A DNA stretch of 60,089 nt, from positions 1 to 60,089 of the forward strand of contig JALUKQ010000109.1 in the NCBI GenBank assembly GCA_027056485.1, written 5' to 3'. This DNA is from Campylobacteraceae bacterium. Its GTDB lineage: Bacteria > Campylobacterota > Campylobacteria > Campylobacterales > Sulfurovaceae. Positions 1-60,089 of this stretch are shown here, in pieces (position 1 is the first letter of the stretch; every line of letters starts with the position of its first letter). The notes beneath the pieces are model-generated. The model was given only the letters and a program-made list of their open reading frames with translations. It made no database searches and was not told the DNA's origin. Made by a program: the position numbers and the translations under genes.

Positions 1-43
1 TAAATTTAAATTCTGCTTTAAAATGTTCGCCTCTTTTTGCCAT
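1..43 (-). CDS. IS3-family transposase OrfA, N-terminal fragment at the window edge
   Basis: The frame starts at ATG 43 and runs off the left edge. It gives MAKRGEHFKAEFKF, which resembles the N-termini of IS3 OrfA proteins: a basic start, then a P/AEFKxxV segment leading into the HTH_Tnp_1 helix-turn-helix. AGGAG lies at the right distance upstream. Only 14 residues are visible, so the assignment rests mainly on the IS-like terminus just outside it. Confidence 0.6.
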   Translation of the reverse strand, partial: MAKRGEHFKAEFKF

Positions 44-120
44 AATCTTTTTCTCCTACTTTCGTATTTTACTCTTTTAGGAATTTATTTCTGATTTAGC
101 TGTCTAAGTTTTGGGGTACA
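1..120 (-). mobile_element. End of an IS3-family insertion sequence (partial)
   Basis: The minus strand beginning at 120 reads TGTACCCCAAAACTTAGACA. This has the TG tip and CCCCAAAA...TTAGACA layout of IS3-family (IS150-type) terminal inverted repeats. A good ribosome site (AGGAGAAAAAG) and the start of a transposase-like reading frame follow 77 bp inside. That distance is normal for the gap between terminus and orfA in this family. Only this one end is in the window, so the other inverted repeat and the target duplication cannot be seen. To its right lies a PKD-domain gene lacking its 5' part, so the element appears to have inserted into that gene. Confidence 0.72.
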
Positions 121-910
121 TCATAATGAATGGACAAATGAAGCTGGTACAGTTTTATCTACTGAGGCTTCATTTACATATACACCTATACTTTTAGGAG
201 AAGAGACCTTAACGTTGAGGGTTACGGATGATAATGGTGCTAGTGTAAGTGATAGTATTAAAGTTAATGTTATTACTAATGCTATAACTCCGATAAAAGG
301 AAGCATCGCTCTCCCAAATACAGCAGGGGACCTAAACTTTGTATTTTTATCAAAAGATACACAAATAGCCTTTGTTTTAACGAAAGATTATATGGAAGGA
401 AATTTCTATCTTTATAGTTATGATATCTCAAATCCTAATGCTATTCAGTTATTAGATACTCAGTTTTTAGTAGGTGGTAATTATCGTGATGTATATGCAG
501 GTATTTACCTCTCTAAAGATAAAACTAAACTATACACATTAATTACAGATGTTAGATATGGAGAAAATATTTTTTCTATAACAGATATTAGTACCCCTTC
601 AAGTTTAAACATATTAGGAAGATATAAAAGTTATATAGATAATAGTTACTTCTCTTATAATCTTATGAGTGAGATAAAAGGTTTTTCAGAAGATGAAAGC
701 AAAGTATATTTTTTATCTTATATTAAAAAGTATACCTCTTCTAACCCTCAAAAGGAAGTGAAATTATTAGATATAAGCGATACTTCAAATATGAATTTAT
801 CAAATGACGATGGATTAAACTATACTCTAGTAGGACATGAACCTCAAAGCAGTAGTAATGGAGTATCGGCAAGTGTTCATGATAAAAAACTTATTGTAGA
901 GAGAAATTAA
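121..910 (+). pseudogene. 5'-truncated PKD / beta-propeller (LVIVD-like) surface protein
   Basis: An open frame enters from the IS end and continues to TAA at 908-910. The first segment (HNEWTNEAGTVLS...TLRVTDDNGASVSD) is the second half of a PKD or Ig-like domain, with the typical W-x-N and VTDDNG signatures. After it come repeats such as YSYDISNPNAIQLLDTQF and FSITDISTPSSLNILGRY, which resemble LVIVD-type beta-propeller blades of cell-surface proteins. No ATG and no signal peptide remain. The only in-frame start is an internal TTG at 215 inside the PKD domain. The natural 5' end has therefore been lost, and the IS3-like element at 1-120 marks the break. It is probably not expressed as a functional protein. 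Confidence 0.7.
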
Positions 911-926
911 TTTAAAAGGAAAAAAG

Positions 927-1234
927 ATGCTAAAAAAATTAACTCTTCAGTGATAGCAATATCACTGAAGAGAGCATATCTCCCTATGTAAAAAAGGAGT
1001 TTCTCATAGTTAAGTCAACCACGAGCTATAATGAGGCAAAAAAATACTCTGAAAAAATCTCTAAAAAACTAAATATCAAAATAGATTTGAGAATACATTA
1101 GTATAGAACATACAAACTATTATGACGAGTTTAGAAATAGCTACTACATCTATCTTAATTATTGCTTTTCAGACCACTCTTATCCGAATTTAGCTAAAAT
1201 CCACCACAAAATTACAAGACGATTGGAGCTGAAT
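927..1234 (+). pseudogene. Frameshifted remnant of a short secreted-protein gene
   Basis: AAAGGAAAAAAG precedes ATG 927, which opens a frame (MLKKLTLQ) that stops after eight codons. From 943 to 1101 another frame reads NITEESISPYVKKEFLIVKS and then TTSYNEAKKYSEKISKKLNI. It has the look of a SPOR-like domain, with a V/I-K-S strand followed by an amphipathic helix. A third frame around 1108-1160 continues with EHTNYYDEFRNSYYIYLN. Three pieces in three frames indicate a decayed gene, and no intact product can be made. This fills the gap before ilvB. The family resemblance is my inference from the pattern. Confidence 0.45.
943..972. repeat. Perfect 12-bp inverted repeat inside the decayed gene
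   Basis: CTCTTCAGTGAT at 943-954 and ATCACTGAAGAG at 961-972 form a perfect 12-bp stem with a 6-nt loop. On the minus strand it is followed by TTAATTTTTTTAG, so it could act as a terminator for leftward transcription. On the plus strand no T-run follows. Confidence 0.55.
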
Positions 1235-1236
1235 TC

Positions 1237-2934
1237 ATGAAGATGAACGGTGCACAAATGGTTTGTGAGGCACTGATAGCCGAGGGCGTAAAGACCGTTT
1301 TTGGTTACCCTGGTGGTGCTATCATGAACGTATATGATGAGATATATAAGCAAGATGGGTTTGAACACATCTTAAATAGACATGAACAAGCTTCTGTCCA
1401 TGCAGCAGATGGTTATGCTAGAGCTACTGGTGAAGTCGGTGTTGCTATGGTAACCTCTGGACCTGGGTTTACCAATGCTGTAACGGGTTTGGCTACTGCC
1501 TATATGGACTCAATACCTATGGTTGTTATCTCTGGTCAGGTTCCATTGTCTTTAATAGGGACAGATGGATTTCAAGAGATAGATGCTGTTGGTATTTCAA
1601 GACCTTGTACCAAGCATAACTACTTGGTACGTGAGCTTTCTGAGTTACCTCGTATTATGAAAGAAGCATTTCACATAGCACGTACAGGAAGACCCGGGCC
1701 TGTACTTGTAGATATTCCTAAAGATATTACAGCTGAGTTTGGAGAGTTTATCTATCCTGATGAGGTGAATATACCAAGTTTTAAGCCTACTGTTAAAGGT
1801 AATAAACGTCAAATTGAGAAAGCTGTTGAGGCAATTTTAAAAGCTAAGAAGCCTCTGCTTTATATAGGTGGTGGGGTTACCTTATCTGACTCTAGTGACT
1901 TGGTTCGTAAGTTGGCTGATATGGGTCAGATACCTGCTGTTGAGACACTTATGGCACGTGGTGCAATGGGTGCTAAAAATCCACTGCTTCAAGGTATGTT
2001 GGGAATGCATGGAAACTACTCTTCAAATATGGCAATGTCAGAGACGGATTTGGTTATCTCTTTAGGTGCTAGGTTTGATGATAGAGTTACAGGTAAACTC
2101 TCTGAGTTTGCTAAGTATGCAGATGTTATTCATGTAGATATTGACCCAGCAAATATAGGTAAACTGGTAGATGTTGATTACCCTATAGTTGGTGACTTAT
2201 CAAGTGTACTTGAAAAGTTTATAGAGGGACTTGAAGGTAAAATAAACCCTGACCGATATGCCGACTGGAGAGAGGTTTTAGAGCGTTATGATGATTTACA
2301 TCCTCAGTCATATGTAGATTCTGATGAAGTCATTAAGCCACAGTGGGCGATAGAGAGAATAGGTGAGTTGGTGGGTGAACAAGCTATTATAACCTCTGAT
2401 GTTGGTCAGCATCAGATGTGGGCAGCTCAACACTACCCATTTGATAGACCTCGCCAATGGATAAATTCTGGTGGGCTTGGAACTATGGGCTTTGGTTTTC
2501 CAGCAGCCTTAGGTGCTAAAAAAGCATTTCCAGATAAGACAGTTATAAATATTACAGGTGATGGGTCAATTTTAATGAATGTGCAAGAGTTGGTAACAGC
2601 TGCTGAGTATAAGATTCCTGTTATTAATATTATTTTGAACAATCATTTCCTTGGTATGGTTCGACAGTGGCAGACATTTTTCTATGAAGAGCGTTACTCT
2701 GAAACCGATTTGAGCTTTCAGCCTAACTATAAGGCATTAGCAGAGGCATGTTATGGAATAGGGTATGATGTTACAAGCAAAGCAGAGTTTGATGCAGCTA
2801 TTAAAGATGCTATAGAGCAAGACAAAGTAGCATTTATTAATGTACAAGTAGCACGATTTGAAAATGTTTTACCAATGGTTCCTGCTGCTGGAGCATTGTA
2901 CAATATGATGTTACCTAAAAAAGAGGAGGAGTAG
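1237..2934 (+). CDS. ilvB: Acetolactate synthase large (catalytic) subunit
   Basis: This is the cytoplasmic ThDP enzyme that makes acetolactate or acetohydroxybutyrate from pyruvate, the first common step of valine, leucine and isoleucine synthesis. The 565 residues match the family length. The N-terminal ThDP domain has the catalytic glutamate in RHEQ (E50). The central domain follows, and the C-terminal domain carries the ThDP/Mg motif GDGSILMN from residue 441, with a downstream Asn-Asn pair (ILNNHFLGM). GGAG stands 8 nt before ATG 1237. A second ATG two codons later is possible. The regulatory subunit gene starts 2 bp after the stop, so the two are co-translated. No leader peptide or T-box was seen upstream, only decayed gene sequence. 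Confidence 0.97.
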   Translation: MKMNGAQMVCEALIAEGVKTVFGYPGGAIMNVYDEIYKQDGFEHILNRHEQASVHAADGYARATGEVGVAMVTSGPGFTNAVTGLATAYMDSIPMVVISGQVPLSLIGTDGFQEIDAVGISRPCTKHNYLVRELSELPRIMKEAFHIARTGRPGPVLVDIPKDITAEFGEFIYPDEVNIPSFKPTVKGNKRQIEKAVEAILKAKKPLLYIGGGVTLSDSSDLVRKLADMGQIPAVETLMARGAMGAKNPLLQGMLGMHGNYSSNMAMSETDLVISLGARFDDRVTGKLSEFAKYADVIHVDIDPANIGKLVDVDYPIVGDLSSVLEKFIEGLEGKINPDRYADWREVLERYDDLHPQSYVDSDEVIKPQWAIERIGELVGEQAIITSDVGQHQMWAAQHYPFDRPRQWINSGGLGTMGFGFPAALGAKKAFPDKTVINITGDGSILMNVQELVTAAEYKIPVINIILNNHFLGMVRQWQTFFYEERYSETDLSFQPNYKALAEACYGIGYDVTSKAEFDAAIKDAIEQDKVAFINVQVARFENVLPMVPAAGALYNMMLPKKEEE

Positions 2935-2936
2935 AG

Positions 2937-3416
2937 ATGGAAAATTCACATAATGTTAGAAGAGTTATTTCTGTATTAGTTGAAAATGAGAGTTCTGTAC
3001 TCTCTCGAATCTCTGGATTATTTGCTGGACGTGGATATAATATTGAGACATTAACCGTGGCTCCTGTTCCTAACTCTAATTTATCTCATATAACCATTGC
3101 TACTAAAGGTAGTGCTAGAGTATTAGAGCAGATTACTAAACAGCTTCATAAGCTTGTTCCTGTTTATAAAGTAATAGAACATGAAGAGATGGTTGAAAAA
3201 GAGATGGTATTGGTTAAGTTCCCTATAGAGGAGAGTTTGGCTGATATAGAGGCTCTATGTTCAGCTTATAATGGTGGAATTGTCAATGTAGGTGTAAGCA
3301 TATGTATCGGTATGGTAGCTGATGAACCTTGTAGAGTTAAACATTTTATAGAAGCAATTGAGCGATATAACCCTATAGAAGTTGTTCGTGGTGGAGTGGT
3401 TGCAATAGAGCGATAA
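2937..3416 (+). CDS. ilvH: Acetolactate synthase small (regulatory) subunit
   Basis: The 159 residues are typical of IlvH/IlvN. An N-terminal ACT domain (about residues 8-80) contains ISVLVENESSVLSRISGLFAGRGYNI-type sequence, followed by the conserved C-terminal ALS_ss domain (about 85-158). It binds the large subunit, activates it, and in this family confers valine feedback inhibition. The ATG lies 2 bp after the ilvB stop, with GAGGAGTAG at that junction providing the ribosome site. Nothing is missing. The stop is followed by a weak GTAG-led hairpin. Confidence 0.96.
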   Translation: MENSHNVRRVISVLVENESSVLSRISGLFAGRGYNIETLTVAPVPNSNLSHITIATKGSARVLEQITKQLHKLVPVYKVIEHEEMVEKEMVLVKFPIEESLADIEALCSAYNGGIVNVGVSICIGMVADEPCRVKHFIEAIERYNPIEVVRGGVVAIER

Positions 3417-3421
3417 AAAAT

Positions 3422-3447
3422 GTAGGGGCAGAGCGATATCTCTACCC
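3422..3447. repeat. Weak GTAG-led hairpin (REP-like, degenerate)
   Basis: GTAGGGGCAGAG (3422-3433) is followed by ATCTCTACCC. It forms an imperfect stem (GGG-AGAG with CTCT-CCC, one mismatch). It sits between ilvH and lpxD and has the same GTAGGG lead as the clearer elements at 13062, 38768, 46980, 48035 and 53716. Membership in that set is less certain here. Confidence 0.4.
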
Positions 3448-3468
3448 TTGCCTATAATAGGAAAAAAC

Positions 3469-4416
3469 ATGAAATTAAGTCAAATATGTCAAGAAATAGA
3501 TGTTACTTTTTCAGGTGACGATATAGAAATAACTGGACTTCACACTCTTAGTGAAGCAACTCCCATTCAAATCTCTTTTTTTAATGATAGAAAATATTTA
3601 GATCAATTACCCAACACTCAAGCAGGAGCTGTACTTATTGCTGAAGAGTATGTTAGTCTATTACCTGAAACAACAGTCGCTTTAGTAACAGATGAGGCTT
3701 ATTTAAAACTAGCATTGGCTTCAAAGTTTTTTGCACATAAGATAGAAACTAAAGGTAGTCACCCAAGTATGGGTGAGGGTTGTGATATAGATAAACGTGT
3801 ACGCTTTGGTAAAAATGTAACCTTAGGAGATAATGTAACAATAATGGCAGGTGCATATGTTGGTGATAATGTAGTAATAGGCTCCAATACACTTATCTAC
3901 CCAAATGTAACCCTGTATCATCACTCTCTAATTGGTTCAAATTGTATAATACATGCAGGAACGGTTATAGGTTCAGATGGTTATGGTTTTGCTCATACTA
4001 AAATGGGTGAACATGTTAAGATTTATCAAAATGGTAATGCTGTTATAGAAGATGATGTGGAGATAGGTGCTAACACAGTCATAGATAGAGCAGTTTTTGG
4101 AACAACATATATTCGAAAAGGTACAAAGCTGGATAATCTTATACAGATAGCACATAACTGTGATGTTGGAGAACATTCACTTATGGCAGGGCAGTCTGGA
4201 ATGGCTGGTTCTACCACTACAGGTAGAAATCTTATAATGGGTGGTCAAAGTGCTACGGCAGGACATTTGCATTTGGGTGACTTTTGTACTGTAGCTGGTA
4301 AAGCAGGGGTAACAAAGTCACTTCAAGGTGGAAAAACATATGCAGGTTTCCCTGCAATAGACCATAAAAAATGGTTAAAACAGCAGGTAAAAATTTCTTT
4401 ATTAAGTAAGAAATAA
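3469..4416 (+). CDS. lpxD: UDP-3-O-acylglucosamine N-acyltransferase
   Basis: Third step of lipid A synthesis: transfer of a hydroxyacyl chain from acyl-ACP to UDP-3-O-acyl-glucosamine. An N-terminal uridine-binding domain (about residues 1-95) precedes a long left-handed beta-helix of hexapeptide repeats (about 100-290). The conserved NLIQIAHNC segment carries the catalytic histidine (H229). I start at ATG 3469 because AATAGGAAAAAAC lies directly upstream. The frame extends to a TTG at 3448, but that start has no ribosome site. The resulting 315 residues are near the family norm. It stands alone, away from the lpxA/lpxB cluster common in other proteobacteria. Confidence 0.95.
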   Translation: MKLSQICQEIDVTFSGDDIEITGLHTLSEATPIQISFFNDRKYLDQLPNTQAGAVLIAEEYVSLLPETTVALVTDEAYLKLALASKFFAHKIETKGSHPSMGEGCDIDKRVRFGKNVTLGDNVTIMAGAYVGDNVVIGSNTLIYPNVTLYHHSLIGSNCIIHAGTVIGSDGYGFAHTKMGEHVKIYQNGNAVIEDDVEIGANTVIDRAVFGTTYIRKGTKLDNLIQIAHNCDVGEHSLMAGQSGMAGSTTTGRNLIMGGQSATAGHLHLGDFCTVAGKAGVTKSLQGGKTYAGFPAIDHKKWLKQQVKISLLSKK

Positions 4417-4489
4417 AGCCATTATCTTAAACTTTTATAAAGAAATATTATTATATAATTATCTTAATTAATATTATATAGGATTTAAG

Positions 4490-5062
4490 ATGTCAATAAC
4501 GATAACACGACCAATAGCTACAGATATAGAGATTAAATTAGATAGTAAAAAAATGATTGTAAGTAAAACAGATGTTTCGGGAAAAATTATCTATGGTAAT
4601 GAGTATTTTTGTGAGTTATCAGGATATAAAGAGAGTGAATTGATATCTTCTCCACATAGTATATTGCGACATCCAGATATGCCAAGAGCAGTTTTTAAAC
4701 TTATGTGGGATTATCTAAATTCAGGTAGAAACATAATGGCTGTTGTTAAAAATATGTCTAAAAATGGGAATTATTATTGGGTAACAACAGACTTTGATAT
4801 AAGACGTGATCCTTTAGGAAATATTCAGTATTACGTTGCTTTTAGACAAGCAGCACCAAAGCATGTTGTAGAGGTAATGGAGAAGCTTTACGTTAAGTTA
4901 TTGGCAATTGAAAAAGAGCATGATATAAAAGCTTCTATGGCATATCTTGATGCTTACTTAGAAGAGAAAAATATGAACTATGACCAGTTTATAGAACAAT
5001 TAGCAAAACCAAAAGGTCTGTCTGCAATTTTCTTTGAGAAGATGAAGAATCTATTTGGCTAG
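4490..5062 (+). CDS. Single-PAS-domain sensor (Aer/CetB-like)
   Basis: 190 residues. A PAS domain spans about 25-125 (TDVSGKIIYGNEYFCELSGY ... HPDMPRAVFKLMWDYLNSGR ... GNYYWVTTDFDIRRD). This PAS type is found in the FAD-binding energy-taxis sensors Aer and CetB. A helical tail follows. There is no transmembrane segment, kinase, cyclase or MCP signalling domain, so it must act by partnering another protein, as CetB does with CetA in Campylobacter. No CetA-like gene is next to it. ATAGGATTTAAG precedes the ATG, and the upstream region is very AT-rich. FAD binding is inferred from the family and not proven. Confidence 0.8.
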   Translation: MSITITRPIATDIEIKLDSKKMIVSKTDVSGKIIYGNEYFCELSGYKESELISSPHSILRHPDMPRAVFKLMWDYLNSGRNIMAVVKNMSKNGNYYWVTTDFDIRRDPLGNIQYYVAFRQAAPKHVVEVMEKLYVKLLAIEKEHDIKASMAYLDAYLEEKNMNYDQFIEQLAKPKGLSAIFFEKMKNLFG

Positions 5063-5084
5063 TTGCTAATGACTGATTAGTATT

Positions 5085-5432
5085 TCATATTTCAATATCT
5101 AGTACAATTTTCACTTGTTTATCTATCTCAAGTATTTCTTGATAAGTAAGTTTAGTGAGTAAACCCTCTAAGATTCTTTTATTGTCTAAAGCTCTTATTT
5201 GGTCACATAGGACATCACTTGTTTTATCTAATTTATCTCTTTTAGCAATTCTATATCTTAAAGGATAAGCATCATCTATTAAAATAGTTGAGATTGGTAA
5301 AATAATAGTTGTAGGATGTTCACACTTATTTAAAATATTGGTTTGATAAATTAAAACAGGTCTTATCTTACCAACTTCATTCCCTTTTTTAGGGTTAAGT
5401 TTGGCTAAATATATTTCACCTTTTTGAAACAT
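5085..5432 (-). CDS. MazF/PemK-family toxin (type II endoribonuclease)
   Basis: 115 residues with the PemK/MazF barrel pattern: GEIYLAKLNPKKGNEVGKIRPVLI-type start (conserved GxE and RPVLI), ILPIST, and a D-Q-I-R-A-L-D segment typical of the dimer core. Family members cleave mRNA at short sites and are neutralised by the gene upstream. The start codon overlaps the antitoxin stop by one base (TAATG), so the two are translationally coupled. The gene is followed within 25 bp by the end of the PAS gene on the other strand. Activity is inferred from the family. Confidence 0.85.
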   Translation of the reverse strand: MFQKGEIYLAKLNPKKGNEVGKIRPVLIYQTNILNKCEHPTTIILPISTILIDDAYPLRYRIAKRDKLDKTSDVLCDQIRALDNKRILEGLLTKLTYQEILEIDKQVKIVLDIEI

Positions 5433-5665
5433 TACAGACCATCATTCAGAGTATATTCAAACTCTTGAGAGGTTTTTAAACTCTCTGCTCTTACTTTGAA
5501 AGAAGCATTTTTTATTTGTTCTTTAAGCCTTTCTTTTTCTAAGGAATCTTTATAGTAAATAACTGCTTTTCTTATTAAATCACTTTTAGTTGTTTGTAAC
5601 AGCTTAACCATATCTTCTAGTGTATTATAAAAAGTATCATCAGATTTTAAAGTAATTGTATGCAT
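5432..5665 (-). CDS. Ribbon-helix-helix antitoxin of the MazF/PemK pair
   Basis: 77 residues. The N-terminal part (ITLKSDDTFYNTLEDMVKLL, then TTKSDLIRKAVIYYK) fits a ribbon-helix-helix DNA-binding fold: a short beta strand, then two helices around a KSDLIRKA motif. The C-terminal part is charged and probably unstructured until it wraps the toxin. It precedes the toxin, as is usual for self-repressing type II modules. AAGGA lies 7 nt before the ATG. The promoter contains a perfect 8-bp inverted repeat spanning a TATAAT box (separate entry). Confidence 0.82.
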   Translation of the reverse strand: MHTITLKSDDTFYNTLEDMVKLLQTTKSDLIRKAVIYYKDSLEKERLKEQIKNASFKVRAESLKTSQEFEYTLNDGL

Positions 5666-5666
5666 A

Positions 5667-5699
5667 ATTTGTCCTTTTTTTCTTTATTATAGGACAAAT
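5667..5699 (-). promoter_or_regulatory. Promoter/operator of the toxin-antitoxin operon
   Basis: ATTTGTCC (5667-5674) and GGACAAAT (5692-5699) form a perfect 8-bp inverted repeat separated by 17 bp. On the minus strand a TATAAT box lies directly inside the upstream half-site, and the downstream half-site contains the antitoxin ribosome site (AAAGGA). An RHH dimer bound here would cover both the -10 and the Shine-Dalgarno, which suits autoregulation. Confidence 0.6.
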
Positions 5700-5820
5700 C
5701 ATCTTAAAGTAATATTTTAGTAATACCTTGATGTTAATTAGAGGACATTATATATTTATCAGCCTTAAATAATTTAATATCAAGATAGTATAAATGTACT
5801 TTTGATATACAATGAAAAAA

Positions 5821-6918
5821 TTATTTAGCTAAAAGAGGAATGTTAAATAGTCTTTTTATAGGGATATAAAGCTTCTGAGTAAAATACAAAAAACTTAAAA
5901 TGATTATTGTATATAGAAGTGAAGATGGAATATTTTTTAGTAAATAATTAAAAAATGAGTTTAAGTTTCCTTTATAGGTTGTTTTAGTCAAATTTGAACC
6001 AAAACCAACTCTTTTCATAAACTTAGCCTCTCCCATTTTTTTCAAACCTTTTAAGCCATTTTCTCCATAAGTAGAGGCATAGAGTATATTTTTATTTTTG
6101 ACATTAGGCATACTTTTCGCATATTCAAATGCCTTACCTTTTGTAATTTTTAGTAGTATATTGCTCTTTTTACCAAAATGAGATGTAAGTGTTACAAAGC
6201 TTTTTAACTCTTTAAGATTTTTTGTATTTTTTAGAAGATTTAGTGTTTGATTTAGACCAATTTTATCGTAAAGTTTATAGATAGGTTGTAGTAAATCTTT
6301 TAAATTATCTAATGACTTGGTTTTGTTTGAGATTTGAGCTTGAGTTATAAGCTGATGACTTAGCCATGAGGGAAGTTTGTTGACTTTTTTTCCATATTTT
6401 AAAATCGATATAGATGTTTTTACAGGAGCAGTGGCTCCAAGTGTATAAAATGTTGAAGCTGTTGCTAGGATACCAAGTGAAGAGAGTGCTACAATAACGT
6501 TATCGACCTCTTTGTTATCTATATAATGTTTTCCTTCTATAGATAAATCTCTAATATCACCAATAACTAAAAAATCAGAAGCAAAAGCTGAGGCTTTTCC
6601 TATATCTTCATCACTTTTTCCTTGGGTTAAACCCTCTAGGAATTTTTTTGCTTTATACCCATAATCTTCACGTTTTGACTTTATATCATCTAGCAGTTTT
6701 TGGTTGATTGGATTTTTTTTAACATAATCATAGGAGATAAAATAGCTAAGATACTCTTCTGCTTCCACATATTTCTCTTTAGATATTAACTCTTTGGTAT
6801 AAGGAAGAGGATCTATATGCACAAGGGTTCTAACATCAAAAGTTTTTCTCTCCTTTAAAATAAGAAGAGAAGCAGTCATTAATAGTATAGTAAAAATAGG
6901 AGTAAATATTCTTAGCAT
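5821..6918 (-). CDS. Membrane protein of unknown function
   Basis: 365 residues, not recognised. An N-terminal hydrophobic helix (about 3-22) is followed by a motif LVHIDPLPYTKELISKEKYV and a helical region. There is a glycine/alanine-rich hydrophobic stretch near 145-165 (VIVALSSLGILATASTFYTL), a long basic helical region, and a C-terminal transmembrane helix (about 335-355). It looks like an inner-membrane protein with a large soluble or hairpin middle part. It lies 33 bp downstream of ftsY on the same strand and could share its transcript. I see no enzyme motif. Confidence 0.6.
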   Translation of the reverse strand: MLRIFTPIFTILLMTASLLILKERKTFDVRTLVHIDPLPYTKELISKEKYVEAEEYLSYFISYDYVKKNPINQKLLDDIKSKREDYGYKAKKFLEGLTQGKSDEDIGKASAFASDFLVIGDIRDLSIEGKHYIDNKEVDNVIVALSSLGILATASTFYTLGATAPVKTSISILKYGKKVNKLPSWLSHQLITQAQISNKTKSLDNLKDLLQPIYKLYDKIGLNQTLNLLKNTKNLKELKSFVTLTSHFGKKSNILLKITKGKAFEYAKSMPNVKNKNILYASTYGENGLKGLKKMGEAKFMKRVGFGSNLTKTTYKGNLNSFFNYLLKNIPSSLLYTIIILSFLYFTQKLYIPIKRLFNIPLLAK

Positions 6919-6951
6919 TTTAACTTCCTAGTTAGAGTTAGTTAGAACTAT

Positions 6952-7821
6952 TTAGATAAAAATTCCATCTAAAATAGTATTGACATAGTCATCAGCTTTA
7001 AATTTTATAAGGTCATCAGGTTGTTCACCTGTACCTATATAGTAGATAGGCATTTGAAGTTCATCTGCTATAGATAGAACGGAGCCACCTTTAGCAGTAC
7101 CATCTAGCTTAGTAATTATTATACCATCTATACCAATCAGTTCGTTGAAAATTTTTGCTTGGTTAATGCTAGAGCTCCCTTGTGTACCATCGAGTATAAG
7201 CATTTTTCTATGTGGAGCATCTGTCATTGCTTTGTTTGCTGTACGAACCATCTTTTTAAGCTCTTCACCTAAGTTGGTCTGTGTATGTAATCTTCCTGCT
7301 GTATCTATAAGTACATGGTCTATATTTTTTGCTATGGCAGATGAGATGGTATCGTAAACAACAGCTGAAGGGTCATGACCTTGTTGTGTCGATACAATAG
7401 GAACATCTAGCTTTTTTGCCCAACGTGTTAACTGTTCTATTGCTGCAGCTCTAAATGTATCAGCAGCACCAAAAATAACTGACTTACCATCTTTTTGATG
7501 ATATCGTGCGAGTTTTGCCATGGTTGTTGTTTTACCAGCACCATTTACCCCCACAATCATATCTACAAAAGGTTTTGCATTGATATCATCTTTCCAGTCA
7601 GCTTTATATTGAAATACAGTAATAAGTGCATTATAAGCTTCACCTCTATTAATGGTGTTAGGAAGTTTTTCTAAGAACTTTTCTACCAATTCATAGTTTA
7701 CGTCAGCTTCTAAAAGAATATCTTCAAACTCATCTTTAGTGATTTTTTTCTTTTTCTCAGGAGCTACTTCTTTTATAGCCTCATTGGTACGTTTAAAAAC
7801 TTTTTTAAATATATTAAACAT
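6952..7821 (-). CDS. ftsY: Signal recognition particle receptor FtsY
   Basis: GTPase that docks ribosome-SRP complexes at the membrane for co-translational insertion. The short basic N-terminus (FNIFKKVFKR) is followed by the four-helix N domain and the G domain. The P-loop is GVNGAGKT (91-98), DTAGR is at 173-177, and the base-specificity motif TKLD is at 237-240 followed by GTAKGG. At 289 residues it is a short FtsY without the long acidic A domain of E. coli, as usual in this phylum. The ATG overlaps the stop of the upstream TlpA-like gene by one base. Confidence 0.96.
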   Translation of the reverse strand: MFNIFKKVFKRTNEAIKEVAPEKKKKITKDEFEDILLEADVNYELVEKFLEKLPNTINRGEAYNALITVFQYKADWKDDINAKPFVDMIVGVNGAGKTTTMAKLARYHQKDGKSVIFGAADTFRAAAIEQLTRWAKKLDVPIVSTQQGHDPSAVVYDTISSAIAKNIDHVLIDTAGRLHTQTNLGEELKKMVRTANKAMTDAPHRKMLILDGTQGSSSINQAKIFNELIGIDGIIITKLDGTAKGGSVLSIADELQMPIYYIGTGEQPDDLIKFKADDYVNTILDGIFI

Positions 7822-8510
7822 TATTTATCTCTCTTTTTTATTTTTTCTAATAGTTGTTTTATATCACTCTCTATCATCTCTTCTGGCATGCTTCCTTCAT
7901 AGTGTGTAAAATATTTACCATTTGCAAATAGTACCATTAATGGTAATTTGAAGTTATCAACAATTCCCAATTTTTTTATAATCATTTTTTCAAATTTTTC
8001 ATTTTCATTTTGGTCTGCAGCAACAAAAAAGTGTGCTTTTTCAGATACAATTAGTTTTTTAAGTTCATTATCTTTAATATTGTCATGAACCAAAGCAGTA
8101 ATTATAAAAAGATTTTCTTTAAATTTTTTTTGTAAACTGTTAAGATGAGGGACTTCACCTCTACAGGGTGGGCACCATGTAGAAGATAAGTTAATCATTA
8201 CAATAGATTGCTTTATATTTGAAAAAGTATATACATCATTTTTCACATCTAAAGTCGTTGTTCTGTTTTTAAAGTTTTTAAAGGTAAAAGTTGAAGTAGT
8301 AGCTTTGGGTTTAGGTATTTTTTCTTCTTGCTTTACATTAGAATTAGTAACAACATTACTTATCATATTTTGGAGGATAATTGAGTTCTCTTTTTCAGGT
8401 ATAGTTATATTTATATCTGATATTTTACTCTCTTCTTTATGTTCATCGCAAGCTGTAAATAGGAAGATAATAGCTGTTAAAAGTAGATAAAATGTATTTT
8501 TTGTATTCAA
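7821..8510 (-). CDS. TlpA/ResA-like thioredoxin-fold lipoprotein
   Basis: 229 residues. The signal peptide ends in a lipobox FTAC, giving a lipidated Cys21. A linker (about 22-75) leads to a thioredoxin-like domain with the redox motif STWCPPCRGEVP (C113, C116). Such proteins are membrane-tethered periplasmic thiol-disulfide oxidoreductases, often used in cytochrome c maturation or to keep periplasmic thiols reduced. The only plausible start is TTG at 8510, which places the signal peptide correctly but has a poor ribosome site. It is coupled to ftsY by a one-base overlap, without an obvious functional link. Confidence 0.85.
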   Translation of the reverse strand: MNTKNTFYLLLTAIIFLFTACDEHKEESKISDINITIPEKENSIILQNMISNVVTNSNVKQEEKIPKPKATTSTFTFKNFKNRTTTLDVKNDVYTFSNIKQSIVMINLSSTWCPPCRGEVPHLNSLQKKFKENLFIITALVHDNIKDNELKKLIVSEKAHFFVAADQNENEKFEKMIIKKLGIVDNFKLPLMVLFANGKYFTHYEGSMPEEMIESDIKQLLEKIKKRDK

Positions 8511-8569
8511 GTACAGTCTTTATTAAGTGAATTTAAGTGATTATATCAAAAAAAAATAAAGTGTTAGAT

Positions 8570-9097
8570 ATGGATAAAAAAAGTTTTAGAAAAATTTGTT
8601 TGAATAGGCTAAAAAAGCAACAAGTCAATAATTATAAGTTAGACAAGCTTGTAATTCAGAAATTACTGTTTTTTATAAAAAAAAGTAACTCTAAAGTAAT
8701 TATGCTTTATATTCCTTTAAAAATAGAAGTTAATATATCAAGTTTAATTATTGCCCTAAGAAAAGAGAAAAAAATTGTTTTAGTACCATTTATGGAAGGT
8801 GAAAGCTTTAGCTTGGTAAAATATAGATTGCCTTTATATATAAAAAAATTTGGTGTAAAAGAACCTTCTAACTCAAACAAATATAATAATAAAATAGATT
8901 TAGCAATAGTTCCAGTTATTGGGATTGATAGTACATTTAGACGAGTAGGATTCGGTAGAGGATTTTATGATAGGTTTTTTGAAAAAAACCGTAAAAATAT
9001 AAGTACAGTTTTATTCGTGGGAAGAAAACGTTGTATCTCTTCTGAAATTATTACAGATGATTATGATGTTAAGGGTGACTCTTATATAACACCTTAA
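8570..9097 (+). CDS. fau: 5-formyltetrahydrofolate cyclo-ligase
   Basis: Converts 5-formyl-THF to 5,10-methenyl-THF using ATP, and so recycles a dead-end folate. The C-terminal signature GFGRGFYDRFF corresponds to the family's G-x-G-x-G-[FY]-YDR nucleotide-binding loop, and VPVIGID precedes it. The N-terminal basic helix (SFRKICLNRLKK) is also typical. I take ATG 8570 (175 residues). In-frame GTG codons at 8537 and 8561 would add a lysine-rich tail not usual in the family. The gene is unusually A-rich and diverges from the TlpA-like gene. Confidence 0.85.
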   Translation: MDKKSFRKICLNRLKKQQVNNYKLDKLVIQKLLFFIKKSNSKVIMLYIPLKIEVNISSLIIALRKEKKIVLVPFMEGESFSLVKYRLPLYIKKFGVKEPSNSNKYNNKIDLAIVPVIGIDSTFRRVGFGRGFYDRFFEKNRKNISTVLFVGRKRCISSEIITDDYDVKGDSYITP

Positions 9098-9121
9098 AAT
9101 AGTTTTTTTTAGAAAAAAATC

Positions 9122-9146
9122 AAGGATTTAGGCTCCTTACAAGGAG
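9122..9146 (+). promoter_or_regulatory. Mutually exclusive hairpins around the rny ribosome site
   Basis: AAGGA (9122-9126) can pair with TCCTT (9134-9138). The same CTCCTT (9133-9138) is perfectly complementary to the Shine-Dalgarno AAGGAG (9141-9146). Formation of the first hairpin would free the ribosome site. This is seen in the sequence; a regulatory role is only suggested. Confidence 0.35.
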
Positions 9147-9151
9147 AAAAA

Positions 9152-10675
9152 ATGATAGAAAATATATTGATAGCACTACTATTACCACTTCTTGGAGTGG
9201 GTATAACTTATATGGTTATGCGTAATGCTAATAAGAAACAGTTTACACATTTAGAGAGTGAAGCAAAAGCAAAAGCTTCGGCCATAGAGTATGAAGCTGA
9301 ACATCTTCTCAGTGAAGCAAAAATTCAGATAAAAGATAATGAGGTTCAACTAGAGAAAAAGTTTCAAGATAAAGTTTTGGATCTAGCAAAACAAAAAACA
9401 GAATTAGATTTAAAGTTAAAAGATTTAGAGAAGAAAGAGAAAAAGCTCTTTAAAATTAAAAAGAATATAGAGAAAAAAGAGAGTAATCTTGCTACTTTAG
9501 AAGAGAATAAAAAGAGTGAGATAGCATCAACTATAGCTGTACTTGAAAAAAGTGCAGGAATGACAAAGGATGAGGCAAAAAGAGAGCTCTTTACTCAAGT
9601 TGAAGAGCAATCTAAGGTTGAGTTAGCATTAACAATCAGAAAACATGAAAAACAAGCTGAACAAGAAGCTAAGAAAAAAGCCAACTATATTTTATCTCAA
9701 GCTGTAACTCGTTATGCTGGTGAATTTGCTGGTGAGAGACTTATTAATATTATTAATCTGCCTAGTGATGAACATAAAGGTCGTATTATAGGTAAAGAGG
9801 GAAGAAATATTAAAAGCTTGGAACAACTTCTTGGTGTGGACATTATTATTGATGAGACACCAGGAGTGATTATAGTCTCTAACTTTAACCTTTATAGACG
9901 AGCAATTGCTACCAAAACTATTGAAATTTTAGTTGAAGATGGAAGAATTCATCCTGGACGAATAGAACAGGTTCATGCAAAAGTTAAAGAGGAGTTTGAA
10001 GAGAAAATTCTAGAAGATGGTGAAAACATAGTTATAGAGTTGGGTCTTTTACCAATGCATGAGGAGTTAATGAAACTGCTTGGACGTATGAGGTATCGTG
10101 CTAGTTATGGACAAAATGCTTTGGCACATACTCTAGAGGTTGCTAAGTTGGCATCGGTTATGGCTGCAGAGATGGGTGGTGATGAGAAGTTAGCATTAAG
10201 AGCAGGGTTACTTCATGATATAGGTAAAGCATTAACGCAAGAGCATGGTGGTAATCATGTAGACTTAGGTGTTGAAGTGTGTCAAAGATATGATGAACAT
10301 CCTACTGTAATTAATGCTATATATGCTCACCATGGTCATGAAGAACCAGATGGTGTAGAGTCTGCAGCCGTATGTGCAGCTGATGCTTTAAGTGCTTCTC
10401 GTCCTGGAGCCAGAAGAGAAGTTTTAGAGAGTTTTGTTAAGCGTGTTAAAGATGTTGAAGCTATTGCACTTACTAAAAAAGGTGTTATAGATGCATATGC
10501 TATTAATGCTGGTCGTGAGATTCGTGTTTTTGTAGATGCTGGTAAGATTGATGATTCATCTATCTATTTATTATCAAAAGAGATTGCAAAAGAGATAGAG
10601 AATAAGGTACAATACCCTGGCGAAATAAAAGTCAATGTTATTCGTGAAAAACGTGAAATTCAATATGCAAGGTAA
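9152..10675 (+). CDS. rny: Ribonuclease Y
   Basis: Membrane-anchored endoribonuclease that starts mRNA decay. Order of parts: an N-terminal transmembrane helix (about 3-20), a long coiled coil rich in K/E/A (about 30-190), a KH RNA-binding domain with GKEGRNIKS (from residue 214), and an HD phosphohydrolase domain with LLHDIGKA (H355-D356). A C-terminal region completes the 507 residues, close to the usual 510-520. ACAAGGAG precedes the ATG. A cyclophilin gene follows after 3 bp and cmoB overlaps that, so the three are one operon. Confidence 0.97.
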   Translation: MIENILIALLLPLLGVGITYMVMRNANKKQFTHLESEAKAKASAIEYEAEHLLSEAKIQIKDNEVQLEKKFQDKVLDLAKQKTELDLKLKDLEKKEKKLFKIKKNIEKKESNLATLEENKKSEIASTIAVLEKSAGMTKDEAKRELFTQVEEQSKVELALTIRKHEKQAEQEAKKKANYILSQAVTRYAGEFAGERLINIINLPSDEHKGRIIGKEGRNIKSLEQLLGVDIIIDETPGVIIVSNFNLYRRAIATKTIEILVEDGRIHPGRIEQVHAKVKEEFEEKILEDGENIVIELGLLPMHEELMKLLGRMRYRASYGQNALAHTLEVAKLASVMAAEMGGDEKLALRAGLLHDIGKALTQEHGGNHVDLGVEVCQRYDEHPTVINAIYAHHGHEEPDGVESAAVCAADALSASRPGARREVLESFVKRVKDVEAIALTKKGVIDAYAINAGREIRVFVDAGKIDDSSIYLLSKEIAKEIENKVQYPGEIKVNVIREKREIQYAR

Positions 10676-10678
10676 GAA

Positions 10679-11293
10679 ATGAAAAGAACAACAGCAACAC
10701 TACTTATGTTAGGTCTATTAATTACAGGATGTAATGCGAAAGATGCAAGAGATATTAATGCTACCAAAAAAGTAGAAGCTCTAGCAGTAGATTCAAATGT
10801 AACAACTGATAAGAAAAATAGTAAAAATATAGTCGTATTAGAGACAAATCAAGGGACAATTGAGTTAAAAATGTTTCCAGATATAGCTCCATTGGCTGTT
10901 GAAAACTTTACAACACATGCTGCTAATGGCTATTATGATGGATTGATTTTCCATAGAGTTATTAAAGATTTTATGATTCAAGGTGGTGACCCTACAGGAA
11001 CAGGAACAGGAGGAACATCTATTTGGAATAAAGAGTTTGTCAATGAGTATGGTGCGAATGTTGTTTTTGATAAACCATTTATGTTGGCAATGGCAAACCA
11101 TGGACCAAATACAAATGGTAGTCAATTTTTTATTACAACAAAAGCAACTCCTTGGTTAAATGGTGGTTATACTATTTTTGGTGAAGTAGTTTCAGGGCAA
11201 GATGTTGTGACAAAAATTGAAAACAGTAAAACAGCTACGGCTGATAGACCTGTAAGTGAGCAGAAAATTATTAAGGTTTATGTTAAGAAATAA
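10679..11293 (+). CDS. Cyclophilin-type peptidyl-prolyl isomerase, lipoprotein
   Basis: 204 residues. The signal peptide has lipobox LITGC, so the protein is probably anchored to a membrane facing the periplasm. After a short linker comes a complete cyclophilin domain (about 50-203): FHRVIKDFMIQGGDP, with the catalytic arginine in FHRV, the glycine-rich GTGTGG loop, and MANHGPNTNGSQFFIT. It would speed proline isomerisation during envelope protein folding. The gene lies between rny and cmoB with almost no spacing. The lipobox distinguishes it from cytoplasmic PpiB. Confidence 0.93.
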   Translation: MKRTTATLLMLGLLITGCNAKDARDINATKKVEALAVDSNVTTDKKNSKNIVVLETNQGTIELKMFPDIAPLAVENFTTHAANGYYDGLIFHRVIKDFMIQGGDPTGTGTGGTSIWNKEFVNEYGANVVFDKPFMLAMANHGPNTNGSQFFITTKATPWLNGGYTIFGEVVSGQDVVTKIENSKTATADRPVSEQKIIKVYVKK

Positions 11294-12216
11294 TGCAAAA
11301 AGTTGACCTTAATATTCTACGTCAAGAACGTATAAAGTGTCTTGATTGGAAAAATATAAAACCCTATTGGGAGGCTATTTTAGCTCTTCCAACTCCTAAA
11401 AATGTCCAAATCAAGCTTGGTGATACTGTTGAGATGTTGCCTGATAATATGACAGACGAAGATGAAGAAAGTATTTATAGTACTGCAAAGTTGATGCATC
11501 CTTGGAGAAAAGGACCTTTTCAAGTCTCTAAAACTTTTATTGACAGTGAATGGAAAAGTAATTTAAAATATGATTTACTTCGTCCCCATTTTAATTTAAA
11601 AGATAAAGTTGTAGGTGATATAGGATGTAACAATGGCTATTATCTTTTTAAAATGATGGAAGATAAGCCAAAAAGATTAATTGGTTTTGATCCTTCAGCT
11701 GTAACTTACTGTCAGTTCAAGTTTTTAGACCATTTTATACAGAGTGGCATAACCTATGAACTTTTAGGTGTAGAACATCTAGAGTACTATGAGCATAAAT
11801 TTGATACTTTGTTTTGTTTAGGTGTACTCTATCATAGAGCTGACCCTATTGGTATGTTAAAGTCTATTTTTAAGGGTTTAAATGATAATGGAGAGCTAAT
11901 TCTAGATACATTTATGATAGATGGTGAAGATGATATCTGTTTAACACCTCGTGATCGTTACTCTAAAATGGGTAATATCTACTTTATACCAACAGTAAAT
12001 GCCTTGAAAAATTGGTGTTTTAGAGCTGGATTTAAAGAGTTTGAAGTTTTAGATATAGTTAAGACAGAATCTACAGAACAACGAAAAACAGAATGGATTA
12101 ATACCCAATCCTTAAATGATTTTTTAGATGAAAATGACCAAAATAAAACAGTTGAGGGGTATCCCGCACCCAAGAGAGTCTATATTAAGGTTAAAAAGGT
12201 AAAGAAAATAGATTAA
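11293..12216 (+). CDS. cmoB: tRNA U34 carboxymethyltransferase
   Basis: Uses carboxy-SAM to turn 5-hydroxyuridine-34 into 5-carboxymethoxyuridine in the wobble position of several tRNAs. The 307 residues include an N-terminal family-specific part (WKNIKPYWEAILALP, LMPHPWRKGPF-like region) and a Rossmann methyltransferase core with GDIGCNNGYY (SAM motif I) and LFCLGVLYHRADP. The ATG overlaps the cyclophilin stop (TAATG). The carboxy-SAM synthase cmoA, its usual partner, is not in this window. Confidence 0.93.
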   Translation: MQKVDLNILRQERIKCLDWKNIKPYWEAILALPTPKNVQIKLGDTVEMLPDNMTDEDEESIYSTAKLMHPWRKGPFQVSKTFIDSEWKSNLKYDLLRPHFNLKDKVVGDIGCNNGYYLFKMMEDKPKRLIGFDPSAVTYCQFKFLDHFIQSGITYELLGVEHLEYYEHKFDTLFCLGVLYHRADPIGMLKSIFKGLNDNGELILDTFMIDGEDDICLTPRDRYSKMGNIYFIPTVNALKNWCFRAGFKEFEVLDIVKTESTEQRKTEWINTQSLNDFLDENDQNKTVEGYPAPKRVYIKVKKVKKID

Positions 12217-12399
12217 TTTGAAGATTTATTTTCAAACAGATAAAAAATAAGGTATAATTAACAAATAAAAAATATTCAAGAATTAATCATATTGACCTTT
12301 TGAAAATATAAAAAAAAAATTTAAATTTTATTTATTATTATTAAGCAAGTATATTTTTGATATAACCTTAGAATATAATAGATAATGATTAGGATAACA

Positions 12400-13065
12400 A
12401 TGAGAATATTAACCATTGGTTTTGATGATGAGTTTGTAAAAGAGCTAGAAGTCGAATTAGAAAAATATTTTATTTGTATAGTAGATTCAGCTAGAGACTT
12501 GTATGACGCTACAAATTTTACAGATTTCAGACACTATGAGCTTATAATAATAGTAGATGAGGGTGAACGATATACACTAGAAAAATATAGTAATGAAGTC
12601 AAAAAGAAAAAAAGAGAAACAAAAATTATAGTTTTAACTGATAATAATAAAAATCAAATATCTCTTTTTGGCTTAGGTGTAGATGATGTTATTGCTGAGT
12701 TTATTGACTCAGCAGAACTTATAGCTGCAAGAGTACTTTCAAATATGAGAAAATTATTTGGAACGCAGATTGATGTTGGTAAATTGGTTATAGATATTAC
12801 TAACAAAAAAATAGAATATGATGATAAAATAGTATCATTAAATGGTAAGACATTTGATATACTGGCATACTTGGCACTGAGAGAAGATAGAGTATTTTCT
12901 AAAGATGAAATTATTAATGCACTTTGGGAAGAACCAGAGTATGTGAGTGATAACACTGTTGAAGTTGCTATTAATCAGATTAGAAAGAGACTTAAGAGTA
13001 TTTTGGGTTTTCAGGTAATTCACACTGTAAGAAGACGTGGATATAAATTTTCTTATGAAAAGTAG
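12400..13065 (+). CDS. hsrA: HsrA-type orphan response regulator (atypical receiver)
   Basis: OmpR/PhoB-architecture regulator of 221 residues. The C-terminal winged helix (about 125-220) contains ALWEEPEYVSDNTVEVAINQ and VIHTVRRRGYKF, closely matching Helicobacter pylori HP1043/HsrA, an essential homeostatic regulator. The receiver domain is degenerate. Where the phosphoacceptor Asp belongs, the strand reads YELIIIVDEG, with Val at the site and Asp one place later, the same pattern as DLVMVSD in HP1043. Phosphorylation-independent control is therefore likely. I chose ATG 12400 because AGGATAACA precedes it; the frame extends 15 nt upstream. No kinase adjoins it. The TAG stop is part of a REP-like hairpin. 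Confidence 0.8.
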   Translation: MRILTIGFDDEFVKELEVELEKYFICIVDSARDLYDATNFTDFRHYELIIIVDEGERYTLEKYSNEVKKKKRETKIIVLTDNNKNQISLFGLGVDDVIAEFIDSAELIAARVLSNMRKLFGTQIDVGKLVIDITNKKIEYDDKIVSLNGKTFDILAYLALREDRVFSKDEIINALWEEPEYVSDNTVEVAINQIRKRLKSILGFQVIHTVRRRGYKFSYEK

Positions 13066-13157
13066 GGTGTAGTCCCCGACTACACCGTTAAAATTAAATT
13101 TAACTTTTTATAAATTTCAATTATTATAACACGGTGTAGTCAGGGACTACACCCTAC
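13062..13157. repeat. Inverted pair of GTAG-led REP-like hairpins (BIME-like)
   Basis: The unit at 13062-13087 begins GTAGG and folds as GGTGTAGTC-CCC-GACTACACC. The unit at 13132-13157 is its near-exact inverse with loop AGG in place of CCC. A 44-bp AT-rich core lies between them. The pair sits between convergent hsrA and the hydrolase gene and probably terminates both. The TAG of the first unit is the stop codon of hsrA. The same arrangement recurs at 53716-53812. Confidence 0.85.
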
Positions 13158-13158
13158 G

Positions 13159-13761
13159 TTAATTATTCTTTACGTAATCTAACCACATAGGCATTCCTTT
13201 TTGTTCTTGTTTGAGCGTTGTACTCATGCCATGACCAGGATAAACCGTAAAATCTCCCTCTATTTTCATGGCTTTTTCTAAACTTTTTGCCATATCATCT
13301 CCTGAAGAGAAAGGGAAGTCCCATCTTCCTATTGATTGTTGAAATAAGAAGTCTCCTGAAAACCATACATCTTCTATTTCTATAATAGAGTTACCTGGTG
13401 TATGTCCAGGGAAATGACGATATTGAATTTTAATACCCTCTATAGTAAGCTCTTCATCACCATTAACCAGTACATCTGCTTGACTACTGGGTGGATTTTG
13501 ACCAAGAACACATTTTTCTAACATGAATGCGTCATCTTTTGATATATAGAGTGGTATTTTTAATTTCTCTTTTAATTCTGCATTTGACCATACATGGTCG
13601 TAGTGTCCATGTGTATTTAGTATTGCAACTGGATTTGTCGTATTATTGAGTACCCATGATGTTGCACCTATACCTGGGTCAATAATTAAGTCTTTATTGT
13701 CTATTGTAACAATATAGCAGTTTGTTTGGGTTTGACCCATAGGTTGAATTTTAATTTCCAT
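13159..13761 (-). CDS. Metallo-beta-lactamase-fold hydrolase (glyoxalase II-like)
   Basis: 200 residues with the full metal-binding set: THGHYDHVW (HxHxDH), FPGHTPG, the bridging Asp in WFSGDFLF, and the final His in VYPGHG. The short length and the NCYIV...LIIDPG start place it with YcbL/GloB-type thioester hydrolases, probably cytoplasmic. The exact substrate is not shown by the sequence; hydroxyacylglutathione or another thioester is likely. It diverges from the DUF455 gene, with 27 bp between the start codons, so their promoters overlap. Confidence 0.88.
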   Translation of the reverse strand: MEIKIQPMGQTQTNCYIVTIDNKDLIIDPGIGATSWVLNNTTNPVAILNTHGHYDHVWSNAELKEKLKIPLYISKDDAFMLEKCVLGQNPPSSQADVLVNGDEELTIEGIKIQYRHFPGHTPGNSIIEIEDVWFSGDFLFQQSIGRWDFPFSSGDDMAKSLEKAMKIEGDFTVYPGHGMSTTLKQEQKGMPMWLDYVKNN

Positions 13762-13788
13762 TGATTCGCCTTTTGGTATAATATTGCT

Positions 13789-14604
13789 ATGAAACTATAT
13801 AAAATTTTAGAAGAAGCCATTACAAGTGATTGTATTGAGACTAAAGAAAAACTGACACAGCAATGTTTTGAGTATTGTAGCCAAAATGAGTTTATATCTT
13901 CTGAAGGTTTTAAACCTCTTTTATTTGATGAACCATCTTATATAAACAGATGTAAAATCGTTAATCCTAAAGAGTTAAAAGCAAGAAAAGATTTTGATAA
14001 GCCAGAAGGATTAGCAACCTTAGTACATGCTATAGCACATATAGAGTACTCAGCTATAGATTTAGCATTAGATGCTGTTTATCGCTACCCTAAAATGCCA
14101 CAACGTTTTAAACTAGATTGGTTAGAAGTTGCATTAGATGAAGTTAGACACTATCAGATGCTTGAAGAGTTATTACATGATTTGGGTTTTAAATATGGAG
14201 ATTTCCCTGTTCATTGTGGACTTTTTGATGCTGCCAAATATACGGCAGATAATATACTTGATAGAATGGCAATAATTCCCAGATATCATGAAGCCAGTGG
14301 ATTGGATGTTAACCCACAAATTAGTAAAAAACTTGATAACAAGCGAAAACTTCTTCCCGTTAAAAAATTAATTAAAATTCTTAAAATTATTTATGATGAA
14401 GAAATTATTCATGTTAATAAAGGTGATTATTGGTTTAAATATATTTGTGAAATAGAAAACTTAGACATATCAATTTATTTTAATATTTTAGAAAAATATA
14501 AATTACTAGAGAAGCATAGACCCCATATTAACGTTGCTGCACGTCAAAAAGCTGGTTTCACATGTGATGAATTAAGAAAGCTTGGGGATGCAGAATGTAA
14601 CTAA
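13789..14604 (+). CDS. DUF455 family ferritin-like protein
   Basis: 271 residues matching the DUF455 pattern: FDKPEGLATLVHAIAHIEYS, with an early carboxylate and His pair, then LDWLEVALDEVRHYQMLEEL. The E-x2-H-type helices (HIEYSAIDLALD; DEVRHYQML) look like a di-iron four-helix bundle, and a later DEEIIHVNKGD helix could add ligands. The family is annotated as ferritin-like and its reaction is not established. The protein is cytoplasmic, with no signal peptide. Its 3' part is markedly more A/T-rich than its first half. Confidence 0.82.
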   Translation: MKLYKILEEAITSDCIETKEKLTQQCFEYCSQNEFISSEGFKPLLFDEPSYINRCKIVNPKELKARKDFDKPEGLATLVHAIAHIEYSAIDLALDAVYRYPKMPQRFKLDWLEVALDEVRHYQMLEELLHDLGFKYGDFPVHCGLFDAAKYTADNILDRMAIIPRYHEASGLDVNPQISKKLDNKRKLLPVKKLIKILKIIYDEEIIHVNKGDYWFKYICEIENLDISIYFNILEKYKLLEKHRPHINVAARQKAGFTCDELRKLGDAECN

Positions 14605-14699
14605 TAAAAAAAAACATAATAAATTATATAGTGTTTCAAATAACTTTTAAAGATAAAAGAGTATAATAATCTTATAAAATTAAATAAAAAGTGGAAATA

Positions 14700-15836
14700 A
14701 TGCAAAATAAAATAGAATTTTATAAACCGTCAATACAGAGCAATACAAAGCAGTATATAGATGATGTTTTAAATTTTTCAGATAACTCAAAAGTTGAAAA
14801 GCTTGAAAAATCATTTACTGAATTCATTGGTTGTGAATATGCACTAGCAACAACCAGTGGAACAGCAGCATTGCATTTAGCTATGTGTGCTTTAGATTTT
14901 AAAAGAGGTGATAAAGTAATCTGTAGTATAAATGTTTTTCCATCTGTACCTCAAGCCGTTCGTCATTTTGATGCTGAACCAATCTTTGTGGATATAGAGA
15001 GTAAGAATTATACTATTGATTTAGGGAAACTTGAAAAAGCCTTGGAAAAAAATCAAAGTAAGAAATTAAAAGCAATTATTGTTAATCATATGGCAGGACA
15101 TTTGGTTGACTTAGAGAGAGTATATGAGCTTGCAAAGCAGTATAACGTAAAAGTTATAGAAGATGCCTCTAATGCAATGGGTGCTAAATATAAAGGGAAT
15201 TATATTGGAAATACAGGATCCGATATTACTGTATTTTCTTTTGCACCACACTTATGCAGTTCATTAACCAATGGTGGTATGTTGGTGACCAATGATGAGC
15301 AAACATATAAGCAGGCACAGCTATTAGGCTTTCATGGTATGGAAGGTAGATTATGTGATAGTTATGGTAATGTTAACTACATATATGATGTTGTAAATAT
15401 AGGATGGAAGTACGACCTAAGTCAGTTAGAAGCAGCTTACTGTTTGGCTGATTTTGAGGCACTTGATGCAAGTATTGAAAGAAGAAGAGAAATAGCATCT
15501 ATGTACTCTAAGCACCTTGAAAATGTTAAGCATGTAAAGTTGCCATCTGTAGATGAAGATGATATTTCAACACAATATATAGTTGAAATTGATAAGAATA
15601 GAGATCATTTTGTAAATGAGTTAAAAAAAGAGGGTGTAACAATCTCTGTTCATTATATGCCTTTACATTTAACTCAGTACTATAAGCAAAAGTACTCTAT
15701 GAAAGTATTTGATTATTCAGTAGCATTAGGTGCATTTCAAAGAGTAATGTCCTTACCTATGTACGCTTCATTAACAGATGAAGAGGTGCTTCGTGTATGT
15801 GATGCTATTAAAAAAGTAGCTGATGAACATATTTAA
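14700..15836 (+). CDS. DegT/DnrJ/EryC1-fold protein lacking the PLP lysine
   Basis: 378 residues with the fold of sugar aminotransferases. The phosphate-binding loop TTSGTAALHLAM, the cofactor Asp in EDASNAMGA, and C-terminal QLEAAYCL and LPMY motifs are all present. The segment that normally reads SFHxxKxITTxEGG reads SFAPHLCSSLTNGG here. The Schiff-base lysine is replaced by Leu185, with His184 beside it. A normal transaminase is therefore unlikely. It may be a sugar dehydratase-like relative (ColD uses His at the lysine site), or have a structural role. I prefer ATG 14700 (GTGGA upstream) over GTG 14691. The stop overlaps the lpxK start. Confidence 0.85.
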   Translation: MQNKIEFYKPSIQSNTKQYIDDVLNFSDNSKVEKLEKSFTEFIGCEYALATTSGTAALHLAMCALDFKRGDKVICSINVFPSVPQAVRHFDAEPIFVDIESKNYTIDLGKLEKALEKNQSKKLKAIIVNHMAGHLVDLERVYELAKQYNVKVIEDASNAMGAKYKGNYIGNTGSDITVFSFAPHLCSSLTNGGMLVTNDEQTYKQAQLLGFHGMEGRLCDSYGNVNYIYDVVNIGWKYDLSQLEAAYCLADFEALDASIERRREIASMYSKHLENVKHVKLPSVDEDDISTQYIVEIDKNRDHFVNELKKEGVTISVHYMPLHLTQYYKQKYSMKVFDYSVALGAFQRVMSLPMYASLTDEEVLRVCDAIKKVADEHI

Positions 15837-16771
15837 TGTCCTTTCGTAGCTATGTGGTCTCTTTCTTTGAGAGACTATTTTTTAAGCCTAGTCTTTTTGA
15901 CTGGCTTTTAATCCTTCTTTTTTCTCCTCTATCTTTACTCTATGCCTTTGTTATGTTAATCAGGCGAGTAATAACTCCTAAAAAATCTTATTCTATACCT
16001 ATTGTAAGTATTGGTAATCTAACTGTTGGTGGTAGTGGTAAAACACCATTTGTTATAGCTTTAGCAGGTCGATATAAAGATGTTGCTGTTATCTCAAGAG
16101 GATATGGTAGAGAGAGTAAAGGTTTAGTAGAAGTGTCACGAAAAGGTCAAATTTTAACAGATGTATATTCTTCAGGAGATGAGCCTATGCTTATGGCAAT
16201 ATCACTCCCTAATGCATCAGTTATGGTTAGTGAAAATCGTGAAATTGCTATTGAATTAGCTATAGAGCAGGGTGCAAAAGTTATATTTTTAGATGATGGT
16301 TTTAATAGAGTTAATATTGAAAAATATGATATCTTGCTTTTTCCAGAGAAAATACCTAATTATATGTCCTTTCCAATAGGTCCTTTTCGTGAGTTTTACC
16401 TATCAAAGCACTTTTCTAATATAAACTTATATGAAAATAGAGATTTCAAAAGAGTAGTAGAAATTGATAATCCAACAGAAAAAATGTTGCTAGTGACAGC
16501 AATTTCAAATCCAGAGAGACTTGAGCCTTTTTTACCTAAAGGTGTAGTAGAAAAGTATTATTTGGAGGATCATGCCTATTTTGAAGAGGAGAAACTTAAA
16601 GAAAAACTTTTAATTTCTTCTGCTATATCTTTACTTGTAACTGAAAAAGATAAAGTAAAAATGAAAGGCTTTAAGTTACCCCTATCGGTTATGCAGTTAA
16701 AATTACAAATCAAAAATGAGATGTTAGAAAAAGTAGACAGATATATTGGAGAATATGAAAATGAAAAATAA
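15836..16771 (+). CDS. lpxK: Tetraacyldisaccharide 4'-kinase
   Basis: Phosphorylates the 4' position of the lipid A precursor at the inner membrane. 311 residues. An N-terminal membrane-associated helix (about 22-44, WLLILLFSPLSLLYAFVML) is followed by GNLTVGGSGKTPF with the P-loop at 65-70, and later LDDGFN, the family's DDGxQ/N motif. The ATG overlaps the preceding gene's stop (TAATG). The 3' end overlaps argB by 11 bp. The coupling to a DegT-fold gene suggests that gene also works on envelope sugars. Confidence 0.95.
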   Translation: MSFRSYVVSFFERLFFKPSLFDWLLILLFSPLSLLYAFVMLIRRVITPKKSYSIPIVSIGNLTVGGSGKTPFVIALAGRYKDVAVISRGYGRESKGLVEVSRKGQILTDVYSSGDEPMLMAISLPNASVMVSENREIAIELAIEQGAKVIFLDDGFNRVNIEKYDILLFPEKIPNYMSFPIGPFREFYLSKHFSNINLYENRDFKRVVEIDNPTEKMLLVTAISNPERLEPFLPKGVVEKYYLEDHAYFEEEKLKEKLLISSAISLLVTEKDKVKMKGFKLPLSVMQLKLQIKNEMLEKVDRYIGEYENEK

Positions 16772-17612
16772 AATAGATGTAGTAAAAACACTCTTAGATG
16801 CACTACCATACATAAAAAAATTTGCAAATGAGAAGATTGTGATTAAGTATGGGGGGTCTGCACAAACTTCAGAAGTGTTAAAACAGCAGTTTGCACAAGA
16901 CATTGTACTACTCCATACCGTAGGAATGAAACCCATTATTGTTCATGGTGGTGGAAAAAGCATTACAGATTTGTTAGCAGACTTGGGTGTAGATACTAAG
17001 TTTGTAGATGGACAAAGGGTAACTACTAAAGAAGTTATGCGTATAGCTGAGATGGTTTTAAGTGGTGAAATAAACAAAGATATAGTCTCTCTTCTAAACA
17101 ATCAAGGAGGGTCAGCGATAGGTATTTCAGGAAAAGATGCAAATTTATTGGAAGCAATACCTAAAGACTTTGAAAACTTTGGTTACACAGGAGTTATTCA
17201 AAATGTAAATCCTAAAGTGGTTAACAGTATTATTGATGATGGATTTGTTCCCGTTATTGCTCCTATCGCTTCGGCTCCAACCCTAGCACATCCAGGATTT
17301 AATATTAATGCTGATTTTGCTGCTAGTAAGATTGCTATCGCTTTAGAGGCAAGAAAAATACTCTTTTTAACAGATACAGAAGGTGTTTTAGATAAAGATA
17401 TGAAATTATTACGCAATTTGGATATACAAGAGACAGAAGCTTATAAAGCTGATGGTACTATAAGTGGTGGTATGGTTCCTAAAGTTGATGCTTGTGTTGA
17501 AGCATTAAGAGGAGGGGTTAAAAAAGCACATATTATTGATGGACGTTTAGAACACTCTATACTTTTAGAAATTTTAACTTCGGCTGGTATTGGTACCTGT
17601 ATTCAACTTTAA
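16761..17612 (+). CDS. argB: Acetylglutamate kinase
   Basis: Second step of arginine synthesis: phosphorylates N-acetylglutamate. About 283 residues with KYGGSA near the N-terminus (conserved Lys and Gly-Gly), VHGGGKSI, LSGEINKDIV, and the FLTDTEGVLDKD and GGMVPKVDAC segments of the amino-acid kinase family. I choose ATG 16761 because GGAG at 16748-16751 is 9 nt before it. TTG 16746 and ATG 16755 are in frame but poorly spaced. The start lies inside lpxK. Arginine feedback control cannot be judged from this, though the N-terminal helix that often accompanies it is short. Confidence 0.95.
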   Translation: MKNKIDVVKTLLDALPYIKKFANEKIVIKYGGSAQTSEVLKQQFAQDIVLLHTVGMKPIIVHGGGKSITDLLADLGVDTKFVDGQRVTTKEVMRIAEMVLSGEINKDIVSLLNNQGGSAIGISGKDANLLEAIPKDFENFGYTGVIQNVNPKVVNSIIDDGFVPVIAPIASAPTLAHPGFNINADFAASKIAIALEARKILFLTDTEGVLDKDMKLLRNLDIQETEAYKADGTISGGMVPKVDACVEALRGGVKKAHIIDGRLEHSILLEILTSAGIGTCIQL

Positions 17613-17627
17613 TTATATTAAATAATA

Positions 17628-17666
17628 ATGTAACATATATTTGTTATATAAGATAATATGTTACAT
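17628..17666. promoter_or_regulatory. Perfect 11-bp inverted repeat upstream of the DUF1538 operon
   Basis: ATGTAACATAT (17628-17638) and ATATGTTACAT (17656-17666) are exact inverse copies 17 bp apart. They lie between argB and the DUF1538 gene, about 70 bp before its start. No T-run follows, so an operator is as likely as a terminator. A smaller dyad (CTGATTAATATCAG) lies nearer the gene. Confidence 0.5.
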
Positions 17667-17736
17667 AAGATATTAATAAGATAAAAATTATCTGATTAAT
17701 ATCAGTGACTAATGATATTATTAGTATACTCTCTTT

Positions 17737-19248
17737 ATGAAAGAAAGCATAAAAATATTTTCTCAAGACCTTAAAAGTTCATTCAAAGATTTACTACCCA
17801 TTATTGTGGTAGTAGCATTCTTCCAAACATTTATAATTCAAACGATACCGGATAATTTAATCTCTATCGTAATTGGGCTTACTATTGTTGCTGTTGGCTT
17901 AGCTCTTTTTATTCGAGGGCTTGAATTGGGTATATTCCCCATTGGTGAAAACCTTGCTATAGATTTTGCTAAAAAAGGTTCTGTTTTTTGGCTACTACTT
18001 TTTGCTTTTACTATTGGTTTTGCTACAACAGTTGCTGAACCTGCACTCATAGCTATTGCAGATAAAGCAGCTGTGATATCAGGTGGTTTGGTAGATGCTT
18101 TTTGGCTTAGAATGACTGTTGCTTTTTCCGTTGGTTTTGCTATATCGTTAGGTACACTTCGTATTCTTCTTGGACACCCTATTCAATATTATATTATTAC
18201 AGGATACATATTGGTTGTATTGGTGACATTTTTTGCACCAAAAGAGATTATTGGTCTGGCTTATGACAGTGGAGGAGTTACAACTTCTACCGTTACCGTA
18301 CCATTAGTAGCTGCACTTGGGATTGGCTTGGCTTCAAGTATTAAGGGTAGAAATCCAGTTATAGATGGTTTTGGTTTGATCGCTTTTGCTTCATTGACGC
18401 CTATGATATTTGTTCAAGTTTATGGTATTGTTGTTTATAACTTTTTTGATGTCTCAGTGCTTCCGATTGTAAACGAAACAGTAGAAATAGTAAAAGTTGC
18501 TGTTGAAATACATACCTTTTCTATAGTAGATATGTTTCTAGAATTATTAAGCGTTATTAAAGATATTGCTCCAATATTAATAGTTATATTTTTCTTTCAG
18601 TATATTATTATTAAAAAATCTGTACCTCATTTATCGAAAATTATTGTAGGTATAAGTATGGTGATTTTAGGATTATATGCTTTTATAGTGGGTTTAGATA
18701 TGGGTCTTTTCCCTATAGGTGAAAGTATAGCAAATGATTTAACCAGTCAAGATAACAATTTACTTATTTATCTTTTTGGTTTTATGATTGGTTTTTCAAC
18801 AACCATGGCAGAACCTGCACTTTTAGCTATAGCTATTAAAGTTCAAGATATTTCTGAGGGAATGATACAGCAAAACATGTTAAGAATTGTGGTAGCATTA
18901 GGTGTAGCAATAGGTATTAGTTTAGGTGCTTATCGTCTTGTAGAGGGTGATCCCATACACTATTATATTATTGCTGGGTACTCTTTGGTTATTATTTTAA
19001 CCTATTTTGCTCCTAAGCATATTATACCGATTGCATATGATACGGGGGGAGTTACAACATCAACTGTTACGGTACCTTTAGTAGCAGCACTGGGAATTGG
19101 ATTGGCAACAAATATTGATGGACGAAACCCTCTTATTGATGGATTTGGTCTTATCGCTTTTGCTTCACTTTTTCCCATGATCACAGTTATGGGCTATGGT
19201 ATACATGCAGAGTATAAGAAAAAACAATTAGAAAAGGTAGGTAGATGA
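17737..19248 (+). CDS. DUF1538 family polytopic membrane protein (internal duplication)
   Basis: 503 residues, highly hydrophobic, with an estimated 12-14 transmembrane helices. Two halves (about 15-245 and 270-495) repeat the same landmarks: [11 protein letters not shown] / [26 protein letters not shown] / [15 protein letters not shown], and an identical 21-residue stretch beginning [13 protein letters not shown] in both. This inverted- or tandem-repeat layout is typical of secondary transporters. The substrate is unknown. The next gene, a PII-like regulator, overlaps it by 4 bp (ATGA), and a CBS-pair gene follows. Together they suggest a transporter gated by nucleotide or energy status. Confidence 0.85.
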
Positions 19249-19595
19249 AGTTTACAGCATTAGTTGCAATCATTGAAGATAAAGATGAAGAGTTAGCCAT
19301 AGATGTAGCCAAAGAGGCCGGAGCAGGTGGCGTGACAATTATTCATGGTAAAAGTATTGGTCTTGAAGAGAAAAAAGTTTTCTTTGGATTAACACTTGAG
19401 GCCAATGTTTCAATATTACTTTTTATTTTACCACGTAGACTCTCTCTGACTGTTATGAAAGCTCTACGTAAAAAATTTGATTTAGATAACAGTAAAAATG
19501 GAGCTATGACATTTACTATTCCATTGAGTCATGTTGCAGGATTAGATAATGATGAACTTCACAAGTTTGAAGACAATATAAAAACAATGTTATAA
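19245..19595 (+). CDS. PII-like signalling protein
   Basis: 116 residues with the PII (GlnB-type) ferredoxin-like fold: [20 protein letters not shown], then [15 protein letters not shown], a loop, and a final amphipathic segment. The [10 protein letters not shown]-type nucleotide-binding region is recognisable. The T-loop is short and lacks the canonical uridylylated Tyr, so classical GlnD control is unlikely. Members next to transporters bind adenine nucleotides and plug or tune the transporter. Overlap with the DUF1538 stop argues that this is its partner. It is not GlnB or GlnK, since neither amtB nor glnA is nearby. Confidence 0.8.
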
Positions 19596-19604
19596 GAGGA
19601 GTAA

Positions 19605-20000
19605 GTGATGTTAGTAGAAGAGGTAATGACCCCATTAGAAAAGTTGGTAAAAGTGTCACCAATGGCAACAGTAAGAGAAGCACTTCAGTTGATGAAAGAG
19701 CATGGTGTTCGTTCAGTTATTGTCGATAAAAATGGTACTTCAGGTGCATATGGCTTAGTAACCTTTAAAAATATTTTACAAAGTATTGTTGCAGAAGATG
19801 GAGATATAGATCTTCTTAATGTCTACGATATAGCAGCTATTCCTGCTATAGCTATCTCTAGAAAACTTGATATTAAATATGCAGCAAAAATGATGGTGAC
19901 TAGTAGTATAAAGCGTATACTAGTTACTGATAACAATGAACTACATGGTATTTTAACCATGACAGATATTATTGAAATTTTAATGGATAGTGTTGAGTAA
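19605..20000 (+). CDS. Tandem CBS-domain protein
   Basis: 131 residues forming one CBS pair (Bateman module): VEEVMTPLEKLVKVSPMATV ... HGVRSVIVDKNGTS (CBS1) and YDIAAIPAIAISRKLDIKYA ... IKRILVTDNNELHGILTMTDI (CBS2). Such pairs usually bind AMP, ADP, ATP or SAM. It has no attached enzyme or membrane domain. It lies 9 bp after the PII-like gene with GAGGAG in between, so it belongs to the DUF1538 operon and is likely a second ligand sensor for it. Confidence 0.87.
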   Translation: MMLVEEVMTPLEKLVKVSPMATVREALQLMKEHGVRSVIVDKNGTSGAYGLVTFKNILQSIVAEDGDIDLLNVYDIAAIPAIAISRKLDIKYAAKMMVTSSIKRILVTDNNELHGILTMTDIIEILMDSVE

Positions 20001-20160
20001 TTTTTAGAGTAATGAAAAAGTAATTTATCTCATTAAAATTTATTATATTATATTAAGCTTATATATAATATTTAAATTTTTTAATTAAAGTTAAATTAAT
20101 ATAAAGGGATTTTAACTATAATTTATTATGTTTAAGAATTAATTAAGAAGGTAATATATT

Positions 20161-20634
20161 ATGAAGTTAAAAGAAATTGCAGAAATTATAAAAGGTGTTC
20201 ATGCTGTAGAAGGACAAAAAAGAGAAAAGGTAAAAGTTTATAAAGAATTAAGTATGGTTTCTTTAGAACCTATCTCTTTTATTGATGAGAGAAAACTTAT
20301 TAAAATAAATTCTGATAGAGTTATTTCTAAAAAACAGTTGACACGTGCTGGTGATATTGTGGTAAGCCTATATCATCCTATGATTGCTTGTTATGTTGAA
20401 AAAGGTCAAGATGGATATGTTGTACCTCACTATATGGCACTGATAAGAATGAAAAAAGAGACGGAAATAGATAGTCGATTTATAGTTCAGTTTATAAACT
20501 CATCACGAGGTCGTAGAGCTTTAAGTAAAAGAACCAGAACATTTTCTCAAAGTAGACCAACATCACTACCTATAAAAGTACTTGAAGAGGTAGAACTTTT
20601 AAAAGAAGTAAATAGTTTAATTACAAGATTATAA
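20161..20634 (+). CDS. Orphan single target-recognition-domain protein (HsdS half-like)
   Basis: 157 residues resembling one half of a type I restriction specificity subunit. It has KLKEIAEIIKGVH at the start, the RAGDIVVSLYHPMIACYVEKG strand segment and VPHYMALIRMK. The helix FIVQFINSSRGRRALSKRTR follows, and SLPIKVLEEVELL precedes the spacer helix. A complete HsdS has two such domains. No hsdM or hsdR is nearby, so it is either a DNA-binding relic or an adapted protein with another role. It is preceded by about 160 bp of very AT-rich sequence and followed by a strong bidirectional hairpin. Confidence 0.7.
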   Translation: MKLKEIAEIIKGVHAVEGQKREKVKVYKELSMVSLEPISFIDERKLIKINSDRVISKKQLTRAGDIVVSLYHPMIACYVEKGQDGYVVPHYMALIRMKKETEIDSRFIVQFINSSRGRRALSKRTRTFSQSRPTSLPIKVLEEVELLKEVNSLITRL

Positions 20635-20636
20635 AA

Positions 20637-20667
20637 ATACATCCTAAATGTAAGATTTAGGATGTAT
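20637..20667. terminator. Bidirectional hairpin between the HsdS-like gene and adk
   Basis: A perfect 13-bp stem: ATACATCCTAAAT (20637-20649) with ATTTAGGATGTAT (20655-20667) and a 5-nt loop. It lies between convergent stop codons 40 bp apart. The T-tract is short on both sides. Confidence 0.75.
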
Positions 20668-20674
20668 AGGAATT

Positions 20675-21268
20675 TTAGATATTTTCTAAAATAAAAGCTT
20701 CCATCTCAGCAACAATAGGGTCAAGCTCTCTTTCACCATTAATTACTTTTAATAGATTTTTTTCAGTATAGAACTCTTGAATTTCAGCTAATGGATCTGT
20801 ATAGATTTTCATTCTATCGTAGAAAACATCTATGCTATCATCACTTCTCTCTTCACCAGCTTTTGCTTCAGCTGCACGTCCTAAAATTCTGTCTTTTGCA
20901 ACTTGTTCTGATACACGTACTTCTATTACAGATGTTAATTCAATGTCATCTTCTTTTGCAACGATTTTATCAAATGCTGTCATCTGCTCGGTTGAACGTG
21001 GGTATCCATCTATAAGAACAACATCAACAGGAGCTTGGTTAATAGCAGAGATAATTGTGTCAACAATAATATTTAAAGGAACCAATGCCCCTTTAGAGAT
21101 AAAGCTCTCGATGGTTGCACCAAGTTCAGAACCACTTGCTACTTCTTCTCTTAGCATATCACCTGTTGAGTAATGAACAATTTTATCTGAATGTTTTTTA
21201 GCAATTAAACTTGCATCTGTTGTTTTTCCAGAACCTGGAGCTCCGATTAGTAAAAATAGTTTTTTCAC
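20675..21268 (-). CDS. adk: Adenylate kinase
   Basis: Interconverts ATP, AMP and ADP. 197 residues. The P-loop GAPGSGKTTD is at the N-terminus; the T in place of the common G after the Lys is usual in this phylum. YSTGDMLREE for AMP binding and DGYPRSTEQM follow. The LID is short and lacks the four zinc cysteines. It is the only adenylate kinase in the window. It stands 20 bp downstream of aspS on the same strand. Confidence 0.95.
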   Translation of the reverse strand: MKKLFLLIGAPGSGKTTDASLIAKKHSDKIVHYSTGDMLREEVASGSELGATIESFISKGALVPLNIIVDTIISAINQAPVDVVLIDGYPRSTEQMTAFDKIVAKEDDIELTSVIEVRVSEQVAKDRILGRAAEAKAGEERSDDSIDVFYDRMKIYTDPLAEIQEFYTEKNLLKVINGERELDPIVAEMEAFILENI

Positions 21269-21288
21269 GTTATTTCCTTTTTATGATT

Positions 21289-23055
21289 TTATTCTATAAT
21301 TTGTTTACGAATTCTTAAACTTAAGTCGTTAAGTTGCTCTTGGTCAACTTCTGATGGTGCCTGAGTTAAGATACATTGTGCTTTTTGAGTTTTAGGGAAT
21401 GCAATTACCTCACGGATGCTTGAAGCACCTGTCATAAGCATAATCATTCTGTCAAGTCCTAAAGCAAAACCACCATGTGGAGGTGCACCATATTTAAAGG
21501 CATCGAGTAAGAAACCAAACTTCTCTTGGGCCTCTTCATCAGAGATACCCATAAGTTTAAATACCTCTTTTTGAATCTCTTCTTTATGAATACGAATAGA
21601 CCCACCACCAAGTTCTGTACCGTTTACTACGATATCGTAAGCGATTGATTGTAAATCTTCAAGGTCATCATAAACGATTTTTCCATTTTCATCAGTTGCA
21701 GGCATGGTGAAAGGGTGATGCATCGCTTTCATTTTTCCCTCTTCTATCTCAAACATTGGAAAATCCATTACCCATAGGAATTCAAAAGTATCTTTAGGAA
21801 TAATCTCCATCATCTCAGCTAAATAGATTCTGAAACGACCCATGTAGTCCCATACCAGTTTTTTGTTACCAGCACCAAAGAATACAGCGTCACCCACTTC
21901 AAGCTCACATCTCTCTACAATGGCTTGAATATCCTCTTCTGTAAAGAATTTAGTCAAAGGACCTTTAAGACCATCTTCTTTCATTTGGAAGTAACCTAAC
22001 CCTGCTGCTCCAAACTTACGAACGTAATCTTCAAAACCTTTCATTTGACGTTTTGAGAATATTTCGTCACCTTTTGGAACTTTAAGGGCTTTGATTCTGT
22101 TCTTTTTAGAATCTTTTGCGATGTTTGAGAAAATCTCGTTGTCACATCTCTCAAAGATGTCCATTACATCTACCATTTTAAGGTCATAACGCATGTCTGG
22201 TTTGTCAGAACCATAAAGTTCCATCGCATCAGAATAGGTCATACGGTTAAATTTGCTTGGAATATCATAACCACACTTAGTAAAAATAGAGTGTATTAGT
22301 TTCTCCCCAATCTCAATTACATCTTCTTGGTCACAGAAGCTCATCTCAACATCTATTTGAGTAAACTCTGGCTGTCTGTCTGCTCTTAGGTCTTCATCTC
22401 TAAAACATTTTGCTATTTGGAAGTAACGGTCAAAACCACCTACCATCAAAAGTTGTTTAAAGAGTTGTGGAGACTGAGGCATGGCATAAAACTCGCCACC
22501 ATGCACACGAGAAGGGATAAGATAATCTCTCGCACCTTCAGGAGTCGATTTAGTCATAATAGGTGTCTCAACTTCTAAGAAACCAAGTTCATCGAGTGCA
22601 TTACGTGTAGCAACAGTAGCTTTTGAACGAAGCTTAAAAATATCATAAGATTTTTGAGTTCTAAGCTCTAAATATCTATATTTTAGTCTAATCTCTTCAT
22701 TTACTTTATCATCACCAAGCTCAAAAGGCATAGGAAGTGACTTGTTTTCAATGGTTAAATTGTCAACAACAATTTCAATTTTACCCGTTTTTAGTTTTGG
22801 GTTTTCAAGCCCTTCACCTCTGGCACGTACTTTTCCTGTGGCAATAAGTACAAACTGGTCTCTTACATCTTCTGCCAGTTTATGAACCTCTGCATTGTCA
22901 GCAGGGTCACAAACAAGTTGCACCACTTGGTCTTTGTCTCTTAAATCTATAAAAATAAGCCCACCATGGTCACGGCGACTAGATACCCAACCAGATACGG
23001 TTACAGTCTCTCCAATATGTGTTTCATTTACATCAGCACAATAATGTGTTCTCAT
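21289..23055 (-). CDS. aspS: Aspartyl-tRNA synthetase
   Basis: Class II synthetase of 588 residues. It has an N-terminal anticodon-binding OB fold ([20 protein letters not shown]) and motif 2 in [18 protein letters not shown] bacterial GAD insertion lies in the middle, and motif 3 is [13 protein letters not shown]. The start ATG 23055 follows GAGGAA by 7 nt; an upstream TTG at 23061 is in frame but worse placed. Whether it also charges tRNA-Asn, as in many bacteria using GatCAB, cannot be read directly from this sequence. adk is downstream. Confidence 0.96.
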
Positions 23056-23272
23056 TATCAATTCCTCAAGCTTCCTATATACAATTATATAGAGTTAAAA
23101 TTTTTTGCGATTATAACTAATTGTTTCATAGAAGTAGGTGTATTTTATTAAATCAATAAGCATATATAAACAAGTAATATAAAAAAAATGACAATTTGAC
23201 ATATAAATAAGTTGATGAAGAGATATTATGTTATGCTAGCAACAATAATTTAGTAAGTAGTAGGAATATATT

Positions 23273-24139
23273 GTGTCAAAAGAACAGTTAAGTAAAATAA
23301 AAATAGTTGGTTTTGTATTGAGACCTGACTCTTTAGATATATTATCTCTTTATCGTAAAATTCGTAAAAAATTTGAAGACAATGGTATGGAAGTTCTTTT
23401 AGATAGTGAATCAGCAACTATGATTGGTTTTAAAGGTATAGAGTTTGAAGAGATGTGTAATAGGGTAGACCTATTGGTTTCTCTGGGTGGAGATGGAACA
23501 CTCTTAGGTTTAGTAAGAAGAAGTTACGGCTTTGACAAGCCAGTACTTGGAATTAACGCTGGTAATTTAGGGTTTTTGGCTGATACGCCTATAGAGTGTG
23601 TGGATGAGATGATTGAGATGCTTCTTGTTGGGGACTATAGAGTTGATGAGAGAATGATGATTGAGGGGTATATTGAGCATGATGAGGGTAAACGAGATGA
23701 ATTTTATGCCTTTAATGATGTTGTTATTACCAGACCAACCATAGCCCATATGATTAAATTGGATGCATTTATAGATAATGATTGGTTTAATACTTATCGA
23801 GGTGATGGTCTTATTATCTCAACACCTACGGGTTCTACAGCTTATAATCTCTCTTTGGGTGGACCAATTGTTTACCCCTTATCTAAAGTTTTTATTATGA
23901 CTCCTGTTGCTCCACATTCATTAACACAGCGTCCATTGGTTGTACCTATAGATTTCAGCATCAAGCTCTCTTCTCCTTCCCAATTGGTGGTTATGGTAGA
24001 TGGGCAAGATGACTATATACTTGAGAGCAGTGATAGATTAGTGATAAAAGGAGCTGGTATGTCTGCTAAACTTCTGCATAAAAAAGAGCACAGTTATTTT
24101 AAAGTTTTAAGAGAAAAGCTATCATGGGGTGATGAGTAA
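23273..24139 (+). CDS. nadK: NAD kinase
   Basis: Makes NADP from NAD. 288 residues with the hallmark GGDGT motif (from residue 72), LGINAGNLGFLAD, NDVVITR, and the YRGDGLIISTPTGSTAYNLS block that forms the NAD site. The start is GTG 23273, with AGGAATATATT directly upstream. Translation is coupled to recN through TAATG. NAD kinase next to recN is a common arrangement in many bacteria. Confidence 0.96.
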   Translation: MSKEQLSKIKIVGFVLRPDSLDILSLYRKIRKKFEDNGMEVLLDSESATMIGFKGIEFEEMCNRVDLLVSLGGDGTLLGLVRRSYGFDKPVLGINAGNLGFLADTPIECVDEMIEMLLVGDYRVDERMMIEGYIEHDEGKRDEFYAFNDVVITRPTIAHMIKLDAFIDNDWFNTYRGDGLIISTPTGSTAYNLSLGGPIVYPLSKVFIMTPVAPHSLTQRPLVVPIDFSIKLSSPSQLVVMVDGQDDYILESSDRLVIKGAGMSAKLLHKKEHSYFKVLREKLSWGDE

Positions 24140-25662
24140 TGATTACTAGAGTATATTTGAAAAATCTTATCTCTTTTCCAGAGGTAGAGTTAGAATTAAA
24201 TAAAGGATTGGTGGTTCTTTCTGGACCATCAGGAGCAGGAAAATCACTCTTTATGAACAGTATATTATCTACCTTTGGTTATGGTACTGCAGAAGCAACA
24301 CTCTGTGAGGTTTTGGTAACTAAGCCTTCAAAATTGCTACATGAAGCATTCGATTTTGAAGATGAGCTTACTCTTAGAAGTATTAAAAAAGAGAAAACAC
24401 GTTACTCTATAGATAGACAAAATATCTCTAAAAAAGCCCTAAATAATCTCTTTTCCCCTTTTGTTCAATTCCTATCTGTACGTGATAAAAGTGGCTTTTC
24501 AAGTAGTGATTTATTAACACTTATAGACAGTAATTTAATAGCCAAAGATAAAACTTTTAAAAAGCTTTTAAAAGAGTATAAGAGTCGTTATGAAAAGTAT
24601 AAAATTAAGTTAAATCAACTAAAGAAAATAAAAGAAGATGAAGCTAAGATTATAGAACTCATAGAGTTTTCAGAGTTTGAAATAGATAAAATAGAGAGTG
24701 TTAATCCTCAAGTTGGAGAAGATGAGGAGCTATTAAAAGTTAAACATCAACTCTCACGAATAGATAAGGTTAATGATGCCCTAGAAAATGCAAATGGAAT
24801 TTTTTCTTTTGAGGAGTCAGTTTTGGAAGTATATAAACTTTTAGATAAAGATGATTCTACATTTTCAGATATGATGAACCAGTTACGTGCAGATTTTGAA
24901 GATATAGAGTCTCTTTCTGATGAATTGTCAGAAGTGGATATTGAAGCAGTATTGAATAGGTTAGAAAAAATTTCAGCATTAAAAAATAGATATGGAAGCA
25001 TAGAAGAGGCACTTATTTATGTGGATGAAAAGAAAAAAGAGTTGGCTGGTTATAAAAATATAGAGCAAGATAAAAGTATGCTGGAATCTTTTTTAAGTAT
25101 GGAGCTAACAGAACTTACTATTTTAGCAAAGAAAATCTCTTTAACGAGAAAGAAAAGTGCCATAGCTTTAGAAAAAGTTTTAAAAGGCTATTTAGCAGAG
25201 TTAAAGTTACCATCACTTAAATTTCTCTTTTCGATAGTGAGTTTAAATGAGAATGGTGAAGATGAAATAGAGGTAAATTTGGATGGTTCAACAGCCAATA
25301 CACTTAGTGGGGGAGAGTTCAACCGTGTACGTTTGGCACTTATGGTCGTAGCTCTTTCAGGTGTAAAAGAGGGTGGGGTGCTTATTTTAGATGAGATAGA
25401 TGCCAATGTTTCAGGTGATGAGTCTATTGCTATTGCTAATATGATTTCAAAGTTATCAGAAGTTTACCAGATATTTGCTATCTCTCATCAAGCACATTTA
25501 GCCTCTAAAGCCAATCAACATTTACTTATTGAAAAATCAAAGGGAGTAAGCAGAGTAACACTATTAGACAAAAATGGACAGATAGATGAGATAGCAAGAA
25601 TTATTGGTGGGGAAAATCCCAATGAAGAAGCTCTTAGTTTTGCAAAAAAGTTATTAAACTAA
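24139..25662 (+). CDS. recN: DNA repair ATPase RecN (SMC-like)
   Basis: 507 residues, shorter than the roughly 550 of E. coli RecN. The N-terminal ABC half has Walker A GPSGAGKS (29-36). Two coiled-coil arms (about 145-330) follow. The C-terminal half has signature LSGGEFNRVRLAL, Walker B GGVLILDEIDANVSG and the switch His in FAISHQAHLAS. It works in double-strand break repair with RecA. Its first base overlaps the nadK stop. The coil is short, as is usual for this phylum. Confidence 0.93.
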   Translation: MITRVYLKNLISFPEVELELNKGLVVLSGPSGAGKSLFMNSILSTFGYGTAEATLCEVLVTKPSKLLHEAFDFEDELTLRSIKKEKTRYSIDRQNISKKALNNLFSPFVQFLSVRDKSGFSSSDLLTLIDSNLIAKDKTFKKLLKEYKSRYEKYKIKLNQLKKIKEDEAKIIELIEFSEFEIDKIESVNPQVGEDEELLKVKHQLSRIDKVNDALENANGIFSFEESVLEVYKLLDKDDSTFSDMMNQLRADFEDIESLSDELSEVDIEAVLNRLEKISALKNRYGSIEEALIYVDEKKKELAGYKNIEQDKSMLESFLSMELTELTILAKKISLTRKKSAIALEKVLKGYLAELKLPSLKFLFSIVSLNENGEDEIEVNLDGSTANTLSGGEFNRVRLALMVVALSGVKEGGVLILDEIDANVSGDESIAIANMISKLSEVYQIFAISHQAHLASKANQHLLIEKSKGVSRVTLLDKNGQIDEIARIIGGENPNEEALSFAKKLLN

Positions 25663-25686
25663 GAGCAGTATAAAAATCAAAAAATC

Positions 25687-25794
25687 TTAAAAATGATGAA
25701 TCATCTTTTTCTGTATGTTTTGACGAATTTTTGTAGCCAGTGGTGATGATGACTGAAGTAAAACTAGAACTGTAAATGATGAGATTGTTTTCAT
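25687..25794 (-). CDS. Possible 35-residue secreted peptide
   Basis: A short minus-strand frame begins at ATG 25794, with AAGGATATAC giving a well-spaced ribosome site. It encodes MKTISSFTVLVLLQSSSPLA followed by TKIRQNIQKKMIHHF. The first 20 residues look like a signal peptide with a possible SPLA cleavage site, and the rest is a basic amphipathic tail of 15 residues. It lies in the 362-bp gap between recN and the response regulator, which otherwise holds only AT-rich sequence. No family is recognised. It could be a chance frame, but the ribosome site and signal-like start are notable. Confidence 0.35.
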   Translation of the reverse strand: MKTISSFTVLVLLQSSSPLATKIRQNIQKKMIHHF

Positions 25795-26024
25795 GTATAT
25801 CCTTAAAAAATTGTTAAAATAAGTATATAGTTCAACTGGTCAGTAATCGTGAAAAACTTAATATATGCTATGATTTAAGTTGTTATTTTTTCCTATCTAT
25901 AACATTAAAAAATCAATTAAAATACGTATTGATACGATTTTATATTATTTGTTATAAAAGAGTAGTTTTTTGAAATTATTTTATGTTAATTGGCTAAAAT
26001 AGTTAAAAAATAAAAAGGAATTCA

Positions 26025-26747
26025 TTGAAACCTTTAACTTTATTGTATATTGAAGATGATACGGATATACAAGAAATATATATAGAATTTTTAAATGATT
26101 ATGTTGAAACAGTACATTTAGCAAATGATGGAGAAACTGGTTATGATATGTATTTAGAATATAAGCCAGATATTATTTTATTAGATATAAATATGCCAAA
26201 GCTTGATGGTTTGACGTTAGCAGAGAAAATACGTAAAACAGATAAAAATGTTCAAATTATAATCACAACAGCTTATGGTGAACAAGAAAAATTACTTAAA
26301 GCTATTGAGCTTTATTTGGTTAAATATATTTTAAAGCCAATAGATTTTAATGAGTTGAAAGATGCATTAGGTAAGGCAATAGATGAGTTAGAATTGATTT
26401 CTAATAGTGTGGAACCAGTACAAAAAATCTATTGTCTTGATGAAAATAGTGTTTGGAATAGAGATACAGAAAAATTATATACAAATCGTGAAGAGATAAA
26501 ATTAACAAAAAATGAACGTAGACTATTAGCTCTTATTTCTACAGATGAAAATAAAGTTTTTACATTCTTTGATATTTTCAATCATATTGCACAAGATAAT
26601 TATGATAAAAATTATGATGCTAATCAGGTTCGTGCTTTGGTGAAGTTGTTACGAAAAAAAATTCCTAAAGAGTCTATTATAAATATATATGGTGAAGGGT
26701 ACCGATTTAATCCCGTAAATATAGAAGATTGTGCTAATCAATATTAA
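26025..26747 (+). CDS. OmpR-type response regulator
   Basis: 240 residues. The receiver domain (about 1-120) has the acidic pair in YIEDDTD, phosphoacceptor D54 in [11 protein letters not shown], the conserved Thr in IITTAYG and Lys in ILKPID. The C-terminal winged helix (about 140-235) has [12 protein letters not shown] and [14 protein letters not shown], ending with the YGEGYRF wing. The start is TTG 26025 with AAGGAATTCA before it. It converges on the hybrid kinase gene and overlaps its 3' end by 4 bp. It is a plausible output of that kinase through the Hpt protein at 29245. Confidence 0.9.
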
Positions 26748-28666
26748 CCAGTATATTTTAGAAGTATTTTATAGAGTTTGCTAACATCTATGGGTTTATG
26801 AAGATATCCATTCATTCCAGATTCTAAAGTTTTTTGTATATCTTCTTTCATTGCTGAAGCAGTAATGGCATAAATAGGTATGTTCTTATCTATTTTTCTT
26901 ATTGCTTTAGTTGCCTCATAACCATCAAGTATAGGCATTTGTATATCCATAAATATTAGTGTGTAACTGTTTTGTTTATGAAGTTCTATTGCTTCTTTTC
27001 CATTTTCTGCAATATCTATTTTTATATTTGTCTCTTCTAATAGACCTAAAATAATCTCTTGATTTATAAAATCATCTTCTGCTAAGAGTATTTTAGTGTC
27101 TTGAAGCTTTTCTATAATTTCTTGGTTCTCTAATTCTTGTTCTTCTATTAATACTTTATTTTTTTCTATTAAAGAATATTTTAACTCTTCAAGTTCAATT
27201 TCAAATATGAAAGTACTACCTTTATTATAGATACTTTCAACCCATATTTTACCATTCATCATCTCGACTAGTTGTTTAGAAATAGCCAATCCTAAACCAG
27301 TTCCTCCATACTCCCTACTGGTGCTACCATCAGCTTGAGAAAAAGGTTTAAATAGTCTCTCTTGTTCCTCTTTTTTTAGTCCTATGCCTGTATCTTTTAT
27401 ATCAAACCTTACTCTATTATTTGCTACTCTATTAATAGTTATATCTATCGTACCGTTATGTGTAAATTTTATGGCATTACTTAATAGATTGGTTATTATT
27501 TGAGACAGTCTCAGACTATCGCCATAAAAAGAGCAAGTAATATTACTATCATAATGAGTTGAGATAGTAACTTTTTTCTCTTCAGCTTGAAACCTTAAAA
27601 GTTCTACTGTCTCATCTAAAATAGTTTCTAGTTGAAAATCAATTTTTTCTAATTCAAGTTTTCCTGCTTCAATTTTAGATATATCCAATATATTGTTAAT
27701 AATACCAAGTAATCTTTTTGCTGAGTTGTCAATTTTTTCAATAAAGTTACGTTGTTTATTATCCAAGTTAGTCTCTAGAGTTAAATAACTCATACCTATA
27801 ATACCATTCATTGGAGTTCGGATTTCATGGCTCATATTGGCTAAAAACTCAGATTTTAGTTGAGCAGTATTTTCTGCTTCAATTTTTAATTTTTTTAATT
27901 TTTTATTATCTTGTTCTAGTCGGTTTTGTAGTCGATTAAACCCCTCAACAACTTCACCAATTTCATCTTGATATTCAGCTACCAGTTTTTTAGAAAAGTC
28001 AGGTTTGCTTGTATTTAGGTTTTTAATAGAAAATCTAACTTTCTCAAAACGTCGTTTGATGTGATTATACATATAAAGAGACATCCCTATAACTAGAATT
28101 AATCCTAAAATAGATAGAGTTAACGAGAAGGTAAAAAACTTAGAGTTATTTACTTCTAGTTTCTCTAAAGACTTAGAGAGGTTACTATATGCATTTTTAT
28201 GTTGTTTGTTTAAAACAGTTCGTGTTTCCTTACTTAGGTCTTGTAGTGTACTAATAGATGGTATCTTATCTAGGCTTGTACCTTTTATAAGTTTATGGCT
28301 TATCTCAGTAGAAATTTTAAAAAATTTTTTTATTAATTTTTCTTCTTCAAGTAATTTAGTGGTGTGAGGATATGCTTTTAAAATTTCTATGTTTTTTAAA
28401 ATATGAGTTTTCTCTTTTTCTGCACTTTTCATATAGTCTAAGTCATGGATTCTAATAGCATGTATAACCAAAAAAGAGTTTTTTTCATATCGGTGTAGGT
28501 TATCGGTATGTAAATAACTGATAATAAATTTTTCATTTTTAATTTTATTGAGTTGTTCTAGACTATTACTTGTAAAGAGATAATTCATAAGAATATGAAG
28601 AATAGCGAAGATAATACCAATTAAAAAAATGAAACGTATTTTATGTAAAATGCTGAGATTAGCCAT
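26744..28666 (-). CDS. Hybrid sensor histidine kinase
   Basis: 640 residues. Transmembrane helix 1 (about 10-30), a helical periplasmic sensor domain (about 31-175) and helix 2 (about 178-200) come first. A HAMP linker, HisKA with [15 protein letters not shown] (H280) and an HATPase domain ([26 protein letters not shown]) follow. A C-terminal receiver has LLAEDDF and D574 in [11 protein letters not shown]. The hybrid layout needs an Hpt protein to pass the phosphate on, and one lies two genes upstream. A small periplasmic binding protein just upstream may present the signal. Confidence 0.93.
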
Positions 28667-28748
28667 AACTTTAACTTTCTAATTTTCATAATATTTTAGT
28701 ATTAAAGTTTAGCTTTTATGATTGATTATATCATTGTTTCTTTTATCT

Positions 28749-28781
28749 AAATAAGATGTTACTAAATGCAACATCTTATTT
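28749..28781 (-). terminator. Strong hairpin at the end of the binding-protein gene
   Basis: AAATAAGATGTT (28749-28760) and AACATCTTATTT (28770-28781) form a perfect 12-bp stem with a 9-nt loop. It overlaps the TAA stop of the minus-strand gene and separates it from the kinase gene downstream, so read-through may be limited. Confidence 0.65.
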
Positions 28782-29165
28782 AATTGTTAATATAAGTTTA
28801 CCATTTAGTGGATTTGATGTATAGGTAATAATCATTGATTTCTTTTGAATCTCTTTTTGAATCTGTTTATATGTAAGTCTTTTTGGTGGTTGTTTGTCAC
28901 CTCTATAAATTTGGTTAATCCAATATTCACGAATTTGAGAAGGTGTTTTCTTTACAACTTTTTTATAAAATTTTTCATATAGTTCTTTATTTGAACTATC
29001 TATAGGTGTGATTTTTATGCCCCTAATTGTATTGGTCTTTTTGAGGAAAAGATTGGCTAACTCTTTTTGTGTTATATTTGTTAATTTATTGTTATTCTGG
29101 GTTATGATAGAGATATTAGCATACGTGCTAGAGGTGATAAGTAAAGATAGTAATATAGTTTTCAA
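28776..29165 (-). CDS. Small periplasmic PstS-like binding protein
   Basis: 129 residues. A clear signal peptide (KTILLSLLITSSTYA) precedes a short domain with LTNITQKELANLFLKKTNTI and REYWINQIYRGDKQPP. These are elements shared with the first lobe of phosphate-binding PBP proteins (PBP_like family). It is far too short for a two-lobe solute-binding protein. Similar small proteins occur beside hybrid sensor kinases and are thought to act with them. The kinase gene starts 110 bp downstream. The ligand is not evident. Confidence 0.7.
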   Translation of the reverse strand: MKTILLSLLITSSTYANISIITQNNNKLTNITQKELANLFLKKTNTIRGIKITPIDSSNKELYEKFYKKVVKKTPSQIREYWINQIYRGDKQPPKRLTYKQIQKEIQKKSMIITYTSNPLNGKLILTIK

Positions 29166-29244
29166 AATAAATCCTTGTTAGTAAGAATTTATTGTATTGC
29201 TCTTTATATTAAAAAATTATTAAATAAAAAATTAGTTTTAAATT

Positions 29245-29583
29245 TTATACTATATTTTTGATATTGCTAATAATTTCACTCAACTCTTGTGTAAAATCAT
29301 TTATTAATATTTTATCCGATTCTTTTTCAATCTTTTTAATAATAGCCGTTAATGGTATCATTCCAAGGGTACTTGCTAAGCCTTTGAGCGTATGAAGTGT
29401 ACTCTGTAACTCATCATTACTTAATAGTTCTAAATTTAATGTCTCATTTCGCTCTACAAAACGATTTAATATTTTAATGTACAAGGAAGAGTTATTATTG
29501 AAATATTTTAATCCTAAGTCTGTATTGATTGAAGGGGAGTTTAGTAGTTCTAGTTTTATATTGTTGTTTATATTTTTAGTCAT
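29245..29583 (-). CDS. Histidine phosphotransfer (Hpt) protein
   Basis: 112 residues, all helical. It has the Hpt signature LHTLKGLASTLGM, with His64 as the phosphate carrier. There are no other domains. It would shuttle phosphate from the receiver of the hybrid kinase to a DNA-binding response regulator; the one at 26025 is the obvious candidate. Its ribosome site AAAGGAATTA lies inside a 10-bp inverted repeat (29585-29622) that could hide it. Confidence 0.85.
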   Translation of the reverse strand: MTKNINNNIKLELLNSPSINTDLGLKYFNNNSSLYIKILNRFVERNETLNLELLSNDELQSTLHTLKGLASTLGMIPLTAIIKKIEKESDKILINDFTQELSEIISNIKNIV

Positions 29584-29584
29584 T

Positions 29585-29622
29585 TAATTCCTTTCTATAA
29601 CCTATCGGTTAAAAAGGAATTA
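29585..29622 (-). promoter_or_regulatory. Inverted repeat enclosing the Hpt ribosome site
   Basis: TAATTCCTTT (29585-29594) and AAAGGAATTA (29613-29622) are exact inverses, with an inner AACC/GGTT pairing. On the minus strand the AAAGGAATTA arm directly precedes the Hpt ATG and is its Shine-Dalgarno. It may act as a terminator of the upstream gene or as a translation switch. Confidence 0.5.
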
Positions 29623-29687
29623 TAACATTATATAAAGTGATAAATGTGAAAAAGTGATGAAAATATACACTTTTATAGATATATATA

Positions 29688-30041
29688 TTAAATATTTTTA
29701 GAAAGTGTATAGGTCACTTTGTTATTATCTTGAGTTGTACTTATTTGAGATTTTAAAAGTTCAACTAAAACGGCAAACTCTTCTGGAGTCATATTTAATT
29801 TTGAGCTAAGCTCTATAGTTTGATTAATAGTTGGAGCTTCTTCTCTAATATCAAATGTAGATATTGTTGAGAGATTATTTTTCAGATAAATAGAAATTAA
29901 AAGCGTTAATATTATCGACAATATAAAAAATAACGTTTTTATAACTTTATTTAAAGAGTGCAGTAGAGACTCATTTTCTAATACCCTTAGTTCTGCTTTG
30001 TACGAATTGTAGTATTGATCACTTATTTGTTCATAGTTCAT
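29688..30041 (-). CDS. Small single-pass membrane protein, unknown
   Basis: 117 residues, not recognised. A cytoplasmic-looking helical N-terminus (about 1-33) is followed by one transmembrane helix (TLFFILSIILTLLISIYL, about 36-53). The polar periplasmic tail contains NMTPEEFAVLVELLKSQI. It precedes the Hpt-kinase group on the same strand and might belong to it. It has no motif pointing to an enzyme. Confidence 0.55.
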   Translation of the reverse strand: MNYEQISDQYYNSYKAELRVLENESLLHSLNKVIKTLFFILSIILTLLISIYLKNNLSTISTFDIREEAPTINQTIELSSKLNMTPEEFAVLVELLKSQISTTQDNNKVTYTLSKNI

Positions 30042-30143
30042 GTTAATTCTCCTAATTAAAAATAGAATAATAACCCAAGAGTTGGTAAAAAGAGTGAAAA
30101 TGATATAATTTTATTTAAAAGTCTTTCTTAGACTTAGGAATAA

Positions 30144-30172
30144 AGCAAAGCAAATATATCTTTTGCTATGCT
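30144..30172 (+). promoter_or_regulatory. Hairpin in the leader of the thioredoxin-like gene
   Basis: AGCAAAGCAAA (30144-30154) pairs with TTTGCTATGCT (30162-30172), with one A-A mismatch and a 7-nt loop. It ends about 10 bp before the AAAAAAGGAATA ribosome site of the gene at 30195. No T-run follows. Confidence 0.4.
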
Positions 30173-30194
30173 GTTGCGTTAAAAAAGGAATAAT

Positions 30195-30755
30195 ATGAAA
30201 AAAAATAATATACTGTTTATCTTGTTAGGAATATTTCTTCTTATTTCAATAATATTTATTTCCATAAAGATAATTGATCAGGATCAAAAACAAACACCTC
30301 TTTCTGCAAAACAAAACTTTACATTAAACTCTATAGATGGTAAATCATTTAATTTAAAAACAGAAAAAAAGAAAATTATTATTGATGGAATGGAAAATAA
30401 AATTGTATTTCTAAAAGTATTTGGATGGGATTGTAAGTTTTGTATGAAAGAGGTTCCTCAGCTTATAGAGTTAAAAAATACCATATCTGATAAATTTGCT
30501 GTTTTAGCAATAGAAGCACAAAATCATACATTAGATACATCCTTAGAAAATGTAAAAAAGTATGGCATTAATTATCCTATTATTTTAGGTGAAAATCAAG
30601 ATAAGTTTTATAGATATTTACAAGAGCAGTATGGATGGACAGGAATTATCCCTTTGACTATTGTTATCTCCACTAAAGGAGATGTTTTGGCATTTGAATT
30701 GGGTAAAAAGTCGTACTCTTTGTCTGAACTGTTTAAAGCATCATTAGAGAAATAG
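30195..30755 (+). CDS. Membrane-anchored TlpA-like thioredoxin-fold protein
   Basis: 186 residues. The N-terminal hydrophobic helix (about 6-27) acts as an anchor or uncleaved signal. It is followed by an AhpC/TlpA-type domain with the redox motif FGWDCKFCMKEVP (C80, C83) and a cis-Pro region near GIIPLTIVI. The dipeptide between the cysteines (KF) is unlike the CPPC of the other TlpA-like lipoprotein at 7821, so the redox potential should differ. A rhodanese-like gene follows after 12 bp. Confidence 0.85.
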   Translation: MKKNNILFILLGIFLLISIIFISIKIIDQDQKQTPLSAKQNFTLNSIDGKSFNLKTEKKKIIIDGMENKIVFLKVFGWDCKFCMKEVPQLIELKNTISDKFAVLAIEAQNHTLDTSLENVKKYGINYPIILGENQDKFYRYLQEQYGWTGIIPLTIVISTKGDVLAFELGKKSYSLSELFKASLEK

Positions 30756-30767
30756 GCAAAAATTAAA

Positions 30768-31532
30768 ATGAAATTATATGATTTAGATAAAACTATGTTA
30801 ACTATATTTTTAATCTCAACATCACTTTATGGAGTAGACCCTTTAATCGAGGGCTGTAGTTCATCAATTAGTAAAGATAGTAAAGGGTGTGAGTTAAAGA
30901 GTATTTTCAAAAAAGAAAAAAAAGATATTTTTAAAATAGAAGAAAAACTGTTAAATACTATACAAGCTGTGAGTCAAAAAGATACGTTTAAAATACATGA
31001 AGAAGAGGGGAGTTTTAAAAAGAGTTTTCAGACTAATATCAGCAGAGATTTACGAACTCTAAATATAAACCATAAAGGTCAAGAACTTACGATTATACGT
31101 AAGGTAATAGATGATAAAAAAAGTTGTCCTCCACACTGTATTGTTCCTATGAATATTGATGGTGTAAAAACTGTTGGTGAATTAGAGACATTAGATTTTA
31201 TTAAAAATTTAAATAAAAATGCAGATAGTTTAATACTTGATATTAGAGATAATAAAGACTATAACAAAGGTACTATTCCTGGTGCACTTAATCTTCCTGC
31301 ACATATGTTAAAAGTTGATAGTAAGTACTTTAAAGATGTAGTTATGATATTAGGGATTAATAGTAAAGATGTTCACGATTTATTAATTTTTGATGATGGT
31401 GTCACAGATAATAAAGCATTTGAAGCGATAAAAAGTCTTTTAAAACTTTCTTATCCTTCAGATAAAATTTTTTATTATAGGGGAGGCTTTAGTAGTTGGA
31501 AAAGCTTAGGTCTAACTATTTATGAGAAGTGA
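30768..31532 (+). CDS. Rhodanese-like periplasmic protein, active-site Cys absent
   Basis: 254 residues with a probable signal peptide (LTIFLISTSLYG). An N-terminal part has two cysteines. A CPPHCIVPMNIDGVKTVGEL segment links to a rhodanese fold (SLILDIRDNKDYNKGTIPGA ... YYRGGFSSWKSLGL). The loop that should hold the persulfide cysteine reads LLIFDDGVTDNK, so normal sulfurtransferase chemistry is unlikely unless the CPPHC pair substitutes. It probably works with the preceding thioredoxin-like protein. A C-P-P-x-C then GVxTVGELE layout is one I associate with periplasmic rhodanese-like proteins of sulfur-oxidising Campylobacterota (from memory). Confidence 0.8.
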   Translation: MKLYDLDKTMLTIFLISTSLYGVDPLIEGCSSSISKDSKGCELKSIFKKEKKDIFKIEEKLLNTIQAVSQKDTFKIHEEEGSFKKSFQTNISRDLRTLNINHKGQELTIIRKVIDDKKSCPPHCIVPMNIDGVKTVGELETLDFIKNLNKNADSLILDIRDNKDYNKGTIPGALNLPAHMLKVDSKYFKDVVMILGINSKDVHDLLIFDDGVTDNKAFEAIKSLLKLSYPSDKIFYYRGGFSSWKSLGLTIYEK

Positions 31533-31534
31533 TA

Positions 31535-32308
31535 CTACATCACATCATCAGTTGACAAGTATGGTTCTGAGATATTTACAACACCTAGTGTTTGAACAAA
31601 GTTTAATTTTTCTAACTTATCATCTGTAGTTTCATTTGAAACATCTATAGGAGCTTTTATTGGTGCTTCCTCATCTATTTTATAGACGGCTGAAGCAGCA
31701 ACAGTCTCTATCTCACCATAGCCTAAACTTTTTTCATTTTCATCTAGTTCATAGGCAGTTGATATAACATAACTTTCACTATTAGTATTTATAGATTTTT
31801 CAATTTTATCTAAAGTGTTTTTGTTTGTTGCTACTATTTTTTTAATAGTTTTTTGATTACTTAATGCTATTTTTTTATTAATTCGATTGGTGTTTTTATC
31901 GATATCTTTTTTTAATATTTTGACTTCATTTTCAATTTTTTTATCGATATTGGCACTTAATATCTCAATCTCTTTTTTTATTAAAGAACCTTCATGTTGT
32001 ATGCTTTTAACAATATCATCTTGAGATTTTTTATTAGAAGCATATTTTTTTAACTCTTTTAATATCTTATCTTCATTAGTTTTAACAGACTTTTTATATT
32101 GTTTATTATTATCCATATAATGCTTTAAATTAGATAATATTGTTTTTTCATTTTCACTCTTAGTTACTGCAGGAAGTGTCATCTGCTCAATATGTATTAC
32201 TCTGGGTTGTTTCTCTTCTTGATATTGATTATTTTTAAATAAAGTGTAACCAATAAGAGTTGCTAGTAATAAAAATAGTAAGGTAAGTAAAACTTTAAAT
32301 ATTGACAA
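31535..32308 (-). CDS. Membrane-anchored coiled-coil protein, unknown
   Basis: 257 residues. One N-terminal transmembrane helix (FKVLLTLLFLLLATLIGYTLF) is followed by a long lysine-rich coiled coil (about 50-175) with regular I/L spacing. An acidic, probably disordered C-terminus completes it. No known domain. It converges with the rhodanese-like gene, with stop codons 2 bp apart. It diverges from another single-pass protein at 32462, and the pair may be functionally linked. Confidence 0.6.
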   Translation of the reverse strand: MSIFKVLLTLLFLLLATLIGYTLFKNNQYQEEKQPRVIHIEQMTLPAVTKSENEKTILSNLKHYMDNNKQYKKSVKTNEDKILKELKKYASNKKSQDDIVKSIQHEGSLIKKEIEILSANIDKKIENEVKILKKDIDKNTNRINKKIALSNQKTIKKIVATNKNTLDKIEKSINTNSESYVISTAYELDENEKSLGYGEIETVAASAVYKIDEEAPIKAPIDVSNETTDDKLEKLNFVQTLGVVNISEPYLSTDDVM

Positions 32309-32461
32309 GAATGTCCTTTTGTTAATTTTGAGCAGAATTATAGTAAAAAAGAATAAATAAATAGAGAGAAAGGTGTTAAATTGAGCTATTTATAGTAAAT
32401 TTCATATTTAAGACCAACTTTGATGTTAATATTTTTTACAAAGAAAAATACAAGGTTTGGA

Positions 32462-32908
32462 ATGTTTAATAGGAATGATGAGTATATAAATGCAACAAAA
32501 AATGCACGTATTAATACGTATGATAGTGAGGAAACTTCAGTGAGAGTGTGGTTTATAAACTTCTCTCTTTTTAGTTTATTGGTTATAGGGAGTTATTATT
32601 CGTATCTTTATTACAATAATACAAAAAGTCGCCACTCTACCATTGTTATGGGTGTTAGCCATACCAATGCATCAGATAATGACTTAATGGCTAAGTTATA
32701 TGATATTGAAGTAGATAAAGTGACTGAGCAGAGAGACAATATAAGTATATCAGCTGCTATGAAAAAAATCATAGATAATTCTTCAGTAGAAGATAGCAGT
32801 AAATATGTAGAAGAACTTGCAACAGAAGTAGATAACAATTCAGAAGTAAAAAGTAAAAAGTTAACTTTTGAAAAAAGAATATCGGATGAACTAAAATTAA
32901 TAAACTAA
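32462..32908 (+). CDS. Single-pass membrane protein, unknown
   Basis: 148 residues from ATG 32462, which has AAGG 6 nt upstream. The longer frame from 32420 starts at TTG without a ribosome site. The cytoplasmic N-terminus contains DEYINATKNARINTYD. It is followed by a transmembrane helix (FINFSLFSLLVIGSYYSYLY) and a polar periplasmic tail predicted to be helical. Not recognised. Its neighbours are the divergent coiled-coil gene and tatD, which starts 46 bp downstream. Confidence 0.6.
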   Translation: MFNRNDEYINATKNARINTYDSEETSVRVWFINFSLFSLLVIGSYYSYLYYNNTKSRHSTIVMGVSHTNASDNDLMAKLYDIEVDKVTEQRDNISISAAMKKIIDNSSVEDSSKYVEELATEVDNNSEVKSKKLTFEKRISDELKLIN

Positions 32909-32954
32909 AATTGTGCTAGAATTATGTTTTTAAATGTAATTCAAGGTATATATA

Positions 32955-33731
32955 ATGATAATAGATAGCCATTGTCACTTAGATGATGAACGATATAACG
33001 ATGACATAGATGCAGTAATAGAAAGAGCAAAAGAGCAGGGAGTTGAAAAGTTTATTATCCCTGGAGCTGATCCAAAAACATTAGCACGAGCAGTAGAACT
33101 TGCTGAAAAGTATGATGAAGTATATTTTTCAGTGGGTGTTCACCCTTATGATGCTAAAAACTATGATAGAAACTATCTTGAAAAATATGTTTCACATGTA
33201 AAATGTGTAGCCATAGGTGAGTGTGGTTTAGATTATTTTCGTCTTCCAGAGTCTGAGGAAGCAATTGAAATAGAAAAGAAATTGCAAAAAGAGGTTTTTA
33301 TAGACCAAATTCTTTGGGCAAAAGAGCTAAAATTACCACTTATTGTCCATATTCGTGAATCATCAGTAGATTGTCTAGAACTTTTAGAGAAGCATGCAGG
33401 TGAAGATGGTGGTGTACTACATTGTTATAATGCTGATGAATCTTTACTTAAACTTTCATCAAAAAATTTTTACTATGGAATAGGTGGTGTCTTAACTTTT
33501 AAAAATGCTAAAAAGCTTATAAACGTTTATCCTAAAATCCCCAATGATAAACTTATCATAGAAACAGATGCTCCCTACTTAACTCCACATCCTTACCGTG
33601 GAAAACGGAATGAACCCTCTTATACTAAACATATAGCTTCTAAAATGGTAGAACTTTCTGCTATAGAACAAGATAGATTAGAGTCAATGACTACTAATAA
33701 TACTAAAAGGTTATTTACTAAAATAAGATAA
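32955..33731 (+). CDS. tatD: TatD family metal-dependent DNase
   Basis: 258 residues, TIM-barrel hydrolase. Metal ligands are visible: DSHCHLDD at the N-terminus, GVHPYDA, GECGLDYFR (catalytic Glu), LIVHIRES, and IETDAPYLTPHPYRG near the end. Members cleave DNA exonucleolytically. AAGGTATATATA precedes the ATG. In related genomes it commonly precedes the MltD-type gene, as here. Confidence 0.93.
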   Translation: MIIDSHCHLDDERYNDDIDAVIERAKEQGVEKFIIPGADPKTLARAVELAEKYDEVYFSVGVHPYDAKNYDRNYLEKYVSHVKCVAIGECGLDYFRLPESEEAIEIEKKLQKEVFIDQILWAKELKLPLIVHIRESSVDCLELLEKHAGEDGGVLHCYNADESLLKLSSKNFYYGIGGVLTFKNAKKLINVYPKIPNDKLIIETDAPYLTPHPYRGKRNEPSYTKHIASKMVELSAIEQDRLESMTTNNTKRLFTKIR

Positions 33732-33834
33732 ATTATAAGCTTAATATTTTATTAATTATAATTTTTAATTTGAACTGTTATTTAAGTTTAAAATTATATA
33801 ATTATAAAAATATAAATAATAAGGCTTAAATTTA

Positions 33835-34734
33835 ATGTTTAATAAAATTTTAATATTATCTATTTTTATCAGTACGTTTTTATATTCTAACATAAGGAGT
33901 GATTTCCCTAGTTATAATTATATTTTAACTGAGTTTGATATTGAAGAGAGTTTTATTGATAACCCAGAATTCCAGCATTTTGTACAAAAAAATCAACATA
34001 ATTTTAGAAAACGTTATATCAATGCTATAAAACGTGGTGGCTTAATTGTTCCAACTCTAAGAGAGATGATGTATGAACGAGATATTTCACCCCTTTTCCT
34101 CTACCTCTCTATGGTTGAATCTGCATTTAAACCAGAAGCGACATCCCATACTGGAGCAGGTGGTCTATGGCAATTTGTTAAAGCTACAGGTAGAGAGCAA
34201 AATTTAAAAATAAGTAAAAACTTAGATGAAAGATTTGATCCTATACGCTCAACTGATGCAGCTATAAAATATCTTTATAAAATGAATAGTAACCTAGATA
34301 AGTGGTATCTTACAGCCATGGCTTACAACTGTGGCAATGGTTGTGTTAATAAATCAATATTAAAAGCAGGTAGTAAAGATTTAGGTCGATTAATTAGCCC
34401 ACAAAATAACTTTATAAAAGAAGAGACAAGAAATTATATTCAAAAAATTTTGTTAATGGCAATGATTGGTGAAAATTATCTTTTTACTGATAATGATAGA
34501 TTAGGAAATATGCTCTCAACTCTCCCTGATGATAAAATAGTACCAGTACAGGTTCGTTCTGGTGAAAGTTTATCGAGCTTAGCTTCTATCTTAAATATGA
34601 ATAAATACTATTTAGAAAAGATTAATGCACACCTTAAAAATGGACGTGCACCTCATGTTCGTGGATATAGAATAAATATACCAAAATCAAAAATTCAAAT
34701 GTTTAATGCACGCTATGCAGCAAATATGAGATGA
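33835..34734 (+). CDS. MltD-like membrane-bound lytic transglycosylase
   Basis: 299 residues. Signal peptide (ILILSIFISTFLYS). An SLT lysozyme-like domain (about 75-215) has the catalytic Glu95 in LSMVESAFKPEA, then GAGGLWQF and AMAYNCGNG. A C-terminal LysM-like domain (VQVRSGESLSSLASILNMNK) binds peptidoglycan. It cleaves glycan strands with formation of anhydro-muramic acid. It is shorter than E. coli MltD, with only one recognisable LysM. A SPOR lipoprotein gene follows, which suggests a joint role in wall remodelling. Confidence 0.9.
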   Translation: MFNKILILSIFISTFLYSNIRSDFPSYNYILTEFDIEESFIDNPEFQHFVQKNQHNFRKRYINAIKRGGLIVPTLREMMYERDISPLFLYLSMVESAFKPEATSHTGAGGLWQFVKATGREQNLKISKNLDERFDPIRSTDAAIKYLYKMNSNLDKWYLTAMAYNCGNGCVNKSILKAGSKDLGRLISPQNNFIKEETRNYIQKILLMAMIGENYLFTDNDRLGNMLSTLPDDKIVPVQVRSGESLSSLASILNMNKYYLEKINAHLKNGRAPHVRGYRINIPKSKIQMFNARYAANMR

Positions 34735-34764
34735 AATAATACAAAATATATAAGAAGGTAAATT

Positions 34765-35511
34765 ATGAAAAATAAAATAAATAATAAATTATTAATAGTA
34801 ACAACAGTTGGTACTATTGTTATGAGTGGTTGTGCTTCAAAAAGTTTAGAAGTAACAAATACTAATGTAAATAAGTCAGTTGTATCTCAGGTTAATAACT
34901 TGAAAGTTAAACAAGAAAAAGTATCCAAATGGAAAAGTTTAAAGAAAAGTAAAAGAGAAGATTGTGTTGATTGTTATGCAATTATAGCTAAAAAACCTAC
35001 AACAAAAGTAGCTACTGCTTCTAATGTTTCAACTACAGTATATGGTTATGATTATGCAGAAAGCACCATGGATGCATATGCTCCACATGAAGTAAAACGA
35101 GAAGAATATAAAAACCCATATTTAACTGATGCAGAAATAGAAGAAGTTTATAAAGAAGATAAAAATAATTATTTAGTAGATGCATCATACCGTGAAGATA
35201 TCAGTAATAATGAAAATAGTTATAAAAGTCTTTATGCTGAAGTAGAAAAGCATTCAACAAGAAAAGAAAACAGTAATTTAATGGCTAAAAACTCTATACA
35301 AGTGGGTGCTTTCAGAAAATATGCAGGTGCAAAAGTGTATGCTAAAAGGTATAGTTTACTCACAAGTAAATATAATGTTGATATTAAAGAGAATGTTAAA
35401 GATAATAAACCAATATATCGTGTACAAATTGAAGGTTTCTCAAATGAGAGAGAAGCCAAAGAGTTTATGAACAGATATGGCTTAAATGGGGCATTCCTTG
35501 TAAGAAGATAG
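34765..35511 (+). CDS. SPOR-domain lipoprotein
   Basis: 248 residues. Lipobox VMSGC gives a lipidated Cys. A long low-complexity linker (about 25-170) follows, with a DCVDC cysteine pair. The C-terminal SPOR domain (about 172-246) has NSIQVGAFRKYAGAKVYAKR and YRVQIEGFSNEREAKEF. SPOR domains bind stem-stripped peptidoglycan at division sites. In many relatives this position after mltD holds rlpA, which has a double-psi barrel plus SPOR, but no barrel can be seen here. It is therefore either a different gene or an RlpA that lost its catalytic part. Confidence 0.82.
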   Translation: MKNKINNKLLIVTTVGTIVMSGCASKSLEVTNTNVNKSVVSQVNNLKVKQEKVSKWKSLKKSKREDCVDCYAIIAKKPTTKVATASNVSTTVYGYDYAESTMDAYAPHEVKREEYKNPYLTDAEIEEVYKEDKNNYLVDASYREDISNNENSYKSLYAEVEKHSTRKENSNLMAKNSIQVGAFRKYAGAKVYAKRYSLLTSKYNVDIKENVKDNKPIYRVQIEGFSNEREAKEFMNRYGLNGAFLVRR

Positions 35512-35529
35512 TAAATAAGGATATATAAT

Positions 35530-36102
35530 ATGATAGAACTCTCACGAGAGACCAGAGAGACTCAAATTTCTGTAAAACTTGAACTTTATGGTTCAGGACA
35601 ATCAAAAATAGATACAGGAGTTGGTTTTCTTGACCATATGTTAGAGGCTTTAAGTAAGCACTCTCATATGGATTTAGAAGTTACTTGTAAAGGTGACACA
35701 CATATAGATGACCACCACTCGGTGGAAGATGTAGCCATAGTACTTGGACAAGCTTTGAACAAAGCACTTTATCCTATTAAAAATATAGAACGTTATGGTA
35801 ATGCTACTGTGGTTATGGATGAAGCAGCAGTAACATGTGATTTAGATATTTCAAACAGACCATTTTTAGTTTTTGAGATGCCTATGGAGGGAAAAGTAGG
35901 GAACTTTGATGTGGAACTCGTAGAAGAGTTCTTTAGAGCTTTTACCTTTAATGCCTCGATGACAGTTCACCTCATATGTAATAGGGGAACCAATAAGCAC
36001 CATAGAATAGAAGCTGCATTTAAAGCTCTAGCCGTTGCATTGCGTCGAGGAGTGGCTATTAATGAAAATGCTGGAATTCCTAGTACCAAAGGGGTTCTAT
36101 GA
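35530..36102 (+). CDS. hisB: Imidazoleglycerol-phosphate dehydratase
   Basis: Sixth step of histidine synthesis. 190 residues, so this is the monofunctional enzyme without the phosphatase domain of E. coli HisB. Both metal-binding repeats are present: GDTHIDDHHSVEDVAI and NKHHRIEAAFKA. GFLDHM and FFRAF are also there. It overlaps kdsC by 4 bp (ATGA). Confidence 0.96.
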   Translation: MIELSRETRETQISVKLELYGSGQSKIDTGVGFLDHMLEALSKHSHMDLEVTCKGDTHIDDHHSVEDVAIVLGQALNKALYPIKNIERYGNATVVMDEAAVTCDLDISNRPFLVFEMPMEGKVGNFDVELVEEFFRAFTFNASMTVHLICNRGTNKHHRIEAAFKALAVALRRGVAINENAGIPSTKGVL

Positions 36103-36593
36103 TAGAACTGATAGTATTAGATGTTGATGGTACTTTAACGGATGGTAAAATAACCTATACCCAAAGTGGAGATGAGTTAAAATCTTTTTGTGTTAAAGAT
36201 GGTCTAGCCATTGCCTCTTGGATACGTCTTGGTAAGCAAGTAGCCATTATTACAGGTAGAGAGTCTGCTATCGTAGCACGACGTGCTAGTGAATTAGGGA
36301 TTAAACACTATTATCAAGGTGTGCATAATAAACAAGAAGTGCTTGTAGAGATACTACATTCATTAAACTTAACCATGGAAAATGTAGCTTCTATGGGAGA
36401 TGACTTAAATGATAAAACCATGTTAAAAGCATCAAAACGTTCATATGTTCCTAAAAATGCTTCATTTCATGTAAAGAGAGATGCTGATGTGATTTTGACA
36501 CGTAACGGTGGTGATGCTGCTGTTCGTGAAATGATAGAAGAGCTTATTAGCTCAGAAGGTTTAGAGGAAGACTATTTAGCACTATGGTCTTAA
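36099..36593 (+). CDS. kdsC: 3-deoxy-D-manno-octulosonate-8-phosphate phosphatase
   Basis: HAD-family phosphatase that makes free KDO for lipopolysaccharide. 164 residues, C0-type without a cap. It has the nucleophile motif VLDVDGTLTDG at the N-terminus, IITGRES (motif II), and SMGDDLND (motif IV). It overlaps hisB upstream and lptC downstream, and the latter fits an LPS role. Confidence 0.94.
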   Translation: MIELIVLDVDGTLTDGKITYTQSGDELKSFCVKDGLAIASWIRLGKQVAIITGRESAIVARRASELGIKHYYQGVHNKQEVLVEILHSLNLTMENVASMGDDLNDKTMLKASKRSYVPKNASFHVKRDADVILTRNGGDAAVREMIEELISSEGLEEDYLALWS

Positions 36594-37099
36594 GAATTGA
36601 ATATCTATTAATTTTAGTATTGGTTATTTTGGTTCTTAGTATCATTGGTATTAATCCAACATCACAATCAGCAATTACGTCTAAAGGAGACAAAGAGATT
36701 CTTTTTCAAAACTTTTCTCTTTCTGAATTTAAAGAAGATACCTTAGGTAAAAGAATATTAGCTCAAGAGGCTATAAAATATACAACTCATTTTGATTTAA
36801 AACATATTAATCTTAATGATGAAGATGGAAATATTATATTAGCTGATAAGGTCAGCTATAAAGATAACTCAGTTTATATGGATAACAATGTAACTCTAAA
36901 ATCTAAAGAGGGTCTACTCTTCACTACAGAGAATATTTACTATAAATTAAAAGATAAATTGGTGAAAAGTACAGCAGATTTTACTTTAGATTTTAATGGA
37001 AGCAAAATAGTGGGTGAAAATTTAGAGTACTCTATGAAGAGTAGAGATGTTTCAGCTGATAACATTCATGCCTCTATTCTCTTTGTATCTACTCTATAG
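36584..37099 (+). CDS. lptC: LPS export protein LptC
   Basis: 171 residues. One N-terminal transmembrane helix (YLLILVLVILVLSIIGI) is followed by a periplasmic beta-jellyroll (about 45-165) with alternating hydrophobic strands (GNIILADKVSYKDNSVYMDN, KEGLLFTTENIYYKL). LptC bridges the LptBFG transporter and LptA. The gene overlaps kdsC by 10 bp. lptA, which commonly comes next, is absent; the next gene lies on the other strand and overlaps the lptC 3' end by 11 bp. Confidence 0.85.
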   Translation: MVLRIEYLLILVLVILVLSIIGINPTSQSAITSKGDKEILFQNFSLSEFKEDTLGKRILAQEAIKYTTHFDLKHINLNDEDGNIILADKVSYKDNSVYMDNNVTLKSKEGLLFTTENIYYKLKDKLVKSTADFTLDFNGSKIVGENLEYSMKSRDVSADNIHASILFVSTL

Positions 37100-38417
37100 T
37101 AATATTGGTGATCCTATCTATTTTATTTAAATAGTTATTGAAGTTTAATGACGTAACTGCTGTTCTACCTAAAGCAAAATGCTTAGAAGATGAACCCCAA
37201 ACAGTATGAATAATATAAGGTTCACCCTTATACTCACCCAAATAGAGAACAATATGCCCCTTTAGATGAAGAATTGAAGTTCCAGCTAGAGCTAAGCTTT
37301 TTACTTTATGGTGTTTTGATTTTTTAGCTAATCCTTCTAGCTCTATTTTGTTATTTCCAACTTCACTTTGAGAGGTTGAGTTTCTAGGTAGTTGTATGCC
37401 TGTTGTAGCATAAACCTCTTGCAAAAATTTAGAACAATCTTGCTCTCCATACATACCACCCCAACCATAAGGAAGATGCAAAAACTTAAATGCCTGTGTC
37501 AATATATTTCGTTGTGTATAGGGTAGGTACCCTTTGTGAACATTTTCTGTTTTTAGCGTCGCATTAGCAAGTATAAGTTTCCCATCTTTATCACGCATGG
37601 GAACCATAACCATCGTCATATTGTCTATGGTCATTAAAAAAGGTAGACGTACACCCATTCTCATGTAGTCATGGTATTTCCCTTGAATCATTAAAGGTGT
37701 TTTAGTCGCAGTGGTGACAACAAAGTTTTTAGAGTCTAAGTAGTCTAAAATCTCATCTCTACCTCCAAAAGCAATATCTTTTGAACGTACCCAACCAGAG
37801 CTTGTAGGTCCTACACCATAGTACCATAAGCCATCTTTAGTAGCATAAACTATGGCTAAAGGTGTCGCAATATCCAATGCAGAGTTTTGATTACGGTCAA
37901 AGTGTATCTGAGACTTTTTTTTCAGTAGTGAAAGCTCTGTAGGTATGATTTTTTGGTCTGTATAGTTAACAGTAAGTGCATAACGTGTTTGTGTCTCTTT
38001 TTTAGACAAAGAGTCCAAGTTCATCTCTTTTTTAATCTCTTTATAAAAACTTTTTGGAATCTTATATCCATCTTCAAAATAAGAAGCAGAGAGTTTTATG
38101 CCATCAAAACCTTTAAGCATTTTCTCTTTAATCCATATGCTACTATATGTTGTAGGTATATCACGAAAATAGTTTAAACGTTTTTGTTTATAAGCTATAT
38201 TATCATTAAAATGCTCAATCTCTTTCTCATTCATCACAGCCTTGTTGGGCTGTTCTGTTTTGTTTATCCAAAACTCAGCAATGCTTAGGTGTCTGTTTTT
38301 ATTGACAATAATAATGGGCTGTTTCTCATCACTATCACCAAGCATTGGTTTGTTGTCCCCAACCTCTTGACAGGATGTAAAAAACATAATAATAGGTATA
38401 ATAAGTAGATTTTTCAT
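37089..38417 (-). CDS. SH3/NlpC-P60 (C40) peptidoglycan endopeptidase lipoprotein
   Basis: 442 residues. Lipobox FFTSC shows it is a lipoprotein. The middle holds two SH3-like segments (about 170-290, with YYGVGPTSSGWVRSKDIA). The C-terminal NlpC/P60 domain has catalytic Cys in YGEQDCSKFLQEVY, GIQLPRNSTSQ and His in LKGHIVLYLG. It cuts peptide stems in the cell wall. It converges on lptC with overlapping 3' ends. The architecture matches SH3-C40 enzymes common in this phylum. Confidence 0.88.
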   Translation of the reverse strand: MKNLLIIPIIMFFTSCQEVGDNKPMLGDSDEKQPIIIVNKNRHLSIAEFWINKTEQPNKAVMNEKEIEHFNDNIAYKQKRLNYFRDIPTTYSSIWIKEKMLKGFDGIKLSASYFEDGYKIPKSFYKEIKKEMNLDSLSKKETQTRYALTVNYTDQKIIPTELSLLKKKSQIHFDRNQNSALDIATPLAIVYATKDGLWYYGVGPTSSGWVRSKDIAFGGRDEILDYLDSKNFVVTTATKTPLMIQGKYHDYMRMGVRLPFLMTIDNMTMVMVPMRDKDGKLILANATLKTENVHKGYLPYTQRNILTQAFKFLHLPYGWGGMYGEQDCSKFLQEVYATTGIQLPRNSTSQSEVGNNKIELEGLAKKSKHHKVKSLALAGTSILHLKGHIVLYLGEYKGEPYIIHTVWGSSSKHFALGRTAVTSLNFNNYLNKIDRITNITIE

Positions 38418-38526
38418 GGGGTATTATAGCAAAACTCCCCTACGAGAATATAAACTTCTTAGCCTCTTTCAAATAAAAAAGCACTATAATAAACAATCAA
38501 AATATTTTAAACTAAAAGGATAAAAA

Positions 38527-38718
38527 ATGCAAAAATATGAGAAACTTAAAGATGCTATTGGTCAGTCGTCAGTTTTGACAGATGATGAGAAAACACAAAG
38601 TGTAAAACATATAGAAGAGTGGATTACAGAAGACCGAGCGTTTGGGCTGATTTATGATGAACTCGTAGAAGTGAGTGAAGCTTTTAAAGAGATATTTAAA
38701 GAGTTAGGTTTAGTTTAA
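38527..38718 (+). CDS. Small helical protein, unknown
   Basis: 63 residues, acidic, predicted entirely helical (KYEKLKDAIGQSSVLTDDEK ... EEWITEDRAFGLIYDELVEV). AAAAGGATAAAAA gives a good ribosome site, and the codon use matches its neighbours, so I treat it as real. No family recognised and no membrane segment. It lies between the NlpC/P60 gene (divergent) and metH. Confidence 0.6.
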   Translation: MQKYEKLKDAIGQSSVLTDDEKTQSVKHIEEWITEDRAFGLIYDELVEVSEAFKEIFKELGLV

Positions 38719-38767
38719 TTTAATTCTAAATAATCAGAACTTTCTGATACAATGCCGTTAATAAATT

Positions 38768-38795
38768 GTAGGGTGCAATAGCAATCGTACCCTAC
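38768..38795. repeat. GTAG-led hairpin (REP-like) before metH
   Basis: GTAGGGTGC (38768-38776), a 10-nt loop, then GTACCCTAC (38787-38795). Eight of nine positions pair around the loop. It lies 18 bp upstream of the metH start and shares the GTAGGG lead of the other elements. It stands alone, with no inverted partner. Confidence 0.7.
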
Positions 38796-38813
38796 GAATC
38801 TAAGGGCAACAAA

Positions 38814-41800
38814 GTGGCAACCACATCAAAAGAAATCAAACAACTATTAGAACAAAGAATCTTAGTAATCGACGGTGCAACAGGTACACAGATACAAAAC
38901 CTAGAAATCCCCCAAGAAGCATGGCTAGATGCTAAAGGTGTAGACCAAGAGGGTTGTAATGAACTACTCAATGCTACAGCTCCTAAGCTGATGAGAGAAG
39001 TACATAATGCTTATGCCAAAGCAGGGGCAGACATTATCAAAACCAATACATTTGGAACTATGCCTTGGGTACTAGATGAGTATGATATGGGTGAGCGATG
39101 TTATGAACTCTCTAAAAAGGGTGCAGAGATTGTTAAAGATGTTTGTGAGCAATACAGCACCCCTGAAAAACCACGATTTGTTTTAGGTTCTATTGGACCT
39201 GGAACAAAATTACCTAGTCTTGGACATATTCACTATGATGAGATGTATGCAGGGTACAAAGAGACAGCGTTAGGGTTGATTGATGGTGGGTGTGACATTT
39301 TTATGCTTGAAACATGTCAAGACCCATTGCAGATAAAAGCAGGACTTCATGGTTGTCAAGATGCAAATAAAGAGAGAGGTATAGAGCTTCCTATTATGGT
39401 TTCGGTGACCATTGAGCTTAGTGGTAGTATGCTTATTGGAACGGATGCTACTACTATTGTAACTATTTTAGAGCCGTTTGATATTCTCTCTTTAGGGTTC
39501 AACTGTGGAACGGGTCCAGACCAAGTTAAAAAGCATTTACGAACACTTTCTGAACTTTGTAATATACCTATTTCTGTTCATGCAAACGCAGGGCTTCCTC
39601 AAAACAGAGGAGGGTACACCTACTACCCAATGGGACCAGATGAGTTTACTCAAAAGCAGTTAGAATTTACCGAGTTTGATGGTGTCTCTTTTTTAGGAGG
39701 ATGTTGTGGTACAACGCCACAGCACATTCATGCTCTGCAAAAAGCTGTTAGTTCAATGAAACCAAAGAAGCCTACGGGGTCTATTGAGCCTAGTATTGCT
39801 TCACTTTTTAATACCACAGAACTTTTTCAGGAACCAGCACCACTACTGATAGGTGAGCGTTCTAACTCTACAGGTTCCAAAGCCTTTAGAGAGCTTATTA
39901 TTGCATCTGATTATGAGGGAACACTTACCGTTGGTCAAGCTCAAGTGCGTGATGGGGCTCACTGTTTAGATGTAAATGTTGAGTTTGCAGGGCGTGATGG
40001 TGCTGTAGATATGAAAGCAATTATGGAACTTTATAATCAAAAGATTCCATTACCTTTAATGCCTGATGCCACACGTGTTAATACGATGGAAGAGGGTTTA
40101 AAGTGTATTGGTGGGAAGCCGATTATTAACTCGGTTAACCTTGAAGATGGAGAAGAGAAGTTTCATGCTATTTGTAAGTTAGCCAAAAAATACGGAACAG
40201 CTTTGGTTTGTCTGACTATCGATGAGGTTGGAATGGCTAAAACCAAAGAGGACAAAGTAGCCCAAGCTGAACGTATGTATGATATGGCTGTTAATATTCA
40301 TGGTATAGACCCTCGAAACCTTATTTTTGATATGTTAACTTTTACTGTTGGTTCAGGAGACTTAGAGTATCGTGATGCAGCGATTCAAACTTATGAAGCG
40401 ATTAAAGAGTTACATATTCGACACCCTGAAGTAGGCTCAACACTTGGACTTTCAAATATATCATTTGGACTTGATGTTCATGCACGACGTTTTTTGAACT
40501 CGGTCTTTTTACATCACTGTCTAGAGGTAGGTTTAACGACAGTTATTATTAACGTTAAACATATTGTACCTCTTTCTAAAATGAGTGATGCTGACCGTGA
40601 GATTTGTGAAGAGTTACTATTTAATCCTGATGACCAGTCACTATTTAAATTTATAGAACATTTTGCAGATGCTGTCATAGAAGATGAAGGTGCAGATGAG
40701 GCGTATGAAGCACTCTCTAGCGAAGAGAAGATTAAAAAACTACTAATGGATGGTGACAAAGAGCGAATGATTCCTCTTGTAGAAGAGGCACGAAAAGAGT
40801 TAAATCCTGATGATATTGTTAATGTTATTTTGATTGATGCTATGAAAGTGGTAGGAGAGCTGTTTGGAAGTGGACAGATGCAGTTGCCTTTTGTACTTCA
40901 ATCTGCTGAGACTATGAAAGCTACGGTTGACTACTTAAACCCTTATTTGACTAAACAAGAGAAAGATACGGATACTACGTTGGTTATAGGTACGGTTAAG
41001 GGAGATGTTCATGATGTGGGTAAAAACCTTGTTGATATTATTCTTTCAAACAATGGGTTTAAAGTCATAAACGTGGGAATTAAGGTTCAACTAGAGACTT
41101 ATCTTGAAACAATGGAAGCGAACAATATTCAAGCTCTTGGAATGTCTGGACTTTTAGTAAAATCAACAGCAGTCATGAAAGAGAACCTAGAGACCATGGC
41201 AGAGATGGGGATTACTATTCCTGTACTTTTAGGTGGAGCAGCGTTGACACGAAGTTTTGTAGATGACTTCTGTAGACCAATCTATAAAGGACCTATTTTT
41301 TACTGTCGTGATGCCTTTGATGGGGTAATTGCCATGAGTAGAATAGAGAAGTACAATGAAGACAGTTCGGTAGGACTTGATACACGAATGGCAGGAGATA
41401 TGAACAAAGTAGAGAAAAAAGTTCAAAAAGAGATTGTTATTCCTCCTTTTGAAGAGTTGACTATGCCAGAAAAAGTAGAGATTCCCACTCCACCATTTTG
41501 GGGAAGAAGAGTGCTTCAAAAAGAAGACTTAGACATGAACATGATATTTGATTGGGTCAATCAGAAAACCGTTACTAAAATGCATTGGGGTTACAAACGA
41601 GGAAAGATGGATCCTGTTGAGTATAAAAAGATGATGGAAGAGAAAGTTTTCCCTGCCTATGAGCGACTCAAACAGCAGTTTATAGATGAGGATTTGTTTG
41701 ACCCAACGATTATTTATGGGTATTACCCTTGTAGAAGTAATGACCAAGAGTTGTATCTGTTTGATGAAAGTGAAGGGTGGAATGTAGATGCAAATGCTTC

Positions 41801-42323
41801 ACGACTATCATTTGATGAGGTAAAAGATAAACATACCGTTAAGTTTGAGTTTCCAAGACAAAGAAAGAAGCCACACCGAGCGTTAAGTGACTTCTTTAGA
41901 CATGATAGACATGATGTTATTGCTCTTACTTGTGTAAGTGCTGGTTCAAAGTTTTCTGCTTATGAAAAAGAGCTTTACGACAAAGGTGAGTACTTAGAAT
42001 ACAACATGGTTCATGGCTTTTCAGTTGAACTTGCTGAAGCCCTAGCCGAAGTAGCACACAAACAGATAAGAATGGATTGGGATATTTTAAAAGAAGATGA
42101 GGGTGCAACCTTGCGTGATGTAAGAATGCGACGTTATCACGGAGCTAGATACTCCTTTGGTTATCCTGCTTGTCCAGACTTAGAAGCAAGTCGAGAGCTG
42201 TTTGATGTGTTGAAGCCTGAAGAGTTCGGGATAGAGCTTTCTGAGACCTTTCAGATACATCCAGAGCAGAGTACTTCTGCTTTGGTGGTGCATCATGGGA
42301 AGGCAAATTATTATGCTGTTTAA
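38814..42323 (+). CDS. metH: Cobalamin-dependent methionine synthase
   Basis: Transfers methyl from methyl-THF to homocysteine through B12. 1169 residues, all four modules. The homocysteine domain has a zinc triad C231 and C297-C298 (LGFNCGTG, LGGCCGTTP). The pterin-binding domain (GERSNSTGSKAF and beyond) and the cap plus B12 domain follow, with DVHDVGKN (H733 is the cobalt ligand). The C-terminal reactivation domain has YYPCRSNDQ and RRYHGARYSFGYPACPD. It starts at GTG 38814. No cobalamin riboswitch is seen upstream, only a short REP-like hairpin. A dyad at 42333 ends it. Confidence 0.97.
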   Translation: MATTSKEIKQLLEQRILVIDGATGTQIQNLEIPQEAWLDAKGVDQEGCNELLNATAPKLMREVHNAYAKAGADIIKTNTFGTMPWVLDEYDMGERCYELSKKGAEIVKDVCEQYSTPEKPRFVLGSIGPGTKLPSLGHIHYDEMYAGYKETALGLIDGGCDIFMLETCQDPLQIKAGLHGCQDANKERGIELPIMVSVTIELSGSMLIGTDATTIVTILEPFDILSLGFNCGTGPDQVKKHLRTLSELCNIPISVHANAGLPQNRGGYTYYPMGPDEFTQKQLEFTEFDGVSFLGGCCGTTPQHIHALQKAVSSMKPKKPTGSIEPSIASLFNTTELFQEPAPLLIGERSNSTGSKAFRELIIASDYEGTLTVGQAQVRDGAHCLDVNVEFAGRDGAVDMKAIMELYNQKIPLPLMPDATRVNTMEEGLKCIGGKPIINSVNLEDGEEKFHAICKLAKKYGTALVCLTIDEVGMAKTKEDKVAQAERMYDMAVNIHGIDPRNLIFDMLTFTVGSGDLEYRDAAIQTYEAIKELHIRHPEVGSTLGLSNISFGLDVHARRFLNSVFLHHCLEVGLTTVIINVKHIVPLSKMSDADREICEELLFNPDDQSLFKFIEHFADAVIEDEGADEAYEALSSEEKIKKLLMDGDKERMIPLVEEARKELNPDDIVNVILIDAMKVVGELFGSGQMQLPFVLQSAETMKATVDYLNPYLTKQEKDTDTTLVIGTVKGDVHDVGKNLVDIILSNNGFKVINVGIKVQLETYLETMEANNIQALGMSGLLVKSTAVMKENLETMAEMGITIPVLLGGAALTRSFVDDFCRPIYKGPIFYCRDAFDGVIAMSRIEKYNEDSSVGLDTRMAGDMNKVEKKVQKEIVIPPFEELTMPEKVEIPTPPFWGRRVLQKEDLDMNMIFDWVNQKTVTKMHWGYKRGKMDPVEYKKMMEEKVFPAYERLKQQFIDEDLFDPTIIYGYYPCRSNDQELYLFDESEGWNVDANASRLSFDEVKDKHTVKFEFPRQRKKPHRALSDFFRHDRHDVIALTCVSAGSKFSAYEKELYDKGEYLEYNMVHGFSVELAEALAEVAHKQIRMDWDILKEDEGATLRDVRMRRYHGARYSFGYPACPDLEASRELFDVLKPEEFGIELSETFQIHPEQSTSALVVHHGKANYYAV

Positions 42324-42332
42324 TATTATATA

Positions 42333-42356
42333 GGTAGAGAGTTTATTCTCTCTATC
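42333..42356. terminator. Bidirectional hairpin between metH and the MocR gene
   Basis: GGTAGAGAG (42333-42341) and CTCTCTATC (42348-42356) pair with one G-T, with a 6-nt TTTATT loop. It lies at the convergent gene ends and overlaps the final codons of the minus-strand gene. Confidence 0.55.
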
Positions 42357-43737
42357 GTTGCTCATTTACAGATTTCCAAACCTCTTCAAATGCCTCTACA
42401 GCTTTATCTATCTCATTAAGTTGAAAACCACCAAAGCCCATACGAACAGCTTCAAAATCACCACCACTTCGTTCTTTGGCTAAATAGATAGCAATACCCT
42501 TTTCTTGGGATAAGATTTTGAGCTTTTCCCAGTTAAAATGGGGATTAGTTGGAGCAATAAGTATGGCAAGTCCTGCTCCCTCAGCAACAATAGTAGCTGA
42601 ATTACCAAGATATTTCAGAAGGGCATCTTTCATCGCTTGGTGCTTTTTTTTGTTGAGAATTCTTATGCGTCTAATATGTCGCTCCCAATGACCCTCTTTC
42701 ATAAAAGTAGCAAGGGTGAGTTGTGTCATGAGACTAACTGAAGGGAAGTGAGAATCATAACTTTTTTTGTACTCTTTCATTAACCAAGAGGGGACGACCA
42801 TGTATCCCACACGTATGGCAGGAGAGAGTGCTTTAGCAAAGGTTCCTAAGTAGGCAACGCACTCATGTTCATCTAAGCCTTGTAAAGAGGGTATAGGTCG
42901 ATTGTAGTAGGAGAGTTCACTATCGTAGTCATCTTCAATAATCAACCCACCCATACTGTCTATATGGGCGATGAGCTTTTGACGGTTAGCAATAGGCATA
43001 GTTGCCCCTGTGGGGTACTGGTGAGTCGGGGTGATATAGACTACTTGGGCTTGGCTTTTTTGTAGTTGTTCTAGTACAATACCGTCTTTATTGACCTCTA
43101 TACCCTCTATTTTATACCCAAATGAGTTAAAAATCTTATGGGCTATATGGTAGCCTGGAATCTCTTGGGCAAAAGTGTTGTATCGTTCTTTACTCAACTT
43201 GGCGAGTAGCTCCATGGAGTCAATAAACCCATGGGTAATGATAATATTTTTAGCTTGACAACGTACCCCACGAGAGTTCTGTAGGTAGTGGGCTATCTGC
43301 TTTCTTAGTTCTAATAATCCTTCTCCTTCACCATAAGATCCAAAGTCTACCTCTTTGTCTATAACTCTATTGTAGATACGTTTCCAGAGTTTTAGAGGAA
43401 AATCTTCACGGTGAAGTTGAGCTGGAAAGAAGTTATATCTATAGGTATGAGTGCCTTGTTCCTCATTGAGTGGTGCTCTCTTTTGCTCTTTGAAGGTATC
43501 AAAATAGAGTTCACTCACATAAAATCCACTCTTAGGACGACTCTCAATATAACCCTCAGCATAGAGTTGTGCATAGGCTGACTCCACAGTATTTTTACTT
43601 AGATTGTATTGACTTGCAATTTTTCGTATGGAGGGAAGTTTCTCATCTACAGCATAATTGTTGATAATATCCTCTTTGAGCAAGTTGTAGAGCTGTTTGT
43701 GTAGAGGTATTTTACTCTTTGGGTTTATGATATACAA
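42352..43737 (-). CDS. MocR/PdxR-family regulator (GntR winged helix + aminotransferase domain)
   Basis: 461 residues. The N-terminal GntR winged helix (about 8-75) has PLHKQLYNLLKEDIINNYAV, LPSIRKIASQYNLSKNTVES and ARLYxEGYI-like sequence. It is fused to a fold-type I aminotransferase domain with the PLP lysine in YLGTFAKALSPAIRVGYMV. Members sense PLP or amino compounds and often control vitamin B6 genes. It is divergent from a cluster of two flavin/PPOX-type proteins and an acetyltransferase, which are its likely targets. The catalytic residues for cofactor binding are intact. Confidence 0.9.
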   Translation of the reverse strand: MYIINPKSKIPLHKQLYNLLKEDIINNYAVDEKLPSIRKIASQYNLSKNTVESAYAQLYAEGYIESRPKSGFYVSELYFDTFKEQKRAPLNEEQGTHTYRYNFFPAQLHREDFPLKLWKRIYNRVIDKEVDFGSYGEGEGLLELRKQIAHYLQNSRGVRCQAKNIIITHGFIDSMELLAKLSKERYNTFAQEIPGYHIAHKIFNSFGYKIEGIEVNKDGIVLEQLQKSQAQVVYITPTHQYPTGATMPIANRQKLIAHIDSMGGLIIEDDYDSELSYYNRPIPSLQGLDEHECVAYLGTFAKALSPAIRVGYMVVPSWLMKEYKKSYDSHFPSVSLMTQLTLATFMKEGHWERHIRRIRILNKKKHQAMKDALLKYLGNSATIVAEGAGLAILIAPTNPHFNWEKLKILSQEKGIAIYLAKERSGGDFEAVRMGFGGFQLNEIDKAVEAFEEVWKSVNEQR

Positions 43738-43746
43738 AAACTGTCC

Positions 43747-43800
43747 TTGTATTATTTAAATATTTTGTATCTTTACATGGGTACAAATTAGGCGTATAAT
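43747..43800 (+). promoter_or_regulatory. Promoter of the PPOX cluster with candidate MocR sites
   Basis: TTTACA (43772-43777) and TATAAT (43795-43800) are separated by exactly 17 bp, a near-consensus housekeeping promoter. Direct repeats TTGTAT at 43747-43752 and 43765-43770 flank its upstream side, and the inverse GTACAA lies at 43781-43786 inside the spacer. MocR proteins typically bind such direct repeats. Confidence 0.6.
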
Positions 43801-43825
43801 AGCAGAAAAATTTAAAGGATAAGAG

Positions 43826-44437
43826 ATGAATTCAATTTTTAGAATTGAAGATAAAAGTAAAATATATGAAATTTTAGACAAAGCAGAGTATGGAACTTTG
43901 GCTGTAACATTAGATGATACTCCTTATGCTGTACCTTTAAATTTTGTACGTATAGAAGATAATATCTATTTTCATGGAGCCCTGCAAAATAGAAAGATGA
44001 AGATGCTTACTAAAAATCCTAAAGTATCTTTTTCTGTAGTAGAAAATTACTCACTTATTGACTCTGATTTTAGTTCTACTGATGGCTTAGCATGTCCAGC
44101 GACACAGTTTTTTAAGTCAGTGAGTATAGATGGCATGATAAAGATAGTAGAGAGCAGGGAGGAGAAAGTATTGATGTTTGAAGCTCTAATGAAAAAGCTT
44201 CAACCCAAAGGAGGCTATAAATCTTTTAGTGATGAAGTCTATGATAAAGCGTTAAAGGCAACAGCTCTTTATAAACTTCTTCCTTCAACCATTTCATGCA
44301 AGTTTAAATTTGGACAGCACCTTAGTCCAGAGAGATTTGAGAGAATAGTGAAGAGTTTGGAGAAGCGAGGTAGCAAGATAGATATGAAGACAATAGGAAT
44401 AATGAAGGAAGAAAAAGGAGTAAAAGATGGAGTATAA
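43826..44437 (+). CDS. Pyridoxamine 5'-phosphate oxidase-like flavoprotein
   Basis: 203 residues with the FMN split-barrel fold: EYGTLAVTLDDTPYAVPLNF, IYFHGALQNRKMKMLTKNPK and VSFSVVE strands. The His in FHGA and the downstream Lys-rich helix match NimA-type relatives more than true PdxH. FMN binding is probable and the substrate unknown. It is the first gene of a three-gene cluster divergent from the MocR regulator. AAAGGATAAGAG is its ribosome site. Confidence 0.82.
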   Translation: MNSIFRIEDKSKIYEILDKAEYGTLAVTLDDTPYAVPLNFVRIEDNIYFHGALQNRKMKMLTKNPKVSFSVVENYSLIDSDFSSTDGLACPATQFFKSVSIDGMIKIVESREEKVLMFEALMKKLQPKGGYKSFSDEVYDKALKATALYKLLPSTISCKFKFGQHLSPERFERIVKSLEKRGSKIDMKTIGIMKEEKGVKDGV

Positions 44438-44978
44438 AGTAGCAACCATTGATGATATAGAAGCAACTCTAAAACTGCATGCTAAATATCAGATAGATAC
44501 CATAGATGAAGCCGATAAAAAAGATGGTTTTGTCACTACAGCATTTAGCAAAGAGGAGCTAACCCAACTAATAGAACAGGAGCAGGGGCTTTTTATTGCA
44601 AAAGAGGGAGATGAGGTCTTGGCATATGTGATGTCTGCTTCGTGGAACTTTTGGTCAAAGTGGGTGATGTTTCAGCATATGATAGCTGATCTACCAAACT
44701 TAACTTATAAAGGTCAAGAGCTTAGTATAGAGAATTCCTATCAGTATGGACCTATCTGTATAGATAAATCGGTACGGGGTACAGAGGTGTTGGAGAAAAT
44801 ATTTAACTTTGCATTAGAGAAAATGTCGGAGCGATACCCTATACTCATAACCTTTGTGAATCAAATTAACCCACGCTCTTACCAAGCTCACCACCGAAAG
44901 CTTGGGCTAGATATTATACAAGAGTTTGAGTTTAATGGAAATTTGTATTGGGAGTTGGGTTGTTTAACCAAAAGATAG
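44427..44978 (+). CDS. GNAT-family N-acetyltransferase
   Basis: 183 residues. The GNAT fold is suggested by the N-terminal VATIDDIEATLKLHAKYQ, the central FIAKEGDEVLAYVM strand, GPICIDKSVRGTEVLEKIFN (acetyl-CoA region, although the usual R/Q-x-x-G-x-G/A loop is relaxed here) and NPRSYQAHHRKLGLDIIQEF near the end. The start lies 11 bp inside the PPOX-like gene with AAAGGAG in the coding sequence, so the two are coupled. The acceptor substrate is unknown. Confidence 0.8.
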   Translation: MEYKVATIDDIEATLKLHAKYQIDTIDEADKKDGFVTTAFSKEELTQLIEQEQGLFIAKEGDEVLAYVMSASWNFWSKWVMFQHMIADLPNLTYKGQELSIENSYQYGPICIDKSVRGTEVLEKIFNFALEKMSERYPILITFVNQINPRSYQAHHRKLGLDIIQEFEFNGNLYWELGCLTKR

Positions 44979-45019
44979 GTTAATATGATAGAATTTCATC
45001 TCAAATTCAAGGAGATAGT

Positions 45020-45553
45020 GTGGGTAAACAGTATAAAGAGTTGAAAGAGAAAGATATAGAATTTATAAAAGAACAAAAGCTCTTCTATCTTGCTAGTTCA
45101 TCAGGAGATGAAGTAAATCTTTCTCCTAAAGGTTATGATAGTATTCGAGTCCTAGATAGTGCTACTATTATTTTTATGAGTTATGCAGGTAGTGGAAACC
45201 GAACCTATACCGATGCTGTTAATGGTGGTGAATTTACACTACTCTTTAATGCTTTTGAAGGTAAACCAAAAATTCTTAGAATATTTGCATATGCAGAGGC
45301 GATAGAGCCTGATGAGGAGTTGTTTGAGGAGTATTGCGAACTGTTTGGAGAGAAAGCCAGTTTGGTTCGTAATTTCTTTACATTTAGTATCTATGCTGTT
45401 GAGTCTAGTTGTGGTGAGTCTATACCTTATATGGAGTATAAAGGAGAGAGAAGTTCACTTAAAGAGTGGATGGTTAAAATGGATGATACCGAAAAGTTAG
45501 AAGCGTATAAAGAGAAGCACTTTACTCCACCCGATTTAAGTCGAGTAAAGTAG
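45020..45553 (+). CDS. Pyridoxamine 5'-phosphate oxidase-like flavoprotein (second copy)
   Basis: 177 residues, split-barrel family but of a different subgroup: FIKEQKLFYLASSSGDEVNLSPKGYDSI, SGNRTYTDAVNGGEFTLLF and GKPKILRIFAYAEA. The NLSPKG and GNRT elements mark the PPOX-domain oxidoreductases that may bind FMN or F420-like cofactors. The start is GTG 45020 with AAGGAGATA. It is the third gene of the MocR-linked cluster, 41 bp after the acetyltransferase. Not a PdxH. Confidence 0.8.
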   Translation: MGKQYKELKEKDIEFIKEQKLFYLASSSGDEVNLSPKGYDSIRVLDSATIIFMSYAGSGNRTYTDAVNGGEFTLLFNAFEGKPKILRIFAYAEAIEPDEELFEEYCELFGEKASLVRNFFTFSIYAVESSCGESIPYMEYKGERSSLKEWMVKMDDTEKLEAYKEKHFTPPDLSRVK

Positions 45554-45561
45554 TAATGTTT

Positions 45562-45590
45562 ATAGTAACTGATTAAATGTCAGTTACTAT
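45562..45590. terminator. Bidirectional terminator between the PPOX and protease genes
   Basis: ATAGTAACTGA (45562-45572) and TCAGTTACTAT (45580-45590) form a perfect 11-bp stem with a 7-nt loop. To the right CTCTTTTTTTTAG provides a T-tract for rightward transcription. The protease stop codon is inside the right arm. Confidence 0.8.
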
Positions 45591-46327
45591 TTACTCTTTT
45601 TTTTAGATTTTGTTTTTTTCTCTTCTATAAGTTCTTTTTTTAGCTCTCTCTTTTCACGTTTCTTTTTTTTCAAATCTTTTAAGTACTGTTTTGCTGTTAA
45701 CTCTTCACCTGCAACAATAACATGTGTAGCGATTTCACGTTTACAGAGTTCTTTCGCATCCATCCAGTAGTCTTGACCTATAATCATTTTTTTAAATTCA
45801 AATTCAGTTAAAAAGCCTTTATTAACTATAAGATCATAGAAAAATCTTTCTAGTTTTTTAGAAGTATGATCTACATGACTTTTAACTTCTCCACCTTTAC
45901 CATGAGAGCCATGAGAATAGGTATGGAACATTAGGTCAGAGTAGGGGTAAACCACACGCTTATCTGCCATACAAAAAAGCAATGCACCCATGCTGTATCC
46001 ACGGTTGTCTAGGTAAGCAATAGTTCTACCTGTAAATTTCTCTTGAATAATGTTGAAAAATTGCATACCTTCATGAACAAAACCACCACCAGAGTTAATC
46101 ATAAACTCTAAATAGTCATTCTCTTTTGCTTCTCTAAGTTCGTTGAAGACAGAGTGTAGACCTTTTTTTAGTTCAAAAAATCTACCAATATATACTCTAT
46201 AACGTTTATGTTTAGGAGTCACTTCATAGAGGTTTTTCTCTTTATTTACTACGCGTTTATGTTCAGGTATAAGCTCTGAATAGAGTGTATGTTGTTCACT
46301 ACTTAACTCTTTTTTTGCACCAGTCAT
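45587..46327 (-). CDS. ClpP-like serine protease
   Basis: 246 residues. The crotonase-like ClpP fold is shown by YLEFMINSGGGFVHEGMQFF and RGYSMGALLFCMAD, with nucleophile S112, and by SDLMFHTYSHG with H135 where the catalytic His sits. The third residue is probably the Asp in DYWMDAKEL. Unlike housekeeping ClpP it has an N-terminal extension and a very basic Lys-rich tail (about 215-246). No ClpA/X-type ATPase is nearby. AGGGAGCAATA precedes the ATG. Phage head proteases share this fold, but no phage genes are present. Confidence 0.78.
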   Translation of the reverse strand: MTGAKKELSSEQHTLYSELIPEHKRVVNKEKNLYEVTPKHKRYRVYIGRFFELKKGLHSVFNELREAKENDYLEFMINSGGGFVHEGMQFFNIIQEKFTGRTIAYLDNRGYSMGALLFCMADKRVVYPYSDLMFHTYSHGSHGKGGEVKSHVDHTSKKLERFFYDLIVNKGFLTEFEFKKMIIGQDYWMDAKELCKREIATHVIVAGEELTAKQYLKDLKKKKREKRELKKELIEEKKTKSKKKSK

Positions 46328-46360
46328 TATTGCTCCCTATTTTATTTAATACGTTACTAC

Positions 46361-46429
46361 TAACTTAAGATTACTATTATAGCGTAGATTTGTGTAGATA
46401 GTATATAGTAGGTAATAATACTTAAGTTA
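46361..46429. repeat. Inverted repeat in the greA leader
   Basis: TAACTTAAG (46361-46369) and CTTAAGTTA (46421-46429) are exact inverses around a 51-bp core. The right arm is followed by ATTTTTTAG. This may be a terminator, or a small palindromic element lying between divergent promoters. Confidence 0.4.
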
Positions 46430-46461
46430 ATTTTTTAGTAAACAGTAAACATGAAGTATGG

Positions 46462-46467
46462 TATAAT
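46462..46467 (+). promoter_or_regulatory. Probable -10 box of greA
   Basis: TATAAT preceded by ATGG (extended -10 like), 30 bp before the GTG start. The -35 region is weak, as is normal for this phylum. Confidence 0.5.
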
Positions 46468-46497
46468 AGAATTTCATATTTAAATAAGGGAAATACC

Positions 46498-46983
46498 GTG
46501 CAAAAAGAACCAATGTTAAAAGTAACATACGATAAATTATCAACAGAGCTAGAATATCTTAAAACTGTAGAGAGAGGTGCTATAGCAAAAGTAATTGATA
46601 CAGCTAGAGAGTTAGGGGACTTAAAAGAGAATGCTGAGTATCATGCTGCTAAAGATAAACAGGGGCTAATGGAAGCTCGTATTTTAGATTTGACTGATTT
46701 GGTAGGAAGAGCTCAGGTTATTGACCCTGAAAAACTGACTCATGAGCGTGTAAGTTTTGGTTCTACGGTTGAGCTTGTAGACCAAGAAGATGACTCAGAA
46801 GTGACTTACACTTTGGTTGGTTCTCAAGAGTCAAATCCTGATAAAGGTTTTATCTCTATTGGTTCTCCTATGGCAAGGGCATTGTTAGGAAAAGAAGAGG
46901 GTGATGAGGTAGAGATCTCACTTCCTTCTGGGAAAAAAGCATTTGATGTTGAGTCTGTTTCATATATCGAGATAGAACTGTAG
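46498..46983 (+). CDS. greA: Transcription elongation factor GreA
   Basis: 161 residues. The N-terminal antiparallel coiled coil has the acidic tip motif GDLKENAEYHAAKD, which enters the RNA polymerase secondary channel to stimulate transcript cleavage. The C-terminal FKBP-like domain (SFGSTVELVDQEDDSEVTYT, IGSPMARALLGKEEGDEVEI) follows. It starts at GTG 46498 with AAGGGAAATACC upstream. The TAG stop is part of a GTAG-led hairpin, so this gene end and the repeat are fused. Confidence 0.96.
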   Translation: MQKEPMLKVTYDKLSTELEYLKTVERGAIAKVIDTARELGDLKENAEYHAAKDKQGLMEARILDLTDLVGRAQVIDPEKLTHERVSFGSTVELVDQEDDSEVTYTLVGSQESNPDKGFISIGSPMARALLGKEEGDEVEISLPSGKKAFDVESVSYIEIEL

Positions 46984-46999
46984 GGTCGATTTATCGACC
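46980..46999. repeat. GTAG-led hairpin (REP-like) at the greA stop
   Basis: GTAG (46980-46983) leads into GGTCGAT-TT-ATCGACC, a perfect 7-bp stem. TAG is the greA stop codon. It has the same layout as the element after argC at 48035. Confidence 0.75.
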
Positions 47000-47030
47000 T
47001 ATAATTAATTTAAATTATAAAAGAGAAAAA

Positions 47031-48038
47031 ATGATAAATGTAGGTATAGTTGGAGCTAGTGGTTATACGGGTCTTGAGCTGGTAAAGATGTTGTTAACTC
47101 ATCCAGAGTTTGTATTGAAATATTTGGCAACAACTACGGGTGATACTGTGATAGAAGCTTTGCATCCATCACTTCAAGATGTTATTACTTATCCTGTAGA
47201 AAAAGCTTCTGCAGAAGCTGTTGTAGAACATTGTGAACTAGTTTTTTTGGCTCTACCTCATAAAGCATCTATGGGTTTTGCAAAAGATTTAATCGAGAAA
47301 GGTGTTAAAGTTGTTGACCTCTCTGCTGACTATCGTTTAGAGTTAGATACTTATGAAAAAAACTATTGTGCACATGAAGACAAAGAGCATTTAGATGAGT
47401 CAGTTTATGCTCTTATAGAGTATTATCGTGAAGATTTAAAAAAGGCTAGATTGGCTGCAGGTCCGGGGTGTTACCCAACAGCTACACTCCTTGGTATATT
47501 ACCTTTTATTCCTTACCTTGATACAACGGCTCCTCTTTTTGTAGATGCAAAGTCAGGTGTTAGTGGAGCTGGAAAGAAGCTTTCCGAAACTTCCCATTTC
47601 GTTAATATAAATGACAATATATTTGCATATAACCCTTTAAAACATCGCCATGGTCCAGAGATAGCAGAGAAGATAGAAAAAGTACATGGAGCCAAGATGA
47701 ATGTAAACTTTGTTCCACATCTTATACCTGCTACACGTGGTGAATTGGTTTCTGTTTATGCAACTCTTAAAGAAGATATTGACCCTATTGAAGTACTTAA
47801 AAAGCATTATGAGAATGATATGTTTATACGTATTCGTGAGAATCCCGTTAATATTAAGAGTACAGCTGGAACACATTTTTGTGATATTTTTGCTGCTAAA
47901 AATGGAAATGCTCTGTTTGTAAGTTCTGCTATAGATAATCTTTTACGTGGAGCGTCATCACAAGCTTTAGTAGCTGCTAACTTAATGTGTGGATTACCTG
48001 AAGGAATGGGAATTCCTACAGTAGCTTATGTTCCGTAG
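47031..48038 (+). CDS. argC: N-acetyl-gamma-glutamyl-phosphate reductase
   Basis: Third step of arginine synthesis, NADPH-dependent. 335 residues. The N-terminal Rossmann domain has VGIVGASGYTGLELVKML. The catalytic Cys147 is in AGPGCYPTATLL. SGVSGAGKKLSE and the C-terminal AIDNLLRGASSQA motif follow. It lies apart from argB (16761) and shares no operon with it. The stop TAG belongs to another GTAG-led hairpin. Confidence 0.96.
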   Translation: MINVGIVGASGYTGLELVKMLLTHPEFVLKYLATTTGDTVIEALHPSLQDVITYPVEKASAEAVVEHCELVFLALPHKASMGFAKDLIEKGVKVVDLSADYRLELDTYEKNYCAHEDKEHLDESVYALIEYYREDLKKARLAAGPGCYPTATLLGILPFIPYLDTTAPLFVDAKSGVSGAGKKLSETSHFVNINDNIFAYNPLKHRHGPEIAEKIEKVHGAKMNVNFVPHLIPATRGELVSVYATLKEDIDPIEVLKKHYENDMFIRIRENPVNIKSTAGTHFCDIFAAKNGNALFVSSAIDNLLRGASSQALVAANLMCGLPEGMGIPTVAYVP

Positions 48039-48055
48039 GGTCGGTATCACCGACC
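48035..48055. repeat. GTAG-led hairpin (REP-like) at the argC stop
   Basis: GTAG (48035-48038) leads into GGTCGG-TATCA-CCGACC, a perfect 6-bp stem. TAG is the argC stop. It lies between convergent argC and the FIST-kinase gene, whose stop is 10 bp beyond. Confidence 0.75.
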
Positions 48056-48064
48056 ATTATATAT

Positions 48065-50131
48065 TTATTTTTTTGATGCATCTGCATCAGGAAGTTTGAT
48101 AATAAAAGTAGTTTTGTTATTCATAATACTAACTGCCTCAAGAGTTCCATCTACTTTTTCAATGAGGTTTTTACTCATATAGAGACCAAGACCTGTTCCT
48201 TTACTTTTATGTTTTGTGGTAAAGTAAGGTTCAAAAATATTTTTTAAAATTGGTTTAGGGATACCACCTGCATTATCTCTTACAGCAATTATTAGCTCAT
48301 CTTTTTCATGATAAACTCTAACATATATAAGACCATCTACTATTTTTCTATCTTCAAAAGCATCACGAGCATTGTTGATAAGGTTCATGATAACATGTTT
48401 AAAGTCATTTTCATAACCTTTGTATTTAATGTCTTCTGGACAATCTAATTCTATTTTTATATTTGATCTAACCAGTGTCTCTTTAATAAGTAAAATAGTT
48501 GACTCTATAGTCTTTCGTATGTTAAATGTTTGTGCCATGTCGGAGTGGTCTACAAAACATCTAAAGTCTTCAATGGTCTCAGAGAGGAACTGCACAGAGT
48601 TGTTTACTTTTTTTGCTAACTCTTCTAGGTCAATCTCATCAGATCTTCCCATTTTTGCTTTTATGAGTGTGTCATTCATTATCCATGATACGGTGTTGAG
48701 TGGTTGTCTCCACTGGTGAGCAATGTTCTCAAGAATCTCTCCCATAGAAGCGAGACGTGACTGCTGATTCATAATGGCATTTTGTCTTTTTTCTTTACGT
48801 ACAGCATTATCAATTTTTACTTGAAGTTCTTGGTTTAGTGTTTCAAGCTGTTTGGTTCTTTGGTTAACCATGTTCTCTAGGTTTTCTGTTAATATATTGA
48901 GCTCACTTGCTGTTTTATGCATAATAGAGTAGAGGTTTTTATTTGCAATTTCAAAAGGTGTAATATTTTTACTTTTACTCTCTTTGAGTGGAATATAAGA
49001 ACTACTTGATTCTGAGATAGCAGCCATCACAAAAGTATGGTTATGATAGGTATTTGGTTGGTTTTCAGCATTAAAGTACTCTTGTGCTGTACTGTATCCA
49101 AAAATATTGTTGGCATCTTCTATATTGGAAATATAGTGAATAATTGGAATCCTAAAACCATATTCATAAGATATACAAGAGCCTATCCAGAGTGCTTGTG
49201 CTGGTGTCTCTTTAAGAAAGTCATGAATCTCTTGGGTTCTGTTCATCATGGCATTATAGTTACCGATTGAAAGTTGAACCACGTCTCCCTCTTCAAATCC
49301 TTGTATTGCTTTTAAACTTTGATTTTTATAGTCAATTTCTAAAATATGAACAGTATGGGAGAGGTTGTTTTTTGTAAGATATAAAGGAACTTGTAAAAGC
49401 ACTGAAGGATCTTTTTCTATGCTTGGAAAATATTTTGTATAGATATCAAGAGCTGGGTTTTGGTCAATAGTCAAAATAGAACACTCATCAACTTTTGTAA
49501 TTTTTTTCTTTTTTGAGATAGGTTTCCAGTCAAATGCTTGAAAAAGCTCAATACTTAAATTTGGACCATGCATAAAAATCAGTACAATAGCTTTTTTATA
49601 AATATTGCCATTATGAAATATAAAAGCATCTTCAGAGTTTGGATTTTTATTGGTGGCACCACCACCAAAAATTTTAAGATGACCAAAAGTGTTACCTAGG
49701 CTATTAATATAGCTGGATGTGCTAGATTCATTATAACTTGAAAGAACTTGAAGAGCTTGTGTATCAGGCTGAAGATACTCTTCTATCAGTGGAATATCTG
49801 GCTCTTGAGTCTTACCTTTTGTATAGTTTTTATCTAAGTCTAAAACTAATGTAGAAATTCTACTGGTTTTAAATTCTATTATGGAGATAATTGGCTGAGG
49901 ATTGATATCGGTAATAGTATGATTGACAAATGATGTAAAACTTTGCATCCCTACAACGGTAGCAGATGGAAAAATAATTTTAACTCTTCCCAATAAATTT
50001 TTTAATTTCTCTTTATCATCATTAGGGTAATTTATCTCGATTAATAGTTTATCACTGTTATAGAGTTTATGTTCTTTAATCCATGCCAATAGCTTTTCAT
50101 CATGGTAGTAGTAGTGTACAAGTTGTCGCAT
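48065..50131 (-). CDS. FIST-domain sensor histidine kinase (soluble)
   Basis: 688 residues. An N-terminal FIST domain (about 20-210; IFGGGATNKNPNSEDAFIFH is typical) and FIST_C (about 215-365) come first. A coiled coil (about 400-455) follows, then a histidine kinase core with the phosphoacceptor in MGEILENIAHQWRQPLN (H472). The ATPase motifs are NLINNARDAF, DNAGGIP and GTGLGLYM. No transmembrane segment is seen, so it is probably cytoplasmic. FIST domains are proposed to bind small ligands such as amino acids. There is no receiver domain and no adjacent response regulator, so the partner must be elsewhere. Confidence 0.9.
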   Translation of the reverse strand: MRQLVHYYYHDEKLLAWIKEHKLYNSDKLLIEINYPNDDKEKLKNLLGRVKIIFPSATVVGMQSFTSFVNHTITDINPQPIISIIEFKTSRISTLVLDLDKNYTKGKTQEPDIPLIEEYLQPDTQALQVLSSYNESSTSSYINSLGNTFGHLKIFGGGATNKNPNSEDAFIFHNGNIYKKAIVLIFMHGPNLSIELFQAFDWKPISKKKKITKVDECSILTIDQNPALDIYTKYFPSIEKDPSVLLQVPLYLTKNNLSHTVHILEIDYKNQSLKAIQGFEEGDVVQLSIGNYNAMMNRTQEIHDFLKETPAQALWIGSCISYEYGFRIPIIHYISNIEDANNIFGYSTAQEYFNAENQPNTYHNHTFVMAAISESSSSYIPLKESKSKNITPFEIANKNLYSIMHKTASELNILTENLENMVNQRTKQLETLNQELQVKIDNAVRKEKRQNAIMNQQSRLASMGEILENIAHQWRQPLNTVSWIMNDTLIKAKMGRSDEIDLEELAKKVNNSVQFLSETIEDFRCFVDHSDMAQTFNIRKTIESTILLIKETLVRSNIKIELDCPEDIKYKGYENDFKHVIMNLINNARDAFEDRKIVDGLIYVRVYHEKDELIIAVRDNAGGIPKPILKNIFEPYFTTKHKSKGTGLGLYMSKNLIEKVDGTLEAVSIMNNKTTFIIKLPDADASKK

Positions 50132-50150
50132 TATTATCTCTCCCCTTTTT

Positions 50151-50843
50151 TTATTTAAATATTTTAGAACCTATGCGTACTAGGTTTGAGCCAGATTTTA
50201 TAGCCAATTCATAGTCATTACTCATTCCCATAGAACAGATAGTGGCACCATCTTTTTCTAGTTTTTGATAAATATTGTGTGTAAGTTCAAAACTTTTTTG
50301 AATGGCTTTTTGATCTTCTACATGCGCTCCAATACTCATAACACCTTTTAGTTTTAGTTGAGGACAAGACTCTTTAATCTGCTGGTAAATATCAAAAGCT
50401 TCATCTGATGTCACACCTGATTTACTCTCTTCATTCGCAGAATTTATTTGAAGTAAACAGTTCATTCTTTGGTTTTTTTCAGCCAGACGTTTATTGAGTG
50501 CTTCTGCTAATTTTAAAGAGTCTAGTGATTGAAATAGTGTAGGGCGTAACTCTATTAGTTTATTAATTTTGTTACTTTGTAGGTTTCCCATCATATGCCA
50601 TTGTAGTGGCAACTCTTCAAGTGAATTAATACGCTTTTCTAATTGTTGAACTTGGTTTTCTCCGAAAGCACGTTGTCCCAGTTCGTAAAGTGTTTCTATA
50701 CTTTTTTCATCAGAGTATTTTCCAACTGCTACAAGCTGAACAATATGATGCTCAGATACAGATATTCTTGCTTGTTCTATATTCCATATAACTTTGTCTA
50801 AATTTTTTCTAAGTTCTTCTTTTCTAATTTGTTGTTTATTCAT
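50151..50843 (-). CDS. yggS: YggS/PLPBP-family pyridoxal phosphate homeostasis protein
   Basis: 230 residues, alanine racemase-like barrel without the second domain. The PLP lysine is K42 in LVAVGKYSD, replacing the usual LVAVSKxx. GENQVQQL, WHMMGNLQSNK and MSIGAHVED follow. MGMSNDYELAIKSGSNLVRIGSKIF ends the protein as in the family. It buffers intracellular PLP and has no known catalytic activity. It lies 4 bp downstream of rseP on the same strand. Confidence 0.93.
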   Translation of the reverse strand: MNKQQIRKEELRKNLDKVIWNIEQARISVSEHHIVQLVAVGKYSDEKSIETLYELGQRAFGENQVQQLEKRINSLEELPLQWHMMGNLQSNKINKLIELRPTLFQSLDSLKLAEALNKRLAEKNQRMNCLLQINSANEESKSGVTSDEAFDIYQQIKESCPQLKLKGVMSIGAHVEDQKAIQKSFELTHNIYQKLEKDGATICSMGMSNDYELAIKSGSNLVRIGSKIFK

Positions 50844-50847
50844 TTTA

Positions 50848-51903
50848 TTATCCTATTAGTCTATTAATATCATTATATAAGCCTAGTAACATTAGACTGA
50901 GTAGTATTCCCCACCCCATAAGTGTTAGTTTAAACATAACTTCTTGGCTTGGAGCCTTATTTGTAATCATCTCATAAAGGTTAAACATAATATGTCCACC
51001 ATCTAGTGCTGGAATGGGTAAAAGGTTTATAACGCCTAAGTTTACAGAGATAAGTGCAGTAAACGCAAGTAGGGCAATAATCCCCATATTTGATACTTTT
51101 ACTGTAGTATCTACAATTCCTACAACTCCACTTAAGTTGTCAGCAGGAATAAGTCCAGATATAAGTTTTTGTAGTCCTTTAACTATAATCATGGAAGCAG
51201 TTTTTGTCTGTTCATAAGCATATTCTAGACCATGATCTAACTCATATTGTACTATAGAAGTTGCATTAAAATCAGGGCTAATGCCTATGATACTTCTTTT
51301 TTCGATTTCACCAAATCTATTTTTAGCTTCTAAAAGTTTAGGCATAATGGTTAAATCTAGATATTTATTATCTCTTAAAACAGTTATTCTAAGAGGTGTT
51401 TGACCATTTTGAATTTTATCTGCCATATCATCCCAATAGATAATAGGTTCACCATTTATATTGATGATTTTATCACCCACTCTCATACCAGACTCATAAG
51501 CTGGATGACTTTGGTTAAGGTCTGAAACATTAGAGAGTAATTTGGGCATACCTATTTGAGAAATTGTTAGATAAAGTAAAAAAGCAAGAAGAAAGTTTGC
51601 CAAAGGTCCTGCTAGTGAAATAATAATACGTTGCCATGGACGTTTTACATTATAGCTGTCATCATCATAACTTGTAAATCTAGGATCTGAGTCATCTTGC
51701 CCCTTCATACGAATGTATCCACCCAGTGGAATCATAGAGAGACTCCACTGGGTATCTCCTATCTGCTTTGTAAGAAATCTTTTTCCAAAACCTATGCTAA
51801 AAACTTCAACACGTACACCAAAAAAACGTGCAGCAACAAAGTGTCCTAATTCATGAAAAAATATTAGAAAAGAGAAGATGATAAGTGCTGTAAATATCCC
51901 CAT
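50848..51903 (-). CDS. rseP: Site-2 intramembrane metalloprotease RseP
   Basis: 351 residues. Zinc motif HELGH (17-21) in the first transmembrane helix, one PDZ domain (about 110-190) and LPIPALDGGHIMFNLYEM carrying the third ligand region in a late helix. It cleaves membrane-embedded anti-sigma factors or signal-peptide remnants. One PDZ, unlike E. coli RseP with two. It is the first gene of a minus-strand group with yggS and the FIST kinase. Confidence 0.93.
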   Translation of the reverse strand: MGIFTALIIFSFLIFFHELGHFVAARFFGVRVEVFSIGFGKRFLTKQIGDTQWSLSMIPLGGYIRMKGQDDSDPRFTSYDDDSYNVKRPWQRIIISLAGPLANFLLAFLLYLTISQIGMPKLLSNVSDLNQSHPAYESGMRVGDKIININGEPIIYWDDMADKIQNGQTPLRITVLRDNKYLDLTIMPKLLEAKNRFGEIEKRSIIGISPDFNATSIVQYELDHGLEYAYEQTKTASMIIVKGLQKLISGLIPADNLSGVVGIVDTTVKVSNMGIIALLAFTALISVNLGVINLLPIPALDGGHIMFNLYEMITNKAPSQEVMFKLTLMGWGILLSLMLLGLYNDINRLIG

Positions 51904-52031
51904 ATATATCCTATTTAATTTTTTAAAGTATTATACCAAGCTTATATTAAATGGTACTTCTCAACTATTTTTTGAATTAATTATGTTAAAATGTAAAAGA
52001 ATGAATTATCAAAAAACAAGAAAGGAAAAAA

Positions 52032-53117
52032 ATGGGAAATGAAAATACGCAAACTAAAGATGCTACATTTTATGCTTCTTCAACAGACAAGGTAAGTGAA
52101 AACAGTGTTGAGGTAGAACCAATTACTGAGGAGCCTATGGTTGAAGTTGAAGAGAAAATAGAAGAGAAGGTTGAGAAAGTAAAAAAATCTTTAAGTAAAA
52201 ATGATGAGTCTAAAGCACTTATGAAAAGTGCTGAAATGCTTGTCTCTAAAGTAAATAAAGATGTAAAAGAGATAGAAGATGTTGTTGCAGAGCATGTTTC
52301 AGAATTTAAAGCAAAAAAACAAGTTTTAGCTGATAGTGCTTTGGTTGAAACAAAAAGGTTATTAAAAGAGGCAAACTATGAATATAGTAATGATGAAGAG
52401 TTAGAACCATTTGAACTCTCTTTAGGGTGTACAAAAGAGAAAATAGATATCAAAAATATTAGCTCTGGACATTTTTCAGGATTTATATTTGCCTTGATAG
52501 GAATGTTTGCTACTGTAGTAGCTTGGATGTTTTTTGCTGCTAAGAAAACAGGTACAGCTATAACTCCAGATAAATTACCAGAACAGAGTGCTTTAGATGC
52601 AATGTTTACATGGATAGGTGGAGGTATGACAGGTAGTACAGGAAATGCACTATTTGGTATGATAACTGTAGCACTTACAACACTATTTGTAGGATTTTTA
52701 ATTTATAAAATGCGTGTTGCCATGAAAGAGAATAAAAACTTTAAAGTTGCAAACAAAGCTTTTGAAAAATCTCATACTTATGTAGAAGAGCAAAAAGAGT
52801 CCATGACAGAAATGCAGCGTATTGATGCACATATCATAGAAGCTACTCCATTAATTGAGAGTTACATTATTGTTTTAAATGAGCAAAATGCTAAGTTAAA
52901 ACGAATATTACATGTTGAAGGTACTCTTGAAGATATGAGTGAGTATCATCCTAACTCTAAACACACTATGGATGAGACGGCAAATCTTATGAAAAGAGCA
53001 GAACGTTTTATCAATGCACCTGTTTCAAAAGATGGTAGATTTAATGAAGATTCTGTTAACGCTTATAGAGAAGCTAAAGCTTTATACTCAAGTTATATTA
53101 CACAAGCATATGCCTAA
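52032..53117 (+). CDS. Two-helix membrane protein with coiled coils, unknown
   Basis: 361 residues. A long acidic, coiled-coil N-terminus (about 25-150) precedes two transmembrane helices (FSGFIFALIGMFATVVAWMF; NALFGMITVALTTLFVGFLI) and a helical C-terminus (about 235-360). Between the helices is a short loop with Gly-rich WIGGGMTGSTG. The domains are not recognised. It is the only plus-strand gene between pgsA and rseP. AAGAAAGGAAAAAA gives a strong ribosome site. Confidence 0.65.
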   Translation: MGNENTQTKDATFYASSTDKVSENSVEVEPITEEPMVEVEEKIEEKVEKVKKSLSKNDESKALMKSAEMLVSKVNKDVKEIEDVVAEHVSEFKAKKQVLADSALVETKRLLKEANYEYSNDEELEPFELSLGCTKEKIDIKNISSGHFSGFIFALIGMFATVVAWMFFAAKKTGTAITPDKLPEQSALDAMFTWIGGGMTGSTGNALFGMITVALTTLFVGFLIYKMRVAMKENKNFKVANKAFEKSHTYVEEQKESMTEMQRIDAHIIEATPLIESYIIVLNEQNAKLKRILHVEGTLEDMSEYHPNSKHTMDETANLMKRAERFINAPVSKDGRFNEDSVNAYREAKALYSSYITQAYA

Positions 53118-53126
53118 TATAAAGAG

Positions 53127-53148
53127 TGTAGTTTAATTTAAAACTACA
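53127..53148. terminator. Hairpin between convergent genes at 53118-53150
   Basis: TGTAGTTT (53127-53134) and AAACTACA (53141-53148) form a perfect 8-bp stem with a 6-nt loop. It overlaps the pgsA stop region on the minus strand. Confidence 0.6.
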
Positions 53149-53701
53149 TCTTTACATTTTTAAAAAAGTCTCTTACATACTCATATCCAGAGTAGAGTGT
53201 AAGAGCAACGGCAATCCACAAAAGAATTTCTCCTCCATACCAACCCATTAGTAAAAAACCAATAGCAATCATTTGAATCACTGTTTTTACTTTTCCCATC
53301 CATGATGCTGCAATATCTATACCTTCTGCAACAGCTGAAACACGAAGTCCTGTAATGAATAGTTCACGAGTAATAATAAGAAAAACAGCCCAAGGAGAAG
53401 CAGTACCTATCATCATTAATCCTAAAAATCCTGCTAAGGTTAACATCTTGTCAGCTAGAGGGTCAAGTATTTTACCCATAGTAGTTATTTGGTCAAATGT
53501 ACGAGCAATGTAGCCATCAAAAAAGTCTGTAGCAGAAGCTAATACAAAAATAAAAGCAGCAGCATAGTTAAGCCATGAGGGGTGAATACCTTCAAAAATA
53601 GCTGCCTCTTGGTTGACCAAAAGTATGAACATAACAGGGGCTAAGAGTAGGCGAATAAAGGCTAGAATATTTGGGATATTTACGATTTTGTTGTTTTGCA
53701 T
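53144..53701 (-). CDS. pgsA: CDP-diacylglycerol-glycerol-3-phosphate 3-phosphatidyltransferase
   Basis: Makes phosphatidylglycerol phosphate at the inner membrane. 185 residues, several transmembrane helices. The CDP-alcohol phosphotransferase motif is complete: DGYIAR, then eight residues, G, three residues, D, three residues, D (TMGKILDPLADK). The gene follows fabL on the same strand, separated by an inverted REP-like pair. Competes with PE and other lipids for CDP-DAG. Confidence 0.94.
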   Translation of the reverse strand: MQNNKIVNIPNILAFIRLLLAPVMFILLVNQEAAIFEGIHPSWLNYAAAFIFVLASATDFFDGYIARTFDQITTMGKILDPLADKMLTLAGFLGLMMIGTASPWAVFLIITRELFITGLRVSAVAEGIDIAASWMGKVKTVIQMIAIGFLLMGWYGGEILLWIAVALTLYSGYEYVRDFFKNVKM

Positions 53702-53715
53702 GAGAGGTTTCCTCT

Positions 53716-53812
53716 GTAGGGTGTTGTCCCCGACAACACCGTATTATAATGTTTTGAATATATTAAAAATTTAAATCTTATTTTGACGGTGTAGTCGGGG
53801 ACTACACCCTAC
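53716..53812. repeat. Inverted pair of GTAG-led REP-like hairpins (BIME-like)
   Basis: The unit at 53716-53741 begins GTAGG and folds as GGTGTTGTC-CCC-GACAACACC. The unit at 53787-53812 is the inverse form GGTGTAGTC-GGG-GACTACACC followed by CTAC. A 45-bp AT-rich core lies between. Stem substitutions in the first unit (TGT/ACA for the TAG/CTA trio) are compensated on both arms. It has the same layout as 13062-13157 but here lies between co-directional genes. Confidence 0.85.
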
Positions 53813-53823
53813 GGATTCGATAG

Positions 53824-54603
53824 TTACCTAAAAGTAGTCCCACCATCAACTACAAGTGTCTGACCTGTAACCCATGATGCTTCATCTGTACATAAAAAGT
53901 AAACAGCTCCTGCTAAATCTTTAGGAGTTCCCATTCTGTTAACAGCTGAACGTTTAATGGTTTCAGCTTTTACTTCTTCATAGTTTGTAAAGGCTTTTAG
54001 AGCATCAGTATCGATTGGTCCACCAGACACAGCATTAACACGAATTCCCATCTCTCCAAGTTCAACAGCTGCATAACGGCTCATAGCCTCAACAGCTGCT
54101 TTGTTGGTTCCATGACCAGCATAGTTATCTATGTAGATAAGGTTTCCAGTAGAGCTAAGTGTTACAATGGCACCACCACCTACTTTTTGCATACGTACAG
54201 CAGCTTCTTGTGAACCACGAACAAATGCACCCACTGTTGCAGTGTAAATATTTTGTAAACCTTTTGCAGGACGTAGTTTCATAAATTTACCATAACCACC
54301 TACTACAGGGCGACCATAAATCATAGCATTTGATACAAAAAAATCAACTCTATCAAAATCTTCATCTATAGCTAAAAATAGAGGTTTAAACTCATCAAGT
54401 TCTAAAATATTTAGTGGGTATGCTTTGGCTTTAATTCCATATTTAGACTCTAAATCAGCTGCAATCTTATTGGCTATCTCTTCATTTGAGTTATAAGTAA
54501 ATGCAATATTTACCCCTTCAGATGCAAATTTTTCTGCGACTGCTTTACCAATTCCTTTGGTTGCACCTGTAATAACTACTGTTTTGCCTTTGTTACTTGA
54601 CAT
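53824..54603 (-). CDS. fabL: Enoyl-ACP reductase, FabL type
   Basis: 259 residues, short-chain dehydrogenase fold. NADPH-binding start VVITGATKGIGKAVAE. The catalytic pair is Y161-x6-K168 (NYAGHGTNKAA), the Y-x6-K spacing of enoyl reductases and not the Y-x3-K of FabG. The C-terminal block VNAVSGGPIDTDALKAF matches Bacillus FabL closely. It carries out the last reduction in each fatty-acid elongation round. It adjoins dapA and an M16 peptidase, an arrangement also known in Campylobacter. A generic SDR role is the alternative. Confidence 0.82.
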   Translation of the reverse strand: MSSNKGKTVVITGATKGIGKAVAEKFASEGVNIAFTYNSNEEIANKIAADLESKYGIKAKAYPLNILELDEFKPLFLAIDEDFDRVDFFVSNAMIYGRPVVGGYGKFMKLRPAKGLQNIYTATVGAFVRGSQEAAVRMQKVGGGAIVTLSSTGNLIYIDNYAGHGTNKAAVEAMSRYAAVELGEMGIRVNAVSGGPIDTDALKAFTNYEEVKAETIKRSAVNRMGTPKDLAGAVYFLCTDEASWVTGQTLVVDGGTTFR

Positions 54604-55497
54604 TTATGCTCCTACTATGTTGTAATTTTTCATAACTTCTTCTATCTTCTTCATATTCTGAGCACTTGGTTGAACCAATGGTAATCTGTACTCTAGTGTA
54701 TCTATAAGACCTGCGATGTACATAGCAGCTTTAATAGGTATAGGATTACTCTCACAGAACATCACTTTGTTTATAGGGTAGAGTTTATCATTAATGGCTT
54801 TTGATGCCTTGAAATCACCCTTTAAAGCTAGGTGTGCTAGTTCAGACTTCATGTCTGGTAACAGATTTGATGTAACCGAAGTAATTCCTCTTCCACCATT
54901 TGCTAAAATAGGAAAGTCTATAGCATCATCACCAGAAAAAACATAAAGGTCAGGACGTTTAGAGAGTAACTCTACCGTTCTCTCTATTGAACCAGTCGCT
55001 TCTTTAATACCATAAATATTTGTAACATCATCAAAAAGTCTACATACTGTGTCTGCTGTTATGTCTACACCTGTTCTTCCTGGTACATTGTAAAGCATAA
55101 AAGGAAGCTCCACAGCAGAAGCTATGGCTTTGTAGTGTTGGTATAATCCCTCTTGACTAGGTTTATTGTAGTAAGGGCTAACTGAAAAAATAGCATCCAC
55201 ACCACAAGCCTCTGCATGTTTTGCTATCTCTATGGCTTCATGTGTAGCATTGCTTCCTGCACCTGCAAGTACTTTGGTTGCTGTTCCTTTACATACTTCT
55301 ACAGCAATTTCGATACATCTTTTATGCTCGTCATGTGTTAGTGTCGCAGACTCACCAGTTGTTCCTACAGGACAAACAGCATCTATTCCATTGTCTATTT
55401 GTCTTTTAATTAGTTTTGCAAAGGTTGCTTCGTCCAGTGTTCCATTTTTAAATGGGGTTATAAGTGCTGTTGTAGCACCTGTAATTAAGTTACTCAT
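54604..55497 (-). CDS. dapA: 4-hydroxy-tetrahydrodipicolinate synthase
   Basis: First step of the lysine/diaminopimelate branch. 297 residues, TIM barrel, with VGTTGESATLTHDEH, MLYNVPGRTG (catalytic Tyr) and IYGIKEATGS (Schiff-base Lys). Its stop lies next to the fabL start. In this phylum DapA is often lysine-inhibited, but that cannot be read here. It supplies the DAP needed for peptidoglycan. Confidence 0.96.
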   Translation of the reverse strand: MSNLITGATTALITPFKNGTLDEATFAKLIKRQIDNGIDAVCPVGTTGESATLTHDEHKRCIEIAVEVCKGTATKVLAGAGSNATHEAIEIAKHAEACGVDAIFSVSPYYNKPSQEGLYQHYKAIASAVELPFMLYNVPGRTGVDITADTVCRLFDDVTNIYGIKEATGSIERTVELLSKRPDLYVFSGDDAIDFPILANGGRGITSVTSNLLPDMKSELAHLALKGDFKASKAINDKLYPINKVMFCESNPIPIKAAMYIAGLIDTLEYRLPLVQPSAQNMKKIEEVMKNYNIVGA

Positions 55498-55507
55498 TCA
55501 GTTCTTC

Positions 55508-56827
55508 CTATTTACTTTTTTCATTCGATTTTTTCAATATCAGTGTTGTAGCAAGGTCATCGTTAAAATATTTATTTGCTATTTTAGTGACTAATTCAGG
55601 CGTAATTTTAGCTAAATTCTCTTCATATTCAAGTAAAGGTTTTAAGTTTCCTCTAACAAAATAAGAACCAAAAAGTGAATTGACACTTGCAGAGTCCTCT
55701 AAAGAGTAGATAAAATCAGCTTTCGCATTTATTTTTACCTTCTCTAACTCCTCTTTTGTTACATCACCAGATTTTATCTTCTCTATCTCTACATGAATGG
55801 CTTTTTCTAAATCTTCAATTTTTACATTAGGGTTAGCCAATCCCATAAAGAGAAAAATTCCATCATCGGTCATCTCCATGTTGTAAGCATAAATAGTATT
55901 TGCCAACTGCTTTTTGTCTATAATTTTTTTGTTCAGACGGCTACTTCGACCAGAACTTAATATCTCAGAGATAGCAGAAAGTACCACTTGGTCTTCATGT
56001 TCATAGTTTGGAATAGGGTAGGCTATAGCAATAGTATCTACAGTGTTGTTCTCTTTATGAATAATTTGACGGATGCTTCCATCACGCTTTGGTTCTGCAA
56101 CGTTAAGTTTAGGAATTTTTATATGATTTTTGATTTTTCCAAATTTCTCTTGGGCTACTTTAAAAACCTCTTTCTCATCAACATCACCTGTAACGATTAA
56201 AATAGCATTGTTAGGCTGGTAGTATTTTGAATGAAACTCTTTAATGTCATCTATCGTCCATGTTTGAATGTCATGCATAAACCCAATAGGTGTCCAGTGA
56301 TAAGGGTGAGAAACATAGTGGGTGTTAAAAAGTCTAAAGTATAAGTACCCAATAGGTGGGTTATCGGTTCTTACTCGACGCTCTTCTGCCACAACATCAC
56401 GCTCTACTTGGAACTCTTCATCTTTTAGGTTTAGGTTCTCCATTAGTTCTGCAAAAAGCCCTACTGATGTCTCTAAGTTTTTAGATGATGATTTTATGTA
56501 GTAATGTGTATAGTCAAAAGAGGTAGCAGCATTGTTCACGCCACCTTTAGACTTCACTATTTTATCAAACTCACCAGCTTCAAGGTTTTTGGTAGATTTA
56601 AAGTTCAAATGCTCCAACATGTGGGCAATCCCACTTTTCCCCATAACTTCATTTCGACTTCCTACTTTATAGAAAATATCAGTTGTAATAACATTAGAAT
56701 TATTTTTCATAGGTATTGCAACAACTTGCATGCCATTTTCTAATGTCTTTGAGTAGTATTGAGGTAAAGAGTTTGCCATTAAGAGTCCTGCTGTGGTTAT
56801 CATTGTTATAACTGTTTTCTTTATCAT
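55508..56827 (-). CDS. M16-family zinc peptidase (periplasmic)
   Basis: 439 residues. Signal peptide (TVITMITTAGLLMANSLPQ). The inverted zinc motif HMLEH (H69, E72, H73) is followed by the downstream Glu region EFQVERDVVAEE, about 75 residues on. A C-terminal non-catalytic M16 half (about 190-435) follows. Homologues sit next to dapA in Campylobacter (Cj0805). It probably degrades small peptides in the periplasm. Its natural substrate is unknown. Confidence 0.92.
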   Translation of the reverse strand: MIKKTVITMITTAGLLMANSLPQYYSKTLENGMQVVAIPMKNNSNVITTDIFYKVGSRNEVMGKSGIAHMLEHLNFKSTKNLEAGEFDKIVKSKGGVNNAATSFDYTHYYIKSSSKNLETSVGLFAELMENLNLKDEEFQVERDVVAEERRVRTDNPPIGYLYFRLFNTHYVSHPYHWTPIGFMHDIQTWTIDDIKEFHSKYYQPNNAILIVTGDVDEKEVFKVAQEKFGKIKNHIKIPKLNVAEPKRDGSIRQIIHKENNTVDTIAIAYPIPNYEHEDQVVLSAISEILSSGRSSRLNKKIIDKKQLANTIYAYNMEMTDDGIFLFMGLANPNVKIEDLEKAIHVEIEKIKSGDVTKEELEKVKINAKADFIYSLEDSASVNSLFGSYFVRGNLKPLLEYEENLAKITPELVTKIANKYFNDDLATTLILKKSNEKSK

Positions 56828-56885
56828 TAGGTATATCCTTACAGTTTTAAAAGCTGTTATTTTAACTAAAATACCTTTTTTATAC

Positions 56886-56947
56886 CTTTGTAGTCGTTTT
56901 GTAATCGTTTTGTAACCACTTTGTAATATACTTCCATCAGATATAAA
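56886..56947 (+). promoter_or_regulatory. Pho-box-like promoter of the porin gene
   Basis: Four 11-bp direct repeats in a row: CTTTGTAGTCG (56886), TTTTGTAATCG (56897), TTTTGTAACCA (56908) and CTTTGTAATAT (56919). A TATAAA -10 follows at 56942-56947. Contiguous 11-bp repeats ahead of a -10 are the layout of a PhoB-activated promoter. The same repeat appears before pstS and the terminal gene. Confidence 0.75.
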
Positions 56948-56965
56948 AACACACTGGAGTCTAAA

Positions 56966-58135
56966 ATGAAAAAAATTACCCTATCGATGATCGCTATTGC
57001 AACCATCGCCACTGCAGGTGGTGACTTTGTGGAAACAACATATGTAACTAATGATAACAGCAATGCAGAGATTTCTGCACTAAAAGCACAAATGGGTGAG
57101 ATGCAGAGTAAATTAACTGAGCTAGAAAACCGAAAAGTAGAAGCACCAGCAGTTAAAGAGCCTAAACATAAAGGTACATTAGTTAAATCTCATGTTCCTG
57201 TATTGAAATTTTCTGGTACACACTACTTAGGTTTTGTAAACAAAAAAGATAGTAATGGAGATAGAACGAATAAGTTTGAAACAAGAAGAAACTATCTTCA
57301 AGTAAAAGCTTACATGAAAGAGAACCCAAAAGATTATATGAGAATTACATTGGATACTCATGATAAAGATGGTGAAAGTGGAGTTCGACTTAAATATGCA
57401 TATTTATACTTAGATAATGTTCTTCCAAATACAGGAGTAGAGTTTGGACAAGCACATAGACCTTGGATTGACTATGAAGAGCATAATGCATGGAACTATC
57501 GTTCAATTTCTAAAACATTAGTTGAAGCTAAATATGGAGCTGACCTTACTAACTCTGCAGATAGAGGGATTAACTTCAAAACAAAAACTCCTTACTTCTC
57601 AAGTGAATTGGGTGTTTTTAATGGAGAGGGATACCACAATGCAGAAGATGGAGAAGGGCTAAGTGGCGAGTGGAGACTTACAGGTCACATACTTGGTACA
57701 GGGAAAAAACATGCAAAAAAATCATTGACCTATGCTAATGTCTCTTTCTTTGGACAACAAAACAAAAAAAGTAATAAACATGGAAATGAAGACCTAAATT
57801 GGATGGGTCTTCATGCTGTTTACAATCAACCAGAGTTTCTTGCTTCAGCTCAATACATTAAAGTAGGTGATGGTATTGCTAGCAAAAAAGGAAAGGGGTA
57901 CTCAGTTAATGGTGAGTACAGAGTTGCACCAAAATTAAATCTACTTGGTAGATATGACTACTTCGATATGGATGATAATTCAGGTGAGAAAAAAAGAGCC
58001 ATTGCAGGTGTAGCTTATGAGTACAATAAAAATGTTGAGTTCATCGCTAACTACACAAAAGAGGGTGGTTCTAACCTTACAGCAAACGATAGAGATAATG
58101 AAGCAATTATGTTAACAGCTGCTGTTGAGTGGTAA
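56966..58135 (+). CDS. Phosphate-selective (OprO/OprP-like) outer-membrane porin
   Basis: 389 residues. Signal peptide (KITLSMIAIATIATAGG). A short coiled coil (AEISALKAQMGEMQSKLTEL) follows, then a beta-barrel rich in alternating strands, with RRNYLQVKAYMKENPKDYMR and EFGQAHRPWIDYEEHNAW. The C-terminus VEW ends in Trp rather than Phe. Many Lys residues suit an anion channel. The promoter has Pho-box-like repeats and pstS lies downstream, so phosphate uptake is the likely role. No crystal-type trimer evidence can be drawn from sequence. Confidence 0.85.
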   Translation: MKKITLSMIAIATIATAGGDFVETTYVTNDNSNAEISALKAQMGEMQSKLTELENRKVEAPAVKEPKHKGTLVKSHVPVLKFSGTHYLGFVNKKDSNGDRTNKFETRRNYLQVKAYMKENPKDYMRITLDTHDKDGESGVRLKYAYLYLDNVLPNTGVEFGQAHRPWIDYEEHNAWNYRSISKTLVEAKYGADLTNSADRGINFKTKTPYFSSELGVFNGEGYHNAEDGEGLSGEWRLTGHILGTGKKHAKKSLTYANVSFFGQQNKKSNKHGNEDLNWMGLHAVYNQPEFLASAQYIKVGDGIASKKGKGYSVNGEYRVAPKLNLLGRYDYFDMDDNSGEKKRAIAGVAYEYNKNVEFIANYTKEGGSNLTANDRDNEAIMLTAAVEW

Positions 58136-58203
58136 GTATATTGCTTTAAACCATGGTGCAGACAAGCACCTTAAAAAACACTCTTTTTAAATAATAAAAT
58201 AAT

Positions 58204-58239
58204 CTTACCCATCTTTAGTTTCTCTTTTTGATGGGTAAG
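58204..58239 (+). terminator. Terminator of the porin gene
   Basis: CTTACCCATC (58204-58213) and GATGGGTAAG (58230-58239) form a perfect 10-bp stem with a 16-nt loop. It is followed by TTCTCTTCTTTCTTT, a usable T-tract. Confidence 0.75.
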
Positions 58240-58295
58240 TTCTCTTCTTTCTTTCATTTAAATCTAATGAATTTTACATCAATTATTTCTATTCT

Positions 58296-58331
58296 TTTTG
58301 TAACCAAATTGTTACCAAGATATTCTATACT
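58296..58331 (+). promoter_or_regulatory. Pho-box-like promoter of pstS
   Basis: Two 11-bp repeats TTTTGTAACCA (58296-58306) and AATTGTTACCA (58307-58317) are contiguous, with TATACT at 58326-58331 as -10. The repeat consensus and the gene class both fit PhoB control. Confidence 0.75.
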
Positions 58332-58361
58332 TCCTTATATTTAAAACAAAAGGAAGTCAAA

Positions 58362-59363
58362 ATGACATTTTCAAAACTTTTAACAACAACGCTTATAGCA
58401 ACTCTTGCTATCTCTTCAGCCAATGCAGATGAACTAAAAGGTAGAGGTGCATCTTTCCCTGGTCCTGTTTATAAAGCGTGGACAGCAGATTACTTTAATG
58501 CAACAAAAAACCAAGTGAACTATACACCAACGGGTTCAGGTGATGGAATTAAGTCTATTACAAAAAGAATGGTAAACTTTGCAGGTTCAGATAAACCTCT
58601 TAAGCCAAAAACTCTTAAAAAGAAAAAACTTTATATGTTCCCTGCTGTTGTAGGTTCAATTGTTTTAGCTTACAATATTGACGGTGTTAAAGATGGTGAG
58701 TTAAAACTCTCTCGTGCTGCTGTTTCTGCTATTTTTAGTGGAAAAGCTACCAACTGGGACGATGAAGTTATTGCTAAAGATAACAAAGGGTTAAAACTTC
58801 CTCATGCTCCTATTACTGTTGCTGTTAGAGCTGACAAATCAGGTACAACATTTAACTTTACCTACTTCTTACATCAACTTAATGATGAATTTAAAGTGAG
58901 TAAAAAACCAAAATGGACAGCACCTAAAGTAGTTGCTGGTAAATCAAACTCTGGTGTATCTGCTAACATTCAACAGATTAAAAACTCTATTGGTTACATT
59001 GAGTACTCTTTCAAAGAAAAATTAGGACTTCCTGCTGCACAAGTAGAGAACAAAGAGGGTAAATTTATTAACCCAACACTACAATCATTCCAAGATGCTG
59101 CAAAATATGCAGAGTGGACAGCAGACAAAGATTTCTATGCTGTTATTGGTGACCCTAAAGGTGAGACATCTTACCCAATTGTTGCAGCAACATTTATTTT
59201 GCTTCCAACAGAAAAAGTAGATACCAATAAAAAAGTAACAAAGTTCTTTGACTGGGCATACACAAATGGAGACAAAGCAGCTTCTGACTTAGGTTATGTA
59301 CCTCTTCCAAAAGAGACTAAAGATGCTATTAGAAAATATTGGGAAACAAAAGGGATTAAATAA
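58362..59363 (+). CDS. pstS: Phosphate-binding protein PstS
   Basis: High-affinity phosphate ABC-transporter periplasmic binding protein. 333 residues. Signal peptide (LLTTTLIATLAISSANA), then RGASFPGPVYKAW, TPTGSGDGIKSI, FAGSDKPL and VRADKSGTTFNF, which carry the phosphate-contacting Ser, Asp, Arg and Thr. pstCAB are not downstream; the next gene is a metallophosphoesterase with its own Pho box. Regulated apart from the permease, perhaps to allow large excess of the binding protein. Confidence 0.95.
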   Translation: MTFSKLLTTTLIATLAISSANADELKGRGASFPGPVYKAWTADYFNATKNQVNYTPTGSGDGIKSITKRMVNFAGSDKPLKPKTLKKKKLYMFPAVVGSIVLAYNIDGVKDGELKLSRAAVSAIFSGKATNWDDEVIAKDNKGLKLPHAPITVAVRADKSGTTFNFTYFLHQLNDEFKVSKKPKWTAPKVVAGKSNSGVSANIQQIKNSIGYIEYSFKEKLGLPAAQVENKEGKFINPTLQSFQDAAKYAEWTADKDFYAVIGDPKGETSYPIVAATFILLPTEKVDTNKKVTKFFDWAYTNGDKAASDLGYVPLPKETKDAIRKYWETKGIK

Positions 59364-59390
59364 TTAATCCCCCCCTTATTCACTACATTT

Positions 59391-59412
59391 TAGCCCTATT
59401 CTTATAGGGCTA
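59391..59412 (+). terminator. Terminator of pstS
   Basis: TAGCCCTAT (59391-59399), loop TCTT, ATAGGGCTA (59404-59412): a perfect 9-bp stem, extendable by one pair. No clear T-tract follows. Confidence 0.65.
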
Positions 59413-59472
59413 AGATGTGGAGAAACACCACTCCACTTGTAATTTTCACATTTTTTCAGCCCACCTCCTTTG

Positions 59473-59528
59473 AATTTGTAATAGGTGGGTTGTCTTCTGT
59501 AACTATTTTGTAACTACTTTCCTATAAA
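59473..59528 (+). promoter_or_regulatory. Pho-box-like promoter of the metallophosphoesterase gene
   Basis: TTCTGTAACTA (59495-59505) and TTTTGTAACTA (59506-59516) are adjacent, with TATAAA at 59523-59528. A weaker copy AATTTGTAATA at 59473-59483 lies exactly two repeat lengths upstream. Confidence 0.75.
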
Positions 59529-59536
59529 ATCACTCC

Positions 59537-60089
59537 ATGAAAAAATACAAATCAATATTTATATCAGACCTACACTTAGGCACAAAACATTCAAAAGCTG
59601 ATAATTTTTTAGAATTTATAAAAGAGCATGAGGCAGAAAATCTCTACCTTGTTGGAGACATCATTGACGGTTGGGCAATAAAACAAAAATTTCGTTGGAA
59701 ACAGTCCCATTCAGATGTTATTCAAAAGATTTTAAGAGCTGCTCGAAAAGGGACTAATGTTTATTATGTTACAGGTAATCATGACGAGTTCTTACGCTCT
59801 TTTTTACCTCTACTTCTTGGTGACAACCTCAATGTAACGAATGACTTAGAGTATCAAGCAATGAATGGTAAAAGATATTTTGTGACGCATGGAGATATTT
59901 TTGACAGTATGACCATTGGTAAAAGATGGCTTACTATTTTTGGAGATATGGGCTATGACTTTTTACTAAACTTCAACCCCATCATTAACTTTATACGAAA
60001 AAAAATGGGTATTAGACGCTACTGGTCACTAGCAGGAGAACTAAAAAACAATCTAAGAAACTCTCTACACTTCATTGAAGATTATGAAA
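59537..60089 (+). CDS. PlcP/LpxH-like metallophosphoesterase (partial, runs off window)
   Basis: 184 codons are visible from ATG 59537 to the window end. Metallophosphoesterase motifs: ISDLHLG (D11, H13), LVGDIIDGW, VTGNHDEFLR and VTHGDIFD. Then the family-specific GDMGYDFLLNFN and RRYWSLAGELKNNL occur. This is the LpxH-like group that includes PlcP, a phosphate-starvation phospholipase C of Sinorhizobium and marine bacteria that converts phospholipid to diacylglycerol for remodelling. The Pho-box-like promoter supports PlcP over LpxH. The C-terminus and any following glycolipid synthase gene lie outside. Confidence 0.8.
   Translation, partial: MKKYKSIFISDLHLGTKHSKADNFLEFIKEHEAENLYLVGDIIDGWAIKQKFRWKQSHSDVIQKILRAARKGTNVYYVTGNHDEFLRSFLPLLLGDNLNVTNDLEYQAMNGKRYFVTHGDIFDSMTIGKRWLTIFGDMGYDFLLNFNPIINFIRKKMGIRRYWSLAGELKNNLRNSLHFIEDYE

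Follow-up and report, generated by a model that had tools for sequence, protein, structure and literature searches.

The gene at 14700..15836 on the forward strand of the window (the whole 60,089-nt stretch of DNA that was analysed) encodes a DegT/DnrJ/EryC1/StrS-fold protein that lacks the Schiff-base lysine of the PLP-dependent sugar aminotransferases. We consider it, with fair confidence, an ancient and vertically inherited pseudo-aminotransferase of the Campylobacterales, an order of sulfur- and gut-dwelling bacteria, which would have lost catalysis and would be kept for a binding role. Precisely, a relative of PseC and ArnB with the DegT fold has lost the Schiff-base lysine, the loop around it and the nucleotide-binding N-terminal stretch, and purifying selection retains the lysine-less protein, probably for the binding of a ligand or a partner rather than for the usual chemistry.

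The longest form of the open reading frame runs from GTG 14691 to the stop at 15836, with an alternative start at ATG 14700. We favoured the latter, as the first-pass annotation of this DNA had done, because GGA at 14693-14695 precedes it; the protein is in this case 378 residues long. Residues are numbered here from the GTG, and L188 and H187 are the L185 and H184 of that annotation, which counted from the ATG. The gene had been described as intact, full length and coupled to lpxK, and so we found it: its stop codon overlaps the start codon of lpxK (tetraacyldisaccharide 4′-kinase; 15836..16771, forward strand) as TAATG at 15834-15838. A DUF455 gene lies upstream (13789..14604) and argB lies downstream of lpxK (16746..17612), both on the forward strand. 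In many families the degT-like gene is preceded by DUF455 and in others by nadE, in many argB follows lpxK, and the usual order in most families is DUF455 or nadE, degT-like gene, lpxK, argB. Further along the window, a DUF1538 permease-like protein with two DUF1538 stretches (17737-19248) precedes a short ORF (19245-19595); these are unrelated to the degT-like gene. The source genome is a 2.48 Mb draft, whose close relatives are Sulfurovum-like MAGs.

The protein scores 293 bits against the PF01041 profile (DegT/DnrJ/EryC1/StrS), for which the gathering score is 19.8, and is hence a member of the family. The best Foldseek matches of an AF2 model of medium confidence (pLDDT 68, pTM 0.71) were ArnB and related sugar aminotransferases (SATs), perosamine synthase and PseC also among them, with TM values of about 0.8; at this confidence of the model, the protein is predicted to have the fold-type I aminotransferase fold. 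The closest solved structures, both by sequence and by fold, are those of ArnB (UDP-Ara4N aminotransferase), although the score of 214 bits is far below the equivalog cut-off of 631 bits. The best NCBIfam match is PseC (UDP-4-amino-4,6-dideoxy-N-acetyl-beta-L-altrosamine transaminase), with which the protein shares the fold and a VV..FDA.P segment, the Campylobacterota paralogues being 34-38% identical to it; however, its 272 bits do not reach the TIGR03588 equivalog cut-off of 423.5, and the ATK with its Lys, the GEGG loop and the GP N-terminal loop of PseC are all lost.

In an alignment running from end to end, the PLP lysine of ArnB (K188) falls on Leu188 of the window protein, encoded by the TTA at 15252..15254 and preceded by a His codon (CAC) at 15249-15251. 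Both the alignment and the DNA thus bear out the earlier reading of a Leu at the PLP-lysine column with a His beside it; the DNA of the loop, ttt tct ttt gca cca cac tta tgc agt tca tta acc aat ggt ggt, translates as FSFAPHLCSSLTNGG, in which the Schiff-base lysine of the SFxxxK...GEGG loop is absent. The column carries Leu, Met, Val, Ser, Gly, Arg, another residue or a gap, and no Lys, in 114 of the 129 aligned orthologues. In the 11 PseC sequences considered, neither the lysine column nor the positions beside it vary, whereas in the orthologues the former lysine loop (residues 185-194; 15243..15272, forward strand) is the most variable stretch of the core order-wide. It ranks first among the 311 windows of ten residues that lie between residues 38 and 357, with a mean of 3.08 bits versus 1.81 overall, and in four members of the family f23 (L162, L164, L165 and L170) the loop is shorter by several residues.

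The alignment places a Lys at the column in the other 15 orthologues. Thirteen of these make up one Sulfurovaceae clade (L095-L107), nested among Lys-less relatives, whose loop is one residue shorter than in the SATs and of the GxK type (e.g. FGSKIDNTIDGG); the Lys stands 8 residues before the last loop residue, as in PseC. The tree needs 2 label changes for Lys if this residue is counted as different and 5 if it is counted as the same, and the lysine of this clade may have been regained or be coincidental. The remaining two belong to the genus g28, in which, further members included, the exact lysine column is either K or R; a Schiff-base lysine would not tolerate such a toggle, which argues against this role. 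The first-pass annotation had also foreseen that a lysine from another segment might occupy the active site. The best-conserved lysines are K71, K75, K124, K125 and K334; by alignment none of them is in the lysine loop and three (K71, K125 and K334) are common to the lysine-bearing PseC, and K240 is Lys in merely 32% of the orthologues. On these alignments, we rejected a substitute active-site lysine.

A tree and a list of the residues at the lysine column had been suggested as a check. We built the tree from the 129 distinct orthologues, which come from more than 15 families, together with PseC and with four further DegT proteins from the window genome, all of which have the lysine. The orthologues form a single clade (support 100/100), separate from PseC and the other SATs. 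Matches were found in 52 of the 71 sampled Campylobacterales genera, a count that may include a few PseC matches at its weak end, and among the matches listed all are inside this order. In the family of the window genome, most sampled congeners and most other genera have an orthologue, the genus g4 being the main exception. No description of an lpxK-linked, Lys-less DegT family was found in the open-access literature. The gene is under purifying selection, with a dN/dS of 0.033-0.036 against the three closest relatives and of 0.05-0.13 in other comparisons.

We judged the cofactor and substrate pocket against the residues listed for Spr1654 (PMC5936713). The phosphate loop and the cofactor Asp, which the first-pass annotation had reported to remain, are both there: the window protein has SGT at residues 56-58 and, at the position of the PLP N1-binding Asp, D158 (15162..15164, forward strand), which is conserved in 89% of the orthologues (weighted). 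The phosphate-binding positions are partly kept (Thr/Ser58 in 84%, Ser/Thr183 in 73%). H133 is conserved at 0.82, and H321-Y322 and H326 at about 0.8, the former being the His-Tyr/Phe pair conserved in SATs and retained in about 80%. On the other hand, three positions are unconserved among the orthologues, namely 161 (the O3′ His), 185 (the sugar-flanking His) and 194 (the loop Glu). The old cleft is thus half retained: a ligand is possible, whereas classical transamination, already excluded by the first-pass annotation, is not.

The family has instead residues of its own. K75, R91, H92, E96, F99 and K124 are specific to the Lys-less proteins, and two blocks are almost invariant, one at residues 61-105 (KRGDK ... 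RHFDAEP; 14871..15005, forward strand), which holds the first five of these residues, and the other at residues 291-356 (NRD, HY.PLH and YYK.KY; 15561..15758, forward strand). The protein would probably form a dimer of the DegT type and bind either a ligand in what is left of the cleft or another protein at the KRGDK/RHFDAEP segment. More tentatively, we propose an order-wide pseudoenzyme family that had a single origin, in a PseC/ArnB-like transaminase and ahead of the diversification of the Campylobacterales; in this family the segment would serve an LPS-independent binding or scaffolding and the old catalytic loop would be unconstrained.

The alternative that survives best is a lysine-independent enzyme, which would hold PLP, PMP or another ligand noncovalently and carry out chemistry in the remaining cleft. 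D158, H133, H321-Y322 and H326 may be compatible with a functional cleft, even with noncovalent PLP/PMP binding, and T/S58, an aromatic residue at position 83, D158 and S/T183 occur together in 85 of the 129 sequences; in addition, to judge from the titles of the structures, Lys-to-Ala mutants of ArnB and of other SATs have been crystallised with PLP and/or a sugar ligand. However, the weighted share of sequences with all four anchors is only 41%, both the O3′ His and the loop Glu have disappeared, and no stretch varies more than the loop, hence we consider such an enzyme unlikely.

Nearly all carriers have the degT-like gene immediately 5′ of lpxK, and the two often overlap, as would be expected of a regulator or partner of LpxK that senses lipid A precursors or UDP-sugars. 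We regard this role as improbable, since the two genes part in several lineages. In the genus g6, of the same family as the window genome, the order is DUF455, degT-like gene, argB, with lpxK absent exactly between the last two (loci L104 and L105), and the profiles of LpxK (PF02606), LpxC (PF03331), LpxB (PF02684) and LpxD (PF04613) gave no match in any of the four g6 genomes (G005, G016, G026 and G035, two of them 95% and two 72-74% complete). In the same search, the LpxC, LpxB and LpxD profiles matched in the window genome and in G021. A chance absence of all four genes from all four genomes is unlikely, which suggests that g6 lost lipid A synthesis and retained the degT-like gene. The reverse is seen in the g4 lineage (L180-L187), which has lpxK without the degT-like gene, mostly as DUF455-lpxK-argB. 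In f23, lpxK is elsewhere in the genome and does not follow the degT-like gene. In one f23 genome (G186, contig C1, 383834-384715), the lpxK matches are in three pieces and in different frames, as if frameshifted.

Furthermore, the N-terminal stretch, which in sugar aminotransferases contacts the uracil (PMC5936713), is shortened and unconserved in the Lys-less family. By co-occurrence, then, the gene does not behave as a member of the lpx pathway, and the role of the protein is not confined to lipid A. The earlier suggestion of a non-enzymatic sugar sensor tied to lipid A therefore stands in its first part only: the protein is probably non-enzymatic, but g6 and L180-L187 speak against the tie with lipid A, and the loss of the uracil-contact stretch against the sugar.

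We also considered a heterodimer in which the protein would be the inactive partner of a working sugar aminotransferase. The active sites of SATs are at dimer interfaces (PMC5936713), and there is a precedent in hLCB1 (SPTLC1), a PLP-enzyme relative without the PLP lysine that is retained by selection and pairs with the catalytic hLCB2 in serine palmitoyltransferase (PMC3794620). Unlike hLCB1, which has a catalytic paralogue to pair with, the degT-like protein has no other full-length DegT protein beside it in the 99% complete genomes G021 and G030, in which the remaining PF01041 matches are short and weak (<40 bits); moreover, no PseC above the cut-off was found in 28 of 60 carriers. These observations make a heterodimer with a DegT paralogue quite improbable and largely refute it, and for PseC as the partner the PseC-less carriers, with G021 and G030, rule it out. 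The lysine-less protein thus needs no active DegT paralogue.

A PMP-dependent 3-dehydratase like ColD, proposed in the first-pass annotation, is very improbable. ColD and E1 (AscC) belong to the same superfamily and likewise lack the lysine, which is replaced in them by a His that serves as the catalytic base (PMC8987622), and in the window protein a His does adjoin the column. Nevertheless, the column itself is Leu with no conserved His nearby, it is His in 0 of the 129 orthologues, and the adjacent residue is H in only 65 of the 129, the rest having Q, N, D, K, a gap or others. Finally, although the window comes from a draft of 187 contigs, we give practically no weight to a decaying gene or to a sequencing error against homologues that all have Lys, a case the first-pass annotation had raised, since independent assemblies, with orthologues 97-98% identical, carry the same residues at the site and the dN/dS is 0.03 against the closest relatives; both were ruled out.

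By the family profile, these genes pass for DegT aminotransferases although the evidence speaks for the loss of the usual chemistry, which would mislead predictions of LPS and glycan pathways across the order. Being the sole full-length DegT protein in a genome, and surviving in a genus where no lipid A genes were detected, the protein offers a clean natural system in which to learn the use of a transaminase fold that has lost its cofactor lysine.
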